Positions 1 through 64,000 of a stretch of 64,000 nucleotides of DNA are shown here, in pieces. Under the pieces are notes generated by a model. That model did no database searches. It worked only from the letters and a program-made list of their open reading frames with translations, and was not told the DNA's origin. Origin of the DNA: Enterobacter cloacae complex sp. ECNIH7 (GTDB lineage: Bacteria > Pseudomonadota > Gammaproteobacteria > Enterobacterales > Enterobacteriaceae); assembly GCF_002208095.1 (NCBI RefSeq), contig NZ_CP017990.1:2418001-2482000 (forward strand), in the 5' to 3' direction. Position numbers and translations under genes: made by a program. Numbering within the stretch: the stretch's first letter is position 1; the number at the start of each line of letters is the position of its first letter.

Positions 1-1
1 G

Positions 2-760
2 GGCTACGTCCTGACGGCCGAAGCCGCCACCGGCGGCCACAGCGGGACCATCACCGGGACCGGGTATAACGACACCTTTATCGCAGAGGACGGCACCTAT
101 ACCTACAACGGCTCCGGCGGCTGGAATACCCACTCCGACTACGACACCTGGAGCAACACCGGCGGGATGGACGTGGTGGATTACCGCAACGCGACCTCCG
201 GCGTTAACGTTGATTTGCGCCTCTCAACCGCGCAGAACACCGGGTTCGGTACCACGCGACTGTTGAACATTGAAGGCATCAACGGCTCGGATTACGACGA
301 CGTTATTACCGGCAACAGCGGTGATAACCAGTTCGAAGGGCGCGGCGGAAACGACACCTTCAACATCGGCAGCGGTGGTCACGATACGTTGCTCTACAAG
401 CTGATCAACGCCTCGGATGCGACGGGCGGTAACGGTCACGACGTGGTGAACGGCTTTACGGTCGGCACCTGGGAAGGGACCGCGGACACGGATCGTATTG
501 ACCTGCGCGATCTGCTCTCCGGCAGCGGCTATACGGGCACGGGCTCGGCGAGCTACGTGAACGGCGTCGCCACGCTGGACAGCAGCGCGGGCAATATCAG
601 CGATTACATCCGCGTGGTGCAAAACGGCAGCAATACCGAGATCCAGGTTGACCTGGACGGTACCGGCGGTCAGTTCTCGCCAACCACCCTGGTGACGCTG
701 AACGGCGTGCAGACGGATCTGGCAACGCTGCTGGCGAACCATCAGCTGTTAATTGCGTAA
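2..760 (+). CDS. Large RTX-type adhesin, C-terminal part (5' end outside window)
   Basis: The open frame enters at the left edge and gives the last 252 residues of a much larger protein. It carries Asp/Gly-rich calcium-binding RTX-like repeats (for example GSDYDDVITGNSGDNQFEG, then GGNDTFNIGSGGHDT) followed by the DFTVG/IDLRDLL-like block and a short hydrophobic tail ending LLIA. This is the usual C-terminal secretion signal of giant type I-secreted adhesins (BapA/SiiE/LapA-like). Such proteins are exported in one step to the cell surface and mediate biofilm or host adhesion. The exporter genes directly downstream agree with this. The N-terminal repeats and any retention module lie outside the window, so the subtype cannot be fixed. 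Confidence 0.85.
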   Translation, partial: GYVLTAEAATGGHSGTITGTGYNDTFIAEDGTYTYNGSGGWNTHSDYDTWSNTGGMDVVDYRNATSGVNVDLRLSTAQNTGFGTTRLLNIEGINGSDYDDVITGNSGDNQFEGRGGNDTFNIGSGGHDTLLYKLINASDATGGNGHDVVNGFTVGTWEGTADTDRIDLRDLLSGSGYTGTGSASYVNGVATLDSSAGNISDYIRVVQNGSNTEIQVDLDGTGGQFSPTTLVTLNGVQTDLATLLANHQLLIA

Positions 761-766
761 AACAAC

Positions 767-796
767 GCCGCGGGGAGCGATCCTCGCGGCCTTTTG
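767..796 (+). terminator. Rho-independent terminator after the adhesin gene
   Basis: A nine-pair stem (767-775 with 782-790, one G-T pair) with a six-base loop is followed by TTTT. It starts 6 bases after the adhesin stop codon. It should separate the adhesin transcript from the exporter genes. Confidence 0.7.
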
Positions 797-936
797 CGTT
801 TCTTTACATGAATAGCGATAACCCTATATTTCACAAGATTATTTTGCGGGCTCGTTTAGAGAGTGTTCGATTTTTAATCATTCCGTAAAGGTATCATTTC
901 AGTGCGAAATTACCGCTCTGGACAGGACGTAGCATT

Positions 937-3117
937 ATGAAGACACATCCACAGTACGAACCCTGGCTGCAGGGCATGCTCATCATCGCGAAGCACTACC
1001 GGCTGGATTTCTCAGCGGAGCATGTTCGGGTCACGATTAACCATGAAAGCCAGTCTCCGCGCCAGCTGCTGCTGGAGGAGATGGCGCGCCAGCTTGGGCT
1101 GGGGATGCGTATGGTGGCGGCTGAAGCGGTATCCCTCGATCCGTGGCGCCTGCCGCTGCTGGCGGAATTCACCGGCGGACAAATCGCGGTCATTAACCGC
1201 ATGGACAGCGAAGGCAACGTCAGCCTGCAGTTTAGCGGCGACGCGGGGCTGGAGACCACGCTGACGCGCGATGAGCTCGGGGCGCGGTTAAAAGGGCTGA
1301 TGGTGCTGCGCCCGCTCGAATCCACGCCGGATGCCCGCGTGGACGACTACATCAAACCCTATGAGAAAAACTGGTTCTGGCAGCTGGCTCTGAAGGACTG
1401 GCGACGCTACAGCGACATTATGCTGGTGGCGCTGGTTGCCAACGTGCTGGCGCTCTCCGGCATGGTTTTCTCCATGCAGGTGTACGACAGGGTGGTACCG
1501 TCGCAGTCGGAAGCCACGCTGTGGGTCCTGTTTGGCGGCGTGATGATTGCCATCGTGTTCGAATTCATCATGCGTATGCTGCGGGTGCATATTTCTGACG
1601 TAGTGGGCAAGCGCGCCGACCTGCGTATCTCTGAACGCGTTTTTGCCCACGCGCTGCGGATTAAAAACGGCGCGCGCTCGAAATCAACCGGATCGTTTAT
1701 CGCGCAGATCCGCGAGCTGGAGTCGGTGCGCGAGCTGATCACCTCGACCACCATTGCGGCGATTTCCGATCTGCCGTTCTTCCTGCTGTTCGTCTTTATT
1801 CTGTGGATGATTGGCGGCCCGCTGGTGCTGGTGGTCCTGCTCGCCGTGCCGCTGCTGCTCATCCCCGGCCTGCTGGTGCAGCGCCCGCTGGGGAAACTCT
1901 CCAGCGAAGGGATGCGTGAATCCGCCATCCGCAACGCCACGCTGGTGGAAGCGGTGCAGGGCATTGAAGACATCAAGCTGATGCGCGCCGAGCAGCGTTT
2001 CCAGAACCAGTGGAACAACACCAACGACGTCGCCGCCAGCGTCGGCATGAAGCAGCGCTGGCTGACGGGCCTGCTGCTCACCTGGACGCAGGAGGTGCAG
2101 TCCATCGTCTATGCGGTGGTGCTGCTGGTGGGCTGTTATCTGGTCATCAGCGGTGACATGACCACCGGTGCGCTGGTGGGAACCTCGATTCTGGCATCGC
2201 GCACTATCGCGCCGCTGTCGCAGATCTCAGGCGTGCTCTCGCGCTGGCAGTCGGCAAAGGTGGCGCGCAAGGGGCTGGACGATCTGATGCAGCGCCCGAT
2301 TGACGATCCGCAGCACGGCAAGAAGGTGCATAAAGCCCACCTGCGCGGCGACTATAGCCTTGAGGACGTCGGGTTTTATTACGACGAGGAAGAGAAACTC
2401 ACCGTGCTCAACATCAGCAAGCTGCAGATCCGCGCCGGAGAGCGCGTGGCGGTGCTCGGGCGCAACGGCTCCGGTAAAAGCACGCTGCTACAGCTTCTGG
2501 CGGGCATGCAGGAGCCGCAGCAGGGCAGCATCCTGCTCGACGATATCGCCCTCAATCATCTGGACCCGGCCGACGTGCGTCGCGACATGCAGCTGCTCAG
2601 CCAGCAGGCCCGGCTGTTCTTTGGCTCCGTGCGGGACAACATCCTGATGGGGAACCCGTTAGCCACCGACGATGAGATTCATCAGGCGCTGGTTAACAGC
2701 GGCGCGCTGGAGTTTGTGCGCAAGCAGAAAATGGGGCTGAACTACATCATCAACGAGGGCGGGGCTGGCCTCTCCGGCGGCCAGCGTCAGGCGCTGCTGC
2801 TGGCGCGTGCCCTGATTACCTCGCCGACTATCCTGCTGCTGGACGAGCCTACCGCCTGGCTGGACGAAATGAGCGAGAAGCAGTTTATTCAGCATCTTCA
2901 CAAATGGCTGGGTAAACGCCGGACGCTGGTGGTGGCGACGCATCGCCTGCCGATTCTGGACCTGGTCGACCGCATCATCGTGCTGGAAAACGGCAAGGTG
3001 GTGATGGACGGCCCGCGCGATGCGATCCTGCACCAGCACGGCATGGCGCCGCAGAAAGCCGCGCAGCGTACGGTGACCATGAAGCCGGCGGCGGTTGCAG
3101 AGGAGGGCGCAGCATGA
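937..3117 (+). CDS. Type I secretion ABC exporter (permease/ATPase, LapB-like)
   Basis: Inner-membrane half-transporter of 726 residues that powers export of the neighbouring adhesin. Residues 1-125 form a C39-peptidase-like domain without a recognisable catalytic Cys-His pair, as in LapB/HlyB-type exporters that bind but do not cleave the substrate. A transmembrane region (about 155-430) follows, then the nucleotide-binding domain: Walker A GRNGSGKST at 508-516, signature LSGGQ at 612-616, Walker B ILLLDEP at 632-638 and the switch His at 669. Length matches the family. The stop codon overlaps the start of the HlyD-like gene (ATGA), so the two are translationally coupled. No outer-membrane TolC-like gene is present in the window. 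Confidence 0.9.
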   Translation: MKTHPQYEPWLQGMLIIAKHYRLDFSAEHVRVTINHESQSPRQLLLEEMARQLGLGMRMVAAEAVSLDPWRLPLLAEFTGGQIAVINRMDSEGNVSLQFSGDAGLETTLTRDELGARLKGLMVLRPLESTPDARVDDYIKPYEKNWFWQLALKDWRRYSDIMLVALVANVLALSGMVFSMQVYDRVVPSQSEATLWVLFGGVMIAIVFEFIMRMLRVHISDVVGKRADLRISERVFAHALRIKNGARSKSTGSFIAQIRELESVRELITSTTIAAISDLPFFLLFVFILWMIGGPLVLVVLLAVPLLLIPGLLVQRPLGKLSSEGMRESAIRNATLVEAVQGIEDIKLMRAEQRFQNQWNNTNDVAASVGMKQRWLTGLLLTWTQEVQSIVYAVVLLVGCYLVISGDMTTGALVGTSILASRTIAPLSQISGVLSRWQSAKVARKGLDDLMQRPIDDPQHGKKVHKAHLRGDYSLEDVGFYYDEEEKLTVLNISKLQIRAGERVAVLGRNGSGKSTLLQLLAGMQEPQQGSILLDDIALNHLDPADVRRDMQLLSQQARLFFGSVRDNILMGNPLATDDEIHQALVNSGALEFVRKQKMGLNYIINEGGAGLSGGQRQALLLARALITSPTILLLDEPTAWLDEMSEKQFIQHLHKWLGKRRTLVVATHRLPILDLVDRIIVLENGKVVMDGPRDAILHQHGMAPQKAAQRTVTMKPAAVAEEGAA

Positions 3118-4289
3118 ATGATTTCTCTCGTTTCAATAGCCGACTGAAGGAGCCGCGCCTGCCGCGCTCGTCGCTGGTGGCATGGTCCCTGTTCGCCCTG
3201 CTGGCGGTGTTTATCGCCTGGGCAAGCCTGTTCCATCTGGATGAAGTGACGACCGGCAGCGGCAAGGTCATACCGTCTTCGCATGAGCAGGTCATCCAGT
3301 CTCTGGAAGGCGGCATCATCCACAGCCTGATGGTGCGCGAAGGCGACATCGTGGAACGCGGCCAGCAGCTCGCGCAGCTTGACCGGACAAAAACCGAGTC
3401 GAGCGTGCTGGAGAGCGAGTCTCGCCTGAATGCGGCGCTGGCAACCGCTGCGCGCCTGAAGGCCGAGGTGAACGACACGGAGCTCGCGTTTCCGGAGGAG
3501 CTGGATGACGACGTTGAGCTGGTCAAACAGGAAACGGCGCTCTATCAGTCCCGTCGTGAAAGCCTCGAAAAAGGGCTGGCCGGCTTGCGTCAGGGCGCCG
3601 AGCTGGTGCAGCGCGAGCTGTCGTTAACCCGACCGCTAGTGACCCAGGGAGCGGCCAGCAAGGTTGAGGTGTTACGTCTTGAGCGTCAAAAAAATGAGCT
3701 TGAGAATAAAATCACCGAGATGAAAAACCAGTATTACGTTCGCGCCCGTGAAGAGCTGGCAAAAGCCAATGCGGAGATTGAGGCCCAGCGTTCGGTGATG
3801 AAAGGGCGTGAGGACTCCCTGACCCGGCTGACCTTCAATGCCCCGGTTCGCGGGATCGTGAAGGATATTGACGTCACGACCGTGGGAGGCGTTATCCCGC
3901 CGAACGGCAAGCTGATGAGCCTTGTCCCGCTTGACGATCAGATGGTAGTCGAGGCGAAAATCTCGCCGCGCGATGTGGCGTTTATTCATCCTGGCCAGAA
4001 AGCGCTGGTGAAAATTACGGCCTATGACTACTCCATTTACGGCGGGCTGGAAGGGGAAGTGACCATGATTTCGCCGGACACCCTGCAGGATGAGGTGAAA
4101 AGGGATGTCTACTACTATCGCGTTTATATTCGTACCGACAGTAACCATCTGACCAATAAGCAGGGTCAGGAATTTCCGGTCTTTCCGGGCATGATTGCCA
4201 CCGTTGATATTAAAACCGGCAGCAAAACCATTCTGGATTATCTGTTGAAACCGCTGAACAAGGCAAAAGAGGCGCTGCGGGAACGATAG
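3114..4289 (+). CDS. HlyD-family type I secretion periplasmic adaptor (LapC-like)
   Basis: Membrane-fusion protein of 391 residues. It has a short cytoplasmic N-terminus, one membrane segment (about 20-41), a lipoyl-like half (GSGKVIPSSHEQVIQSLEGG), a long charged alpha-helical hairpin (about 90-225) and a C-terminal beta-barrel with the FNAPVRGIVKDI motif. It bridges the ABC protein to an outer-membrane TolC-like channel. The start codon overlaps the stop of the ABC gene by four bases. Family and role are clear; the partner channel must be encoded elsewhere. Confidence 0.9.
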   Translation: MNDFSRFNSRLKEPRLPRSSLVAWSLFALLAVFIAWASLFHLDEVTTGSGKVIPSSHEQVIQSLEGGIIHSLMVREGDIVERGQQLAQLDRTKTESSVLESESRLNAALATAARLKAEVNDTELAFPEELDDDVELVKQETALYQSRRESLEKGLAGLRQGAELVQRELSLTRPLVTQGAASKVEVLRLERQKNELENKITEMKNQYYVRAREELAKANAEIEAQRSVMKGREDSLTRLTFNAPVRGIVKDIDVTTVGGVIPPNGKLMSLVPLDDQMVVEAKISPRDVAFIHPGQKALVKITAYDYSIYGGLEGEVTMISPDTLQDEVKRDVYYYRVYIRTDSNHLTNKQGQEFPVFPGMIATVDIKTGSKTILDYLLKPLNKAKEALRER

Positions 4290-4295
4290 GGGAAT

Positions 4296-4317
4296 GGCGT
4301 TCGGGACTCCGAACGCC
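4296..4317. terminator. Perfect hairpin between converging genes
   Basis: GGCGTTCGG and CCGAACGCC pair over nine bases around a GACT loop, 6 bases after the adaptor stop and 8 bases from the stop of the facing gene. There is no clear T-tract on either side, so it may be a weak bidirectional terminator or a transcript-end stabiliser. Confidence 0.45.
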
Positions 4318-4324
4318 TGCTGGA

Positions 4325-5275
4325 TTATACGGTTGACGTCACGTTGTGAGCGTGGCGTCGCTCTTTAGGCACAACGTTGATGTAATGCGTAACATACGCA
4401 AAATATAAACCGGCATAATTTTCGACAAGGTCGATAAACGCCGGGTATATCGACATCCGACCATCACCACGATCTTTAAGATATCCCGCCTCTTGTGCCG
4501 ATTTGATAATTCGGTTGACGTGGATGCGTGAAACAAAAAATTCTTTTGCGAGCGTGCTGGCTGAATAGTCAATGACCGCACCGTGAGCGGATTTATTTTT
4601 CATGGCCTGCAGATAGATATAAAGCATAATCATACGACCTCCATCTTTATCAATAAATAATCCCACCTCAGGCAACACCTTTCTGAACGTTAATCCCCGA
4701 AAAAGATATTCAGCCGCGCGGCGGAAGAAGTTGTTTCTCAAAATATCATTATCCAGCAGATTAACATTAATATTAAATGCCGGATAAAGAATGCTGACGG
4801 GCAAAAAAGCGCCGGACATATAACGCTTAAGTTCATTGAGTCCTTTTTCAGTTGGCGCGATTCTCGTTTTGCGTCGATCATCCGTGCAGCGCCAGGTCCT
4901 GATGCGCCCGGTGGTTCTCAGTATCGTAATGATCGCAATCACGCTGTTGGGGCTGGCTATTTTATAGCGAGAGCATAGCTCTTTAATCTCTGAAACTGAC
5001 TCGGCCTGATTTCCAAAAATAAAACAACACATGGAGAGAATAATGTTAAATCGTGATTCCTGCAGCATTGTCTTGTAGAACAAAGGTTGTTTTTTGTAGA
5101 TGGAGTCATTAATTGTGTAGTGCTCTAATATTGCCTCACCGAATCGCGGATTGTTCTTTATAACATCCCTTCGATGTAGCAAGGCCCTGGATGAGATGTG
5201 ATTATCCATAGCATTTTTCTCGTATTTGAATGAGCCGATAGATGAAGTGTCCACTCTTCTTTTCGGAATTTTCAT
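4325..5275 (-). CDS. Unrecognised protein with two winged-helix-like regions, probable regulator
   Basis: I do not recognise this 316-residue protein. It is basic and has no signal peptide. Two stretches look like winged helix-turn-helix DNA-binding regions: about 85-155 (SPNSVIAIITILRTTGRIRT, then RRKTRIAPTEKGLNELKRYM) and about 230-285 (STLAKEFFVSRIHVNRIIKS, then AGYLKDRGDGRMSIYP). The middle is rich in aromatic and hydrophobic residues and could be a sensor or dimer domain. The start is supported by AGGG five bases upstream. It is AT-richer than its neighbours and is divergent from the LuxR/EAL gene, next to the adhesin exporter, so control of adhesin expression is a reasonable guess only. 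Confidence 0.6.
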   Translation of the reverse strand: MKIPKRRVDTSSIGSFKYEKNAMDNHISSRALLHRRDVIKNNPRFGEAILEHYTINDSIYKKQPLFYKTMLQESRFNIILSMCCFIFGNQAESVSEIKELCSRYKIASPNSVIAIITILRTTGRIRTWRCTDDRRKTRIAPTEKGLNELKRYMSGAFLPVSILYPAFNINVNLLDNDILRNNFFRRAAEYLFRGLTFRKVLPEVGLFIDKDGGRMIMLYIYLQAMKNKSAHGAVIDYSASTLAKEFFVSRIHVNRIIKSAQEAGYLKDRGDGRMSIYPAFIDLVENYAGLYFAYVTHYINVVPKERRHAHNVTSTV

Positions 5276-5484
5276 TATACCCTGAGAATAAGATATTTGC
5301 CGTTGTTATTTGCAAAGAAAAGTACATTTAAACGACGGTGATTAACGCAAAGATGTTCCTGTGAGTTCAGCTGATATCTGTTTCTTACCCTGAGGCGGTA
5401 CTGTAAAATTAATGTTTATAACAGGTGCGTTAAATTTTACGTATTCACAAATGGAAATGGCGCCTTAGTGCCCAGGAGCAGTTT
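5276..5484. promoter_or_regulatory. Divergent AT-rich regulatory region with an inverted repeat
   Basis: This 209-base spacer must hold both promoters for the divergent regulators. GTAAAATT (5403-5410) and AATTTTAC (5433-5440) form a perfect inverted repeat 22 bases apart, a possible operator for one of the flanking DNA-binding proteins. No promoter could be placed with certainty. Confidence 0.35.
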
Positions 5485-6948
5485 ATGACCCACAAAATTT
5501 CTCTCAGAAATGAGGCGTGCGATGAACATAAATTTGTCATCTCCGCCTGCGGTTTTACGTTCCAGGGATATCGTCTGATCCTTAACCAGTACGGAATACA
5601 GGCTTCGCATATTCACTTTGACGGGGATGAGGCATCCCAACAGGATCTGGAAAATATCCTTATAAATCAGAGCGCTCATATTGTGGTGTTTCTCGGTAAA
5701 GGTATCGTCAGTCTCCTGGAGAGCCTGAAGCGACTGGCATCCGTGCTCAATGCACTTCCCGTTATTCGACGCGTCACCCTGTATGGCGACATACCGGATG
5801 GCTGGCTATATCGCACCCTGGGCACTCTTTTAAATAATAGTTATCAATTATCATTGATTCGCATAGCCCGCGTTTCAGATGTCGTCACTGGTTCTCAAAC
5901 GCACCATCATGTTTTTAAAGATCGTTCGTACTTATTACGCGATCGCTACAAGGATAATTCTTCGCAAGACAACGTAAAATGGCTAACAAAAAGAGAGATT
6001 GACGTTTTATTAAATTTCTACCGCGGAATGTCCGTAAAAGAAATGTGCGATGAAATGGGGCTTTCTAATAAAACGGTTTATACGCACCGTAAGGAAGGCG
6101 TGCTGAAATTACGCTTAATTAAGCGGTGGTTACACGATTCGCACAATTTTAATGCGGAAAGAAGTATCAAGCGGCGGAGTCAAAATACGGAGTTTACGGA
6201 TAAGGAAGCAGAGATTTTCAATGCATTATATAAAAAAGAGATCTTCCCTGCTTATCAGATCATTACCGATCGTGACAAAAAAGGCGTAGGCTTTGAGATA
6301 CTGATCCGCTGGAATAAAAACGGTAAAATTGTCAAGCCGGCCAGTTTTCTCACGGATATTTCAAACCATGAGATATGGTTAAAAATAACGGCGTTAGTCA
6401 TCCATGCCGCCGTGTCCGGGATTAATAAGTATAACGGTAAATACTATTTTTCTGTGAATATTCCGCCTCGCCTGGCTTCCGGGAATGCATTGCCTGATAT
6501 GGCAAAGAAAGCTATCGACATGCTGCTCAAACCGCAGTGGGCCGAGAAGCTGGTCTTTGAATTCGCCGAAGATATTGACGTGACGAAGGACAAAAGGATC
6601 CCTGAAACCATGCGGCATTTACGAAATACGGGGTGTCGATTGTTCCTGGATGACTGCTTCTCTAATCATCAAACTATGTTCCCGGTGCGACAGGTGCATT
6701 TTGATGGTCTTAAGCTGGATCGGGACATCGTTGAGCATTTTGTGGCAAACGACAATGACTATAACCTGATTAAAGCGATACAGATTTACAGCGACATGAC
6801 CGGAACGGACTGTATTGCCGAGGGGGTTGACAGTGAAGAAAAGTTTGAAAAATTAGTCGCGCTGGGCGTCAAAAACTTTCAGGGATATTATTTATCGCGG
6901 GCCGTGAAAGAGGAAGAGTTAGATCGCATGGTCAGGATTTTTAGCTAA
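5485..6948 (+). CDS. LuxR-type HTH / EAL-domain protein (putative c-di-GMP phosphodiesterase or sensor)
   Basis: 487 residues in three parts: an N-terminal receiver-like region without an obvious phospho-acceptor (1-150), a LuxR-type helix-turn-helix (about 166-213, WLTKREIDVLLNFYRGMSVK), and an EAL domain (about 230-487). The EAL signature reads FEIL (E271) instead of EAL. The other catalytic positions are kept: N325, E359, D389-D390, K410, E446 and Q466. The usual DDFG loop reads DDCF. The layout resembles E. coli YahA. It could hydrolyse c-di-GMP or use it as a ligand for DNA binding. AGGAG at 5474-5478 supports the start. Being beside an adhesin/T1SS locus suggests biofilm control. Confidence 0.8.
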   Translation: MTHKISLRNEACDEHKFVISACGFTFQGYRLILNQYGIQASHIHFDGDEASQQDLENILINQSAHIVVFLGKGIVSLLESLKRLASVLNALPVIRRVTLYGDIPDGWLYRTLGTLLNNSYQLSLIRIARVSDVVTGSQTHHHVFKDRSYLLRDRYKDNSSQDNVKWLTKREIDVLLNFYRGMSVKEMCDEMGLSNKTVYTHRKEGVLKLRLIKRWLHDSHNFNAERSIKRRSQNTEFTDKEAEIFNALYKKEIFPAYQIITDRDKKGVGFEILIRWNKNGKIVKPASFLTDISNHEIWLKITALVIHAAVSGINKYNGKYYFSVNIPPRLASGNALPDMAKKAIDMLLKPQWAEKLVFEFAEDIDVTKDKRIPETMRHLRNTGCRLFLDDCFSNHQTMFPVRQVHFDGLKLDRDIVEHFVANDNDYNLIKAIQIYSDMTGTDCIAEGVDSEEKFEKLVALGVKNFQGYYLSRAVKEEELDRMVRIFS

Positions 6949-6956
6949 GAAAAAAT

Positions 6957-6979
6957 AAAGCCCCGAAGGGCCTTTTATT
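6957..6979. terminator. Bidirectional terminator
   Basis: GCCC-CGAA-GGGC hairpin (6960-6971) flanked by an A-rich run on the left and CTTTTATTATTTT on the right, between two converging genes. It can end transcripts from both sides. Confidence 0.7.
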
Positions 6980-7250
6980 ATTTTCGACCCAGCAGCAGGC
7001 CGAGAACAATACCGACCGCACCCGCTGCGACGAGGCCGGTGAGGGGATTATTTCTGACAGCTTCAGTAACGTCGGAAACGGCATCGCTGGCCTGTGCGGC
7101 ATATTTTTTAGCCGCACCTTTTACCTGATGCTTTGGTGAATCGACGAATTCACCAAACTGCTGCTGCGCTGAACCTGCAAGCTCGTCAAATTTATTTTTT
7201 GCTTTATCTTCAGCAAACTGGGTGTTTTTATCAGTACCGAAATCAGACAT
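6978..7250 (-). CDS. Small membrane-anchored CsbD/DUF883-like stress protein
   Basis: 90 residues. The first half is highly charged and helical with a CsbD-like pattern (KAKNKFDELAGSAQQQFGEF). The C-terminus has the DUF883 (YqjD/ElaB) anchor: VRNNPLTGLVAAGAVGIVLG ending LLLGRK, a Gly-rich membrane helix with basic cap. Members of DUF883 are sigma-S-controlled and tether ribosomes to the inner membrane in stationary phase; whether this one does is inferred. A strong GGAGG lies five bases before the ATG. Confidence 0.8.
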   Translation of the reverse strand: MSDFGTDKNTQFAEDKAKNKFDELAGSAQQQFGEFVDSPKHQVKGAAKKYAAQASDAVSDVTEAVRNNPLTGLVAAGAVGIVLGLLLGRK

Positions 7251-7369
7251 TTTTACCTCCTTTTGTTGATAATTAAAGGATAGCCGCTCTTTCTGGATGT
7301 GGGAAACATAAGGCTAAATTCGGTACACGTCAGGGCTGTTTTCGGATATATCTCTATACCGGGAACCCG

Positions 7370-8038
7370 TTATTTCTCATTGTCATCCTGACCGTAATAC
7401 AGTTTCCCAATGCGAATCAGCGGGCGTCCCTGAGACTTACGATGCAGGTTACTGTCCCTGAGTGAATAAACGCACCCGCAGTACTCCTGCTGGTAAAACT
7501 GCTCCCGCTTGCTGATCTCAATCATGCGAGAGGAGCCGCCCTGTTTACGCCAGTTATAGTCCCAGTAAACCATACCCGGATAGCGCGCGGCAGCACGCTG
7601 GCCGCAGTCATTTATCTGCTGCATGTTTTTCCAGCGGGAGATCCCCAGCGAGCTGCTGATGACGCTGAATCCATTTTCTGCCGCATAGAGCGCCGTACGC
7701 TCGAAACGCATATCGAAGCACATGGTGCAGCGGACGCCACGCTCGGGTTCCCATTCCATGCCTTTCGCGCGCTCAAACCAGTTATCGGTGTCGTAATCGG
7801 CATCAACAAACGGCACGCCGTGTTTTTCCGCAAACCGAATATTTTCCTCCTTCCGAATGAGGTATTCCTTCTGCGGATGGATATTGGGATTGTAGAAGAA
7901 AATCGTGTAGTCAATCCCCGACGCCTGGATTGCCTCCATCACTTCACCCGAGCAGGGGGCGCAGCAGGAGTGCAACAGCAGCCTGTCGGCACCGTCTGGC
8001 AGGGAAAGTTGTGGGCGGATAAAAGGGGCTGTCGTCAT
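7370..8038 (-). CDS. queH: Epoxyqueuosine reductase QueH (DUF208)
   Basis: 222 residues. It catalyses the last step of tRNA queuosine synthesis, reducing epoxyqueuosine to queuosine in the wobble position of GUN anticodons. The N-terminal HSCCAPC motif (C25, C26, C29), the central RCTMCFDMR and the C-terminal YCGC cysteines are the cluster/iron ligands and redox cysteines typical of QueH. The open frame runs 45 codons further upstream without family similarity, so the ATG at 8038 is chosen although its ribosome site is weak. QueH is the non-orthologous replacement of cobalamin-dependent QueG used by E. coli. Confidence 0.85.
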
Positions 8039-8162
8039 GGCGTTCTGCAATATGTTTATGAAATTTATGGAAGGGTAGCATAAATTCAGAATCTGTTGAG
8101 GCGGGATCAAGGCAGGACAGAGCGATCCCGCAGGGCGGGATCTTCTCCGGTACCACGTGTCG

Positions 8163-8639
8163 CTATTCGGCAAATTTCAGCAGCGCGTCGCTATCAAGAC
8201 GATAGCGAACCCATTCGGACTGCGGCAGCGCGCCTATGCTAAGGTAAAAATCAATGGCGGGCTGGTTCCAGTCCAGCAAGCTCCATTCAAGGCGGCCGCA
8301 CTGCCGTTTTACCGCGAGCTGCGCGATATGTTTCAGCAGCGCTCTTCCCGCGCCTTTACCGCGATAATCCGGAGAAACGTACAGGTCTTCCATATAAATC
8401 CCGTTGCGTCCCAGCCAGGTCGAATAGCTGGTGAAGAACACGGCATAGCCGGCTATCTTGCCGTCAAACTCCGCGATCAACGCTTCGGTTTTTGTGCCTG
8501 CGCCAAAGAGCGTTTCGCGGATCTCCTCCGGCGTGGTAACCACTTCTTCCGGCGCTTTTTCATACACCGCCAGCTCGTAGATCATGGCGTATATTGCCGC
8601 TGCATCTTCGGGGCGGGCCTGACGAATGGTGATGCTCAT
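8163..8639 (-). CDS. GNAT acetyltransferase, spermidine/diamine (SSAT-like) type
   Basis: 158 residues. The acetyl-CoA loop YRGKGAG lies at 92-98, and the region [16 protein letters not shown], then [16 protein letters not shown], closely parallels animal spermidine/spermine N1-acetyltransferase. Polyamine or other primary-amine acetylation is likely but not proven. The start at 8639 has AGGAAA seven bases upstream; a longer in-frame start exists but has no support. It is divergent from the LysR gene at 8718, and the coding ends are close to it, so the two may share a control region. Confidence 0.8.
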
Positions 8640-8717
8640 TGTTTTTCCTGTGTTTCGATTGATGGCGTTAAGCATACGGAGTATTGTCCGAAGAATTAAG
8701 TGCAATGAAATCAACAA

Positions 8718-9680
8718 ATGATGAATATTATGCATCCGGTACTGAGGCGTCTTGATTTAAACCTGCTGCCCGTTTTCGACGCGATTTACCGCCACCGTTC
8801 CGTTCGGCTGGCCGCTGACGAGCTGGCGATGAGCACGTCCGCGCTCAGCCATGCGCTGTCGCGCCTGCGTGCCACCCTGAATGACCCGCTGTTTTTTCGC
8901 GAAGGGCATCGCATGTCCCCCAGCGTGTATGCCTCTCAGCTCGCGCCTTCGATTGCTTCCGCATTGTCGTTCCTCAATCATGAGCTGACCCCGCAGCCGG
9001 AGTTTGACCCGGCCAGCAGTACCGAAAGCTTACAAATTGGGATTACGGACTTTACCGCGCTGTGCATTTTCCCGGCGCTGATGCACAAACTGCAGCTTGC
9101 TGCTCCGGGTTTGCGTTTCGAATTGCGCTATCTGCCGCACAGCCCTGCGCTGACGGAACTGCTGGCGGGCGAGGTGGATCTCGCGCTGGGGTTCAGCACT
9201 CAGGATGATATCCGGCACCCGGAGCTGGAAGAGATCGACTGGTTTGAAGATGAGTATGTGGTCATCAGCAACGCGCGGCGGACGCGTCTCACGCTGGAGG
9301 AGTATCTCGCGGCCCGACATCTGGTGGTGACCCCATGGAATGAGAAGCAGGGCGTTCTGGACGTGCGGCTGGAACAACTGGGCTATACCCGACAAATCGC
9401 GATCAAAACGCCGTCGATGCTCAGCGCGCCGTTTATCGTTGCGGAAAGCGACCTGCTGATGGCGATCCCCCGTTTTGCCGCTGAGAAGCTGGCTGCGGCA
9501 GCGGACCTGAGGATTTTTCCTTTACCGTTTTCGATACGCACGTTTGAAGTGAAAATTTACTCGCATAAACGCAGCGGCCAGCGGGGCGCAACGCGCTGGC
9601 TTAAGGAGGAGCTGCAAACGCTGGCGCAGACGCGTCATTACGGGCTGTCCGGCTCCCAGAAGAGGATGTCGCCGGGTTGA
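8718..9680 (+). CDS. LysR-family transcriptional regulator
   Basis: 320 residues. The N-terminal helix-turn-helix (about 10-70: DLNLLPVFDAIYRHRSVRLA, then STSALSHALSRLRATLNDPL) is followed by a periplasmic-binding-protein-like effector domain. The DLNLL...RHRS start is typical of the NodD/SyrM-like LysR branch. Four possible ATGs lie within the first 13 bases (8718, 8721, 8730), and none has a strong ribosome site. Its divergent partner is the acetyltransferase at 8639, the natural first guess for a target. Confidence 0.85.
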   Translation: MMNIMHPVLRRLDLNLLPVFDAIYRHRSVRLAADELAMSTSALSHALSRLRATLNDPLFFREGHRMSPSVYASQLAPSIASALSFLNHELTPQPEFDPASSTESLQIGITDFTALCIFPALMHKLQLAAPGLRFELRYLPHSPALTELLAGEVDLALGFSTQDDIRHPELEEIDWFEDEYVVISNARRTRLTLEEYLAARHLVVTPWNEKQGVLDVRLEQLGYTRQIAIKTPSMLSAPFIVAESDLLMAIPRFAAEKLAAAADLRIFPLPFSIRTFEVKIYSHKRSGQRGATRWLKEELQTLAQTRHYGLSGSQKRMSPG

Positions 9681-9819
9681 CACTGCAGCGCCTCGCAAAA
9701 TGAGTAGGGCGCTAAAGTCCAAAAGATAAAAAGAGATGCGACCGGAGAAGAAAGTACGATATCGTAACTCTATGATTAAACGCGTAGTTCGCAGGAACAC
9801 CGTCGCAACAGGACGATAA

Positions 9820-10713
9820 ATGATTGATGACATCCGTTATCTGATAGTGTTTGCAAAGATTGCTGAGGCAGGATCCATTTCAGGTGGGGCGGAAGCGTTA
9901 GGGCTTACAACCGCAACGGCAAGCGCGCATTTATCAAAGCTGGAAAAAAATCTTGGCTGCGCGTTACTGTACAGAAATACCCGTAAACTCTCTCTGACTC
10001 ACGATGGCGCCAACTTGCTGGAAACGGCCAAATCGATGCTGGCGCTGTATGAGCAGGGGGTCATTGAATTTAAGCAGCGTTCGATCTCAACGGCGAATAA
10101 GCTGACTGTTTCTCTTCCTGCCGTTTTTCTGAAGAGTGCGTTTACCCGCCATCTGGCCGATTTTATAAAACGTCATCCGGGCATTTTACTGAATATCTCT
10201 TATAGCGATACGCGCAGAGATATTATTGCCGACGGTATCGATGTGGCATTTCGAATCGGCGAGCTTCCGGACAGTTCTCTTAAAGCGCGCCATCTTTTTG
10301 TGCTCCCGCGCCAGGTAGTTGCGTCCCGGGAATTGCTCAGCCATTACCCGACGATTACGCATCCTGATGACCTGGCGAAACTGCCATGGATTGGACTCAA
10401 TATGAGGCAGAATAACCGGGAATTTCGACATAAAAATGGAGAAGTGGCCGTCGTAACGTATACGCCCAAGGTGTATGTAGATAATGTCGAAGCCGCTTAT
10501 GCCCTTGCCAGACAACAAATTGGTCTCGCAGCACCTCCTCGCTATTTAAGCGAAGAGGATGTTAAGCGCGGAGAAATGCAGGAAATACTTCCTGACTGGT
10601 CATTAGATCCGCTGAAAGTCTATGCCGTATGGCCTTCTAATATGTCGACCAGCAGTATTGCCTACAAATTGATTAATGATATTTATAACGCGATTGAGTT
10701 TCACGCGTTATAA
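9820..10713 (+). CDS. LysR-family transcriptional regulator
   Basis: 297 residues with the typical LysR N-terminal domain (YLIVFAKIAEAGSISGGAEA, then TATASAHLSKLEKNLGCALL) and an effector-binding half (about 90-290). It belongs to the DhcR/YafC-like branch that often acts on nearby oxidoreductases or exporters. AGGA at 9810-9813 supports the start. It converges on the LysE exporter gene, with only five bases between stop codons, so no shared promoter links them. Confidence 0.85.
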   Translation: MIDDIRYLIVFAKIAEAGSISGGAEALGLTTATASAHLSKLEKNLGCALLYRNTRKLSLTHDGANLLETAKSMLALYEQGVIEFKQRSISTANKLTVSLPAVFLKSAFTRHLADFIKRHPGILLNISYSDTRRDIIADGIDVAFRIGELPDSSLKARHLFVLPRQVVASRELLSHYPTITHPDDLAKLPWIGLNMRQNNREFRHKNGEVAVVTYTPKVYVDNVEAAYALARQQIGLAAPPRYLSEEDVKRGEMQEILPDWSLDPLKVYAVWPSNMSTSSIAYKLINDIYNAIEFHAL

Positions 10714-10718
10714 CGGGT

Positions 10719-11309
10719 TTAAAACGCTAAAAAGAGCATGTAACACGCCGTAATAAGCAGCAGTCCGCCCATCAACACGTTAAACGTGCGGAGCTGCCGC
10801 GTGCTCCTGAGCAGCACAGATACTTTTTCTCCCATCAAGGCCCATGCTGAAAGCGACATATAACAGACTAAAAAATAGACCGTGATAAAGACGAGAGCTG
10901 TCACAGGGGTTGAGGGTTCAGAAAACATCGCAGCCCCTGAGGCGCACGCGGTCCATGCTTTTGGGTTGATCCACTGCATGACAAAACCCTGAATAAAACC
11001 GGGTGAATCCGTTTTTGTTAATGACATATCGGACCGTGACGACGCTATCTTATAGCCCAGATACATGATAAATAAAGAACCGGCAATATTAAGATACCGG
11101 AAAAACACTGGATATTTTTCGATTGCAGCGTAAAAGCCGAAACATATAAAGATAAGTAATAACGTAAACCCTATCGTTGCACCGGAGACAAATGAGAAGG
11201 TCTTTCTAAAGCCGTGAACGGCACCAGACGATATAATCACCATATTAACGGGGCCAGGAGAAAATGAAAGCGTCAGTGAAAATATAAACATTGTTAAAAA
11301 TACCAGCAT
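10719..11309 (-). CDS. LysE/RhtB-family amino-acid exporter
   Basis: 196 residues and about six membrane helices. The N-terminus FSLTLSFSPGPVNMVIISSG has the SPGP motif diagnostic of LysE/RhtB/CadD exporters, and the QWINPKAWTACASGA motif is also conserved. These proteins export amino acids or homoserine lactone-like compounds by proton antiport; the substrate here is unknown. GGAG lies seven bases before the ATG. Confidence 0.85.
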   Translation of the reverse strand: MLVFLTMFIFSLTLSFSPGPVNMVIISSGAVHGFRKTFSFVSGATIGFTLLLIFICFGFYAAIEKYPVFFRYLNIAGSLFIMYLGYKIASSRSDMSLTKTDSPGFIQGFVMQWINPKAWTACASGAAMFSEPSTPVTALVFITVYFLVCYMSLSAWALMGEKVSVLLRSTRQLRTFNVLMGGLLLITACYMLFLAF

Positions 11310-11597
11310 TTTATCTCCGTGGGTTGGTTTATCTGCATTAAAGGTCCTGCGACTATTAAGTCACAACTTTACTCGTCATGTGTCTGAATACTACCTGGGA
11401 ACGTATGCCAGAATAAGTGGCCTTTATCTAAAGGTGTGTTTGATTTTTTGCACCAATCGCGCAGGCGCGGATGGCCCATTAGTGACAGGGTTTCAGTTGC
11501 TATCTCAAGGAGGAACGTCAACGCTGGCGCAGTTTGCAAGGGGGGGCTATGCCGGGCAAGCTCAGCGCTACCCGGAAAAGGTGGAAACAAGGGATAG

Positions 11598-12464
11598 TCA
11601 ATTTAACGGCAGGTAGATATCCGTTTGCAGCGCATGTTCTGGCACCTCGTGAATGAAGTTGAGGTAGTGGAAAAATACCGGGGCATCGCGCAGCGTTTCG
11701 CCGCTGGCCGGTAGCCAGTCGCGAAACATCGCCCACACCGTGGCGGAAATGGTATCCAGAGAACCCGTGTGGCGGGCTACGGCGTAACGTCCGCCGTCGA
11801 TTTCGCCACTGCAAACCCCGAATTCATTTTCTGGTATCGCTTCAGAGATACTGCCGCAGATATCGAAACGAAAGGCGTCTGCGGGCGTGGTTGCCGGGTC
11901 ATCCCAGGCGATACCAAACGTGCTGCTTTCGTGTACTGGCGATAGGCCCGAGCTTTTACGCCAGGCAATAAATTTCGCCGCGCTGTCATTTACCCGATCC
12001 GGGTTGCCACGGTGCTGAAGCATTGCCACTTGGGTCTGTGGGAAATCGACAATCTTAATTTCCATCGTTTTTTGCTCCTGAAAGGTCATTTTCGGTACGC
12101 GCTGGTGCCAGTTCAGCCAGTCCGGCTGCTGCCGAAACTGACGCGGGCTTTTTCCAAACGCGTTTCTGAAGGCGCGACTGAACGATTCGGGGCTCTGGAA
12201 CCCGGCATCGAGCGCAATATCAATCACCTTATCCTGAGGATTAAACGCCAGTCGCCAGGACGCATGACGCAGGCGCAGCCACTGAATATAGCGATACAAA
12301 GGCTGGCCGCTAAACGCCAGGAACTGCCGGTGAAAATGATAAGGCGAACAGCAGGCTAACGCGCTGAGCTTCTCCAGCGTGAGCGGTTCATCGAGATGTT
12401 GGGCGATATAGTCGCACACCGTCGTGAAGCGCTCGCGGTAAGCCGTTTTGATTGCATCGTTCAT
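11598..12464 (-). CDS. AraC-family regulator with GyrI-like ligand domain
   Basis: 288 residues. The N-terminal double helix-turn-helix (about 10-110, with LTLEKLSALACCSPYHFHRQ and VIDIALDAGFQSPESFSRAF) is followed by a GyrI-like/SOUL small-molecule-binding domain (about 130-288). This is the Rob/TetD/BmrR-like arrangement, used to sense drugs or other hydrophobic compounds. GGAGG precedes the ATG. The 288-base gap to the LysE gene holds no recognisable gene. Confidence 0.85.
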   Translation of the reverse strand: MNDAIKTAYRERFTTVCDYIAQHLDEPLTLEKLSALACCSPYHFHRQFLAFSGQPLYRYIQWLRLRHASWRLAFNPQDKVIDIALDAGFQSPESFSRAFRNAFGKSPRQFRQQPDWLNWHQRVPKMTFQEQKTMEIKIVDFPQTQVAMLQHRGNPDRVNDSAAKFIAWRKSSGLSPVHESSTFGIAWDDPATTPADAFRFDICGSISEAIPENEFGVCSGEIDGGRYAVARHTGSLDTISATVWAMFRDWLPASGETLRDAPVFFHYLNFIHEVPEHALQTDIYLPLN

Positions 12465-12688
12465 TGCATCCTCCTGATGACCTACTTTGCCTCACCGAAC
12501 GGCCAAAATCCTGACCGATCTTGCTGATTATGTAGAGGTTATACTGGCGGTATATCGTTGTGCGGCAGCAATCGTTACGTCGTACCTAAGATACTGCTGA
12601 ATGATGAATGAAGACTCACTTCCTGTACTTATATTAGGTTTGTCATAATCCAAATTTTCTTAGCTACAAAATTTTATGAGGGGTAATG

Positions 12689-12994
12689 ATGGAAAAGGAC
12701 TTAAACCCAGAACAAATCGAAATCATAAACCGTATTGTATTTGAGCAAATCGAAAAGATGCAGGCCAGCGTAGCCAAAATTGTTGCTGAAACGGAGAGAA
12801 CTACGCACCAGCAGCTGCAGGATAGCGGGATTGATATGATCGATTTTTATCCGGCTAATAAGGATTATTTGATGATGACTCTCGTTCAAAACCTAATAGA
12901 TCAAGTACATGGCGGCAATATGGCTCTTGCCCAAAAAATGATATCCATGGAAGCAAAACGGCTGAACATCAGCGTACATGTTGAGGCAGATTAA
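12689..12994 (+). CDS. Unrecognised small acidic protein
   Basis: 101 residues that I do not recognise. It is helical and polar, with no membrane segment or signal peptide: an N-terminal Gln/Glu-rich helix (NPEQIEIINRIVFEQIEKMQ) and a C-terminal basic-amphipathic helix (ALAQKMISMEAKRLNISVHV). Two ATGs are adjacent (12686 and 12689); the GAGGGG at 12679-12683 fits the second better. It sits alone between divergent or unrelated regulators and has its own strong terminator, so it is probably a single-gene transcript. AT-rich composition suggests recent acquisition or foreign origin. Confidence 0.6.
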   Translation: MEKDLNPEQIEIINRIVFEQIEKMQASVAKIVAETERTTHQQLQDSGIDMIDFYPANKDYLMMTLVQNLIDQVHGGNMALAQKMISMEAKRLNISVHVEAD

Positions 12995-13068
12995 ATAATC
13001 TCGAATAAGGAATAAATTAATTGGGCCATGCTTGTGAGCAGACAAATTCTTTGATTATCGCTGAGGCC

Positions 13069-13119
13069 ATCAGCTGCTCGCCGCTGAAGTGCGGCCAGCA
13101 GCTGATAGCTTCTTTTTTT
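13069..13119 (+). terminator. Strong terminator / long cruciform
   Basis: A ten-base perfect stem (13069-13078 with 13097-13106) encloses an inner five-base stem GCCGC/GCGGC with loop TGAAGT. Seven Ts follow at 13113-13119. It ends the transcript of the small gene at 12689 and abuts the stop codon of the facing LysR gene. Confidence 0.75.
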
Positions 13120-14033
13120 CAATTCGCTGCATGATTTACGCAAATTTCAGCGCAAAATTCCATAAAGGCTTCGACAGCAGCGGGGGGCAGTCGACGAGAT
13201 GGCCGCGTGATATACAGCGGATAGGTTTCGCCAGGCCATTCCGGAAAAAGTTCGACCAGCATTCCGTCAGCGATCAATTGCGTGACGCTGAGTGAAAGTA
13301 CCTGGGCAATGCCAACACCACTTACGCAGGATTGCACCATCAGATCTACATCGGTTGTCGTCAAATGACCATGAGTATCAATAGCCAGTACTTCGCGATC
13401 ACGACGGAATTCCCACTCAAACGGTTTCCCGCGGCGAGGATCGATATACTGAATGCACTCATGCGTGACTAGTTCTTCAGGATGCTCAGGTCGACCATGC
13501 CGTTTCAGATATGCCGGTGATGCCACAGTGAGTACGCGCGTCTGAAAGAGCAATTTCGAAGAAATAGTTGAGGGGAGTTGCGGCCCGAAACGCACCGCAA
13601 CATCTATACCCTCTGTCACAAGATCCCCTACGTCAGGCTGCTGCACTACTGTAAGTTCCAGTTCCGGATGACGTTCGCGCAAAAGAGGCAATTTCGGGGC
13701 CAAAATATAACGAGCGAAGATTGGATTAACGCTGACCCGTAATGATCCTCGTACAGCAATGGCGGCACCGGATACGTAGCTTGCCGCAACTTCAATCCCT
13801 TCAAGATGTGGCGAGGCGCGCTCATACAAAGCCCGGCCTTCGTTCGTCAGGTTCATCGTACGCGTCGTACGGTTTAGCAAACGCACACCGAGCCTCTCTT
13901 CAAGGCGATCTATCGATCTGCTCACGCCAGAAGCGGACAGTCCCAGCACCTCGCCAGCGCGACTGAAACTACCCGCCTCGACAACTGCGGCCAACACGCT
14001 CAATCCTGACAGTAGCCTTCCGTCAAAACTCAT
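13119..14033 (-). CDS. LysR-family regulator of the amidohydrolase cassette
   Basis: 304 residues, with a LysR winged-helix at 1-62 (GLSVLAAVVEAGSFSRAGEV, then RSIDRLEERLGVRLLNRTTR) in the YafC/DmlR-like branch and a substrate-binding effector domain. It is divergent from the amidohydrolase-MFS-SDR genes; 169 bases separate the two start codons, the standard arrangement of a local LysR activator. A GGTGAG ribosome site precedes the ATG. Control of the neighbouring catabolic genes is inferred from position. Confidence 0.85.
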   Translation of the reverse strand: MSFDGRLLSGLSVLAAVVEAGSFSRAGEVLGLSASGVSRSIDRLEERLGVRLLNRTTRTMNLTNEGRALYERASPHLEGIEVAASYVSGAAIAVRGSLRVSVNPIFARYILAPKLPLLRERHPELELTVVQQPDVGDLVTEGIDVAVRFGPQLPSTISSKLLFQTRVLTVASPAYLKRHGRPEHPEELVTHECIQYIDPRRGKPFEWEFRRDREVLAIDTHGHLTTTDVDLMVQSCVSGVGIAQVLSLSVTQLIADGMLVELFPEWPGETYPLYITRPSRRLPPAAVEAFMEFCAEICVNHAAN

Positions 14034-14202
14034 AGAGACTCACCTTTGAATTTATTCAAATATAATTTGCATAAAACTACCTTTATCAAAAATGGTGCGC
14101 AACCTATTGTGTCAGCCAATTCGTTGCCAGGCGCTATTTTCCCTGTCCCCGGCTGGGCAAACCTCGCAACGAACGGCATCACTTAACCCTGAGGAATACG
14201 AA

Positions 14203-15525
14203 ATGACAACGACGCGCACTCTTTTTAAAGGCGGCATCATCCTTACTTTGGATGCCGATATACCCAACCTCTCCGTGGGCGATGTTCTCGTCCATGGCGA
14301 CCGTATCGCAGCTGTGGGTCCGGAACTGCAGGCGGATGATGCCCTGGTGATTGATGCAGCTGGCCATATCGTCATGCCCGGCCTGGTGGATGCTCATCAC
14401 CATATGTGGCTTGGCGTAATGCGCCGCATGATGCCAAATGTCGACGATCTGTTTGATTACATTGATGTGGTCGCAGAGAAACTGGGCAAACATTATCGTC
14501 CCCTGGACATGTACCTGAGTACCAGGCTCACGGCACTTGCCTCACTGGATGCCGGTATTACTACCATCATTGATGCCTGCCACAACTCGCGCAGCCCCGA
14601 GCATACTGATGCAGCATTAGATGCTCTAAAGGAAAGCGGCATCCGCGCGTTACATATGGTCGGTGCAGCAATGGATAAAGAAGCTTCATCGGCGCATTTG
14701 CCTGCCGATTTGGAGCGACTCTCGCGAAGCTGGAATACAAGTGACAGCCTGGTGCACGTTGGTCTGTTTGGTCAGCTCAATCTTGACTGGTGGAAGGTCG
14801 CTCGCAAACTCGACATGCGTATTCTGACCGAATTCATCGGCGATCTCGCCAATCTAGGCCCTGAGTTTGCCACGCCGGGCGTACTGGGCACACATAACAT
14901 CTTCAACCACTGTTCAAGGGTTCCTCAGGATACCTGGAAGTTCCTGGCCGATTCAGGAGTAAACATCACGGTCAATCCACGGTCGGATGCGCTATTTGGC
15001 TTCGACGATGAAAGTTTTGCCTACCAGCAGGCTGTCGATCGCGGCTTGACCCCGGCACTGGGCATTGACCTTGATACTGCCTTTGGCAGCGATATGTTCG
15101 GTGAAATGCATGCTCTGTTCGGGCAACAGCGATCGGCTATGCGCTACCGTCGCTTCCGTGGTGAGGACAATGTGCCGTCACCCATCACGGCCGAGGAGGT
15201 CCTGAAAGCGGCAACGGTTAATGGCGCGCGTGCGGCCGGTTTGGAGGATCAGATTGGCACCCTTACGCCAGGCAAGCAGGCCGACATTATCATGGTTCGC
15301 ACCAGCGGAGCCGCTGTTTTCCCGGTAACCAACGTAATTGGTACCGTCGTGCAGGCGATAGAGCGGTCTGATGTGGATACCGTGATGGTGGCCGGCCAGC
15401 TTCGTAAACGTGCGGGCAAGTTGGTGGATATTGATCTGGCGGCGCTAAGCACAGAGATAACCGCTTCTCGTGATTACCTGCTCAACGCCAGCGGCTATCA
15501 CATCGATCTTTTTAAAGCATCCTGA
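14203..15525 (+). CDS. Amidohydrolase / TrzN-SahH-deaminase-like metal-dependent hydrolase
   Basis: 440 residues. The amidohydrolase fold is shown by the DAHHH metal motif (H65, H67), a later metal His in THNIFNHC and a conserved Asp in ALGIDLDTAFG, and by the C-terminal LTPGKQADIIMV strand that closes these enzymes. Relatives are chlorohydrolases, guanine and adenosine-type deaminases. The substrate is unknown. The open frame extends 37 codons upstream, but GAGGAA six bases before the ATG at 14203 and family similarity favour that start. First gene of a likely operon with an MFS exporter and an SDR. Confidence 0.8.
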   Translation: MTTTRTLFKGGIILTLDADIPNLSVGDVLVHGDRIAAVGPELQADDALVIDAAGHIVMPGLVDAHHHMWLGVMRRMMPNVDDLFDYIDVVAEKLGKHYRPLDMYLSTRLTALASLDAGITTIIDACHNSRSPEHTDAALDALKESGIRALHMVGAAMDKEASSAHLPADLERLSRSWNTSDSLVHVGLFGQLNLDWWKVARKLDMRILTEFIGDLANLGPEFATPGVLGTHNIFNHCSRVPQDTWKFLADSGVNITVNPRSDALFGFDDESFAYQQAVDRGLTPALGIDLDTAFGSDMFGEMHALFGQQRSAMRYRRFRGEDNVPSPITAEEVLKAATVNGARAAGLEDQIGTLTPGKQADIIMVRTSGAAVFPVTNVIGTVVQAIERSDVDTVMVAGQLRKRAGKLVDIDLAALSTEITASRDYLLNASGYHIDLFKAS

Positions 15526-15591
15526 TGACAGAGCGGCCTGATACACCGGGCCGTTCAACCCACTTAATCATATTTCATAAAGGATAATGAC

Positions 15592-16791
15592 ATGGGAGCC
15601 CTCGCCATTAAGCGGCTCGCGGAGGATAACACCCCGCGCGTCCTGCTTCCCCGCCCGGCAACGGGCGTTATTGCCGCACTTTTCTTTGGCTATCTGGCAG
15701 TCGGACTGCCACTGCCGGTGATTCCATTGTTCATCCATGGTCATCTCGGCTTCAGCAACCTGGTGGTGGGACTGGTGGTCGGCATCCAGTTTCTGGCCAC
15801 GGTGCTCACCCGCGGCTATGCCGGACGGGTTACGGACCAGCAGGGCGGTAAACGTTCTGCTCTGCAGGGAGCAATCCTTTCAGCGATAGCAGGGGCGCTG
15901 TATCTGGTGGCTTCGGTAACGGATTTATCGCCTGCTGCAACCCTTTGCATTGTTATCGCAGGTCGTCTGATGGCCGGTTTTGGCGAAAGTCAGTTCGTGA
16001 CGGGATGTGTGTCCTGGGCCATTGCCTCAGTTGGCCCTCAGCGCGCCGGTATGTCCATGTCCTGGACCGGCATCGCGATGTTCGCGGCGCTGTCGATTGG
16101 TGCTCCTGTTGGCATGGCGTTATATCAGCATTACAGCCTCACAATGGCGATGATTGCCTGTATTGCTGCACCGATGTTGGCCGCTCTGGTTGCATTTTGT
16201 ACCACATCATATATATCGCCTGGAGGTCCGCGACTGCCATTCCATCGCGTAGTAGGGCGCATCTGGCGCGAAGGGCTGGGATTAATGCTGCAGGGCGTTG
16301 GGTTGTCAGGACTAACCGCTTTTGCCTCGCTGTACTTTGCGGCACATCACTGGCAGAACGCCGGCCTGGTGATGACTGCGTTTGGTCTGGGTTTTATTTT
16401 CGTTCGCCTCGCCCTGGGGCATCTGCCAGACCAAACAGGCGGCTATCGCGTTGCGGTTTGGTCACTGGTGGTTGAAGCGCTTGGCCAGGCAATGTTGTGG
16501 TTGGGTTCAAACGAATGGATGGCACTAGCAGGTGCTCTGGTTACCGGACTGGGCTGTGCACTGGTTTTCCCCGCACTGGGCGTTGAAGCCTTAAAACGTG
16601 TTCCACAAGCCAACCGCGGCAGTGCAATGGGCGCATTCGTTGCATTTCTGGATGTCGCTTATGGAATCGCCGGGCCGGTAGCTGGCCTGATCGCCGGTCA
16701 GTTTAGTTATGCCGCTGTATATCTGTCTGGTGCGGCCTGTGCGCTGCTGGGGGCACTGATTGCGAGTGCGTCTCGGATGCAGCAATCCTGA
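15592..16791 (+). CDS. MFS transporter (YhhS-like)
   Basis: 399 residues and about twelve membrane helices. The loop 2-3 motif reads GRVTDQQGGKRS, the usual major-facilitator signature between helices 2 and 3. Overall similarity is to the YhhS/YfcJ arabinose-efflux-like group. The substrate is unknown; its place between the amidohydrolase and the SDR suggests it moves the compound or product of that pathway. AAGGA precedes the ATG and only 66 bases separate it from the hydrolase stop. Confidence 0.85.
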   Translation: MGALAIKRLAEDNTPRVLLPRPATGVIAALFFGYLAVGLPLPVIPLFIHGHLGFSNLVVGLVVGIQFLATVLTRGYAGRVTDQQGGKRSALQGAILSAIAGALYLVASVTDLSPAATLCIVIAGRLMAGFGESQFVTGCVSWAIASVGPQRAGMSMSWTGIAMFAALSIGAPVGMALYQHYSLTMAMIACIAAPMLAALVAFCTTSYISPGGPRLPFHRVVGRIWREGLGLMLQGVGLSGLTAFASLYFAAHHWQNAGLVMTAFGLGFIFVRLALGHLPDQTGGYRVAVWSLVVEALGQAMLWLGSNEWMALAGALVTGLGCALVFPALGVEALKRVPQANRGSAMGAFVAFLDVAYGIAGPVAGLIAGQFSYAAVYLSGAACALLGALIASASRMQQS

Positions 16792-16846
16792 ATTAATATC
16801 CGAGCCGGCAGCGCTTGCTGTCGGTTTACTAATCTGGAGAAATTGT

Positions 16847-17617
16847 ATGTCACGCATTTTTATTTCCGGTTCGTCCACAGGCCTGGGTCTGATGGCGGCC
16901 GAACTGCTGGTTCAACAAGGACATCAGGTTGTGTTGCACGCGCGTAATGCGAACCGTGCAGAAGATGCGCAACGCGCCTTACCCCAGGCTGAAGCCGTCG
17001 TTGTCGGTGACCTGGAGACAATTGAAGGTGCCAGGCAAACGGCATTACGTGTCAACGCCCTGGGACGCTTCGATGCCGTCATCCACAATGCTGCCGTTGG
17101 CTACAATGAAGCGTATCGCGTGACCCGCGACGGGCTGCCGCACGTTTTCGCGATCAACACGCTCTCGGCTTACATCCTCACCGCGGTGATTGAACGTCCG
17201 CATCGCCTCGTCTACCTGAGTTCGGGTATGCATCATCATGCCCGGGCAAACCTGGATGATATTCTCTGGCGCAAACGTCGCTGGAATGGGGCCGACGCCT
17301 ATGCGGAGAGTAAATTGCACGACGCTATGCTGGCTTTTGCTCTGGCGCGTCGCTGGCGTGATGTGCGTAGTAACAGCCTCGAGCCTGGCTGGGTGCCGAC
17401 AAAGATGGGGGGGCCGCATGCCCCGGACGATATGGACCAGGCGCACCTGACCCAGGCCTGGCTTGCCGCCAGCCGTGATACTGAGGCTGACGTAACGGGG
17501 AAATATTTCTATCACATGAAGCGCATGACGGCTAATCCGCAGGCGCACGACGTTGCATTGCAGGATCGTCTCATTAATATTTGTACTGAGATTTCAGGTA
17601 TAGCGCTGCCGGAGTAA
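16847..17617 (+). CDS. SDR-family oxidoreductase
   Basis: 256 residues. The nucleotide-binding GSSTGLG (8-14), the NAAVG region (81-85) and the catalytic Y152-xxx-K156 (YAESK) define a short-chain dehydrogenase; the Ser of the triad is in YLSSG. The similarity is to WW-domain/retinol-type SDRs that lack NNAG and use NAAV. The substrate is unknown. The start at 16847 has CTGGAGA seven bases upstream. Fourth gene of the LysR-amidohydrolase-MFS-SDR cassette. Confidence 0.8.
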   Translation: MSRIFISGSSTGLGLMAAELLVQQGHQVVLHARNANRAEDAQRALPQAEAVVVGDLETIEGARQTALRVNALGRFDAVIHNAAVGYNEAYRVTRDGLPHVFAINTLSAYILTAVIERPHRLVYLSSGMHHHARANLDDILWRKRRWNGADAYAESKLHDAMLAFALARRWRDVRSNSLEPGWVPTKMGGPHAPDDMDQAHLTQAWLAASRDTEADVTGKYFYHMKRMTANPQAHDVALQDRLINICTEISGIALPE

Positions 17618-17662
17618 TACGCAACGTTAACGAAATGCGCATTAACCATAAAAAACAGAGTG

Positions 17663-17707
17663 TTTACATATCAAGGATAAAATATGTACAATACCCCCCT
17701 ATAGTAT
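17663..17707 (+). promoter_or_regulatory. frmR promoter with FrmR/CsoR-type operator
   Basis: A -35 TTTACA (17663-17668) and -10 TACAAT (17687-17692), spaced 18 bases, precede frmR. ATACCCCCCTATAGTAT (17691-17707) overlaps the -10 and start region. An ATA(C)/GTAT inverted repeat around a run of C/G is the operator type of CsoR/RcnR/FrmR repressors, so autorepression by FrmR that is lifted by formaldehyde is likely. Confidence 0.65.
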
Positions 17708-17718
17708 CAGGAGGGCGT

Positions 17719-19144
<1,426 letters not shown>

Positions 19145-19151
19145 CTCTTCT

Positions 19152-19182
19152 GCCAGCGGTTTTTCACCGCTGGCGTTTCTTT
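19152..19182 (+). terminator. Rho-independent terminator after frmA
   Basis: GCCAGCGG/CCGCTGGC eight-pair stem (19152-19159, 19167-19174), seven-base loop, then GTTTCTTT. It closes the frmRA transcript. Confidence 0.75.
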
Positions 19183-19225
19183 AATAATCTTCTCTAAAGT
19201 GTGACCAGTGCGGCGTTTTTAGCCG

Positions 19226-19252
19226 TAATCTAAATCCCCACCGTGCCGATGA
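19226..19252 (+). promoter_or_regulatory. Sigma-28 (FliA)-like promoter for the chemoreceptor gene
   Basis: TAATCTAA (19226-19233), an 11-base spacer and GCCGATGA (19245-19252) match the flagellar sigma-28 consensus TAAAGTTT-N11-GCCGATAA at most key positions. It stands about 50 bases before the chemoreceptor start, as in class 3 chemotaxis genes. Confidence 0.6.
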
Positions 19253-19304
19253 CTATTTAACACGCATGTTTTTACGCATCTTACCTACAAGAGAGTCGAC
19301 GGTC

Positions 19305-20996
19305 ATGGACAACACTACTTCGATGCAGGCGCAGCGCAAGCTGAGCTTCTTGCATCACATCAGGCTGGTTCCGCTGTTTTCCTCCATTCTCGGTGGCATT
19401 ATTCTTCTCTTCGCCTTGAGCTCGGGTCTGGCGGGGTATTTCCTGCTGCAGGCCGATAACGATCAGCAGGATGTCACATCCGAAATTCAGGTGCGTATGG
19501 GGCTGTCGAACAGCTCAAACCATCTGCGAACCGCGCGTATCAATCTGATCCACGCCGGTGCGGCAAGCCGCATCGCGGAGATGGATGCGATGAAGCAGAA
19601 CATCAGCGAGGCGGAAAAGCGCATAAAGCAGTCCCAGGACAGTTTTACCGCCTATATGAACCGTACGGTGCGCACCTCTTCAGACGAAGCGCTGGACGCT
19701 GATCTGAAAGCACGCTACAACGCCTATATCTCGGGCATGCAGCCGATGGTGAAATTTGCCAAAAACGGCATGTTCGAAGCGATTATCAACCACGAAAACG
19801 AAACGGCGCGTCCGCTGGATGACGCTTACAACGCCGTGCTGCTAAAGGCGATCAAGATCCGTACCGAGCGTGCCAATGCGCTGACGGCGCAGGCGCACAG
19901 CCGCACGCAGCTGGGCCTGATGTTTATGGTGGGCGCGTTTGCGCTGGCGCTGGTGCTGACGGCGATGACCTTTGTCGTGCTGCGCCGTACGGTAATCAAT
20001 CCTTTACAGCGTGCAGCGAAACGTATCGAGAATATCGCCAAAGGCGACCTGACGATGCCGGACGACGTGGCCGGGCGCAGCGAAATTGGCCGCCTGACGC
20101 GCGATCTGCAAACCATGCAGCACTCGCTGGAAAATACCGTGGGCACCGTACGTCAGGGGGCGGAGGAGATCTACCGCGGCACCAGCGAGATTTCTGCCGG
20201 TAACACCGATCTCTCTTCGCGTACCGAACAGCAGGCTGCGGCCATTGAGCAAACCGCCGCAAGCATGGAACAGCTCACCGCGACGGTGAAACAGAACGCT
20301 GATAACGCCCATCATGCCAGCAAGCTTGCGGAAGATGCCTCCGGGAAAGCCAGCCGCGGCGGCCAGATGGTCTCCGGCGTGGTCAAAACCATGGGCAATA
20401 TCTCCACCAGTTCGAAAAAAATCTCCGAGATCACCGCCGTCATCAACAGCATTGCGTTCCAGACCAATATCCTGGCGCTTAACGCGGCTGTAGAAGCGGC
20501 GCGTGCGGGCGAGCAGGGGCGCGGGTTTGCCGTGGTGGCAAGCGAAGTCCGAACCCTTGCAAGCCGCAGTGCGAATGCCGCAAAAGAGATCGAAAGCCTG
20601 ATTAACGAATCGGTCTCGCTGATCGACCAGGGCTCCGGTGAGGTTGTGGCCGCCGGTAACACCATGAATGAAATCGTCGAAGCGGTTAAACGCGTGACCG
20701 ACATCATGCTGGAGATTGCCGCCGCGTCCGACGAGCAGAGCCGCGGTATTGTCCAGGTGAGCCAGGCGATTTCTGAGATGGATAAAGTGACCCAGCAGAA
20801 CGCCTCGCTGGTGGAAGAAGCCTCTGCGGCGGCGGCGTCTCTGGAAGAACAGGGCGCGCGTCTGACCGAGGCGGTCGGGGCGTTTCGTCTGAGCGGTGCA
20901 AAGTCGGGCCGCGCGGTGACGTCTGCGCCAGTGGCGAAGAACGCGCCGTTGCGTCCGGCGGCGACGGTTTCCGGGGATAACTGGGAGACGTTCTGA
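19305..20996 (+). CDS. Methyl-accepting chemotaxis protein (Tar/Tsr-like)
   Basis: 563 residues: a membrane helix (about 22-48), a periplasmic four-helix ligand domain (to about 200), a second helix (about 206-228), HAMP (about 230-285) and the conserved hairpin ([20 protein letters not shown]). The C-terminus is NWETF, the pentapeptide that tethers CheR and CheB in high-abundance receptors. In the ligand site the motif reads [12 protein letters not shown]: Arg78 matches the first ligand Arg of Tar/Tsr, but the second is His83 and the third is Ala87, so the ligand is probably not serine or aspartate. The start is placed at 19305; an upstream in-frame ATG lacks support. Confidence 0.85.
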
Positions 20997-21008
20997 GTTG
21001 TCGGCAGT

Positions 21009-21034
21009 GTCGGGTGGCGCTTCGCTTACCCGAC
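21009..21034. repeat. REP-like palindromic intergenic element
   Basis: GTCGGGTGGCGCTTCGC followed by TTACCCGAC forms a short stem with a GGCGCTTCGCTT centre, the form of Enterobacter REP-type units. Single copy in this window. Confidence 0.5.
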
Positions 21035-21053
21035 CTACAAAATCTGACCTACA

Positions 21054-21079
21054 AAAAAGGGACCTTTCGGTCCCTTTTT
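21054..21079. terminator. Bidirectional terminator between the chemoreceptor and gcd
   Basis: AAAAAGGGACC (21054-21064), loop TTTC, GGTCCCTTTTT (21069-21079). A perfect palindrome with A/T tails serves both converging genes. Confidence 0.85.
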
Positions 21080-21085
21080 CACATC

Positions 21086-23467
21086 TTATTGCTTATCGGG
21101 TAACGCGTACGCGATAACGTAATCCCCGCGATCCGGAGACTGGCGGGCGCCCCCGGCGTTAATGATGATGTACTGCTTACCGGTTTTCGGCGACACGTAG
21201 GTCATCGGGCCGGACTGGCTGCCGACCGGCAGGCGGTCTTTCCAGATCTCTTTCCCGGTGGCGGTATCAAACGCGCGCAGGTAGAAATCCTGCGTGCCGG
21301 CGAAGAACAGAAGGCCGGACTGGGTAGAGAGCGAAGCGCCCAGCGTCGGCATGCCGATTGGGATTGGCATGTGCATGCGAATGCCCAGCGGGCCGGTATC
21401 TTCCACCGTGCCGACAGGCACCTGCCACACCAGCTTGCCGGTTTTCAGGTCAACGGCCGACATGGTACCAAACGGCGGCTTCTGGCACGGAATGCCCAGC
21501 GGCGACAGGAAGCGTTCGCGCATTGCGCCGAACGGGGTGCCGTCCATTGGTACGATGCCCATCTCGATGCCGCTGGCGTTTTTCGCCACGTTAGCGCGCG
21601 GCACCATGTAGTTTGCCAGGCCCAGGCGCATATCGTTGACGAACATCAGGCTGTTGTTCGGGTCAACGGAGACGCTGCCCCAGTTCATCCCGCCGAGAGA
21701 GCCGGGGAACTGCAGGGAACGGTCGAGACCCGGCGGGGTGAAGATGCCTTGATGGCGCATCTCTTTAAACTGAATGCGGCACAGCAGCAGGTCGACAGGC
21801 GTCGCCCCCCACATGTCGGATTCGGTCAGCGTCTGGTTGCCAATCATCGGCATGCCAACGGAATACGGCTGGGTCGGAGAGTAGCGTTCACCCTCAACGT
21901 TACCTGCCGGAACGGGACGTTCTTCTACCTTCGCCACCGGCTTGCCGGTTTCGCGGTTAAGCATGAAGATCATGCCCTGCTTGCTGGTCTGCACCAGCAC
22001 AGGCGTGGTGCCGCCTTTACCGTCAGGCAGATCGTACAGCAGCGGCTGGGAAGGCAGGTCAAAGTCCCACAGGTCGTGATGGGTCGTCTGGAAATGCCAG
22101 CGCACCTGACCGGTGGTCGCGTCGACGGCGACGATGGAGGAACTGTACTTATCATCCAGCGCGGTACGTTCGCCCGCCCAGAAATCCGGGGTGGCGTTGC
22201 CGGTTGGCAGGTAGATCAGGTTCAGCTTAGCGTCGTAGGACATCGCTGACCAGACGTTCGGCGTGCCGCGGGTGTAGGTCTGGCCTTCCGGCGGCAGGCC
22301 GGTCAGGTTCGGATTACCCGGGTCCCACGCCCACGCCAGCTTACCGGTGTGCACGTCGTAGGCGCGCACCACGCCCGGCGGTTCGCCGGTTGAGTAGTTA
22401 TCCGCGACGCGACCACCGACGACGACAACATTGCCTGCGACCAGCGGCGTAGAGGTCTGCTGATAATATCCGGGCTTGATCTCGCCCATGCCGACGCTCA
22501 GATCCACGGTACCATGGTCGCCGAAATCTTCGCAGACCTTGCCGGTATCCGCGTTGATGGCAATCAGGCGGGCGTCGGTGGTCGGCAGGAACAGGCGGCG
22601 AGGGCATGCCGCAGGCTGTGTTTCTGCCTGTGACGTTGTCACGCTGGAATGGTCTTCAAAATAGCCCAGACCGCGGCAGCGCTGCCAGTTAGGCGCCGTG
22701 GCTTTGGAATCGTAGCGCCATTTTTCTTTGCCGGAATCCACGTCCAGCGCCAGCACTTTACTGTATGGAGTACAGACGTACAGCGTGTCGCCAATCTGCA
22801 ATGGCGTGTTCTGATCTTCCGCGCCGGAGCCGTTGCTCTGCGGAATATCGCCGGTGTGCGCAACCCAGGCGACCTTCAGGTCGCTGACGTTGTGCTTGTT
22901 AATCTGGTCCAGCGCGGCGAAACGGTCGCCGTGGGTGGTATTGCCCCAGTGCTCCCAGTTTTTTTGCTGCTCGCCGGGGGCGACGGGTTTCACCGGAACG
23001 GGCTCGTTCGCTGCCACGAGGGTCTGCGGCTTAAACATCCAGCCCAGGCTGACCAACATCGCCACCGCGAGCACGGCCGCGACGCCAAAAGCGGGAGCCT
23101 TGTTCGCGGCGCTGTGGTTTGCCGCGCGCAGGAAAGGCCAGACGATGGCGCAGAGGAAGGCCAGTACGGCAAAGGTAAACAGGCGAGAGAAGAGCGGCCA
23201 GAAATCCCAGCCCGCATCGCTTACCGCCCAGAACAGCGAGGCAATAAAGGCGATGCCGTAAAGCACGATCCCGCTGCTGCGGTTAAGGAAAATCAGGATC
23301 GCGGCAATCACCATCACCACGCCCATTATCAGGAAGTATCCACTTCCGCCTACGGTGACGAGCTTAAAGCCCAGCCCGCCGACCGCCAGACCGATGAGCA
23401 ACATCAGTCCGGCAAGAAGCCACTGCAGGATACGCGGTATCCCACGTGGCGCGCTGCCAAATGCCAT
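21086..23467 (-). CDS. gcd: Membrane-bound PQQ-dependent glucose dehydrogenase
   Basis: 793 residues. Five N-terminal membrane helices (to about 140) anchor a periplasmic eight-blade beta-propeller of quinoprotein repeats. The conserved start WEHWGNTTHGDRFAALDQIN, blade motifs of the DxxTGK type (DVDSGKEKWRY, DVHTGKLAWAW) and HHDLWDFDLPSQPLL identify Gcd. It oxidises periplasmic glucose to gluconolactone and feeds electrons to ubiquinone; PQQ must be made or taken up. The start at 23467 has GGAG upstream. Length matches E. coli Gcd (796). Confidence 0.93.
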   Translation of the reverse strand: MAFGSAPRGIPRILQWLLAGLMLLIGLAVGGLGFKLVTVGGSGYFLIMGVVMVIAAILIFLNRSSGIVLYGIAFIASLFWAVSDAGWDFWPLFSRLFTFAVLAFLCAIVWPFLRAANHSAANKAPAFGVAAVLAVAMLVSLGWMFKPQTLVAANEPVPVKPVAPGEQQKNWEHWGNTTHGDRFAALDQINKHNVSDLKVAWVAHTGDIPQSNGSGAEDQNTPLQIGDTLYVCTPYSKVLALDVDSGKEKWRYDSKATAPNWQRCRGLGYFEDHSSVTTSQAETQPAACPRRLFLPTTDARLIAINADTGKVCEDFGDHGTVDLSVGMGEIKPGYYQQTSTPLVAGNVVVVGGRVADNYSTGEPPGVVRAYDVHTGKLAWAWDPGNPNLTGLPPEGQTYTRGTPNVWSAMSYDAKLNLIYLPTGNATPDFWAGERTALDDKYSSSIVAVDATTGQVRWHFQTTHHDLWDFDLPSQPLLYDLPDGKGGTTPVLVQTSKQGMIFMLNRETGKPVAKVEERPVPAGNVEGERYSPTQPYSVGMPMIGNQTLTESDMWGATPVDLLLCRIQFKEMRHQGIFTPPGLDRSLQFPGSLGGMNWGSVSVDPNNSLMFVNDMRLGLANYMVPRANVAKNASGIEMGIVPMDGTPFGAMRERFLSPLGIPCQKPPFGTMSAVDLKTGKLVWQVPVGTVEDTGPLGIRMHMPIPIGMPTLGASLSTQSGLLFFAGTQDFYLRAFDTATGKEIWKDRLPVGSQSGPMTYVSPKTGKQYIIINAGGARQSPDRGDYVIAYALPDKQ

Positions 23468-23678
23468 TTCTGTCTCCTTAAGATCCCCCCGTCGTGCTGG
23501 GCATGTACCAGTTGGGTAATAAATACGGAGGGAAGAATGATTAATACGGGTGAATTCGGAGTTACAAAATGCTTTGCGAACCATTTGGTGAATTCGCCGC
23601 TATGATAAAACTGTTAAATTGTTTTACGCAATTGTTAATGAATGATTTCGCATTAATTGATTAGGGCGCAGGACAATG

Positions 23679-23710
23679 CCCTCGCCCCGCTGGGGAGAGG
23701 GTTAGGATGA
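23679..23710. repeat. Dispersed hairpin repeat, copy 1
   Basis: CCCTCGCCCC/GGGGAGAGGG hairpin followed by TTAGGATGAG. Two related copies occur at 43.6 and 57.3 kb in this window. Confidence 0.6.
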
Positions 23711-23723
23711 GAAGAGAAAGATG

Positions 23724-24647
23724 TCAGACCGGCATTGATTTACGGATAGCGCTCAGCAGCGTCTGCGCACCCGTTGAAAGCGGCGTGTCTACGCGGGTCA
23801 AAATGCCGATAGGTTCACCGGGGCCGGGGGAGGTAATCGGCAGGGCGATCAGCGTTCCCTGACGTAAATCATCTTTCACCGCGCCGGATGGGACGAACCA
23901 GACGTAGTCATAATCCAGCGTAAGCTGGCGCGAAAGCGAGGCCGACAGCGTTTCGATACATCCTGAGGGCAGCGTACACCCCTGCATTTGCAGCAAGGTT
24001 TCTGCGGTCTGGCGGGGAACTGTCCCTTTTGGGCAAACCACTACCGGCCACTCCATAACGCGGCTTAATGTGACTGTGTCCTGCAGCAGGGGGTGATCGG
24101 GACGAACCACCAGCTTCAGGGACTCCAGGAACAGCAGTTCATAGTTGAGGCCGCCCATCAGCTCAGGGTCGGACATGCGACCGATTCCGAGATCCAGTTC
24201 GCCCGATTTCAGCCCCGCGAGCAGCATGGTGTTATTCATGGTAGCGACCTGAATCGTGGTATGCCGCTGCTGCTTGTGGAACTGGCCGATAACGGGTGGA
24301 AGGATGCCCAGCGCCGCGGTAGGCAAAGCACCCACCCGCACCACCTCACTGGTTTGCTCTTCTTTTCGGTGCAGGGACTGGCCTGCGGTATTGAGCGCAT
24401 CCAGCACTTTCACGGCGTGCGTGAGGAACTGTTCGCCCACGATGGTAAGCTGCGCCCCCAGCCGGCCGCGGTCAAAAAGACGGGCACCGGTCAGCTGTTC
24501 CAGCTCGTTGAGGGTTTTTGAGAGCGCAGGCTGGCTCAGGTTGAGAGTTTCAGCCGCACGCCCCAGAGTTCCCTGTTGAGCGACGGCCACAAATGTATGC
24601 AAATGGCGCAAGCGTATGCGCTGACTGAACAGACCATTTTTTTCCAT
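23724..24647 (-). CDS. LysR-family regulator (PcaQ/GbpR-like)
   Basis: 307 residues, with helix-turn-helix RHLHTFVAVAQQGTLGRAAE, then LSQPALSKTLNELEQLTGAR, and a LysR effector domain. The RLRHLHTFVAVAQ start and LSKTLNELE are typical of the PcaQ/GbpR branch, which controls aromatic or sugar genes. It lies 18 bases after the dispersed hairpin and reads in the same direction as gcd, which is 256 bases away; control of gcd is possible but not shown. Confidence 0.8.
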   Translation of the reverse strand: MEKNGLFSQRIRLRHLHTFVAVAQQGTLGRAAETLNLSQPALSKTLNELEQLTGARLFDRGRLGAQLTIVGEQFLTHAVKVLDALNTAGQSLHRKEEQTSEVVRVGALPTAALGILPPVIGQFHKQQRHTTIQVATMNNTMLLAGLKSGELDLGIGRMSDPELMGGLNYELLFLESLKLVVRPDHPLLQDTVTLSRVMEWPVVVCPKGTVPRQTAETLLQMQGCTLPSGCIETLSASLSRQLTLDYDYVWFVPSGAVKDDLRQGTLIALPITSPGPGEPIGILTRVDTPLSTGAQTLLSAIRKSMPV

Positions 24648-24829
24648 AGGCGATGTTAAAAACAGAGCGATGCGGGTGACAAGTTAAGTTGTTTAATTTT
24701 GATAACCTGATAGCAAAATATTTTTAACATTTGATCTGTTTGAGTTACAACATGTTTTTTGGCGGGGGAATAAAAGCGAACATCCTTGTTCATTTATTGC
24801 TCATTGCGGAGGGGGGGGCGTTTACAGGT

Positions 24830-25714
24830 TTAGATCACGCCGTCACCGCCATCGGAACACCACACCTGGCCGGACGTGAATGAACATTCATCCGAGGCCA
24901 GCGTGACGTACAGCGGGGCAATCTCGACGGGCTGGCCCGGACGTCCCAGCGGGGTGTCGCCGCCGAACTCCTTCACTTTTTCCATCGGCTGCCCGCCGCT
25001 GGACTGCAGTACCGTCCAGTAAGGGCCAGGGGCAACCGCGTTGACGCGAATACCTTTCGGACCCAGCTGTTTGGCTAAGGATTTGGTAAACACCGCCAGA
25101 CAGGCTTTCGTCTGGGCGTAGTCCAGCAGCACGGGGCTAGGCTTCACCGCCTGAACGGAGGAGGTATTAATGATCACGGACGACGCTTTCAGGTGGCGCA
25201 GCGCCGCCTTGGTGATCCAGAAAGGGGCGTAAACGTTGGTTTTAAACGTTGCGTCAAAATCTTCCGTGGTCAGTTCCTCAAGCGATTCACGGAACTGCTG
25301 ACGACCGGCGTTGTTGACCAGAATGTCCAGCCCGCCCAGTTTCGACACGGCTTCTTCGACCAGATTCTGACAGAAGGTTTCGTCCCGGACGTCTCCCGGC
25401 AGCGCGATAGCATTGCGACCTTCGGCTTCAATCAGGTCGATGACCTCAGCGGCGTCTTTTTCCTCTTCGGGCAGGTAGTTAATGGCAACGTCAGCGCCTT
25501 CACGAGCATAGGCGATAGCGACCGCGCGACCAATACCGGAGTCACCGCCGGTAATCAGCGCTTTTTTGCCGGCCAGGCGGCCATGTCCTTTGTAGCTTGT
25601 TTCCCCGTGGTCGGGTACAGGCTGCATTTCGGATGCCAGTCCCGGGGGCGTTTGCGGCTGTTCCGGGAACGGGGGCTGCGGGTAAGCGTTCGTACGTTGT
25701 TTAGTATCACTCAT
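24830..25714 (-). CDS. YghA-like SDR oxidoreductase
   Basis: 294 residues. A Pro/Gln-rich N-terminal extension (about 1-45) precedes the SDR domain, as in E. coli YghA and Bacillus general stress dehydrogenases. TGGDSGIG is the NAD(P) loop, NNAG and INTSS are conserved, and the catalytic pair is in YAQTK. The reaction is probably on an alcohol or aldehyde; the substrate is unknown. AAGGAG lies before the ATG. This gene, the BOF protein next to it and the yci cluster suggest a general stress region. Confidence 0.85.
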   Translation of the reverse strand: MSDTKQRTNAYPQPPFPEQPQTPPGLASEMQPVPDHGETSYKGHGRLAGKKALITGGDSGIGRAVAIAYAREGADVAINYLPEEEKDAAEVIDLIEAEGRNAIALPGDVRDETFCQNLVEEAVSKLGGLDILVNNAGRQQFRESLEELTTEDFDATFKTNVYAPFWITKAALRHLKASSVIINTSSVQAVKPSPVLLDYAQTKACLAVFTKSLAKQLGPKGIRVNAVAPGPYWTVLQSSGGQPMEKVKEFGGDTPLGRPGQPVEIAPLYVTLASDECSFTSGQVWCSDGGDGVI

Positions 25715-25778
25715 AGCTGACTCCTTAAGCCAAGGGGTGAGATTTGATGGATAACTGCAGCGTTAACGCTTCGCTGAA

Positions 25779-26168
25779 TTATTTCTGCAAACGATCGACA
25801 CGGACGACGGCAGGAGATGATTTTTTATCAAGCGAACCGTTGATACTGATCATCTGGTCGGGTTTTACCGTTCTGCCGTCGAAGACTGCCTGGGGAATAA
25901 TAACGTCGATTTTTCCGGTTTTATCCTGAAATACAAACTTATCGCCGCTACCGTCAATAAGATTACCGCGTAATGAAATTGTCGCCCCATCATGCAATTC
26001 TTTTGCCTGCCTGATGGTCATAATACGCGCGTCGTCGGTTCCGCGATATCCGCTATCAAGCGCGTGGGGAGGCGGTGGTGCTTCGCCTTTTTGTAAACCC
26101 CCGTTATTATCTGCCCATGCGGCCGGAACCAGAAATATCAATAAAGCGGAAATAAGTGATAATTTCAT
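25779..26168 (-). CDS. Periplasmic BOF-fold stress protein (YgiW/YdeI-like)
   Basis: 129 residues: a cleavable signal peptide ending AWA (about 1-19) and a single bacterial OB-fold domain (about 50-129; [20 protein letters not shown], then [20 protein letters not shown]). Members such as YgiW and YdeI give tolerance to acid, peroxide or cationic peptides, probably by binding small molecules or proteins in the periplasm. GAAGGA precedes the ATG. It is divergent from the membrane protein at 26301. Confidence 0.85.
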
Positions 26169-26300
26169 CCGATATCCTTCATTTTGCGTGTCTTGACTTA
26201 TTAAGTATTGTTGCTATTCCTTTATGTGGCAAATGTGATAAGTCCTAAAAACATTCGCGTTAGAAATCAAAATTATCGGATAATAAGCGAAACGGTGACG

Positions 26301-26810
26301 ATGGCCATGAAGCGTGAAAATGAAAAGTTACCCGGGATAGATGAGAGTTACCGTTTGCTGACGTTTGAATACGCGTTTCGTCAGGTGGGTTTTATTGTTC
26401 TGCTGGGTATTATCGTCGCGGCGATTGCCGGTTTTTTTTCCAGCGGAATGGTCAGTGATACTGTCAAAACGAATTCTGCTAAATCATTGACTATAAACTA
26501 TGAACGCTTTGGGCGACGGGAGACAGAGACGCGGATGGCGCTCGCGTTTCCGGTGCAAACGGAGGGGAAGTATGTCCTCAGCATGGCCAGCGAGAGCAGC
26601 GATGCGTATGAGCCCGGCAGCGTCTGGCCGCAGCCGGACGCTATGTTCAGCCGCGGAAAGACCCTCTTTTTTGTCTATAACAACCTGAAAAAAACCGACC
26701 GCTTCTCCGTGTTACTCTTCACGACACCTTCCAGAGCCGGTAAATGGAACACCGTCTTCCGCGTCAACAGCGAGCCGGAAATTAACATCTGGCAATTTAT
26801 TTACCCCTAG
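26301..26810 (+). CDS. Unrecognised membrane-anchored protein, first gene of a stress-arm operon
   Basis: 169 residues from the chosen start. A charged N-terminus (MAMKRENEK) precedes one strong membrane helix (about 33-55, VGFIVLLGIIVAAIAGFFSS), then an extracytoplasmic domain ending in WQFIYP. I do not recognise the family. The frame is open upstream to 26208 but that extension looks non-coding; the ribosome site is weak for any start. The stop overlaps the GGAGG of the next gene, so it is coupled to DUF421. Confidence 0.6.
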   Translation: MAMKRENEKLPGIDESYRLLTFEYAFRQVGFIVLLGIIVAAIAGFFSSGMVSDTVKTNSAKSLTINYERFGRRETETRMALAFPVQTEGKYVLSMASESSDAYEPGSVWPQPDAMFSRGKTLFFVYNNLKKTDRFSVLLFTTPSRAGKWNTVFRVNSEPEINIWQFIYP

Positions 26811-26819
26811 GAGGCTGAT

Positions 26820-27266
26820 ATGGATATGGTCTTTCGCGCGCTGGCTATTTATCTGTTTCTCGTGGTGGTATTTAAAGTGGCAGGGCGGCGCGCGCTGCTG
26901 CAGATGACCAGCTTCGATCTCATTCTGCTCCTTATAATTAGTGAAGCCACGCAGCAGGCGCTTCTCGGACAGGATTTTTCCGTCACCGGTGCGATGATTA
27001 CCATTACCACGCTGGTGGTAGTGGATATTATTTTCGGGCTGATGAAGAAATATTTCTCGCCGGTTGAGAATATTCTGGATGGCACTCCTGTTATTCTGGT
27101 TGAGAACGGCGTGCCGTTAGCCGATAAACTGAAAAAAGTTGACGTGTCCTGTGATGATATTCTGGTGTCAGCGCGTCAAAATAATGGCATTACGGAAGTA
27201 AGCGACATTAAATATGCCATACTTGAGCGCAATGGCCATATTTCAATCATTCCTTTCGAGAAATAA
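26820..27266 (+). CDS. DUF421 (YetF/YcaP-like) membrane protein
   Basis: 148 residues with three membrane helices at the N-terminus (about 4-80) and a small cytoplasmic alpha/beta domain (about 85-148; GTPVILVENGVPLADKLKKV). This is the DUF421 arrangement in a shorter version than the 200-230 residue YetF/YcaP forms. Biochemical function unknown. GGAGG from inside the upstream stop codon gives tight coupling. Part of the run 26301-28800. Confidence 0.8.
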   Translation: MDMVFRALAIYLFLVVVFKVAGRRALLQMTSFDLILLLIISEATQQALLGQDFSVTGAMITITTLVVVDIIFGLMKKYFSPVENILDGTPVILVENGVPLADKLKKVDVSCDDILVSARQNNGITEVSDIKYAILERNGHISIIPFEK

Positions 27267-27277
27267 GAGGCGGCAAG

Positions 27278-27796
27278 ATGAGCAATCTTTTTCACGACAG
27301 CAATAATACCGTAGGTGAACTGACGAAAAAGCTGGCGAGCAAATTAACCGATCTCGGGCTTCGCTTAACCACCGCGGAATCCTGCACGGGCGGAAAGCTC
27401 TCGGTGGCGCTTTGCGCAGAGGAAAACACCGCCGAATTTTATGATGTCGGCCTGGTCGTGTTCAGCGATGAAGCCAAAGCGCGGATCCTCGGCGTGCGCC
27501 CTGAGACGCTGGCGCGGTTTACTGCCGTGAGCGAGCAGACGGTAACCGAAATGGCCGCCAGTATCCGCGACATCGCCCAGGCGGATATCAGCATCGCCAT
27601 CAGCGGCTACGCGGGCCCGGAAGGGGGCGACGACGGCACGGCGGCGGGGACGGTCTGCTTTGCGTGGAACATACGCGGCGAGACGAAGACCCGCACCGTG
27701 CTTTTCTCCGGTGACTGTCAGGACGTGGTCGAAAAAGCGGTGCATTACTCGCTGGCTGAACTGGTGACAACGTTGTCGGACGGGAATAACGAATAA
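27278..27796 (+). CDS. CinA/PncC-like nicotinamide-nucleotide amidohydrolase
   Basis: 172 residues of the CinA C-terminal (PncC) type, which deamidates NMN to nicotinate mononucleotide. The ESCTGG loop with the catalytic Ser is present, as is SDEAK with the conserved Lys and SGYAGPEGG. The residue before SDEAK is Phe (VVFSDEAK) where E. coli PncC has Tyr (YSNEAK), so activity may be altered. GAGGCGG before the ATG; 11 bases from DUF421. Confidence 0.8.
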   Translation: MSNLFHDSNNTVGELTKKLASKLTDLGLRLTTAESCTGGKLSVALCAEENTAEFYDVGLVVFSDEAKARILGVRPETLARFTAVSEQTVTEMAASIRDIAQADISIAISGYAGPEGGDDGTAAGTVCFAWNIRGETKTRTVLFSGDCQDVVEKAVHYSLAELVTTLSDGNNE

Positions 27797-27813
27797 ACTC
27801 ACGTGGAGGTTCT

Positions 27814-28800
27814 ATGGCTGTCATAGTGATTACCGGCGGGACAGCGGGCGTGGGAAAAGCCACGGCGCTGCACTTTGCAAAGGCGGGTTACGACGTGGGG
27901 CTCATCGCCCGCGATGAAGCCAGCCTGCACTCTACCCAAGAGGAGCTACGGCGCTTTGGCGTTAATGCCCACGCCGTGCAGGCGGACGTCGCCGACAGCC
28001 AGGCGGTGGTGGATGCCGCTAACGAAATTGAGTATCGCCTCGGCGCGATTGATGTCTGGGTGAACAACGCCATGGGGGCCGTTCTGGCACCGTTTCGAAC
28101 CCTCACGCCGGACGAATTTCGGCGCGTGACTGAGGTGACGTACCTCGGCTACGTGAACGGCACTCGCGCCGCGCTCGAACTTATGGTTCCGCGCGACAGG
28201 GGCGTAATAATCCAGGTGGGGTCCGCGCTGGCCTACCGTTCCATTCCGCTGCAGTCAGCCTACTGCGGGGCAAAAGCGGCGATCCGCGGGTTCACCGACG
28301 CGGTGCGTACCGAGCTGATGCATGAGAACAGCCGGGTTCAGCTTTCGATGGTGCAGATGCCCGGGCTCAATACCCCGCAGTTCGAATGGGCGAGGAATAA
28401 GTTTGCCTGGGCGATGCGCCCGGTGCCGCCTGTCTTTGAGCCTGAGGTGGCCGCCAGCGCCATCTTCAGGGTGGCGCAAAAACCGGTTCGCGAGCTGTGG
28501 GTCGGCAGCAGCACCATCCAGTCAATTGTCGGGCAATTTTTCTTCCCCGGTTTTCTCGACCGGCTGATGGTGAAAAAGGCGTGGGAAGGCCAGATGACCG
28601 ACGATCTCAACGCGCCGGATCGTCGGGACTATCTCGACCAGCCGGTTAACGATCTGCATAAAATCCATGGCCGCTTTACTAACGAGGCGAAAACCCGCGC
28701 ACCGTCCGTCACCTCCGGCATGCCGGGTAAGGTGGCGCTGGGCGCCCTCGCGGTGGCGGGAATAGTGCTGACGCGTCTGATAACCCGCCGGAAACCGTAA
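27814..28800 (+). CDS. SDR oxidoreductase with C-terminal hydrophobic tail
   Basis: 328 residues. TGGTAGVG (NAD(P) loop), NNAMG, and the active-site pair in YCGAK identify a classical SDR; the catalytic Ser is in VGSALAY. After the enzyme domain (to about 250) an extension ends in ALGALAVAGIVLTRLI, probably a membrane helix, and RRKP. Such long SDRs occur in rhizobial and enterobacterial stress clusters. The substrate is unknown. Its stop codon directly abuts that of the facing GH13 gene. Confidence 0.8.
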   Translation: MAVIVITGGTAGVGKATALHFAKAGYDVGLIARDEASLHSTQEELRRFGVNAHAVQADVADSQAVVDAANEIEYRLGAIDVWVNNAMGAVLAPFRTLTPDEFRRVTEVTYLGYVNGTRAALELMVPRDRGVIIQVGSALAYRSIPLQSAYCGAKAAIRGFTDAVRTELMHENSRVQLSMVQMPGLNTPQFEWARNKFAWAMRPVPPVFEPEVAASAIFRVAQKPVRELWVGSSTIQSIVGQFFFPGFLDRLMVKKAWEGQMTDDLNAPDRRDYLDQPVNDLHKIHGRFTNEAKTRAPSVTSGMPGKVALGALAVAGIVLTRLITRRKP

Positions 28801-30426
28801 TCAGCGCAGCGCGCTACGGTGCGTCCAGAACCAGCGATAGCCGTAGCCGCCAAGACTGAGCTTTACGGTTTTACCGCAAATCAGCGCGTCATCGTAGCGC
28901 TTGTCCTCGAGACAGGCGGTCCAGGTGGCGTTGCGGATCCCTTTGGCGGTGAACTGCACCGGCTGGTTGCTGAAGTTGACGAAGGTCAGGATGCTGCGCT
29001 CGTCGGTCTCGTAATAGAGCCCTAGCACCGCGTCATCATCTATTGTGATAAGGCGAAAGGGCGCAACGGCAATTTCGGGGAACTCCGAGCGGGTATTGGC
29101 AATATCGATGATCCGGTGCAGAAGCGAGTTGTGGTGAAGCAGCGAATCGGCGACGTTGACTTTCTGATAGCGGTAAGGGCCGTGGTCGATAATCGGCGCG
29201 ATAAATTTTTCAGGGTCGGCTGCAGAGAAACCGCCTCCCTGTGACCCCGCCCACTGCATCGGGGTGCGGACGGCGTAGCGCTCCTCCAGATCCAGGTCGT
29301 CACCCATGCCGATCTCGTCGCCGTAGCGCATCACCGGGACACCCGGCAGGGAAAACAGCACCGCGTGGCAGAACGCCAGCCGCTTCCGATCGCCGTTGAG
29401 CATCGGGGCCAGGCGACGGCGGATCCCGCGCTGATAGACGTTCATCTCCTCATCAGGGGCGAACCCGTCGAGGACAAACTGTTTGTCTTTCTGACTAATG
29501 CCTTCGAGATCCAGCTCGTCGTGGTTGCGCAGCCAGTTGGCAAAACAGCAGGAGTCAGGCGGGACGATCATCCTCTTCACCGCATTGCGCAGCGGACGGG
29601 CGCTTTTGCGGGCCAGGCTGACGTAGAAATACTTGTTGAGCCAGAAGTTGAGCACCAGATTCAGGCGGTCGTTATTGCCGAAGTAGTCTTTATAGGCCTC
29701 AACGTCTACGTCAACTTCGCCAAGCAGGATCGCGTCCGGATTGCGCTCTTCGATAAGACGCCGCATATGCTCGAGGATCCACAGACCCTTTTTTTCATCA
29801 CCGTTCCCTGCCTGGGTGGTGAGGTGGGATGCGGCATCGAGGCGAAATCCCGACACGCCAAGCTTGAGCCAGAAGAGGATGATGTTTTCAATCTCTTTAA
29901 GCACTGCGGGCGAGGTGAGGTTCAGATCCGGCTCGTGGCGATAAAACATGTGCCGGTAGTATTGTCCTGCCTCGTCGTCCCAGGTCCAGATGCTCTTTTC
30001 CACGCCGGGAAACATGGGGGGCGTATCGTCCTCGTCGTTATCCGACCAGAGGTAGTAATCACGATAGGGTGACGCCGGGTTACGGCGGGCCTGCTGGAAC
30101 CAGGGATGCGCGTCCGACGTGTGCTGGATCAGCAGCTCGATAATGACCTGCATGCCCAGCTCGCGGGCCTGCTCGATAAAGGCGATGATATCGTCCAGCT
30201 TTCCGAAGCGGGGATCCACCTGGAGGTGGTCGCTGACGTCGTAGCCTTCATCGAGAAAGGGCGTGAGGTAAAACGGGGTGATCCAGATGACCGTCGCCCC
30301 CATGCGGCGAATATAGCGCAGCTTGGCCGCGATCCCGGCGATGTCCCCGCAGCCATCGCCGTTCAAATCATAAAATAGCGCGGTATCAATCTGATAAATA
30401 ATGGCTCGTGTATGCCAGTCGGTCAT
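28801..30426 (-). CDS. GH13 alpha-glucosidase/trehalose-synthase-like enzyme with altered region I
   Basis: 541 residues of (beta/alpha)8 alpha-amylase fold, most like maltose alpha-D-glucosyltransferases (TreS): IIYQIDTALFYDLNGDGCGD is the family opening. Nucleophile D197 (GFRLDAASH), acid/base E237 (LLGEVDV) and D303 (NHDELD) are present. Conserved region I, normally DxxxNHTS, reads E97-LLI-Q101-H102-T-S104, so the Asp and Asn are replaced. It lacks an obvious signal peptide. Trehalose or maltose turnover is plausible but the changed region I leaves the substrate open. GAGGAA precedes the ATG and eight bases separate it from the oxidase subunit II gene. Confidence 0.8.
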   Translation of the reverse strand: MTDWHTRAIIYQIDTALFYDLNGDGCGDIAGIAAKLRYIRRMGATVIWITPFYLTPFLDEGYDVSDHLQVDPRFGKLDDIIAFIEQARELGMQVIIELLIQHTSDAHPWFQQARRNPASPYRDYYLWSDNDEDDTPPMFPGVEKSIWTWDDEAGQYYRHMFYRHEPDLNLTSPAVLKEIENIILFWLKLGVSGFRLDAASHLTTQAGNGDEKKGLWILEHMRRLIEERNPDAILLGEVDVDVEAYKDYFGNNDRLNLVLNFWLNKYFYVSLARKSARPLRNAVKRMIVPPDSCCFANWLRNHDELDLEGISQKDKQFVLDGFAPDEEMNVYQRGIRRRLAPMLNGDRKRLAFCHAVLFSLPGVPVMRYGDEIGMGDDLDLEERYAVRTPMQWAGSQGGGFSAADPEKFIAPIIDHGPYRYQKVNVADSLLHHNSLLHRIIDIANTRSEFPEIAVAPFRLITIDDDAVLGLYYETDERSILTFVNFSNQPVQFTAKGIRNATWTACLEDKRYDDALICGKTVKLSLGGYGYRWFWTHRSALR

Positions 30427-30434
30427 AGCGTTCC

Positions 30435-31445
30435 TCAGTGATAGCCTTCAGTATCCGACACTTTGCCCCGGAAGACGTAGTAGCTCCAGGCGGTGTACAC
30501 CAGGATCACCGGAATAATCAGCAACGTGCCTACCAGCATAAACAGCTGGCTGGCAGGCGGGGCCGCGGCTTCCCACAGGGTGATGCGCGGCGGAATAATG
30601 TTCGGCCAGAGGCTGATGCCGAGCCCGCTAAACCCGAGGAAAATAAGCCCCAGCGTCAGCAGGAAGGGGCGGGAGTGGCTGGCCGGGTTGCGGGTCAGGC
30701 GCCAGATCAGCACGCTGAAAAGCGCAACCAGCAGAGGCACCGGCAGGAACCAGAAGAAGTTGGGCAGGGTAAACCAGCGCTCGGCCACGTATTGCCAGCC
30801 GAGCGGCGTCCAGATGCTCACCACGGCGATGACGACCACCAGCGCCAGCAGCACGTGGCGGGTCAGCTCGCGCATGCGGGCCTGCAGCGCGCCTTCACTT
30901 TTCATAATGAGCCAGGTGGTGCCCAGCAGCGTGTAGGCGACGACCAGACCGATACCGCAGAAGAGATTGAAGGGGGTGAGCCAGTCTAGCGCAGAGCCGA
31001 CAAAACGTCGGCCTTCGACGTCAAAGCCGTTGATCACGGCCCCTACCACCACGCCCTGGCTGAAGGTCGCGAGCAGGGAGCCGCCGGCAAAGGAGTAATC
31101 CCAAAATTTGCGGTGCGACGGCGTGGCTTTGAAGCGGAACTCAAAGGCGACGCCGCGAAAGATGAGGCCGATCAGCATCGCGGTGAGGGGGATCGTCAGC
31201 GCATCAATGATCACCGCATAGGCCAGCGGAAACGCGCCGAAAAGACCCGCGCCGCCGAGCACCAGCCAGGTCTCGTTGCCGTCCCAGACCGGCGCCACGC
31301 TGTTGACCATCACATCGCGCTCCTTCGCATCGCCCACGAAGTTAAACAGCAGGCCGATGCCCAGATCAAAGCCATCCATGATGATGTACATCAGCGTGGC
31401 AAAGACGATGATGGCAAACCAGATAACTGAGATATCGACGCCCAT
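30435..31445 (-). CDS. Cytochrome bd-type (CIO-like) ubiquinol oxidase subunit II
   Basis: 336 residues and about eight membrane helices (IWFAIIVFATLMYIIMDGFD at the start; GWQYVAERWF later). This is CydB family; the length is shorter than E. coli CydB (379) and agrees with the cyanide-insensitive-oxidase CioB/AppB-like branch. It holds subunit I in the inner membrane and completes the oxidase. The ATG overlaps the stop of the subunit I gene by one base (TGATG). No cydX-like small subunit is visible after it. Confidence 0.85.
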   Translation of the reverse strand: MGVDISVIWFAIIVFATLMYIIMDGFDLGIGLLFNFVGDAKERDVMVNSVAPVWDGNETWLVLGGAGLFGAFPLAYAVIIDALTIPLTAMLIGLIFRGVAFEFRFKATPSHRKFWDYSFAGGSLLATFSQGVVVGAVINGFDVEGRRFVGSALDWLTPFNLFCGIGLVVAYTLLGTTWLIMKSEGALQARMRELTRHVLLALVVVIAVVSIWTPLGWQYVAERWFTLPNFFWFLPVPLLVALFSVLIWRLTRNPASHSRPFLLTLGLIFLGFSGLGISLWPNIIPPRITLWEAAAPPASQLFMLVGTLLIIPVILVYTAWSYYVFRGKVSDTEGYH

Positions 31446-32848
31446 CAGGTTCTCTCCTCTTCAGGAACAGACTCAGCGGCAGACAGCGGACGGGCGGGCG
31501 TGCCCGAGGTGTTTGACGTCAGCGTATCGACAGGCTGCGGTCCTTTCTTAATCAGCCGGATGAGGTAAACATAGCCCACCCCAAACACCGACGAGTAAAC
31601 GACGAAGAACGCCAGCAGGCTGATGCTCATCTGCAGGGTGCTGTGCAGCGATACCGCGTCGATGGTGCGCAGATAGCCGTAGACCACCCACGGCTGGCGG
31701 CCCACCTCGGTGGTGACCCAGCCGGCGAGCAGCGCCAGCAGCCCGGCAGGCCCCATACAGAGGGCAAACCAGTGGAACGGGCGAGAGTGGTATAGCCGAT
31801 GGCGATAGCGCAACCAGACGCTAATCAGCCCGAGGGTAATCATCAGCAGCCCCATCCCGACCATGACGCGGAACGACCAGAAAACGATGGTCGAGTTTGG
31901 CCGATCTTCTTTCGGAAAATCCTTCAGCGCCGGGACCTGCTTGTCCAGGCTGTGCGTCAGAATAAGGCTGCCGAGCGCGGGGATCTCCAGGCCGTATTTG
32001 GTGCGCTCCTCGTCCATATCCGGCAGGCCAAACAGCAGCAGCGGAGTGGCCTCGCCCGGCGGATTTTCCCAGTGCCCCTCAATGGCGGCAATTTTAGCTG
32101 GCTGATGCTCAAGCGTGTTCAGACCGTGCATATCGCCCACGACCGCCTGGATAGGGGCGACCAGCAGCGCCATCCACATCGCCATGGAAAACATGGTGCG
32201 GACGGCGGGGGTATCGTTACCGCGCAGCAGGTGCCATGCGCCCGACGCGCCGACAAACAGCGCGCTGCTCAGAAACGCGGCGATAGCCATATGAATCAGG
32301 CGGTAAGGGAAGGAGGGATTAAATACGATCGCCAGCCAGTCCTGCGGAATAACCTGTCCGTTTTCGATAGTGAAGCCCTGCGGCGTATGCATCCAGCTGT
32401 TGGACGCGAGGATCCAGAAGGTCGACATCAGCGTGCCGAGCGCCACCATGCAGGTTGAAAAGAAGTGCAGGCCCGGACCGACTTTATTCCAGCCGAACAT
32501 CATGACGCCAAGGAAACCGGCCTCGAGGAAGAAGGCGGTTAACACCTCATAGGTCAGAAGGGGGCCGGTAATACTGCCCGCGAACTGTGAGAACCCGCTC
32601 CAGTTGGTGCCAAACTGGTACGCCATGACCAGCCCGGAAACGACACCCATCCCGAAGTTAACGGCAAATATCTTGAGCCAGAAATGGTACAACGATCGCC
32701 AGACGTCGTTTTTGGTGCGCAGCCACATGCCCTCCAGCACCACCAGATAGCTGGCGAGGCCGATGGTGATAGCAGGAAAAAGGATATGAAACGAGACGGT
32801 AAAAGCGAACTGAATTCTGGCCAGATGGAACGCGTCGAGTTCGAACAT
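31445..32848 (-). CDS. Cytochrome bd-type (CIO-like) ubiquinol oxidase subunit I
   Basis: 467 residues with about nine membrane helices. It has the conserved IQFAFTVSFHILFPAITIGL start (heme-ligand His), the FFLEAGFLGVMMFGW region, the SNSWMHTPQG loop and the GWVTTEVGRQPWVVYG heme/quinol motif. The quinol loop is short compared with E. coli CydA (522), the CIO type. It reduces oxygen with ubiquinol and resists cyanide, NO and peroxide stress. It lies between katN and the subunit II gene in the stress cluster. Confidence 0.87.
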   Translation of the reverse strand: MFELDAFHLARIQFAFTVSFHILFPAITIGLASYLVVLEGMWLRTKNDVWRSLYHFWLKIFAVNFGMGVVSGLVMAYQFGTNWSGFSQFAGSITGPLLTYEVLTAFFLEAGFLGVMMFGWNKVGPGLHFFSTCMVALGTLMSTFWILASNSWMHTPQGFTIENGQVIPQDWLAIVFNPSFPYRLIHMAIAAFLSSALFVGASGAWHLLRGNDTPAVRTMFSMAMWMALLVAPIQAVVGDMHGLNTLEHQPAKIAAIEGHWENPPGEATPLLLFGLPDMDEERTKYGLEIPALGSLILTHSLDKQVPALKDFPKEDRPNSTIVFWSFRVMVGMGLLMITLGLISVWLRYRHRLYHSRPFHWFALCMGPAGLLALLAGWVTTEVGRQPWVVYGYLRTIDAVSLHSTLQMSISLLAFFVVYSSVFGVGYVYLIRLIKKGPQPVDTLTSNTSGTPARPLSAAESVPEEERT

Positions 32849-32916
32849 GGTCCGTACCTCTGAAACGATGGGGCACGAGAATTGCCGGGCAGTTTATGGC
32901 TGCCCGGCAAAACCGA

Positions 32917-33789
32917 TTACGGTTTAGTCTTACCGGCACCCAGCTCGGCACCGGTCAGCGGGTCAGAATGTGGATCGGACTTCGTGCGGGCAGACATCGC
33001 CTTGACCAGGGTTGCCTGTTCGGTCGTGAGCGTGACGCTTGCGCTGCCATCGCCGCCGTCAACCGCAGGCTGGGGGGACTCAACGTAATCGAAATGTTTA
33101 TCGCTGTTCCAGCTTCCGCGAACCTCTCCACCTTCAGACATATTGTAGTACTTGTTGGTGAATTCCTCGATTGGCGGCAATTTTCCCGGGGGGAAATTAT
33201 TACGGATGGACTGCAGCGCCTTCTCAAAGGAGAGCTGATGCGCCGCCTCGCGCGTCATCAGAAACGCCAGGGCATCCTTTACGCCGGGATCGTCGGTCAC
33301 GTTGATCAGCCGTTCATAGATGATTTTCGCTCTGGCCTCTGCTGCCACGTTTGAGCGCAGGTCCGCCGTTGGCTCGCCGATGGTATCGACGTAGGCCGCC
33401 GTCCAGGGCACGCCCGCCGAGTTAGTGAGCGGGGTGCCGCCACCGTACAGCAGGGAGGTGATATGGCTGTCATTGCCGTTTTCGGTCATGGAGCGATACA
33501 GCTCGGCCTCGTTTTCCACCCCTTCCGCCAGCGCGCCTTTGGCACCTTTATTAAGCATGCCGACCAGAGTACCGATGATTTCGAGGTGGCTTAGCTCCTC
33601 GGTCGCGATATCCATCAGCATATCTTTACGGCCCGGATCGTCATCGCTCAATCCTTGCGTAAAGTACCGGCAGGCGGCAGCCAGTTCGCCCTGAGGCCCA
33701 CCGAACTGTTCCAGTAAAAGGTTGGCGAGGCCAGGGTTCGGTTCGGCAACGCGAACCGTGTATTGCAGCTGTTTGACGTGTCGGAACAT
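32917..33789 (-). CDS. katN: Manganese (non-heme) catalase KatN
   Basis: 290 residues. Dinuclear Mn ligands are recognisable: E35 (GGPQGELAAA), E65 and H68 (ATEELSHLEII), an Asn/Glu helix in VAAEARAKIIYERL and the His of REAAHQLSF. This matches Salmonella KatN, a sigma-S-dependent catalase of the yciGFE-katN operon. It removes H2O2 in the cytoplasm. A GGAGA ribosome site precedes the ATG, 15 bases after yciE. Confidence 0.92.
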   Translation of the reverse strand: MFRHVKQLQYTVRVAEPNPGLANLLLEQFGGPQGELAAACRYFTQGLSDDDPGRKDMLMDIATEELSHLEIIGTLVGMLNKGAKGALAEGVENEAELYRSMTENGNDSHITSLLYGGGTPLTNSAGVPWTAAYVDTIGEPTADLRSNVAAEARAKIIYERLINVTDDPGVKDALAFLMTREAAHQLSFEKALQSIRNNFPPGKLPPIEEFTNKYYNMSEGGEVRGSWNSDKHFDYVESPQPAVDGGDGSASVTLTTEQATLVKAMSARTKSDPHSDPLTGAELGAGKTKP

Positions 33790-33804
33790 GGCGATTCTCC
33801 CGGA

Positions 33805-34311
33805 TTATTTTTTCGCTTCGACGCCCGATGCATCTGAACGCAACAGGAACTGTTCCGTGGTCTGCGGAATATGGCGGATCAGCCAGTCGGCCATTTCGCG
33901 TTCTTCCGCCAGAATCGTCTCGATGGCCGGCACCGAGGCGACGTCGCCTGCTTTCTTAGCCGCCGCGAGCAGGGAGGTATAACAGGCTATTTCAAACTGT
34001 TCGAAAACATAGCCGCTGATCGAGCCCTTTACGATCTCATCCGACGGGAACATGCCGCCAATGGACTGCCCGAGCGCCGCCATTTTGCTCATCGAATCTT
34101 TTAAAACCGAACGAGAAATATCATTACGGTCGAGGATTTCTTCCAGCAATGTAATTTGCCGTTTTGTCTCATTAATATGCTGCTCAATTCTGGCGCGAAC
34201 ATCAGGATAATTATCGATACGGCTGGCCATGGATTCCAGCATAGATTCGGCTTGCTTTTCCATCGCATGGGCATCGCGTAGCCAGTCATGGTAGTGTTCT
34301 ACGTGATTCAT
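33805..34311 (-). CDS. yciE: Ferritin-like YciE (DUF892)
   Basis: 168 residues, a helical bundle with carboxylate/His pairs (EKQAES, RIEQHINETKRQ, VFEQFEIACYTSLLAAAKKA, EEREMADW) as in YciF. The DUF892 family is ferritin-like and binds two metal ions; a role in oxidative or osmotic stress is likely. The frame extends 31 codons upstream; ATG 34311 with GAGGA is chosen because it gives the conserved start. Order yciG-yciF-(small)-yciE-katN parallels Salmonella. Confidence 0.88.
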   Translation of the reverse strand: MNHVEHYHDWLRDAHAMEKQAESMLESMASRIDNYPDVRARIEQHINETKRQITLLEEILDRNDISRSVLKDSMSKMAALGQSIGGMFPSDEIVKGSISGYVFEQFEIACYTSLLAAAKKAGDVASVPAIETILAEEREMADWLIRHIPQTTEQFLLRSDASGVEAKK

Positions 34312-34336
34312 TATTGTATCCTCATTAGGGGTTCGC

Positions 34337-34540
34337 TTATTTGGTCTCACTTTCAGCAGCCTGATCGGCACGCGCGGCACTGTAGCCAGATAAATGGCCG
34401 ACAATATTGGCGTAAATACTGATGATAATGACCCATAGCACGCTATTCTTCCACCATATTACGGAGGGGGTGGCGAGAATGAACCATATTATGGCTGCCG
34501 CTAAATGGCACCGTTTAATTGTCCTGGGACTGATGCTCAT
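34337..34540 (-). CDS. Small two-helix membrane protein between yciF and yciE
   Basis: 67 residues. Two hydrophobic helices (about 12-30 CHLAAAIIWFILATPSVIWW, 31-50 NSVLWVIIISIYANIVGHLS) are joined by a short turn and followed by a polar tail. Neither its position nor sequence is shared with the E. coli yci genes; I do not recognise it. It is tightly packed: 23 bases after yciF and 25 before yciE, on the same strand, so it is probably a genuine member of the operon. Confidence 0.6.
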   Translation of the reverse strand: MSISPRTIKRCHLAAAIIWFILATPSVIWWKNSVLWVIIISIYANIVGHLSGYSAARADQAAESETK

Positions 34541-34563
34541 TTTATTTAACCTGTATTATTGCG

Positions 34564-35058
34564 TCATTTCTGCGCTTTTTGGTTAATATTTCCTACGGCC
34601 AGGTCGGTGAGTTTAAGGTCGGTCTCTTTTTCTTCTTCCAGCGTTTCGGCAAGAAGCTTAACGGCTTTTTTATAGCCCAGTTGCTCTGCTAATGTGGCAA
34701 GGGTACCGTAGCTGGCAATTTCGTAATGCTCGACTTTTTGCGCGGCGGCAATAAGTGCGGCATCACGTACTTCATTTTTTTCCGTACTTTCGATGACTTC
34801 GTTGGCTTCTTCAATTAAGCCTTCCATCGCCACGCACTTCATGCGTTTGATCTTAATACCGTCTTCCTGCTCAACGATTTGGTCGATACGTTCGATCTGA
34901 CCCTGCGTCTCTTCCAGGTGTGCGGTAAAAGCTGCGCTCAGCTTCTCGCTGGAGGCGGCGCGGGCAAGCTTGCTTAACGCTCGGGTAAGCTGCTTTTCTG
35001 CGCTGTAGGTATCCGACAGAAGATGAATAAAGACATCCTCGACGCTTTTCATATTCAT
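34564..35058 (-). CDS. yciF: Ferritin-like YciF (DUF892)
   Basis: 164 residues with the DUF892 four-helix bundle. Metal-site carboxylates and His occur in YSAEKQLTRAL, AHLEETQGQIERID and KVEHYEIASYGTL. The E. coli protein has a dinuclear metal site and is induced by stress through sigma S. Two Met start codons (MNM) are close; the first is 10 bases after GGAG. Second gene of the yciG operon. Confidence 0.92.
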   Translation of the reverse strand: MNMKSVEDVFIHLLSDTYSAEKQLTRALSKLARAASSEKLSAAFTAHLEETQGQIERIDQIVEQEDGIKIKRMKCVAMEGLIEEANEVIESTEKNEVRDAALIAAAQKVEHYEIASYGTLATLAEQLGYKKAVKLLAETLEEEKETDLKLTDLAVGNINQKAQK

Positions 35059-35152
35059 AATAATTACGCTCCGGTAAAATAAAGAAAGGGTACTGCGAGC
35101 TTTTCAGCCCGCAGCATGCTCTCTGGTTTTATTAAAAGAGTATTAAATAAGA

Positions 35153-35338
35153 TCAGGAGTTATCAGATTTACGGCCTCCGCCGTGACTGTTCTGTCCCCC
35201 TTTCTTACCCGCTTCAGAAGCGCGTTGCGGATCGTTTTTAAAGTTCCCACCGCTATGCTGGCCACCTTTACGTCCAGCTTCTGATGCTTTTTCACGGTCT
35301 TCAGCGAAATTACCGGAACCACCACGATGCTCTGCCAT
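35153..35338 (-). CDS. yciG: KGG-repeat stress protein YciG
   Basis: 61 residues, glycine-rich, with two copies of the Con-10/KGG motif (FAEDREKASEAGRKGGQHSG and FKNDPQRASEAGKKGGQNSH). These small hydrophilic proteins act in desiccation and osmotic stress in bacteria and conidia. ATG 35338 has GAGG seven bases upstream; the 35-codon upstream extension is unlike the family. It opens the stress operon that runs leftwards. Confidence 0.92.
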   Translation of the reverse strand: MAEHRGGSGNFAEDREKASEAGRKGGQHSGGNFKNDPQRASEAGKKGGQNSHGGGRKSDNS

Positions 35339-35866
35339 ATTAAACCTCATAGTCATATATTGGTTATGCCAGTACGATACGAAAATATTCCGTATCACTC
35401 GTCGTTCGAGTAATAACTCTAGTCGCTGTGCGGCATCCGTCAAATGCGTTTTGCTATTTGCGGTTGCGTTATTTTTAAATATTTGTAAATTTACGCTTCG
35501 CTTAAAAGGGAAATATGGATAGACAGGAAGGACTTGTAAACAGCCATTCAGATTAATCCTAACTTCGAGCTAAAAATTTGAAAGGTGAGGATAAAAATAA
35601 TGGCTTACTCGAATTGGTTAGTTTGCATTCAGGAGAGACCCAAAAAATACTCCTTTATAGCTAGAAAGCGGAACCCTAAATAATTATAAGGAAAATCCTG
35701 GATAAAAGCGTTCAGGTTTAAAGGGCAGTTCCGTTCGGCGCTGTTCAGGGACCAGTAGCACACGGTTTGACCACTGTCGTCTTAAGATCACAATTCAGAA
35801 ATTCTTCCCCCCGGAAGGAACGGGTTTCTCTACACTCCAGGTAATATTCACTGGAGGCATGACATC
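35339..35866. other. AT-rich 528-base region between yciG and ydcJ
   Basis: This region must contain the divergent promoters of the yciG operon and ydcJ. I see no tRNA or known RNA. A possible 27-codon reading frame with an upstream AGGTGAGG lies at 35600-35683 (listed separately). Just before ydcJ the bases CCAG and CTGG frame a weak hairpin near the GGAGG ribosome site. No -10/-35 pair could be fixed. Confidence 0.4.
35600..35683 (+). CDS. Possible 27-residue microprotein
   Basis: ATG GCT TAC ... TAA gives MAYSNWLVCIQERPKKYSFI and seven more residues, with the basic tail ending RKRNPK. AGGTGAGG lies about ten bases before the ATG. It could be chance; no family is recognised. Confidence 0.2.
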   Translation: MAYSNWLVCIQERPKKYSFIARKRNPK

Positions 35867-37210
35867 ATGGCGAACACCATCACGGCTGATGACATTCGGG
35901 AACACTTTTCGCAGGCTATGTCGGCGATGTACCAGCAGGAAGTTCCGCAGTACGGCACCTTGCTTGAACTGGTTGCGGACGTAAACCTGGCGGTTCTGGA
36001 AAATAATCCACTATTACATGAACACCTGGCTAACGCCGATGAGCTTGCGCGCCTGAACGTGGAGCGTCACGGGGCGATCCGCGTCGGCACGGCACAGGAA
36101 CTTTCAACCCTGCGCCGTATGTTTGCAATTATGGGCATGTACCCGGTCAGCTATTACGATCTCTCTCAGGCGGGGGTGCCCGTCCACTCAACGGCGTTTC
36201 GTCCGATAGAGGATGCGGCGCTGTGCCGGAATCCGTTTCGTATTTTTACCTCGCTGCTGCGTCTTGAGCTGATTGAAAACGTCGCGCTGCGCGAGCGTGC
36301 CGCGGAGATCCTGTCTCACCGCAACATCTTCACCCCGCGCTGCCTGGAACTGATCGACCTGCACGAGTCGGAAGGGGAGTTTTCTGACGCACAGGCCCAT
36401 GAGTTTGTGCAGGAAGCGTTAGAAACCTTCCGCTGGCACCGTCACGCGACGGTCGATCGGGAGACCTATCTGGTCCTGAGCAACGAGCATCGCCTGATTG
36501 CCGACGTGGTCTGCTTCCCGGGCTGCCACATTAACCATCTCACGCCGCGCACGCTGGACATTGACCGGGTGCAGGAGCTGATGCCGAAGTACGGTATCGA
36601 GCCAAAAATTCTGATCGAAGGGCCGCCGCGTCGCGAGGTGCCCGTTTTATTGCGTCAAACCAGCTTCAAGGCGCTGGAAGAGCCGGTGCTGTTTGCCGGT
36701 GAACATAAAGGCACCCACACCGCGCGCTTCGGTGAGATTGAACAGCGCGGCGTGGCGCTGACCCCGAAAGGCCGTGAACTGTACGATAGCCTCCTCGCCC
36801 AGGCCGGTACCGGTAAAGATAACCTGACCCATCAGCTGCATCTGCGGGAGATTTTTAACGCCTTCCCGGATAGCGAAATGCTCATGCGCCGTCAGGAGCT
36901 GGCTTATTTCCGCTACCGCCTGACGCCAGCCGGGGAAGCGCATCGGCATGCGTTTCGTCCCGGAGACGATCCGCAGCCGCTGATCGAGCGCGGATGGGTG
37001 GTTGCCCAGCCGATCACCTACGAAGATTTCCTCCCGGTCAGCGCCGCGGGGATTTTCCAGTCCAACCTCGGGAACGAAACCCAGGCCCGCAGCCACGGTA
37101 ACGCCAGCCGCGATGCGTTTGAAGACGTGCTGGGATGCCCGGTGTATGACGAGTTTACGCTCTACCAGGAGGCTGAAACGCGCAGCAAACAGCGTTGCGG
37201 TTTGCTCTGA
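35867..37210 (+). CDS. ydcJ: YdcJ, DUF1338 / VOC-fold dioxygenase-decarboxylase (2-oxoadipate type)
   Basis: 447 residues, the same length as E. coli YdcJ. DUF1338 enzymes such as Pseudomonas HglS convert 2-oxoadipate to 2-hydroxyglutarate with Fe(II). Candidate metal ligands are the His in NVERHGAIRV, the His in FPGCHINHLTP and the Glu in ARFGEIEQRG. GGAGG nine bases before the ATG sets the start. It heads the conserved ydc block and is followed by an esterase after 43 bases. Confidence 0.9.
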   Translation: MANTITADDIREHFSQAMSAMYQQEVPQYGTLLELVADVNLAVLENNPLLHEHLANADELARLNVERHGAIRVGTAQELSTLRRMFAIMGMYPVSYYDLSQAGVPVHSTAFRPIEDAALCRNPFRIFTSLLRLELIENVALRERAAEILSHRNIFTPRCLELIDLHESEGEFSDAQAHEFVQEALETFRWHRHATVDRETYLVLSNEHRLIADVVCFPGCHINHLTPRTLDIDRVQELMPKYGIEPKILIEGPPRREVPVLLRQTSFKALEEPVLFAGEHKGTHTARFGEIEQRGVALTPKGRELYDSLLAQAGTGKDNLTHQLHLREIFNAFPDSEMLMRRQELAYFRYRLTPAGEAHRHAFRPGDDPQPLIERGWVVAQPITYEDFLPVSAAGIFQSNLGNETQARSHGNASRDAFEDVLGCPVYDEFTLYQEAETRSKQRCGLL

Positions 37211-37253
37211 AATCGTTACTCTGCTGGGGTGTGATGGAAAAATTAAGGTCGTT

Positions 37254-38759
37254 ATGCAAAATCCTTCCGCCCCTGTGGTTGAAACGCGCCAGGGCGCACT
37301 GTCTGGTTTAACCGATGAGAATGTCCACGTCTGGTGCGGTATTCCCTATGCCGCGCCGCCCGTGGGGGAGTGGCGCTGGCGCTCGCCCCGGCCGCCTGAA
37401 CGCTGGGATGGCCTGCGCGAGGCCACGGCCTTCTCGCCCTCAAGCTGGCAAAGCAGCGAGTACTGCCAGGAGCTAGGCGGCGGCGATCCGGGGCAGTTTT
37501 CCGAAGATTGCCTCTACCTTAACGTCTGGTCTCCCGCAGAGCGCGCCGAGCCGCTGCCGGTTATGGTCTGGCTGCACGGAGGCGGGTTTACGATTGGTGC
37601 CGGTGGTCTGCCGCCTTATAACGGCAAAGCGCTGGCCGCGCGCGGCGTGGTTGTGGTCACGATTAACTACCGTCTCGGCCATCTTGGCTTTTTCGCCCAT
37701 CCCGCGCTGGAAGGCGAGGAAGGGCGCGTGGTGCATAATTTTGCTCTGCTGGATCAGATCGCCGCGCTCGAATGGGTGCGGGATAACATCGCCGGGTTTG
37801 GCGGCGATCCCGCTAATGTGACCCTGTTTGGCGAATCCGCTGGCGCGCGCAGCGTGCTCTCGCTGCTGGCCTCGCCATTGGCAGAAGGGTTGTTCCATAA
37901 GACGATTGTACAAAGCGGTTACACCTTACCTGACACGCCGCGCGAGCTGGCACTGCAGAAGGGGGAAGCGCTGGCCGCCCATTTCGGCCTGGAAAATGCG
38001 ACCGCCGGGCAGCTGCGCGCCATTCCGCCCGAGGCGTTCTGGCCGCTCACCGCGCCGCTGAACGTCGCCCCGGCGCCCATTGCCGGAGACTGTGTTCTGC
38101 CGGAAGCCATGCTGGACGTCTTTTTCGCCGCCCGTCAGCATCCGGTGCCGGTAATGATTGGCTCCAACAGCGATGAGGCCAGCGTGATGGCGGTGTTTGG
38201 CATCGATCTCGCCGGACAAATTCAGAAGCTTCGGCGCGAACGCCGCTTCGGGCTCGGGCTGATTAAATTGCTCTATCCGGGCGTGAAGGGCGATGAAGAG
38301 CTGGGCAGGCAGGTGTGCCGCGACATGGCGTTTACCACCATGGGCTACGTGGTAATGCAGGCCCAGCAGCGTGTCGGCGGATTGTGCTGGCGCTACTGGT
38401 TTGACTATGTCGCAGAGGCGGAACATGCCACGTACATCAACGGTGCCTGGCACGGCAACGAAGTTCCCTACGTCTTCGATACGCTCGGTCAGGTGGAGCC
38501 TTCGCGTCAGTACGTCAATGAGCGAGATCTGCAGTTTGCTGCCCACGTGGCGGATTACTGGGTGAGCTTTGCGCGTGACGCGGGTCCTCGCGACATCCTG
38601 CCCGGGCCGACGCACTGGCCCGCGTGCCGCAAAGGTCGGGACGTTCTGTTACGCATTGGCGTGAATAAACATGCAGCGTTCAGGCTTGAAAACCGCTTTA
38701 TGCGCGCCCGCATGAGCCTCTTCAAGCGGGTAATGAAGCACCACGTCAGCCTCGATTAA
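37254..38759 (+). CDS. Type B carboxylesterase
   Basis: 501 residues with the carboxylesterase/lipase fold: GIPYAAPPVGEWRW, SEDCLYLNVW, WLHGGGFTIG oxyanion loop, and nucleophile S195 in GESAG. The His is probably that of GAWHGNEVPY. It hydrolyses esters of unknown kind. The long upstream extension overlaps ydcJ and is not coding; the start is ATG 37254 after AAGG. The coding end overlaps the end of the facing LysR gene by 14 bases. Confidence 0.85.
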   Translation: MQNPSAPVVETRQGALSGLTDENVHVWCGIPYAAPPVGEWRWRSPRPPERWDGLREATAFSPSSWQSSEYCQELGGGDPGQFSEDCLYLNVWSPAERAEPLPVMVWLHGGGFTIGAGGLPPYNGKALAARGVVVVTINYRLGHLGFFAHPALEGEEGRVVHNFALLDQIAALEWVRDNIAGFGGDPANVTLFGESAGARSVLSLLASPLAEGLFHKTIVQSGYTLPDTPRELALQKGEALAAHFGLENATAGQLRAIPPEAFWPLTAPLNVAPAPIAGDCVLPEAMLDVFFAARQHPVPVMIGSNSDEASVMAVFGIDLAGQIQKLRRERRFGLGLIKLLYPGVKGDEELGRQVCRDMAFTTMGYVVMQAQQRVGGLCWRYWFDYVAEAEHATYINGAWHGNEVPYVFDTLGQVEPSRQYVNERDLQFAAHVADYWVSFARDAGPRDILPGPTHWPACRKGRDVLLRIGVNKHAAFRLENRFMRARMSLFKRVMKHHVSLD

Positions 38760-39588
38760 GCAAACAGGCGCGAAACGCCGCGAGACCATTTTCCTCGTCT
38801 GGCGTTTCGCGCAGCACCAGCCGGTAGCTTGCGCCAGTTTTTATGCTTGTCTCATAGGGCCGTACCAGCCTTCCAGCGTGAATATCTTCTGCCACCAGCG
38901 TTTCGTCGGCGATGGCGACGCCCAGCCCCTGAATAGCGGCCGTAATGGCGAGATCCATCGTGTCGAAGTGTTGATTTTTGTGCATGGCAAAGCCCGGGCC
39001 TTCCTGTTTCGTCAGCCACAGCGACCAGTCCGTCTTATCCCTTGTGGGGTGAAGGAACGTTAACGAACCCAGCGTTGCCCCCGCCCGCACCGGGCTTATC
39101 ACCGGGGTGAGCGCCTCTTCGAACAGCAGATCGCCTGCGCTCATGTGCGTGCCGAACACGATGGCCGCGTCGTAAGATTCGGTTTTGAAATTGACGTTGT
39201 GATCGGTGGTGGTGGTCAGCGCGATCTGCAGATCAGGATGCTCGCGCTCCACCTCCAGCAGGCGCGGCACCAGCCAGCGCATGGCGCAGGTGGGGGCCTT
39301 CAGCCGGATCACCCTGTGCTGGCTGCGGGCCTGGTCGGCCACGGACAGCAGCTGCTCGAAAGCGGACTGCAGCTCCGGAAGCAGGGCGCTACCCTGCGGT
39401 GAGAGGCGCAGCCCGCGCGCGTGGCGCTCAAAAAGCGGAAAGCCAAACCACGCCTCAAGGGAGGCAATCTTGCGGCTCACAGCCCCCTGCGTCAGACACA
39501 GTTCGGCGGCGGCATGGGTAAGATTGAGGTGACGCGCGGTGACTAAAAATGCGTCGATGGCATTAAGGGGGAGCGAACGGCGTGACAT
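38746..39588 (-). CDS. LysR-family regulator (GcvA-like)
   Basis: 280 residues. The SLPLNAIDAFLVTARHLNLT start and LTQGAVSRKIASLEAWFGFP helix-turn-helix are of the GcvA/AmpR type. ATG 39588 is chosen because GAGGTGA lies five bases upstream, while the alternative GTG at 39597 has none. It is divergent from the aminotransferase (116 bases between starts), so local control of aminotransferase and binding-protein genes is likely. Confidence 0.83.
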   Translation of the reverse strand: MSRRSLPLNAIDAFLVTARHLNLTHAAAELCLTQGAVSRKIASLEAWFGFPLFERHARGLRLSPQGSALLPELQSAFEQLLSVADQARSQHRVIRLKAPTCAMRWLVPRLLEVEREHPDLQIALTTTTDHNVNFKTESYDAAIVFGTHMSAGDLLFEEALTPVISPVRAGATLGSLTFLHPTRDKTDWSLWLTKQEGPGFAMHKNQHFDTMDLAITAAIQGLGVAIADETLVAEDIHAGRLVRPYETSIKTGASYRLVLRETPDEENGLAAFRACLLNRG

Positions 39589-39703
39589 AAAAATCACCTC
39601 AGCTATGCATTTTTCTCATGGCTATTATGACAACAATTCGATTGTCCCGACAGCACAGATGTTGTTTGAATAGTTATGCAATGTCCATGAGAAGGGAAAG
39701 AGG

Positions 39704-40873
39704 ATGACTTTACGAACGCCAGTGCAAACGCGCTCCAAACTGCCGGATGTGGGAACCACCATTTTTACCGTTATCGGCCAGCTCTCGGCGCAGCATAACG
39801 CGATTAACCTTTCTCAGGGCGCACCGAATTTTTCCTGCGACCCGAAGCTGATTGCGGGCGTCACCCGCGCAATGGAGGCGGGGCATAACCAGTACGCGTC
39901 GATGACCGGTCTGCAGCCGCTCAAAGAACGTATTGCCGATAAAATTGCCACGCTCTACGGCACGCAGTACGACCCTGCCAGCGAGGTGCTGGTGACTGCC
40001 AGCGCCAGCGAAGGGCTCTATTCGGCGATTAGCGGGCTGGTGCACCCGGGCGATGAGGTGATCTACTTTGAGCCGTCCTTTGACAGCTACGCGCCGATTG
40101 TCCGTCTTCAGGGGGCAACCCCGATTGCCATCAAGCTCACCGTGCCGGATTTTGCCGTCAACTGGGATGAGGTTCGCGCCGCGATCACGCCGCGCACGCG
40201 CATGATCATCATTAATACGCCGCACAACCCGAGCGGTCAGGTCTTCTCCGCCAGTGACCTGCAGCAGCTGGCGGCGCTGACGCGCAATACCGACATCATT
40301 ATTTTGTCTGACGAAGTGTACGAACACGTCGTTTTTGACGGCGAGCCACACCACGGGATGGCCACGCACCCGCAGCTGGCGGAGCGCAGCGTGATTATTT
40401 CCTCTTTCGGAAAAACCTATCACGTCACCGGGTGGCGCGTGGGTTACTGTGTTGCACCGGCGGTACTGATGGACGAGATTTGTAAAGTGCATCAATTTTT
40501 AATGTTTTCTGCCGATACGCCAATGCAGCACGCGTTTGCTGAGTATATGGTCGACCCGCAAACCTGGCTGTCGCTGTCGGCGTTTTACCAGCGCAAGCGC
40601 GATCTGCTACACAGCCTGCTGGCCGATTCGCCGTTTACGCTGCTGCCGAGCGCCGGATCGTTCTTCATGCTGGCGGACTACAGCCAGTTCAGCGACGAGC
40701 GCGACAGTGAGCTGGTGAAACGGCTGATCGTTGAGTACGGCGTTGCCACCATTCCGCTGTCGGCGTTTTATGCGGACGGTACGGATAATAAATTGATTCG
40801 TCTCTCTTTTGCGAAAGATGAGGCGACGTTACGGGCAGGTGCCCAGGCCCTGTGTCGGGTTAAACCACGCTGA
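39704..40873 (+). CDS. PLP-dependent aminotransferase (YbdL/methionine-type)
   Basis: 389 residues of fold type I. The PLP Lys is K237 in SSFGKTYHVTGWRVGY; NTPHNPSGQVFS and DEVYEHVVFDG are the phosphate and pyridine motifs. It resembles YbdL, which transaminates methionine, His and Phe, and the MtnE enzymes. GAAAGAGG gives the start. Next comes an amino-acid binding protein after 22 bases, so a role in uptake and breakdown of an amino acid is likely. Confidence 0.85.
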   Translation: MTLRTPVQTRSKLPDVGTTIFTVIGQLSAQHNAINLSQGAPNFSCDPKLIAGVTRAMEAGHNQYASMTGLQPLKERIADKIATLYGTQYDPASEVLVTASASEGLYSAISGLVHPGDEVIYFEPSFDSYAPIVRLQGATPIAIKLTVPDFAVNWDEVRAAITPRTRMIIINTPHNPSGQVFSASDLQQLAALTRNTDIIILSDEVYEHVVFDGEPHHGMATHPQLAERSVIISSFGKTYHVTGWRVGYCVAPAVLMDEICKVHQFLMFSADTPMQHAFAEYMVDPQTWLSLSAFYQRKRDLLHSLLADSPFTLLPSAGSFFMLADYSQFSDERDSELVKRLIVEYGVATIPLSAFYADGTDNKLIRLSFAKDEATLRAGAQALCRVKPR

Positions 40874-40895
40874 GATAGGCTCTGAGGAGTTGTAG

Positions 40896-41669
40896 ATGAA
40901 ATTACGCGCGTTAGTTGTCGGCATGGGATTGCTGTGTACTTTTTCTTCCTTTGCGGCTACCGAGCTGCGTTACGGGCTGGAAGCGGAATATCCGCCGTTT
41001 GAGAGCCGCAATGCGGCGGGCGAACTGGAAGGGTTTGACGTTGAACTGGGGAATGCCATCTGCAAAGCGGCAGCGCTGAAGTGCAGCTGGGTTGAAACCT
41101 CCTTTGATGCGCTGATCCCGGGCCTGGTGGCGAAGAAATTTGACGCCATCAACTCGGCGATGAACATCACCGAGCAGCGCCGCAAGAGCATTGATTTTAC
41201 CCAGCCGATCTACCGTATTCCGTCGCAGCTGGTCGGCAAGGCAGGTACGGCGGTTGAGGCAACGCCTGAGGGGCTGAAGGGCAAAACCATCGGCGTGCTG
41301 CAGGGATCCATCCAGGAAACCTATGCCAAAGAGCACTGGGAAAAGCAGGGTGTCACCGTGGTGTCTTATAAAGATCAGAATATGGCCTGGGGCGATCTGC
41401 TGAATGGCCGTATCGACGCCTCGCTGGTCATGTCCGCGGCCGGGCAGGCAGGTTTCCTCAGCAAGCCGCAGGGGAAAGGGTTTGGCTTCATCGGCAAACC
41501 GGTGTCTGACGACACTATTCTCGGCAGTGGGATCGGTTTTGGGTTGCGTAAGGGTGACGAGGCCACCAAAAAGCAGCTTGATGCCGCGATCGATAAAGTA
41601 CGTGCCGACGGCACGATCGCTAAACTCGCTGATAAGTACTTCCCGGGTATCGATGTCAGCGTAAAATAA
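40896..41669 (+). CDS. Polar amino-acid ABC transporter substrate-binding protein (HisJ/ArgT-like)
   Basis: 257 residues with a signal peptide (about 1-20, ending FAA) and the LAO/HisJ type solute-binding fold: YGLEAEYPPFESRNAAGELE, then GFDVELGNAICKAA and FDALIPGLVAKKFDAINSAM. These act in the periplasm to capture Lys/Arg/His or related compounds. No permease or ATPase lies next to it. AGGAG before the ATG; it probably shares the transcript of the aminotransferase. Confidence 0.85.
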   Translation: MKLRALVVGMGLLCTFSSFAATELRYGLEAEYPPFESRNAAGELEGFDVELGNAICKAAALKCSWVETSFDALIPGLVAKKFDAINSAMNITEQRRKSIDFTQPIYRIPSQLVGKAGTAVEATPEGLKGKTIGVLQGSIQETYAKEHWEKQGVTVVSYKDQNMAWGDLLNGRIDASLVMSAAGQAGFLSKPQGKGFGFIGKPVSDDTILGSGIGFGLRKGDEATKKQLDAAIDKVRADGTIAKLADKYFPGIDVSVK

Positions 41670-41911
41670 CCGCCTCATTAGCCCCGGCGAACGATGTCGC
41701 GCCGGGGCATTTTTCTACACATTTTCCAGGCTTTCTTTACACCACTTTCGGGCCGTTCTGGTCGACAGAAAATATTTCTCACTTTGTTCATATAATCACC
41801 GGCCAACAATTGGATTCTTAACCATTTTTGTTTAGGCTGTGCGTTCTTTCTTGCCGTCATTTCGCCGAGCGCGAAACACATTCACACGACCATAAGGACG
41901 TTTTTCCAGGC

Positions 41912-43567
41912 ATGAATCGCAGACGTTTTCTAAAAGGCTCGCTGGCAGTGGCAGCCCTGAGCGGCACATCTGGCCTTGCTTCCCTGTTTTCCAAAGCGGC
42001 ATACGCTGCCGACTCTGACATTGCTGACGGCCAGAGCCGTCGTTTCGACTTCTCCGTACTGCAATCCATGGCGCATGACCTGGCAAAAACCCCGTGGGGT
42101 GGCGCGCCGCGCCCGCTGCCGGAGACGCTGGCCACCATGACGCCGCAGGCGTACAACGCCATCCGCTACGATGAAAAACAGTCACTGTGGAACAACATAG
42201 AAGGGCGTCAGCTGGACGTGCAGTTCTTCCATATGGGGATGGGGTTCCGCCGCCGCGTGCGGATGTTCTCGCTGGACCAGTCGACCTCTATGGCCCGCGA
42301 GATCCACTTCCGTCCGGAGCTGTTCAGCTACGGCGAAACGGGTGTGGATACCAAACAGCTGGAAGGGCAAAGCGATCTCGGCTTTGCGGGCTTCCGCGCC
42401 TTTAAGGCACCTGAGCTGGCGCGTCGCGATATCGTCTCTTTCCTGGGCGCGAGCTATTTCCGCGCGGTGGATGACACCTACCAGTACGGTCTTTCCGCGC
42501 GCGGTCTGGCGGTAGATACCTTTACCGACACCCCGGAAGAGTTCCCGGACTTTACCTCCTTCTGGTTTGAAACCGTCAAGCCAGGCGACACGACTTTTAC
42601 CGTCTATACGCTGCTCGACAGCCCGAGCATCACCGGTGCCTATAAATTCGTGATCCACTGCGAGAAGAGCCAGGTGATCATGGAGGTGGAAAACCACCTC
42701 TACGCGCGGAAGGACATCAAGCAGCTCGGCATTGCGCCGATGACCAGTATGTTCAGCTGCGGCAATAACGAACGCCGCATGTGTGACACCATTCACCCGC
42801 AAATTCATGACTCCGACCGCCTGGCGATGTGGCGCGGCAACGGGGAGTGGATCTGTCGTCCGCTGAACAACCCGCAGAAGCTGCAGTTTAATGCCTATAT
42901 GGACAAAAACCCGAAAGGGTTCGGTCTGCTGCAGCTCGACCGCGATTTCTCGCACTATCAGGACGTGATGGGCTGGTATAACAAACGCCCGAGCCTGTGG
43001 GTTGAACCGCGTAACGACTGGGGTAAAGGCGCGGTTGGCCTGATGGAGATCCCGACCACCGGCGAAACGCTTGATAACGTGGTCTGCTTCTGGCAGCCGG
43101 AAAAAGCGGTGAAAGCGGGCGACGAGCTGGACTTTAAATATCGTCTGTACTGGAGCGCCATGCCGCCGGTGCGCTCTCCGCTGGCCAACGTCTTCGCCAC
43201 CCGTACCGGCATGGGCGGCTTCCCGGAAGGCTGGGCACCGGGGGAAAATTACCCGAAAGTGTGGGCCCGTCGCTTTGCTATCGACTTCGTCGGTGGCGAC
43301 CTGAAGGCCGCTGCGCCAAAAGGCATCGAGCCGGTGATTACGCTCTCCAGCGGAGAAGCGAAGCAGGTTGAGATCCTCTACGTTGAGCCGTTTGATGGCT
43401 ATCGCATCCTGTTTGACTGGTACCCAACCTCGGATTCGACGGAGCCTGTGGATATGCGTCTGTTCCTGCGCTGCCAGGGCGACGCCATCAGTGAAACCTG
43501 GCTGTACCAGTATTTCCCACCGGCGCCGGATAAACGTAACTACGTTGACGACCGGATAATGCGTTAA
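41912..43567 (+). CDS. opgD: Osmoregulated periplasmic glucan protein OpgD (MdoD)
   Basis: 551 residues, as in E. coli. The start at 41912 gives the Tat signal [17 protein letters not shown] ending AYA; upstream in-frame sequence is not needed. The mature protein is MdoG/OpgG-like, shaping the glucose backbone of the osmoregulated periplasmic glucans (it has beta-1,2-glucanase activity in E. coli). The conserved [12 protein letters not shown] and [11 protein letters not shown] blocks are present. Expressed from its own promoter region after the binding-protein gene. Confidence 0.93.
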
Positions 43568-43576
43568 CGATCGATT

Positions 43577-43610
43577 CCCTCTCCCTCCGGGAGAGGGTTA
43601 GGGTGAGGGG
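43577..43610. repeat. Dispersed hairpin repeat, copy 2, next to the rimL start
   Basis: CCCTCTCCC (43577-43585) and GGGAGAGGG (43589-43597) form a perfect nine-pair hairpin with a three-base loop, then TTAGGGTGAGGGG. The GTGAGGGG end lies just before the rimL ATG and is the only ribosome-site-like run. Confidence 0.7.
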
Positions 43611-43612
43611 CA

Positions 43613-44161
43613 ATGACCGCAGCAAAATCCGAAATTATCCCGGTATCTGACGCTCTCGAGCTTCGCGCCGTCGAAGAGCGCTACGCCGCCGATCTGCATA
43701 ATCTCGTCGTCAAAAACAAAACCTTTCTGCAAACCGCCTTTGACTGGGCGCAGCACGTAGGCAGCGAAGAGGATACCCGCCGCAACGTGCAGAGTAACCA
43801 GATGCTGCACCAGCGCGGCTACGCCAAAATGTTTTTGATCTTCAAGGATGATGCGCTGGTTGGCGTACTGTCGTTCAACACGATTGAACCGACCAACAAA
43901 ACCGGCTATATCGGCTACTGGCTGGATGAAGGCCATCAGGGGCAGGGGATCCTCTCCCGGTCCCTGCAGGCGTTTATGCGCTACTACGCTGAACGCGGGG
44001 AGATCCGCCGTTTTGTGATCAAGTGTCGGGTGGCGAATCAGCACAGCAACGGCGTTGCCGTGCGCAACGGTTTTACGCTGGAGGGGGGCCTGCGGGAAGC
44101 GGAATACCTGAACGGTCGCTTTGACGATGTGAACATCTACGGGAAGATCTACGCCCTATAA
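43613..44161 (+). CDS. rimL: Ribosomal-protein L7/L12 serine acetyltransferase RimL
   Basis: 182 residues, a GNAT enzyme that acetylates the N-terminal Ser of L12 to give L7. The [20 protein letters not shown] acetyl-CoA loop and [12 protein letters not shown] are very close to E. coli RimL. The start lies just after the dispersed repeat. Gene ydcH, which sits before rimL in E. coli, is not present in the 45-base gap. The end overlaps ydcK by six bases. Confidence 0.9.
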
Positions 44162-45136
44162 CGCCCCCAGCAGCGGGGTGCGGGTGATGCGCTGGTCGCC
44201 GTTAATCACCTTTTCGCCGCGCAGGTGAATGCTCTCCCCGGCAAAGGCTTCGATGACCGCATCATCGGTGATTTCAACCCGGTGCTCGATGAGCACATCC
44301 CCGCTGATCCGCGCGCGTCCCTGGATCACCACCTTATCGTCCAGCATGATCGGCCCGCCGCGCAGCCATGCCTGACCGCCAATCAGAACGTGGTGCTTGA
44401 TGACGCAGTTTCCTTCCACCACGGCATTCTCCGCAATCTGCGAGCTGTAGCGCACCGTCGGAATGGCATCCACGTCAAAACCGGCAATCACGCGGGCATT
44501 GCCATAGACCTTTGCGCAGTCGCACACCCACACGTTGTTGAGTTCGTTTCCCTCGAGGATCGCGTTGTCGAAGACTTCGGCGCGGTGCTCAACAAAGGCA
44601 AAATTCACCATCGCTTCGCCGTAGATTTGCGCCTGGTGCACAATGCGCGACTGGCTGACGGTCGCCTTGTCGTAGATTTGCAGGATCTGGTCATGGTCCG
44701 GCGTCAGCCCTTTGGCAGCAAAGACCACGCTGCGGTGCAGCACGCGCACTTCGCCGTAGATATGACACTCGCCCCGCACGCAGGATTGCTGAATAGTGAC
44801 GTTGTCACTTATTCGCGCCCCGTGGCTGACCTCCGCGCCGTCCAGCCAGCAGCTGTCACCGATACGGGCATCATGGCTCACGACGCACGGCAGGGTAAGA
44901 CGCGCGTTGCCGGACACGGTCGCTCCGGCGAACACCACGCTGTTTTCGTCGTAGATCCAACAGTCGCCGTCCTGCGCGAGGGCGTGCTCATCGTCAATCC
45001 AGCCGCCTCTCGTCCCGACAGTCACGTCGTTAAAGTCCGCCGTGGCGATAATCTGCCGCAGCGTAGTAGCGTGGGTGGTTTCGCCATTTTTCCATTGCCA
45101 GAGGCGGGTTTCGTCGCTGAGGCGATATTTGTTCAT
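44156..45136 (-). CDS. ydcK: YdcK, left-handed beta-helix hexapeptide-repeat protein
   Basis: 326 residues, as in E. coli YdcK. The body is made of hexapeptide-like turns ([LIV]-GxAxV/ DNAxxx), for example [22 protein letters not shown] and DDAVIEAFA, forming a left-handed beta-helix typical of acyltransferases and carbonic anhydrase-like folds. Enzyme activity is not known. ATG 45136 is chosen; the 37-codon upstream extension lacks family similarity. It is divergent from tehB. Confidence 0.88.
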
Positions 45137-45269
45137 CTTTATTTCTCTGATAAGCGTCTTCACTAAACGTAGCAAATTTTTCGATTTTCGAGCGGCTGGC
45201 AACCAGACGGTAAACGCCTTAAAATAGCATCCAGGATGCACTTTCACTTTATGAGAACGCAGGAAAACA

Positions 45270-45863
45270 ATGACTGTCGATGAGAATTACTTCACAGAGA
45301 AATATGGCTTAACCCGTACCCATTCAGAAGTGCTGTACAGCGCGGAGATTGTGAAACCCGGTAAAACGCTGGATCTGGGCTGCGGCAACGGCCGTAACAG
45401 CCTCTATCTTGCAGCTAACGGCCACGATGTCACCGCATGGGACAAGAACCCGATGAGCATCGAGAATATCGAGCGCATTAAGGCGGAAGAAGGGATCGAT
45501 AACCTCCACACGGCGATTAAAGATCTCAACAACCTGAGTTTTGACGGCGAGTACGATTTCATTCTCTCCACCGTGGTGCTGATGTTCCTGGAGTCAAAAA
45601 CCATCCCGGGACTTATCGCCAACATGCAGCGCTGCACCAGGCCCGGCGGCTACAACCTGATTGTTGCCGCGATGGACACGGCGGATTACCCGTGCACCGT
45701 CGGCTTCCCGTTTGCGTTCAAAAGCGGTGAACTGAGCAACTACTATGAAGGCTGGGAGTTGCTCAAATACAACGAAGACGTTGGCGAACTGCACCGCACC
45801 GACGAAAACGGCAACCGCATCAAGCTGCGCTTTGCCACGATGCTGGCGCGCAAGCCCGCTTAA
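45270..45863 (+). CDS. tehB: Tellurite/selenite methyltransferase TehB
   Basis: 197 residues, class I SAM-dependent methyltransferase. The SAM loop [11 protein letters not shown] is at about 33-43, followed by the D of TAWDKNP. It methylates tellurite, selenite or selenate and gives resistance. In E. coli it follows tehA; here the tehA exporter gene is absent. It ends four bases inside the end of the facing peptidase gene. Confidence 0.9.
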
Positions 45864-47089
45864 CGGGCGGCCAGCAGGCAGATCTGCAGGGCCGTGTTGT
45901 AAGACGCTTCGAACGACGACAGCGGCAGGAATTCAAACCTCGAGTGGAAGTTATGCGCGCCGGTGAAGAAGTTCGGCGTGAGTAGCCCTTTTGCCGAGAG
46001 CGCCGCGCCGTCGGTACCGCCGCGCATGGGCGTCGGCTTCGGCGTGATGCCGAGCGATTCCATCGCCTCGAACATCAGATCGATGGCGCGCCGGTCCTCA
46101 CCAATCGCATTGCTGATATTGCTGTAGGTATCTTCAATGCGATAGTCCACCCTGGCCGTTGGATACTGGGCGGCAACCAGCGCGGCTACGTCGGCAATCT
46201 GCTGCTTGCGGGCGGCAAAGCTGTCCTTGTCAAAGTCGCGGATATTGGCCTTAAGAATGGCCTCGTTTTGCCCGGCCTGAATGCCGTTAAACCAGATATA
46301 GCCCTCACGCCCCTCGGTGCACTCCGGCGTTTGCTGGCGGTCAAAATGGTTGATGTAGTCAGTCGCCATCAGCAGGGGATTCACCAGCACGCCTTTGGCG
46401 GACATCGGGTGCGCCGTTACGCCGGTAAAGCGGATTTCAGCCGCCGCCGCATTAAAATTTTCGTAGACAATTTCCCCCAGCTCGCAGCAGTCGATGGTCC
46501 AGGCGAAGTCGACGTCAAAGCGCTTAAGGTCCAGCGCTTTTGCCCCGTTCAGGCCGATCTCTTCGTCAGGCACAAACGCCACGACGATATCCCCGTGCAG
46601 ATGTTCCGCCGTCAGGTTTTCCAGCACCGTCATGACCACCGTAACCGCCGATTTATTATCCGCGCCCAATACGCTGGTTCCGTCGCTGAAAATAATCTCC
46701 TCATTCGGATACGCCAGAATTTCAGGGTGCTCTTTAACCCGCAGCCAGATGTCTTTCTCTTTATTCAGACAGAGATCTTCACCGGTAAAGGTTAATATTT
46801 GTGGATGAATATCCGGCGAAAGTCCCACGTCGACGGTATCAATATGGGTAATAAAGCCGATGCGCGGCGCGCCGGGCACGTTGCCTTTTTTTACCGCCGT
46901 TACCGTGGCGAATTCATCAATCACAATATCGTCTAACCCCAGCTGTGCCAGCTCCTGCGCCAGCTCGCGCGCCATGTCGTGCTGGCCCGGCGTTGAGGGC
47001 AGGGTTTTGACTTTGGGATCGCTCTGGCTGGTGATCGCGAGATAGCGGAAAAAACGGTGCGTTAATTGTCTGGAAAGCGGCGAGCCCAT
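45860..47089 (-). CDS. Peptidase T-like M20B tripeptidase
   Basis: 409 residues, M20B zinc aminopeptidase. Metal ligands are visible in THIDTVD (His, Asp), [10 protein letters not shown] (Asp) and VPDEEIG (Glu pair), and a C-terminal Gly/His region ([18 protein letters not shown]). It removes the N-terminal residue from tripeptides. It is diverged from PepT of E. coli and stands beside a peptide-binding protein gene (divergent), so it is likely a second, transport-linked tripeptidase. pepT itself may be elsewhere. Confidence 0.82.
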
Positions 47090-47197
47090 AGTGATTTGTT
47101 CCTTATTTATTTTTCAGGTGTTTGCCACCTCACTTTAATGTTATTTATGAAATGGCAAAAGAATTAATTAGCCGTCGAATTAAAAAGACAGGAATAA

Positions 47198-48796
47198 ATG
47201 ATGAAAAGCAAACTCACAACTATAACGCTGGCGCTCGCAGCACTCACGGTCAGTTCCACCGTTGCCGCGAAAACGCTGGTGTATTGCTCCGAAGGATCGC
47301 CGGAAAACTTTAATCCTCAGCTATACACCTCGGGAACCAGCGTGGACGCCAGCGCCGTGCCGGTCTATAACCGGCTGGTTGATTTCAAACCCGGCACCAC
47401 GGAGCTGGTGCCGAGCCTGGCGGAGCGCTGGGAGGTGAGCGACGACGGCAAGGTTTACACCTTCCATCTGCGTAAGGGCGTTAAGTTCCAGAGCAATAAA
47501 TCCTTCACGCCGACCCGCGACTTTAACGCCGACGACGTGATTTTCTCGTTTATGCGCCAGAAAGACGTGAATCATCCGTATCACAACGTCTCTAACGGCA
47601 GCTATTCCAACTTCGAAAGTCTGGAGTTTGGCAGCCTGATTACCGGCATTGATAAAGTTGATGACCACACCGTGCGCTTTACCCTGGCGCACCCGGAAGC
47701 GCCGTTTGTCGCCGATCTGGCATGGTATTTTGCCTCGATCCTGTCCGCGGAGTATGCCGACGCGATGCTCAAAGCGGGCACGCCGGAAAAGGTGGATATG
47801 GAGCCTATAGGCACCGGGCCGTTTAAGCTGGCGCAGTATCAGAAGGATTCGCGGATCCTGTTTACGGCGTTTGCCGACTACTGGCAGGGGAAATCGAAGC
47901 TGGATCGGCTGGTGTTTAGCATCACGCCGGATGCCTCCGTGCGGTTTGCCAAAATTGAGAAGAACGAATGTCAGGTGATGCCGTTCCCGAACCCGGCGGA
48001 CCTGCCGCGCATGAAGGCGAACAAAGACATCAACCTGATGAGCAAAGCCGGACTGAATACCGGCTTTCTGGCGTTCAATACCCAAAAGCCGCCGCTGGAT
48101 AACGTAAAAGTCCGTCAGGCGCTGGCGATGGCCATCAATAAGCCGGCCATTATTGATGCGGTTTTCCACGGCACCGGCACTGCGGCGAAGAACCTGCTGC
48201 CGCCGGGCGTCTGGAGCGCAGACAGCGAGCTTAAGGATTACGATTACGATCCTGAAAAGGCGAAAGCGCTGCTGAAAGAGGCCGGTTTTGCCAACGGCGT
48301 GAGCGTCGACCTGTGGGCGATGCCGGTGCAGCGTCCGTACAATCCGAATGCGAAACGCATGGCGGAGATGATTCAGGCCGACTGGGCGAAAATCGGCGTA
48401 CAGACCAAAATCGTCACCTACGAGTGGGGCGAATACCTTAAGCGCGTGAAGGGCGGGGAACATCAGGCAGCGCTGATGGGCTGGACGACCGCAACGGGCG
48501 ATCCTGACAACTTCTTTGGTCCGCTATTTACCTGTACCTCGGCAAACGGTGGCTCAAATTCGGCGAAATGGTGCTATAAGCCCTTCGATAAAATTATCGC
48601 GGAAGCAAAATCAACGACCGACCGCGATAAACGCGTGGCGCTGTATAAAGAGGCTCAGCAAATGATGCATGACCAGATGCCGGCGGTGATGATTGCGCAT
48701 TCAACCATTTTCGAGCCGGTGCGCAAGGAGGTGACGGGCTATGAAATTGACCCGTTTGGCAAACATCTGTTCTGGCAACTGGATATAAATCAGTAA
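47198..48796 (+). CDS. Peptide ABC transporter substrate-binding protein (DppA-like)
   Basis: 532 residues with a signal peptide ending VAA (about 1-24) and the extracellular SBP_bac_5 fold: CSEGSPENFNPQLYTSGTSV, then GSYSNFESLEF and NTQKPPLDNVKVRQALAMAI. It is close to DppA, which binds dipeptides and heme. No permease or ATPase lies nearby, so it must use another transporter or serve as a receptor. The start is ATGATG after AGGA. A terminator follows. Confidence 0.85.
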   Translation: MMKSKLTTITLALAALTVSSTVAAKTLVYCSEGSPENFNPQLYTSGTSVDASAVPVYNRLVDFKPGTTELVPSLAERWEVSDDGKVYTFHLRKGVKFQSNKSFTPTRDFNADDVIFSFMRQKDVNHPYHNVSNGSYSNFESLEFGSLITGIDKVDDHTVRFTLAHPEAPFVADLAWYFASILSAEYADAMLKAGTPEKVDMEPIGTGPFKLAQYQKDSRILFTAFADYWQGKSKLDRLVFSITPDASVRFAKIEKNECQVMPFPNPADLPRMKANKDINLMSKAGLNTGFLAFNTQKPPLDNVKVRQALAMAINKPAIIDAVFHGTGTAAKNLLPPGVWSADSELKDYDYDPEKAKALLKEAGFANGVSVDLWAMPVQRPYNPNAKRMAEMIQADWAKIGVQTKIVTYEWGEYLKRVKGGEHQAALMGWTTATGDPDNFFGPLFTCTSANGGSNSAKWCYKPFDKIIAEAKSTTDRDKRVALYKEAQQMMHDQMPAVMIAHSTIFEPVRKEVTGYEIDPFGKHLFWQLDINQ

Positions 48797-48803
48797 TTTT
48801 TCA

Positions 48804-48832
48804 CTGCCCGGCACGCCTCCGGGCAGTCTTTT
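48804..48832 (+). terminator. Rho-independent terminator after the DppA-like gene
   Basis: CTGCCCGG/CCGGGCAG eight-pair stem (48804-48811, 48819-48826) followed by TCTTTTCG, eight bases after the stop codon. Confidence 0.75.
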
Positions 48833-48931
48833 CGCAATTTGTGCTCTCCGCATCATTTTTTGTCACAACAAACCCATCGGTCTTTTGCTATAACTTCAAA
48901 TGCATACTTGCAGATAACATGGAAAACTATC

Positions 48932-49606
48932 ATGCGTACTCAAACTTTTTTTAAAGTTGCAGTGCTTACTGGTCTGTTGGCGTTGGCGGGCTGTTCTTCA
49001 AAAGTTGCGGCTCCCGAACAATATTCTGGCTTTTTAAAAGACTATTCCGGCTTGCAGCAGACGACGTCTGCGACGGGAAAACCAACGCTGCGTTGGGTGG
49101 ATCCTTCTTATAACGAAGCTAATTACGACAGTATTCTCTGGACGCCGATTACTTATTATCCTGCGCCTAAACCGACCACTCAAATTGGTCAAAAAACGCT
49201 TGATGAGCTGTTGAATTACACCAATAACAAAATGAAAACCGCTATTGGTACCCGTAAGCCAGTTGTGACCACGCCGGGTAAACACAGCCTGATTTTCCGC
49301 GGTGCAATTACCGGGGTGAGTTCGCAGAAAGAGGGTCTGCAGTTCTATGAAGTGGTACCGGTCGCGCTGGTAGTAGCGGGTACGCAGATGGCAACCGGGC
49401 ATCGCACCATGGATACGCATCTCTTCTTTGAAGGAGAACTGATCGATGCGGCCACCAACAAACCGGTCATGAAGGTGGTGCGTAAAGGCGAAGGTAAAGA
49501 TCTGAACAACGAAAGTACGCCGATGACCTTTGCGACGCTGAAGCAGGTAGTTGATGACATGGCGACGGACGCCACCATGTTTGATGTGAAAAAGACCGCG
49601 AAATAA
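48932..49606 (+). CDS. DUF3313 outer-membrane-type lipoprotein
   Basis: 224 residues. The signal peptide ends in the lipobox LAGC (Cys20-21), so it is a lipoprotein; Ser after Cys suggests the outer membrane. The rest is the DUF3313 domain (YSGFLKDYSGLQQ, ATGKPTLRWVDPS, FEGELIDAATNKPVM). Function unknown; found in many enterobacteria. The start is placed at 48932, giving the lipoprotein signal; the upstream 31 codons are not coding. Own terminator follows. Confidence 0.83.
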   Translation: MRTQTFFKVAVLTGLLALAGCSSKVAAPEQYSGFLKDYSGLQQTTSATGKPTLRWVDPSYNEANYDSILWTPITYYPAPKPTTQIGQKTLDELLNYTNNKMKTAIGTRKPVVTTPGKHSLIFRGAITGVSSQKEGLQFYEVVPVALVVAGTQMATGHRTMDTHLFFEGELIDAATNKPVMKVVRKGEGKDLNNESTPMTFATLKQVVDDMATDATMFDVKKTAK

Positions 49607-49609
49607 AAT

Positions 49610-49638
49610 AAAAAGGCCTGCGTAATGCAGGCCTTTTT
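49610..49638. terminator. Bidirectional terminator between the lipoprotein and EamA genes
   Basis: AAAAAGGCCTGC (49610-49621), loop GTAAT, GCAGGCCTTTTT (49627-49638), a perfect twelve-pair palindrome between two converging genes. Confidence 0.88.
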
Positions 49639-49640
49639 AT

Positions 49641-50537
49641 TTACGCCATTCGTAAGCGTCTGAACCAGGTTTCTGGTTTGGTAAACATCACCATATTTCC
49701 CCCCAGAATCAGCACTAATCCCACGATACCGTTGATATGCCAGACGTAGCCTTCATACACCGTGGAGATGGTCAGCGCCACCAGCGGGAAGAGCAGCGTA
49801 CTGTAGGCCGCTTTGCCCGGACCGATGCGTCCCACCAGCGTGAAATAGGCGCCAAACGCAATCACCGAACCAAATACAGCCAGATAGAGCAGCGCGCCAA
49901 CGTAGCTGACGGTCCACTCTGGCGCGAAGCTGTCGCCTCTGAACAGGGCAATGCAGCCCATCACCAGCGTGCCGTAGAGCATCGCCCAGGCGTTGGTGGT
50001 CATGGTTTCAAGGCCTCTGCGCTGGTGACGCATGCTGATCATATTGCCCAGCGAGAAGCCGTAGGTGCCGAGCGCGGAGAGGCCAATCCCGGTCAGGAGC
50101 GACGCGCTCCAGCCGCTGGCCAGCAGATCGTCCCAGAAGAGGGTGACGATCCCAGTCAGGCCCAGCGCTGCCGCCGTCCAGAAACGCACGGGCGGGCGCT
50201 GCCCGAAGAAAATAAAGCTGTTAATGGCGTTATAGAGCACGGCCATGGAGAAGATCACCGATTCCAGCCCGGTGTTGATGTGCGAGGCTGCGGCGTAAAA
50301 ACACCAGAAGTTAAAGCAGAAAACGCAGCATCCCTGGAGGATACAAAAAAGGTGATCCCTCAGCGCCAGCTTGTGCAGGCGGCGCAGGGCGATTAACACT
50401 ACCATCATCGTGAGGCTGGCGACGGCGAAACGCCAGAAAATCGAGACGGGCGCCGCTACGGGACCCTGCTGCAGGAAAATCGCAATCCAGGTGGTTCCCC
50501 AGATGACCACCACCAGTCCGTATAATAATGCGTTCAT
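49641..50537 (-). CDS. EamA/DMT-family transporter
   Basis: 298 residues and about ten membrane helices in two related halves (YGLVVVIWGTTWIAIF; VSYVGALLYLAVFGSVIAFG) as in EamA/RhaT-type drug-metabolite exporters. It exports an amino acid or other metabolite by antiport; the substrate is unknown. It is divergent from the AraC regulator (174 bases between starts), a likely controller. Confidence 0.85.
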   Translation of the reverse strand: MNALLYGLVVVIWGTTWIAIFLQQGPVAAPVSIFWRFAVASLTMMVVLIALRRLHKLALRDHLFCILQGCCVFCFNFWCFYAAASHINTGLESVIFSMAVLYNAINSFIFFGQRPPVRFWTAAALGLTGIVTLFWDDLLASGWSASLLTGIGLSALGTYGFSLGNMISMRHQRRGLETMTTNAWAMLYGTLVMGCIALFRGDSFAPEWTVSYVGALLYLAVFGSVIAFGAYFTLVGRIGPGKAAYSTLLFPLVALTISTVYEGYVWHINGIVGLVLILGGNMVMFTKPETWFRRLRMA

Positions 50538-50711
50538 ACTTTTTCTCTTCTCAAACCACGGAAGCCCGCAGTATGGCGCCGAGATCGGTCAGGGGCTTTC
50601 ACCGGCTTGCGGTCGACTTGCAAAATCTTGCGCTTTTTTCTTTCCCGGGGGCTGGCAACGAGAGACAACTCTTCTTAGACTGATATTCCAGTCAATCACG
50701 CGCTTACGGTC

Positions 50712-51584
50712 ATGTCTCACGCTTACGATACCTTTGAAACGCTTTGCCAACAGAATGCGGTCCTGCGGGAAACCGTCTCGCTGAATTCGGGCATTCAGCT
50801 GGCAGCGTGGTACAACAAGCACGATACGATAACGGTAAAAAGTAACCACCATACCCTGAGCCTGTACGTAGCGGACGGCTACGAAAGCTATCAAAAAACG
50901 CCGGGCGGCTGGAAGAACGGCGGGGGGCCGGACCGCTTCTGTTTGATGCCAAAAGAGAGCGAATCGACGTGGGATATCCGTGATGACCTGTCGTTTGTGC
51001 ATCTGTACTGCACCGATGAACACCTGCGCGACGTGGGGGAAAAGATCTGGGACAAGCGCCCGCTTTCGCTGACGCTGGACGAGCGCATTTTTGGTAGCGA
51101 TCCGAAGATCACCGCGCTGTATCGCCAGTTTTTACTCGGCTGCGACTGGCAGCAGCACGCCAACCAGCTAACCCTGAGCACGGCCTCTACGCTGCTCCTG
51201 ACCCATCTGCTGCAAAACTACTCAAACGTTCAGTGGAAGCTGCCGGTCGTCACCGGCGGGCTATCGCCATTCGTGCTGCGCAACGTGCTGGCCTTTATTG
51301 AAGAGAACCTCGGGCAACCCCTTACGCTGGCTGAACTGGCGGCGCAGGCCGCCCTCAGCGAATACCATTTTGCCCGCATGTTCCGCCAGTCGACGGGGCT
51401 GGCGCCGCATCAGTACGTGATGCAGAGAAGAATGGAAAAAGCGAAGGCGCTGGTGCAGAACACGGCGACGCCGCTGACGGACATCGCCCTTGCCTGTGGG
51501 TTTAACTCCGCCAGCCACTTCAGCAACCGCTTTCGCAGCGCGACGGGCATGACGCCTTCGCAGCTACGCGCGGCGAGCGCGTGA
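50712..51584 (+). CDS. AraC-family regulator
   Basis: 290 residues: an N-terminal sensing region (about 1-180) and a C-terminal double helix-turn-helix (about 195-287; LTLAELAAQAALSEYHFARM, then LTDIALACGFNSASHFSNRF). The layout is that of many metabolite activators. It is divergent from the EamA exporter and its end overlaps that of ydcO by 21 bases. No strong ribosome site is seen. Confidence 0.83.
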   Translation: MSHAYDTFETLCQQNAVLRETVSLNSGIQLAAWYNKHDTITVKSNHHTLSLYVADGYESYQKTPGGWKNGGGPDRFCLMPKESESTWDIRDDLSFVHLYCTDEHLRDVGEKIWDKRPLSLTLDERIFGSDPKITALYRQFLLGCDWQQHANQLTLSTASTLLLTHLLQNYSNVQWKLPVVTGGLSPFVLRNVLAFIEENLGQPLTLAELAAQAALSEYHFARMFRQSTGLAPHQYVMQRRMEKAKALVQNTATPLTDIALACGFNSASHFSNRFRSATGMTPSQLRAASA

Positions 51585-52730
51585 AAACAGGGCATAGCAC
51601 ACGCCGCCCAGCACCAGCCCCCAGAATGCCGAACCGATGCCCAGGATCGTGACGCCGCTCGCGGTCATCAGGAACGTGACGATGGCCGCGTCGCGCTCCG
51701 CCTCGTGGCTCAGTGCCTGATATAAACTTCCGCTGATGGTGCCCAGCAGCGCCAGACCGGCAAGCGTCTGGATCCAGCTGAGCGGCAGAGCGGCCATCAG
51801 CCCGGTAATCGAGCCGCCGAAAATCCCCGCCAGCAGATAAAATCCTCCGGCTGCGATGGCCGCCAGCCAGCGTTTTGCGGGATCCGGGTGCGCATCCGGG
51901 CTTTGACAAATGGCGGCAGTAATGGCTGCGATACAGATAGAAAAGACGCCAAAAGGGGAAAACAGCAGCGCCAGCGCTCCCGTAACGATGATGAGCGGCG
52001 AGACCGCCAGCGGGTAACCGGAGGCCTTCATCGTGGCGAACCCCGGCGCGTTTTGCGATGCCATGGTGACCAGGAAGAAGGGCACGCCAATACTCACCAG
52101 GCTGGTGAAGGTGAACGTGGGCGCAATAAACTCGGGCATCACAAGGGAGAACGCGAGCTTATCGGTGACAACGTCACCTCCCGCCCATGCCACGATACCG
52201 CCAACCAGCAGCGTGACCACAATGGCATAGCGCGGCGCCAGCGCTTTTGCCAACAGCCACGCCGCAATCATGCTGCCGCACAGCAGAAAGTGACCCTCCA
52301 GGTGCGCAAACGCGTGCAGGCCAAACTGCAGCAACACGCCTGCCAGCATGGCGGCGGCAAGCGAATGGGGGATCAGCCTCATCAGACGGGCGAAGAGCCC
52401 GGTGATGCCGCAAAGTAAAATGAGCGCATTAGCAAAGATGAACACGCCGATCGTTTCCGGCAGCGTCACGCCGTGCAGGCTGGTGGCGAGCAGCGCCGCG
52501 CCGGGCGTTGACCAGGCGGTCAGCACCGGCGCTTTGTACCACCAGGAAAGCGCCAGCGTGCTGACGCCCATTCCAATCCCCAGCGCGGTCATCCAGCCTG
52601 CGATCTGCTGTGCGCTGGCACCAGCCGCCGCGGCGGCCTGCCAGATGATGGCGGCCGAGCTGGCGTAACCGACCAGCACGGCGACAAATCCAGCCAGTGC
52701 GACTGGAACAAGGTGAGAGGAAGGGCGCAT
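51564..52730 (-). CDS. ydcO: BenE-family transporter YdcO
   Basis: 388 residues, about twelve membrane helices, benzoate/H+ symporter family (BenE), within the NCS2-like fold. The typical GYASSAAIIWQAAAAAGAS and TMASQNAPGFATMKASGY motifs are present. The E. coli substrate is not known. The start at 52730 has GGAG five bases upstream; the longer in-frame sequence crosses the operators. It is divergent from ydcN. Confidence 0.9.
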   Translation of the reverse strand: MRPSSHLVPVALAGFVAVLVGYASSAAIIWQAAAAAGASAQQIAGWMTALGIGMGVSTLALSWWYKAPVLTAWSTPGAALLATSLHGVTLPETIGVFIFANALILLCGITGLFARLMRLIPHSLAAAMLAGVLLQFGLHAFAHLEGHFLLCGSMIAAWLLAKALAPRYAIVVTLLVGGIVAWAGGDVVTDKLAFSLVMPEFIAPTFTFTSLVSIGVPFFLVTMASQNAPGFATMKASGYPLAVSPLIIVTGALALLFSPFGVFSICIAAITAAICQSPDAHPDPAKRWLAAIAAGGFYLLAGIFGGSITGLMAALPLSWIQTLAGLALLGTISGSLYQALSHEAERDAAIVTFLMTASGVTILGIGSAFWGLVLGGVCYALFSRARRA

Positions 52731-52745
52731 AAAAACTCCGTTGTG

Positions 52746-52787
52746 CGTTATAACGTCCGACATAAGGTAACACTGTGCGCTATAGCG
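52746..52787. promoter_or_regulatory. Twin palindromic operators between ydcO and ydcN
   Basis: CGTTATAACG (52746-52755) and CGCTATAGCG (52778-52787) are perfect ten-base palindromes preceded by TGTG (TTGTGCG-, TGTGCG-). Centres are 32 bases apart, three helical turns. They lie in the 92-base space between the divergent starts. YdcN, an XRE repressor, is the obvious binder. Confidence 0.6.
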
Positions 52788-52822
52788 TACAAGTGGTATG
52801 CTGATCGCCATCAGGAGGGACC

Positions 52823-53350
52823 ATGGACATCACACTACACCTTGCAACAACGCTGAAAACTCTGCGCCAGGCGCGCGGCTGGAGTTTGTCGAAGCTCGCG
52901 GACGAGACCGGCGTGTCAAAAGCGATGCTGGGGCAAATCGAGCGCAATGAATCCAGCCCGACGGTGTCGACGCTGTGGAAAATAGCCACCGGGCTGAACG
53001 TGCCGTTTTCCGCGTTCATCACGCCAGAGGCGGACCGGCAGGCGGTGTTTGACCCGCAGCAGCAGGCGATGGTGGTCAAACCGCTCTTTCCGTGGGACGA
53101 GACGCTCGGGTTTGATTATTTCTCCATTACCCTGGCACCCGGCGCGCTCAGTGAATCCACGCCGCATGAGGCCGGGGTGATTGAACATGTGGTGGTGGTC
53201 AGCGGCGAGCTGGAGATGAAGCTTGACGGCACGTGGCAGACGATTTCTGCCGATTCGGGCGTCCGTTTCGCCGGCGATAAACCGCACGCCTACCGCAACA
53301 GCAGCGACCGGACGGTGCATTTTCACTCCCTGATTCATTATCCCCGCTGA
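52823..53350 (+). CDS. ydcN: XRE-cupin regulator YdcN
   Basis: 175 residues: a Cro/C1 helix-turn-helix (about 8-62; RQARGWSLSKLADETGVSKA) and a C-terminal cupin (about 95-170; ESTPHEAGVIEHVVVVSGEL). Such proteins repress transporter or dehydrogenase genes and are relieved by a ligand in the cupin. GGAGG before the ATG. It is divergent from ydcO, as in E. coli, and two palindromes lie between them. Confidence 0.9.
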   Translation: MDITLHLATTLKTLRQARGWSLSKLADETGVSKAMLGQIERNESSPTVSTLWKIATGLNVPFSAFITPEADRQAVFDPQQQAMVVKPLFPWDETLGFDYFSITLAPGALSESTPHEAGVIEHVVVVSGELEMKLDGTWQTISADSGVRFAGDKPHAYRNSSDRTVHFHSLIHYPR

Positions 53351-53430
53351 CGCTACGCAAAACTGTTTCGCTGACGCATACTTCTGACTACAATAGCCGC
53401 CATTTTGACCATAACGGATAACGACGAAGT

Positions 53431-55395
53431 ATGCGCCTGCAATCCCATCATCTTGAACTTTTAAGCCCGGCCCGCGACGCCGCCATTGCCCGTGAAGCGA
53501 TCCTTCACGGCGCTGACGCCGTCTACATTGGCGGCCCTGGCTTCGGTGCCCGCCATAACGCCAGCAACAGCCTGAGCGATATTGCTGAACTGGTGCCGTT
53601 CGCCCACCGTTTCGGGGCGAAAGTGTTCGTGACCCTGAACACCATTCTGCATGATGATGAGCTGGAGCCTGCGCAACGTCTGATTACCGATCTCTACCAG
53701 GCCGGGGTGGATGCCCTGATCGTTCAGGACATGGGCGTTCTGGAGCTGGATATTCCGCCCATTGAACTGCATGCCAGTACCCAGTGCGATATCCGCACGG
53801 TCGAGAAGGCGAAGTTTCTCTCCGACGTCGGCTTTTCGCAGATCGTTCTGGCGCGAGAGCTGAACCTGAATCAGATCCGCGATATTCACCAGGCGACAGA
53901 CGCGACGATTGAATTCTTTATCCACGGTGCGCTGTGCGTGGCTTACTCCGGTCAGTGCAACATTTCCCACGCGCAGACGGGCCGCAGCGCCAACCGCGGC
54001 GACTGTTCTCAGGCCTGCCGTCTGCCGTATACCCTGAAAGACGATCGGGGCCGCGTCGTGGCGTTCGAAAAACACCTGCTCTCCATGAAGGATAACGATC
54101 AGACGGCCAACCTGGGCGCGCTGATCGACGCGGGCGTGCGTTCCTTCAAGATTGAAGGGCGCTACAAAGATATGAGCTACGTGAAAAACATCACCGCGCA
54201 CTATCGCCAGATGCTGGACGCCATTATCGAAGATCGCGGCGACCTGGCGCGCGCGTCGGCCGGCCGCACCGAGCATTTCTTTATTCCGTCGACGGACAAA
54301 ACGTTCCACCGCGGCAGCACGGACTATTTTGTGAATGCCCGTAAAGGGGATATCGGCGCGTTCGACTCACCGAAGTTTATCGGTTTACCGGTGGGCGAAG
54401 TGCTGAAAGTGGCGAAAGATCACCTTGATGTCGAAGTGACGGAACCGCTGGCGAACGGCGATGGCCTTAACGTGATGATTAAGCGTGAGGTCGTGGGCTT
54501 CCGTGCCAATACGGTCGAGAAAACCGGCGAGAACCGCTACCGCGTCTGGCCGAATGAAATGCCCGCCGATCTCTACAAGGCGCGGCCGAACGCGGCCCTT
54601 AACCGTAACCTCGATCATAACTGGCAGCAGGCGCTGCTGAAAACCTCCAGCGAACGCCGTATCGCCGTGGATATTGAGCTGGGCGGCTGGGAAGAGCAGC
54701 TGATTCTGACGATGACCTGCGAAGACGGAATTAGCGTGACGCATACGCTCGATGGCCTTTTCGAGGTGGCAAACAACGCGGAAAAAGCGCTTAACAGCCT
54801 GAAGGATGGCGTGGCGAAGCTGGGCCAGACGATTTACTACGCGCGCGCTATCGACGTGAATCTGCCGGACGCGCTATTTGTGCCAAACAGCCTGCTTAAC
54901 CAGTTCCGCCGTGAAACGGCAGAGATGCTGGATGCCGCGCGCCTGGCGCAGTATCCGCGCGCTAGCCGAAAAGCGGAAGCCGTTCCTGCACCCGTATACC
55001 CGGAGACACATTTATCCTTCCTGGCCAACGTTTATAACCATAAAGCGCGTGAATTCTATCATCGCCACGGCGTGCAGCTGATCGACGCGGCTTATGAAGC
55101 GCATGAAGAGAAGGGCGATGTGCCGGTGATGATCACCAAGCACTGCCTGCGCTTTGCGTTTAACCTGTGTCCTAAACAGGCGAAAGGGAACATTAAGAGC
55201 TGGAAGGCCACTCCCATGCAGCTGGTAAACGGCGATGAAGTTCTGACCCTCAAGTTCGACTGCCGTCCCTGCGAAATGCATGTGATTGGCAAGATGAAAA
55301 ACCACATCTTCAAAATGCCGCAGCCCGGCAGTATTGTGGCGTCCGTCAGTCCGGACGATCTGATGAAAACCCTGCCAAAACGCAAGGGCAGCTAA
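53431..55395 (+). CDS. rlhA: 23S rRNA 5-hydroxycytidine C2501 synthase RlhA (YdcP), U32 family
   Basis: 654 residues, U32 peptidase-like family. It hydroxylates C2501 in the 23S rRNA peptidyl transferase region, with iron-sulfur/prephenate-dependent chemistry. Conserved cysteines include those of NISHAQTGRSANRGDCSQAC and the C-terminal KHCLRFAFNLCPKQ, plus CRPCEMH. The length is that of E. coli RlhA (653). It ends immediately before the converging yncJ. Confidence 0.92.
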   Translation: MRLQSHHLELLSPARDAAIAREAILHGADAVYIGGPGFGARHNASNSLSDIAELVPFAHRFGAKVFVTLNTILHDDELEPAQRLITDLYQAGVDALIVQDMGVLELDIPPIELHASTQCDIRTVEKAKFLSDVGFSQIVLARELNLNQIRDIHQATDATIEFFIHGALCVAYSGQCNISHAQTGRSANRGDCSQACRLPYTLKDDRGRVVAFEKHLLSMKDNDQTANLGALIDAGVRSFKIEGRYKDMSYVKNITAHYRQMLDAIIEDRGDLARASAGRTEHFFIPSTDKTFHRGSTDYFVNARKGDIGAFDSPKFIGLPVGEVLKVAKDHLDVEVTEPLANGDGLNVMIKREVVGFRANTVEKTGENRYRVWPNEMPADLYKARPNAALNRNLDHNWQQALLKTSSERRIAVDIELGGWEEQLILTMTCEDGISVTHTLDGLFEVANNAEKALNSLKDGVAKLGQTIYYARAIDVNLPDALFVPNSLLNQFRRETAEMLDAARLAQYPRASRKAEAVPAPVYPETHLSFLANVYNHKAREFYHRHGVQLIDAAYEAHEEKGDVPVMITKHCLRFAFNLCPKQAKGNIKSWKATPMQLVNGDEVLTLKFDCRPCEMHVIGKMKNHIFKMPQPGSIVASVSPDDLMKTLPKRKGS

Positions 55396-55626
55396 TTACC
55401 GAACGTGCGTGTCCGGTTTGCGCGACTTCTGCCACAGGTGGTGTTCGCGCAAAACCTCCGCCGACTCTTCTGCAGCGCTTCGCAACTCATCGCTGTCGGC
55501 TTCATGACGAAGCTGATGCCCTACATTCTTGACCCATAAATATTCGTGTCCTTTGTGTCCGGCCATAAGCTGGCCTGAAAACAGCGCACAAATAAGCATG
55601 ACGAAAGATAACCCTTTTTTAATCAT
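55396..55626 (-). CDS. yncJ: Small exported protein YncJ
   Basis: 76 residues, same length and close sequence to E. coli YncJ: signal peptide to LMA (about 1-21), then GHKGHEYLWVKNVGHQLRHE and the helical ADSDELRSAAEESAEVLREH. It is exported; the function is unknown. ATG 55626 is chosen over the earlier in-frame start at 55647. The conserved rlhA-yncJ pair is converging and ends the ydc block. Confidence 0.85.
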   Translation of the reverse strand: MIKKGLSFVMLICALFSGQLMAGHKGHEYLWVKNVGHQLRHEADSDELRSAAEESAEVLREHHLWQKSRKPDTHVR

Positions 55627-55869
55627 GGATTCACCGCTTAAAAACAATGCGGAATAATCATGTCGATTATTTCTTTGGGTTATTATTCAAAAATTAAAAT
55701 TAGCGCAAAGAAATTGTCAAATAATGTGCGTTCGAAATAGCGGCCAGGACAGTTCCTAAAAACATCTTAATCTTTGTAAACTACCATTTCTGGTCCACAA
55801 TTGGAGGTATGCATTACGGATTAATCTTATATAATAGTAATCTTAGGCTAAGGAACAGGTCATTTATAA

Positions 55870-56232
55870 ATGAAAAAAATAATAGCGCTTGCGCTTCTGG
55901 CAGTGGCTGTTGGAGCCGCTGCAGGGGTTCGTTATGCAGGTAATGACGAACCAGAATATATTCAATCTGCAGAAATTCGCGTGGGTTCTTATTTAACCAG
56001 CGATTATGGTAGCGTTGCCTGCGCCAGCAAAAAAGTGAACGATCAGCGTTGGGAATTAGACTGCACTCATCAGGCGAGAGGAAAAACATTCCAGTTTGCG
56101 GTGTATCCCTCTGAAAAAGCACCTTATGGTGTCGCTCGCTCCTTTTATCTGGAAGCCATTAATGACGATGCAAAACAGAGCGCTGAGCAGGGCCTTATGC
56201 GTTATTTGCAGATCAATACCCATACTGGTTAA
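55870..56232 (+). CDS. Unrecognised exported/membrane-anchored protein
   Basis: 120 residues: an N-terminal signal anchor (about 3-22, IIALALLAVAVGAAAGV) and a polar extracytoplasmic part with two cysteines (SVACASKKVND, ELDCTHQARGK), perhaps a disulfide. I do not recognise the family. A TATAAT box (55830-55835) lies upstream, with a TTGGAG only at a poor distance. The small size suggests a stress or envelope protein. Confidence 0.65.
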   Translation: MKKIIALALLAVAVGAAAGVRYAGNDEPEYIQSAEIRVGSYLTSDYGSVACASKKVNDQRWELDCTHQARGKTFQFAVYPSEKAPYGVARSFYLEAINDDAKQSAEQGLMRYLQINTHTG

Positions 56233-56282
56233 TAAGGTTGTTTAGCGTTCGTTAAGACAACAGGTGTTAGGTTATATGAGAT

Positions 56283-56376
56283 CCGCTGCCCGGCCATGGA
56301 GTGTCGGGACGTAGAGACCAAAACACAAATCTATCCATGCAAGCATTTACCGCCATTTTTTGGCGGTTTTTTTTTG
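56283..56376 (+). ncRNA. Possible small RNA or 3'-UTR with strong terminator
   Basis: A hairpin CCGCC/GGCGG (56350-56366) is followed by nine Ts, a form common to Hfq-bound small RNAs. About 95 bases upstream there is a candidate -35 TTAAGA and -10-like TATATG. The segment starts about 50 bases after the exported-protein gene, so it may be just the end of that transcript. Support is structural only. Confidence 0.3.
56350..56375 (+). terminator. Rho-independent terminator with nine Ts
   Basis: Stem CCGCC (56350-56354) with GGCGG (56362-56366), loop of seven, then T x9. It ends either the 55870 transcript or a small RNA. Confidence 0.8.
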
Positions 56377-56396
56377 CGCAGACCGTCGCGATAGGG

Positions 56397-56934
56397 TTAT
56401 GGCATCAGGCGATAATGCGACTGCACCAGGCCCGAAGGGAAGCTGCGGCTTGATACCAGGGTCAAATCAATATCCCGGGACAAGGTTCCGAACAGCGGTT
56501 TTCCCTCCCCCGAGCAGTACAGGTACGGTCGTGATCGCCATATCGGCTACCAGTCCTTCGCGCAGGAACGACTGTATCACCTGTCCGCCATCAAGATAGA
56601 CGCGATGTACGTCCTGCGCAGCGAGATCGTCAAGCACCTCCTTTGGCGTGCGGGATGAAAACTGCACTTTGCCCCTCAGCGCCTCCGGCACGGGCGTATC
56701 GGCCAGCCGTCGCGAGAGCACCAGCACGGGACGATCGTAAGGCCATGCGTCAAAGGTCAGTACCTTCTCATAACTCCCTCGTCCCATCACGATGCAGTCT
56801 TTGTCCGCGATGAACGCCTCATAGCCATGATCTTCCGCCGGATCGTCGCGCTGCAGCAGCCAGTCGATATCGTCATTCTGTCGGGCGATGTAACCATCAA
56901 GACTGACCGCAATAAAAACGTGTGTGGTGACCAT
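56397..56934 (-). pseudogene. RibD/dihydrofolate-reductase-like protein, broken by a one-base frameshift
   Basis: The first 155 codons give a DHFR-like (RibD C-terminal) enzyme: THVFIAVSLDGYIARQNDDI, CIVMGRGSYEKVLTFDAWPY and RVYLDGGQVIQSFLREGLVA. The frame then ends early at 56467 after an odd tail (KTAVRNLVPGY). If one A is dropped from the AAAA (TTTT on the plus strand, 56499-56502) the frame continues GGGKPLFGTL..., LVSSRSFPSGLVQSHYRLMP to a stop at 56397, the proper family C-terminus (about 178 residues). It is a frameshifted gene, a recent mutation or a sequence error. Confidence 0.75.
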
Positions 56935-57044
56935 CAGGTGCTCCGTATTACGAAAATTAAAAAATGAGTCTTCCTCTTAGCGGAGAGGGGCCCCTTTGTA
57001 AACATGTATTCAGAAGCAATAAGACTGTCTTCAGAATAATGACA

Positions 57045-57260
57045 GATTTACAGCGATGCCCTGGTCCGGCTGTAAATCGCCGAAGCGTTTCCGTAAGGCC
57101 GGGGCGAGGCGCAGGGATGCGCCGAGAGGGCGTGGCCTGCAGGGATGCAGGCTCATGCCCGACCCGATAGCCTGAAGGAATAAGCTGAGGGGACCGCGAA
57201 GCGGCGATTTACCGCCGGGAGCCCGGGTCGCCAGGGTGGTGGCGATTGAGCCACCCTGGC
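57045..57260 (+). repeat. Highly structured RNA-like element with alternative helices
   Basis: GATTTACAGC (57045-57054) pairs with GCTGTAAATC (57069-57078), ten perfect pairs. GTAAATCGCCG (57072-57082) alternatively pairs with CGGCGATTTAC (57202-57212), eleven perfect pairs; the two helices share bases and cannot coexist. Inside the long one are hairpin GGCGCA-GGGA-TGCGCC (57108-57123) and a long hairpin 57128-57160 containing GCCTGCA-GGGA-TGCAGGC. CCGC-GAA-GCGG follows at 57194-57204. Outside is GCCAGGGTGG/CCACCCTGGC (57230-57260). Strand and transcription are unproven; the plus strand is listed because of the arrangement. Probably a mobile or dispersed repeat or a structured RNA. Confidence 0.5.
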
Positions 57261-57336
57261 ACGTTCACCGGTTATGTCGTTAAAGAGTAGCAAGGAACAT
57301 AAAGTGAACGGAATGACCACCAGACCCGTATGTTCC

Positions 57337-57370
57337 CCTCACCCCAGCCCTCTCCCACAAGGGAGAGGGA
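57337..57370. repeat. Dispersed hairpin repeat, copy 3
   Basis: CCTCACCCCAG, then CCCTCTCCC (57348-57356), loop ACAA and GGGAGAGGG (57361-57369). It is the reverse orientation of the copy at 43.6 kb. Confidence 0.7.
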
Positions 57371-57411
57371 GTCGTCCGTGCAGGCATTATTTTGTGGGGA
57401 ACCCTCAACCG

Positions 57412-58398
57412 TTAGCGTGCAGTACCCGGACGTGAAAATTGTTTGCGATACTGAGCCGGGGAAAGCGCGAACTGCTGGCGAAAATGATGACGCAGTGTCG
57501 ACGCCTGACCAAACCCGGTCTGTTCAGCGATGCTGTCGATGCTTAACCGGCTGCTTTCCAGATAATCTTTTGCTCTCAGCAGGCGCTCATTGATTAACCA
57601 GCGTGCGGGCGTCGTCCCCGTTGCCGCCTCGAAGCGACGAAGGAAGGTGCGCTGGCTCATTCCGACCCGACGCGCGAGGGAGTCGACGCTGTGCGCCTCT
57701 ATAAGATGCGTGTGCAGAAAATCAAACAGCTGGCCGAGACGCTGGCTTTCCCGCAGCTGGGCTACCGGACGGCTCAGCTGCTGTGGCTGTGAACCATCCC
57801 GGTGAGGGGGAATGACCAGCCGACGCGCCACGCTGTTTGCTGTTTCCATGCCATAATCCCGCCGCACAACGTGCAGACAGAGATCGATTCCCGCCGCGCT
57901 GCCAGCGGACGTCAGAATATCGCCTTCATCCTGGTAGAGTACATCCTCAACCACGTCGATGTCAGGGTAGCGGACTTTCAGCGCGTCAATGTAGCGCCAG
58001 TGCGTCGTCGCTTTGCGGCCGTTCAATAGCCCCGTTGCGGCCAGCACAAACACTCCCGAGCAGATGGAGAGCAGCTGGCATCCTCGCGCGCTGGCCTGGC
58101 GTAGTGCCACGCAGAGCGCGTCCGGAACCGGTGAATCTATCCCCCGCCAGCCGGGAACCACAATCAGGTCCGCAGACGCAAGCAGGCTTAAATCACCATC
58201 GGTAACGATGCGGATCCCGCCTGTTGCCCGAAGTTCACCGTAGTCCACGCTCGCCACCGCAAAACGATACCACTCGTCGCCCAGCTCGGGACGCGGCAGG
58301 CCGAAGATCTCCACCGCCACGCCAAACTCAAAGGTACACAGACCGTCATACGCCAGCACCACCACCTGCGGGCGGGCAATTTGTCTTAAGTTTGTCAT
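57412..58398 (-). CDS. ftrA: GlxA-family regulator FtrA (DJ-1/PfpI plus AraC HTH)
   Basis: About 328 residues from the chosen start. A DJ-1/PfpI-like domain (about 8-180; VVVLAYDGLCTFEFGVAVEI, LLSICSGVFVLAATGLLNGR) with a Cys at the usual nucleophile place (ICSG) is joined to an AraC double helix-turn-helix (about 225-320). The start is uncertain: ATG 58398 gives the family-like N-terminus, with an in-frame alternative at 58431. It is divergent from the rhodanese gene, a pair also known in Klebsiella; name ftrA follows that. Confidence 0.8.
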   Translation of the reverse strand: MTNLRQIARPQVVVLAYDGLCTFEFGVAVEIFGLPRPELGDEWYRFAVASVDYGELRATGGIRIVTDGDLSLLASADLIVVPGWRGIDSPVPDALCVALRQASARGCQLLSICSGVFVLAATGLLNGRKATTHWRYIDALKVRYPDIDVVEDVLYQDEGDILTSAGSAAGIDLCLHVVRRDYGMETANSVARRLVIPPHRDGSQPQQLSRPVAQLRESQRLGQLFDFLHTHLIEAHSVDSLARRVGMSQRTFLRRFEAATGTTPARWLINERLLRAKDYLESSRLSIDSIAEQTGFGQASTLRHHFRQQFALSPAQYRKQFSRPGTAR

Positions 58399-58492
58399 CT
58401 TTTTGCTGTTTTCTGGCATAAGCGAACGCATTCACGGGCTGAATTTGTGGATAGAGTAGTGTTAACACAAACGCCAAAGATGAGGAAGGATC

Positions 58493-58906
58493 ATGAGCTA
58501 TGTTACTGAATTTCCGGCCGCCGAGCCGCAGGAAGCCGTTACCCATTTTCTGCGCCGCCTGAGCGTTGAAACCGACTGCGCGGATGTGCACCATGCCATC
58601 GCCAATAATGAGCAGGACTTCGTGCTGCTGCACGTAGTGGGGAGCCCGGAGCAGTTTGCCCGCCGTCACGTACCTGGCGCATTGCACCTGCCGCGGAGCC
58701 AGATGACCGCCGAGCGCATGGCCGAATGGCCTGAAGGCACGCTGTTCGTCGTTTACTGCGCAGGGCCGCACTGTAACGGCGCGGACAGAGCCGCGCTCAA
58801 GCTTGCGCGCCTCGGGCTGCCGGTCAAAATCATGCTCGGGGGGATCACCGGATGGGAGGATGAAAACTTCGCCTTTGCCAGCAGCGAAACTGCCGTCGCG
58901 CTGTGA
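58493..58906 (+). CDS. Rhodanese-domain sulfurtransferase
   Basis: 137 residues, one rhodanese fold: VLLHVVGSPEQFARRHVPGA, LHLPRSQM, and the active-site loop beginning YCAGPHCNGADR (the first Cys is the likely catalytic one). It moves sulfane sulfur to an acceptor. GAAGGA is the ribosome site. It is divergent from ftrA with 94 bases between starts, so FtrA is its probable regulator. Confidence 0.85.
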   Translation: MSYVTEFPAAEPQEAVTHFLRRLSVETDCADVHHAIANNEQDFVLLHVVGSPEQFARRHVPGALHLPRSQMTAERMAEWPEGTLFVVYCAGPHCNGADRAALKLARLGLPVKIMLGGITGWEDENFAFASSETAVAL

Positions 58907-58976
58907 ACGTGAATTTTTTTCAACACCCGTGAAATTTTCTCGTTTGCCGGCGCCAGTGAGGTATGACATTGTTTTT

Positions 58977-59000
58977 GGACATTTAGACATCCAGAAGTCT
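58977..59000 (+). promoter_or_regulatory. Three tandem MetJ-like boxes
   Basis: GGACATTT, AGACATCC, AGAAGTCT stand side by side (58977-59000). They match AGACGTCT at 5, 6 and 7 of 8 positions. Adjacent met boxes are how the SAM-bound MetJ repressor recognises its operators. They lie 63 bases before the MetE-like start. Confidence 0.6.
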
Positions 59001-59062
59001 AAAAATTCAAATGATGAATTATCACTGCTGGCAATTATCGCCGGCAGACTGAGGAGATTTTC

Positions 59063-60166
59063 ATGCAACGACAGCACGCCCCGTACCGCGCCGATGTAGT
59101 CGGCAGTTTTTTACGCCCGGATGCCATCAAACAGGCTCGCCTGAAGTTCGCCAGCGGCGAAATTGACGCCGGACAGCTTCGCGCGGTAGAGGATGATGCC
59201 ATCCGCCACGTCGTTGAGCAGCAGTGTGCGTGCGGCCTGCATGTGGTCACCGACGGTGAATTTCGTCGTGCCTGGTGGCACTTCGACTTCTTCGACGGTC
59301 TGCAGGGTGTTGAGCGTTACGATTCGCAGCAGGGCATTCAGTTCAACGGGGTACAAACCAAAGCCCACGGCGTGCGCGTCACCGGCAAGCTGGGCTTTGG
59401 CGACCATCCGATGCTTGAAGATTTCCGCTACCTGAAAAGCATCAGCGGCAATGCTCAGCCGAAGATGACCATTCCCAGCCCAAGCGTGCTCCATTTCCGC
59501 GGCGGGCGCAAAGACATCGATGCGACGGTGTACCCGGATCTAAATGACTATTTCGACGATCTGGCGACCACCTGGCGCGACGCCATCCGCGCATTTTACG
59601 ACGCGGGCTGCCGTTACCTGCAGCTGGACGACACCGTCTGGGCCTATCTGTGTTCGGACGACCAGCGCTGTCAGATCCGCGAGCGCGGCGATGATGCCGA
59701 TGAGCTGGCACGCATCTATGCCCGCGTCCTGAACAAGGCGCTGGAAGGCAAGCCGGAAGATCTGACCATCGGCCTGCACGTATGCCGCGGTAACTTCCGT
59801 TCAACCTGGATTTCCGAAGGCGGCTATGAGCCCGTGGCGGAAGTGCTGTTCGGGACGGTCAACGTTGACGCGTTCTTCCTTGAATACGATAACGACCGCA
59901 GCGGGGATTTCGCGCCATTGCGCTTCATTCGCCCGGGCAAGCAGCAGGTGGTGCTCGGCCTTATCACCACGAAAAACGGTGAGCTGGAGAACCCGGAGGG
60001 GATTAAAGCCCGTCTGGAAGAGGCGGCGAAATACGTGGCAAAAGAGCAAATATGCCTCAGCCCGCAGTGCGGCTTTGCCTCTACCGAAGAGGGCAACAGC
60101 CTGAGTGAATCCCAGCAGTGGGACAAAGTCCGTCTGGTCACGCAGATCGCCAGCGAAGTCTGGTAA
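59063..60166 (+). CDS. MetE-like cobalamin-independent methyltransferase (YxjG/YxjH-like)
   Basis: 367 residues, equal to the C-terminal catalytic half of MetE. Zn/homocysteine residues are H239 and C241 (GLHVCRGN), E274 (LEYDND) and C336 (SPQCGF). The family, known as YxjG/YxjH in Bacillus, transfers a methyl group to homocysteine or a related thiol without the N-terminal domain needed for polyglutamyl folate. GAGGAG before the ATG. MetJ-like boxes upstream support a role in methionine supply. Confidence 0.87.
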   Translation: MQRQHAPYRADVVGSFLRPDAIKQARLKFASGEIDAGQLRAVEDDAIRHVVEQQCACGLHVVTDGEFRRAWWHFDFFDGLQGVERYDSQQGIQFNGVQTKAHGVRVTGKLGFGDHPMLEDFRYLKSISGNAQPKMTIPSPSVLHFRGGRKDIDATVYPDLNDYFDDLATTWRDAIRAFYDAGCRYLQLDDTVWAYLCSDDQRCQIRERGDDADELARIYARVLNKALEGKPEDLTIGLHVCRGNFRSTWISEGGYEPVAEVLFGTVNVDAFFLEYDNDRSGDFAPLRFIRPGKQQVVLGLITTKNGELENPEGIKARLEEAAKYVAKEQICLSPQCGFASTEEGNSLSESQQWDKVRLVTQIASEVW

Positions 60167-60175
60167 AGCCTCTTC

Positions 60176-60208
60176 CACAGCGCTGCATTATAAAAGTGCA
60201 GCGCTGTG
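60176..60208. promoter_or_regulatory. 12-base inverted repeat with NtrC-like core, upstream of urtA
   Basis: CACAGCGCTGCA and TGCAGCGCTGTG are perfect inverted arms around TTATAAAAG. The two TGCA words are nine bases apart, as in the NtrC consensus TGCACC-N5-GGTGCA. It is centred about 107 bases before the sigma-54 promoter start, a normal enhancer distance. It could also be the terminator of the preceding gene, but no T-tract follows. Confidence 0.5.
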
Positions 60209-60271
60209 CCATTCTGAGACGTTCTCTTTACATCCTGCGTTCCCCCTCCTGAAATAGCGCTTCCTTCATTC

Positions 60272-60290
60272 TGGCATCCTTTTTGCTCCT
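60272..60290 (+). promoter_or_regulatory. Sigma-54 promoter of the urt operon
   Basis: CTGGCATCCTTTTTGCT has the -24 GG (60274-60275) and -12 GC (60286-60287) exactly ten bases apart and fits YTGGCAYR-N4-TTGCW. It lies about 80 bases before the urtA ATG. Nitrogen-limited induction of urea uptake through NtrC is expected. Confidence 0.7.
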
Positions 60291-60368
60291 GCTTCGCTGA
60301 CACATTTTTTTCCGCGTCCACGCCGTAACGGACGTTTTCGCACAGCGTTCTTTTTCAGGAGTGAAAAT

Positions 60369-61640
60369 ATGCAGCGTCGTACCTTATTAAAAGCCTTTGC
60401 GTTATCCGCGTCCGTCGTGGCGATGGGAATGAGTTTTGGCGTGCAGGCGGCCGAGACCATCAAAGTGGGGATCATGCATTCTCTTTCCGGCACCATGGCC
60501 ATCTCCGAAACGCCGCTGAAAGACGTCGCGCTGATGACCATCGACGAGATCAACGCGAAAGGCGGCGTGCTGGGTAAAAAACTGGAGCCGGTGGTGGTGG
60601 ATCCCGCCTCAAACTGGCCGCTGTTTGCCGAGAAGGCGCGCCAGCTGTTAAGTCAGGATAAAGTGGCTGTGGTATTCGGCTGCTGGACGTCGGTATCGCG
60701 CAAGTCCGTGCTGCCGGTCTTCGAGGAGCTGAACGGTCTGCTGTTCTATCCGGTGCAGTATGAAGGCGAAGAGATGTCGCCAAACGTCTTCTATACCGGC
60801 GCGGCGCCGAACCAGCAGGCCATCCCGGCGGTGGAATACCTGATGAGTGAAGACGGCGGCGCGGCGAAGCGCTTCTTCCTGCTGGGCACGGACTATGTTT
60901 ACCCGCGCACCACCAACAAGATCCTGCGCGCGTTCCTGCATTCGAAAGGGGTGGAGGATAAGGACATCGAGGAGGTTTACACCCCGTTTGGTCACAGCGA
61001 CTACCAGACCATCGTCGCCAACATCAAGAAATTCTCTGCGGGGGGTAAAACCGCCGTGGTGTCGACCATCAACGGCGATTCCAACGTTCCGTTCTACAAA
61101 GAGCTGGCTAACCAGGGTCTGAAGGCGACCGACGTGCCGGTGGTGGCGTTCTCCGTGGGAGAAGAAGAGCTGCGCGGGATCGACACCAAACCGCTGGTCG
61201 GCAACCTCGCGGCGTGGAACTACTTTGAATCCGTGGATAACCCGACCAACCAGGCCTTCGTGGCGGATTACAAAGCCTATGCCAAAGCGCACAAGCTGCC
61301 GAATGCCGATACCGTGGTGACCAACGACCCGATGGAAGCTACCTACGTGGGGATCCATATGTGGGCGCAGGCGGTGGAAAAAGCGGGTACTACCGACGTG
61401 GATAAAGTGCGTGCGGCGATGGCCGGCCAGTCCTTTAAGGCGCCGTCAGGCTTCACGCTCACCATGGATGCCACCAACCACCATCTGCATAAGCCGGTCA
61501 TGATCGGCGAAATCGAAGGCAACGGTCAGTTCAACGTGGTGTGGCAGACGGAACAGCCGGTGCGCGCCCAGCCGTGGAGCCCGTTCATCGCCGGAAACGA
61601 TAAAAAGCCCGACCAGCCGATGAATACCGCCAGCAACTAA
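60369..61640 (+). CDS. urtA: Urea ABC transporter substrate-binding protein UrtA
   Basis: 423 residues with a signal peptide (RRTLLKAFALSASVVAMG, cleaved near QAA) and the amide/urea type I-fold binding domain: VGIMHSLSGTMAISETPLKD, WTSVSRKSVLPVFEELNGLL, FYPVQYEGEEMSPNVFYTGA. It binds urea (or short amides) in the periplasm. GGAG before the ATG. First gene of urtABC... with the permeases downstream and a sigma-54 promoter upstream. Confidence 0.93.
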   Translation: MQRRTLLKAFALSASVVAMGMSFGVQAAETIKVGIMHSLSGTMAISETPLKDVALMTIDEINAKGGVLGKKLEPVVVDPASNWPLFAEKARQLLSQDKVAVVFGCWTSVSRKSVLPVFEELNGLLFYPVQYEGEEMSPNVFYTGAAPNQQAIPAVEYLMSEDGGAAKRFFLLGTDYVYPRTTNKILRAFLHSKGVEDKDIEEVYTPFGHSDYQTIVANIKKFSAGGKTAVVSTINGDSNVPFYKELANQGLKATDVPVVAFSVGEEELRGIDTKPLVGNLAAWNYFESVDNPTNQAFVADYKAYAKAHKLPNADTVVTNDPMEATYVGIHMWAQAVEKAGTTDVDKVRAAMAGQSFKAPSGFTLTMDATNHHLHKPVMIGEIEGNGQFNVVWQTEQPVRAQPWSPFIAGNDKKPDQPMNTASN

Positions 61641-61662
61641 GCCATCACCAGGGAGAAACGTC

Positions 61663-63237
61663 ATGAACGCCATGCGCATGTTCATCGCTCTTGTATGGCT
61701 TTCCGGACTGCTGCCAGGGATGGCGCAGGCATCGGATGCCGATCGTTTTGTTGCCGCCAGCCGCAGCCAGCAGGCGGAGTTGCTGACGCAGTGGGCCGAA
61801 GCACCGGACGCCGCGAGGCTGCCGCTGCTGCAGGCACTGCAAAAAGAAAATCTCTATACCGACAGTCAAAAGCACGCCTTTGCGCAGCGCAGCGGTCAAA
61901 TGGTGTCGCTCGGTGACGCTAAGTCGATCGAAGGGGCAGCCAAAGCCGTTCGTTTGACCAACCGGCTGCGCGTGCTGGCCGCCACGGCCATCGCTACGCA
62001 TCAGCTTGTGAGTGACAGTGTCACCGAAAGGCGGGCGGCAGCTCGTCAGCTTCAGCGGGATACCCAGCCCGGAATGCTCGCTTTTCTGGAAAAGCGGGTA
62101 AACGATGAAACGGACGCGATGGCACGTCAGGCGCTATTACTGGCGGTGGCGAATCTCCAGCTCTCCAGCCCGCAGGCAGAGGTGCGCCGCAAGGCCGTCG
62201 AGTTATTAGGGCAGTCCGACGATCCGGACGTTGAGTCCAGACTTACCCCGTTTACCCAGGCACAGACAGAGCCGGATGCCGGGGTGCGCGCCGCCGCACA
62301 GGAGAGTCTTAGCCAGATCCAGCATCGACTGATGTGGGGCGAGCTGCTGGGCCAGGCGTTTATGGGGCTCTCCCTGGGGTCGGTGCTGCTGCTGGCGGCG
62401 CTGGGGCTTGCTATCACCTACGGCCTGCTGGGCGTCATCAATATGGCGCACGGCGAGATGCTGATGCTGGGGGCGTATGCCACCTGGATGGTGCAGCAGG
62501 CGATGGCCGGGCTTGCGCCACAGTGGCTGGCGCTCTATCCCGTTATCGCGCTTCCGGTCGCGTTCTGCCTGACGGCGGGCATCGGAATGGTGCTGGAGCG
62601 CACCGTGATCCGCCATTTGTACGGTCGCCCGCTGGAAACGCTGCTGGCAACGTGGGGGATCAGCCTGATGCTCATCCAGCTGGTGCGCATGACGTTTGGC
62701 GCCCAGAACCTGGAGGTGGCCAACCCGGCATGGCTGTCCGGCGGGGTGCAGGTTTTTGCCAACCTGACGCTGCCGTGGAACCGCATCGTGGTGCTGGGCT
62801 TCGTGCTGCTGGTGCTGTTCTTTACCTGGCTCATTCTGAATAAAACCCGTCTGGGGCTGAACGTGCGCGCGGTGACGCAGAACCGCAGCATGGCCGCCTG
62901 CTGCGGGGTACCGACAGGTCGCGTCGATATGCTGGCGTTTGGGCTTGGATCAGGGATTGCCGGGTTAGGCGGCGTGGCGCTATCGCAGCTCGGTAACGTC
63001 GGGCCGGAGCTGGGTCAGGGCTACATTATTGATTCCTTCCTCGTGGTCGTTCTCGGTGGCGTAGGGCAGCTGGCAGGCAGCGTGGCCGCGGCGTTTGGTC
63101 TGGGTATTTTCAATAAAATTCTTGAACCGCAGATGGGGGCGGTCCTGGGCAAGATCGTGATTCTGGTGGCGATCGTGCTGTTTATTCAGAAACGCCCTCA
63201 GGGGCTGTTTGCGCTGAAAGGGAGGGTGATTGACTGA
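61663..63237 (+). CDS. urtB: Urea ABC transporter permease UrtB
   Basis: 524 residues. A signal peptide and a 200-residue periplasmic HEAT-like helical domain (MARQALLLAVANLQLSSPQA, LTPFTQAQTEPDAGVRAAA) precede a LivH-like permease (about 225-520; YGLLGVINMAHGEMLMLGAY). The N-terminal extension is typical of UrtB. GGGAG ribosome site; its stop overlaps the urtC start (TGATG). Membrane component of the urea importer. Confidence 0.92.
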   Translation: MNAMRMFIALVWLSGLLPGMAQASDADRFVAASRSQQAELLTQWAEAPDAARLPLLQALQKENLYTDSQKHAFAQRSGQMVSLGDAKSIEGAAKAVRLTNRLRVLAATAIATHQLVSDSVTERRAAARQLQRDTQPGMLAFLEKRVNDETDAMARQALLLAVANLQLSSPQAEVRRKAVELLGQSDDPDVESRLTPFTQAQTEPDAGVRAAAQESLSQIQHRLMWGELLGQAFMGLSLGSVLLLAALGLAITYGLLGVINMAHGEMLMLGAYATWMVQQAMAGLAPQWLALYPVIALPVAFCLTAGIGMVLERTVIRHLYGRPLETLLATWGISLMLIQLVRMTFGAQNLEVANPAWLSGGVQVFANLTLPWNRIVVLGFVLLVLFFTWLILNKTRLGLNVRAVTQNRSMAACCGVPTGRVDMLAFGLGSGIAGLGGVALSQLGNVGPELGQGYIIDSFLVVVLGGVGQLAGSVAAAFGLGIFNKILEPQMGAVLGKIVILVAIVLFIQKRPQGLFALKGRVID

Positions 63238-64000
63238 TGAGCCAGCCGCTGACCTTAACGCTGGCGCGCAAAGCGCCGCGCACAACGCAACTTGCAGGCA
63301 GCCTGCTGGTGGTGTGTCTGCTGATATTACCGTTTTTCGCCTTACTGCCTGCGACGCATCCGCTGGCGCTGTCGACCTGGATGCTGACGCTGATTGGCAA
63401 GATCCTCTGCTATGCCATCGTTGCGGTGGCGCTGGATCTGGTGTGGGGCTACGCCGGGATGCTCTCTCTTGGGCACGGTATCTTCTTCGCCCTGGGCGGC
63501 TACGCGATGGGCATGTACCTGATGCGCCAGGCCGCGGGTGAAGGTCTTCCCGCGTTTATGTCGTTTCTCTCCTGGAGCGAACTGCCGTGGTTCTGGTGGG
63601 GAACCCAGCATTTTGCCTGGGCGCTGGTGCTGATTGTGATGGTACCTGGCCTGCTGGCGCTGGTGTTCGGCTGGTTCGCCTTCCGCTCAAAGATCAAAGG
63701 GGTCTATTTCTCGATTATGACCCAGGCGCTGACCTATGCCGGGATGCTGCTGTTCTTTCGCAACGAAACCGGTTTTGGCGGCAATAACGGCTTTACCGGC
63801 TTCACCACGCTGCTCGGGTTTTCGGTGACGGAAACGACCACCCGTATCGCGCTGTTTCTGGCGACCGTGCTGTTGCTGATTCTGGCGTTGGGCACCGGAT
63901 TTGCCCTGGCGAAGAGCAAGTTTGGGCGCATCCTGACCGCCGTTCGCGACGCCGAAAACCGCCTGACGTTTTGCGGCTACGATCCGCGCGGGTTCAAGCT
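63237..64000 (+). CDS. urtC: Urea ABC transporter permease UrtC (3' end outside window)
   Basis: The ATG shares the last base of the urtB stop. The frame stays open to the right edge: MSQPLTLTLARKAPRTTQLA, then membrane segments and the LivM-type DLVWGYAGMLSLGHGIFFA and KFGRILTAVRDAENRLTFC motifs. About 254 residues of a LivM-like permease are visible. Second membrane component of the urea transporter; urtDE, for the ATPases, should follow. Confidence 0.9.
   Translation, partial: MSQPLTLTLARKAPRTTQLAGSLLVVCLLILPFFALLPATHPLALSTWMLTLIGKILCYAIVAVALDLVWGYAGMLSLGHGIFFALGGYAMGMYLMRQAAGEGLPAFMSFLSWSELPWFWWGTQHFAWALVLIVMVPGLLALVFGWFAFRSKIKGVYFSIMTQALTYAGMLLFFRNETGFGGNNGFTGFTTLLGFSVTETTTRIALFLATVLLLILALGTGFALAKSKFGRILTAVRDAENRLTFCGYDPRGFK

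Follow-up and report, generated by a model that had tools for sequence, protein, structure and literature searches.

The window analyzed here is a stretch of 64,000 nucleotides from Enterobacter cloacae complex sp. ECNIH7, and all positions without another reference are positions in it. A noncoding repeat element occupies the intergenic region between an open reading frame (ORF) with a RibD_C domain and an ORF with DJ-1/PfpI and AraC-type helix-turn-helix (HTH) domains, and its plus strand is antisense to both of these adjoining genes (Table 1). The initial annotation, made from the sequence alone, had placed a structured element at 57045-57260 and had listed within it a series of stems, including two perfect helices. 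The stems are present, and both helices are perfect at the bases given: 57045-57054 (GATTTACAGC) is the exact complement of 57069-57078 (GCTGTAAATC), and 57072-57082 (GTAAATCGCCG) is the exact complement of 57202-57212 (CGGCGATTTAC). The interval corresponds to the core of the repeat and is too short as its extent, the full length being approximately 57014-57325.

RNA folding of 57035-57275 gave -122 kcal/mol for the plus strand, versus a mean of -97.95 kcal/mol (standard deviation, 5.24; z = -4.59) for shuffled sequences, and none of 200 dinucleotide shuffles was as stable. The opposite strand (z = -4.64) was likewise more stable than all 200 shuffles, so the two strands are not separable by single-sequence energy. 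In the region 56900-57450, a simple consensus scan detected no promoter-like and no terminator-like sites, and a permissive Rfam scan returned two matches only, both far under their gathering scores. Approximately 0.6 kb from the element, an Rfam match to STnc560, a family of Hfq-binding sRNAs, was observed at 56246-56411 on the plus strand (56.4 bits; gathering score, 55).

Table 1. Features of the repeat element and its surroundings in the window
Feature	Position	Strand	Sequence or pairing, and basis
ORF with RibD_C domain	56467-56934	-	One flank of the element
Repeat element (TRIP1-like), full extent	57014-57325	+	Own-genome copies aligned with those of E. coli; borders +/- ~15 bases
Alternative 10-bp hairpin	57045-57078	+	57045-57054 with 57069-57078; complete in the window copy only
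Long closing helix P1, 5' strand	57066-57082	+	CCGGC (57066-57070) and GTAAATCGCCG (57072-57082); fold, pairs kept across copies
Apical hairpin 1	57108-57123	+	Loop CAGGGATG (57112-57119), CsrA-type C[ANGGAN]G; fold, loop conservation
Apical hairpin 2	57135-57152	+	Loop CAGGGATG (57140-57147); fold, loop conservation
P1, 3' strand	57202-57218	+	CGGCGATTTAC (57202-57212) and GCCGG (57214-57218); fold, pairs kept across copies
3' hairpin	57230-57260	+	57230-57239 with 57251-57260; fold, covarying pairs
Terminal stem GTTCAC/GTGAAC	57262-57310	+	57262-57268 with 57304-57310
Flanking palindromic short repeat	57339-57371	.	CCCTCACCC..CCCTCTCCC-ACAA-GGGAGAGGG
ORF with DJ-1/PfpI and AraC-type HTH domains	57412-58431	-	Other flank of the element

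Dispersal of the element and its kinship with TRIP1

One of the two identities offered by the initial annotation, a dispersed repeat with an RNA-like fold, is borne out by copies in multiple genomes and by their covariation. In the genome from which the window derives, a covariance model identified 13 core copies. A sequence search of the same genome gave 15 matches, of which 12 span most of the query, two represent a single copy split by an insert, and one, of 37 bases, is a copy with both ends joined and the core missing. Many copies are fragmentary, copies within one genome are alike, and in the alignment of copies short genus-specific repeats adjoin many of them.

Of the stretches of named genomes that contain an exact 44-base piece of sequence, 15 are of Enterobacter and the sixteenth is of Lelliottia. 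BLAST over the family found matches in 24 of 119 genomes, own genome counted, and the numbers of covariance-model matches in six genomes or records were 13, 9, 7, 30, 28, and 12. Class-wide and family-wide model searches, whose negatives are weak because strict filters were applied and only 9 to 12 candidates were scored per genome, found matches in 12 of 274 genomes (own genome counted) and in 113 of 298 genomes of the family of one genome, G319. This second family is probably Pseudomonadaceae, an assignment made because G319 was the sole genome above the cutoff for RsmY. Among 50,697 phage records, none had a match at an E value of 1e-5.

In E. coli, a match is present in 5375 of 5426 genomes, at a median of 3 places. 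The K-12-type copy is 73.3% identical to the window query over 76% of its 241 bases (E value, 3e-18) and lies between lysO (ybjE) and aqpZ, at approximately 915029-915268 of NC_000913. This is inside TRIP1a as delimited in the excerpts of the TRIP1 report, 915016-915281 (PMC10888264), and hence the window element is homologous to TRIP1. In those excerpts, TRIP1 is an E. coli repeat that has been on record since 1999 with no function assigned (Rudd 1999, cited in Li et al. 2024; PMC10888264), and it is described from E. coli only, at five loci (TRIP1a to TRIP1e), in both orientations and with chromosomal rearrangements (PMC10888264). The window element is likewise intergenic, multicopy, and noncoding, and its predicted fold is stable and branched, the double-Y structure of TRIP1 being compared here by its published description in part. 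By sequence comparison, the window element is almost certainly a TRIP1-type repeat. An identity with the E. coli "RSA" repeat, considered at first, found no support in literature listings, and a text search of published papers for words of the sequence was likewise without result.

Covariation of the fold and the strand that folds

Copies were compared in a 40-copy alignment, from which matches below 120 bits, listed duplicates, and fragments were left out, and in a 31-copy alignment made up of 31 of those 40. With the 31 copies, 96.5% of paired cells can pair, versus 82.1% in shuffles, and when partners were slid by 1 to 3 columns, 33 to 41% of cells pair. Pairing was kept through changes on both sides in 22 of 38 pairs (shuffles, 15.2), with a covariation score of 0.383 (shuffles, 0.125). 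Each of these three values was reached by none of 500 shuffles, and 2 of 500 reached the count of additional pair types; as the copies are related by descent, these shuffles fall short of a strict test. The terminal stem pairs are kept in 33 to 37 of the 40 aligned copies, with a gap in 3 to 4. A covariance check of homologues, which the initial annotation had proposed, finds compensatory changes in the main fold.

When the 3' hairpin is included, the 1978 pair cells contain 41 G-U pairs, 5 A-C pairs, and 114 other mismatches. As a G-U pair becomes A-C on the opposite strand, the large excess of G-U over A-C identifies the plus strand as the folding strand. This fits folding of the plus strand as RNA, and single-stranded DNA is also possible. 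That the fold has been selected as a single strand is highly probable, and we regard the identity and the fold of the element as firm.

Insertion, reversal, and decay of copies

Sequence comparison indicates that the window copy is an insertion missing from a close relative. Locus L053, with an adjoining regulator gene of 97% identity, lacks it, and L055 carries it. Of 30 loci retrieved by means of the regulator gene, just 7 of which share the gene on the far side of the copy, the only ones with a copy are L055 and L052, the window's own locus. At a second orthologous site, 23 loci have both flanks; the element is in place in 4 of them, and of the other 19, 17 by a visual count contain a CCCTCTCC..GGAGAGGG palindrome. 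For the terminal inverted repeats and the target-site duplication of a DNA transposon or MITE, L157 offers a candidate: its insert has the ends TTCCCCA/TGGGGAA and is flanked on each side by a copy of a 23-base palindrome; other copies are too worn to compare. The arrangement resembles an insertion into a target that is palindromic, and the palindrome that flanks the window copy at 57339-57371 is possibly such a target. Palindromes of this CCCTCTCCC..GGGAGAGGG form (also seen in L144 to L167) are characteristic of intergenic ends within this genus.

Copies reversed in place were found both in E. coli (L140 versus L018 and L141 versus L016) and in Enterobacter (L157 versus L144). Inverted pairs of copies are frequent; those approximately 70 to 80 bases apart are present in four Enterobacteriaceae loci (L025, L045, L047, and L050), and the family of G319 also has inverted pairs, spaced wider than in Enterobacteriaceae. 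Locus L034 holds four copies in the same direction at intervals of approximately 640 bases, and matches in the opposite direction lie between them; the search behind this array covered 81 sources rather than every locus of the analysis. Decay is evident in L137, a K-12-lineage copy in which the 5' half, both hairpins included, is missing, and in L147, which has lost one strand of P1. The yegH-asmA site, which carries the repeat in other E. coli, is occupied in strain ERL06-2497 (L139, 282-900) by genes for a RelE/ParE-type toxin and an HTH protein.

The gene context of copies was assigned with a longest-ORF heuristic that left out eight multicopy loci, one locus without flanks, and loci of less than 2,500 bases. 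The 57 single-copy entries comprise 28 convergent, 12 tandem sense, 14 tandem antisense, and 3 divergent contexts; one copy was entered twice, as L049 and as L083, so that the entries represent 56 copies and the convergent ones 27. An avoidance of promoter regions is suggested, and an orientation rule is not. In the own genome, the upstream gene shares the direction of the element in 12 of 13 copies; a rule that places the sense strand in 3' untranslated regions, which we considered, failed on the wider set with its near-equal tandem sense and tandem antisense contexts.

Conservation of two CsrA-type loops

The initial annotation had pointed to two loops of the form bound by CsrA, and this is upheld by the comparison: CAGGGATG occurs twice in the window copy, with a spacing of 28 nt from GGA to GGA, and loops of the C[ANGGAN]G type are conserved across genera. 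The features of a CsrA/RsmA site, a GGA in a hairpin loop and an ANGGAN hexaloop closed by C-G, are found in both hairpins. As given in the excerpts of one survey, the SELEX consensus of CsrA is RUACARGGAUGU, mostly with hexaloops, and ANGGAN is given for RsmE (PMC7652899).

Of 31 copies chosen by BLAST, 30 have the motif CAN(0-1)GGANG in hairpin 1 and 26 have it in hairpin 2. Among 113 distinct model matches, it is present in hairpin 1 of 99 and in hairpin 2 of 80, the corresponding numbers for the strict 8-mer CANGGANG being 93 and 55; the 33 matches whose hairpin 2 is without the motif count against CsrA binding. When genomes were grouped, with four E. coli strains pooled as one, at least one copy with the motif was present in 30 of 36 groups for hairpin 1 and in 26 for hairpin 2; the 6 and 10 groups with no such copy again count against it. 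Variation among the eight loop positions is highest at positions 3 and 7 in either hairpin, and the flanking stems vary freely. These two are the free positions of the CsrA/RsmE motif, and the loops thus vary mainly where CsrA tolerates variation.

Model R1, the source of most copies, had seen the loops, and a loop-masked model was therefore searched as a control. Apart from the own genome, it detected ten copies in 4 of 368 genomes, under strict filters that make its negatives weak as well. The motif occupies hairpin 1 in six of these copies, which come from three of the four genomes, and is missing there in the four copies of the remaining genome, G269. In the family of G319, the motif is present in both hairpins of all 43 distinct copies examined, which are a best-scoring sample from the 30 best-match loci, collected with the loop-trained model. 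A csrA gene was found in each of 15 genomes tested, including G269 and G386, whose copies are without the loops, so that the presence of csrA does not discriminate. The copies in these two genomes (L120, L126, and L130 in G269; L122 and L127 in G386) are distant relatives with the same outer fold in which the GGA loops are missing. In L228 and L229 (genomes G631 and G645), the twin-hairpin module (model positions 30-94) stands alone in another setting, as if it were a portable unit. Copies L014, in the own genome, and L110:2138-2352 (-) are interrupted by another repeat module with a CAGGGATG hairpin of its own.

The stem of hairpin 1 is long and GC-rich, and this counts against binding, in that a very stable structure is possibly disadvantageous for CsrA according to the excerpts of the survey cited above (PMC7652899). 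Judged from the loops, we give about even odds that a protein of the CsrA family would bind the element when it is transcribed; an effect on cellular CsrA is conceivable and appears rather doubtful. The excerpts of four articles (PMC5864184, PMC7652899, PMC3056050, and PMC4666352) gave no lead to CsrA with repeats of this kind, which is not proof of absence in print.

Other explanations of the fold and the loops

A tentative explanation deserving serious consideration is that the fold serves movement only, with the hairpins, as single-stranded DNA or RNA, being recognized by some mobilizing enzyme and the likeness to CsrA sites being due to convergence. The element has moved over evolutionary time, its surroundings are palindromic, and it forms inverted pairs and arrays, all of which would be expected of such an element, and its decay in place fits selection on moving copies and not on each resident copy. 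However, no enzyme or autonomous relative was met in the course of an analysis that did not search for one systematically, the variable loop positions are those tolerated by CsrA, and the G-U pairs favor RNA, although G-T pairs are possible in DNA.

It is unlikely that the element is a worn repeat with no present function whose fold and loops derive from common ancestry, gene conversion, and recent spread. Such an origin would account for the likeness of copies within a genome, for the many fragments, and for the free orientation, but both the two-sided pair changes across genera and the constancy of the loop letters next to stems that vary freely call for selection, at least during spread.

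The initial annotation had further read the two perfect helices as mutually exclusive, as in a riboswitch, with compensatory conservation expected in both. The two are indeed perfect in the window copy, and this is what speaks for a riboswitch-like cis-regulator. The long-range helix has at least 7 contiguous pairs in 30 of 33 aligned rows, whereas the competing hairpin is complete, with 10 bp, in only one of the 33, the window copy, and has 3 to 7 bp in the other 32 rows (4 to 7 bp in the 12 other own-genome copies). The switch is therefore not conserved: pairing is kept across copies in the long-range helix and not in its alternative. Copies are also dispersed beside unrelated genes with no rule of gene context, and any dedicated cis-acting RNA is disfavored because the scan of 56900-57450 detected no promoter- or terminator-like sites, both orientations occur at the same site, and the element is antisense to both neighbors; a riboswitch is thus very improbable. 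Equally improbable is a stand-alone HEARO or omega-RNA-like element of an IscB-type system, which would be similar in size and dispersal, as RF02033 had no match in 56900-57450 at E values up to 10 and none in the 119 family genomes, own genome included, the latter result being weak because control genomes were also without a match.

A proposed role and comparison with known systems

The explanation that we favor, with a probability of roughly 50% for the statement as a whole, is that of a mobile, noncoding repeat of the TRIP1 kind with a conserved plus-strand fold that binds CsrA when transcribed. The plus-strand RNA is predicted to fold with a long closing helix, two apical C[ANGGAN]G hairpins, and two 3' stems. 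As no promoter is visible, RNA of the element would be expected from read-through at the 3' ends of adjoining genes, and if the plus strand is transcribed, each of its two loops would be expected to occupy one of the two RNA-binding faces of a CsrA/RsmA dimer. Jointly, the copies would constitute scattered CsrA-binding sites that might act as a decoy or as a tag on the host transcript. Several observations count against this explanation: the scan showed no promoter-like site, the direction of copies follows no rule relative to genes and differs even at a single site, and copies decay, some to the point that both hairpins are gone.

This raises the more speculative possibility of a gammaproteobacterial superfamily of mobile intergenic repeats, from Enterobacteriaceae to probably Pseudomonadaceae, with a conserved twin-loop CsrA/Rsm binding module, whose read-through copies would form a decentralized, evolvable CsrA sponge and whose spread CsrA may control. 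If the loops are real CsrA sites, each landing of the mobile repeat adds sites for a global regulator, and the copy number (7 to 30 in six genomes or records) could set the level of free CsrA.

CsrB/CsrC and RsmY/RsmZ are dedicated single-locus sRNAs with their own promoters and terminators and with more than one GGA-loop hairpin per molecule. The element resembles these sponges in its several hairpins with GGA in the loop and differs from them in having two sites only and in being a dispersed repeat with no visible promoter; a promoter and a terminator of its own, as in CsrB-type sponges, were not found by the simple consensus scan of 56900-57450. REP/BIME and ERIC are dispersed, intergenic palindromic repeats that are often located near the 3' ends of genes. 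The element is likewise dispersed, intergenic, and palindromic, but it has another sequence, a larger size, and a branched fold with two CsrA-type loops.

Among the closest known systems is TRIP1 of E. coli, with which, in the excerpts of its report, the element shares homologous sequence, an intergenic location, a high GC content, a predicted double-Y RNA fold, the occurrence of both orientations at one locus, and internal deletions (PMC10888264), whereas the Enterobacter copy carries genus-specific flanks. A term search of the TRIP1 report did not return the words CsrA, GGA, Enterobacter, or Klebsiella (PMC10888264), and the twin CsrA-type loops, absent from that report and from the literature surveyed as far as these sources were available, are an addition to what is described for TRIP1. 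In excerpts of a study of Pseudomonas putida, pull-downs of RsmA, RsmE, and RsmI include intergenic RNAs beside copies of ISPpu8, and the Rsm targets include a long palindromic region that is a possible insertion site of ISPpu8 (PMC7937890). These targets of strain KT2440 resemble the element in being intergenic and, in one case, a long palindromic region (PMC7937890), and by this analogy a kinship with the repeat may be taken as a lead only; inverted pairs of the element would be long palindromes.
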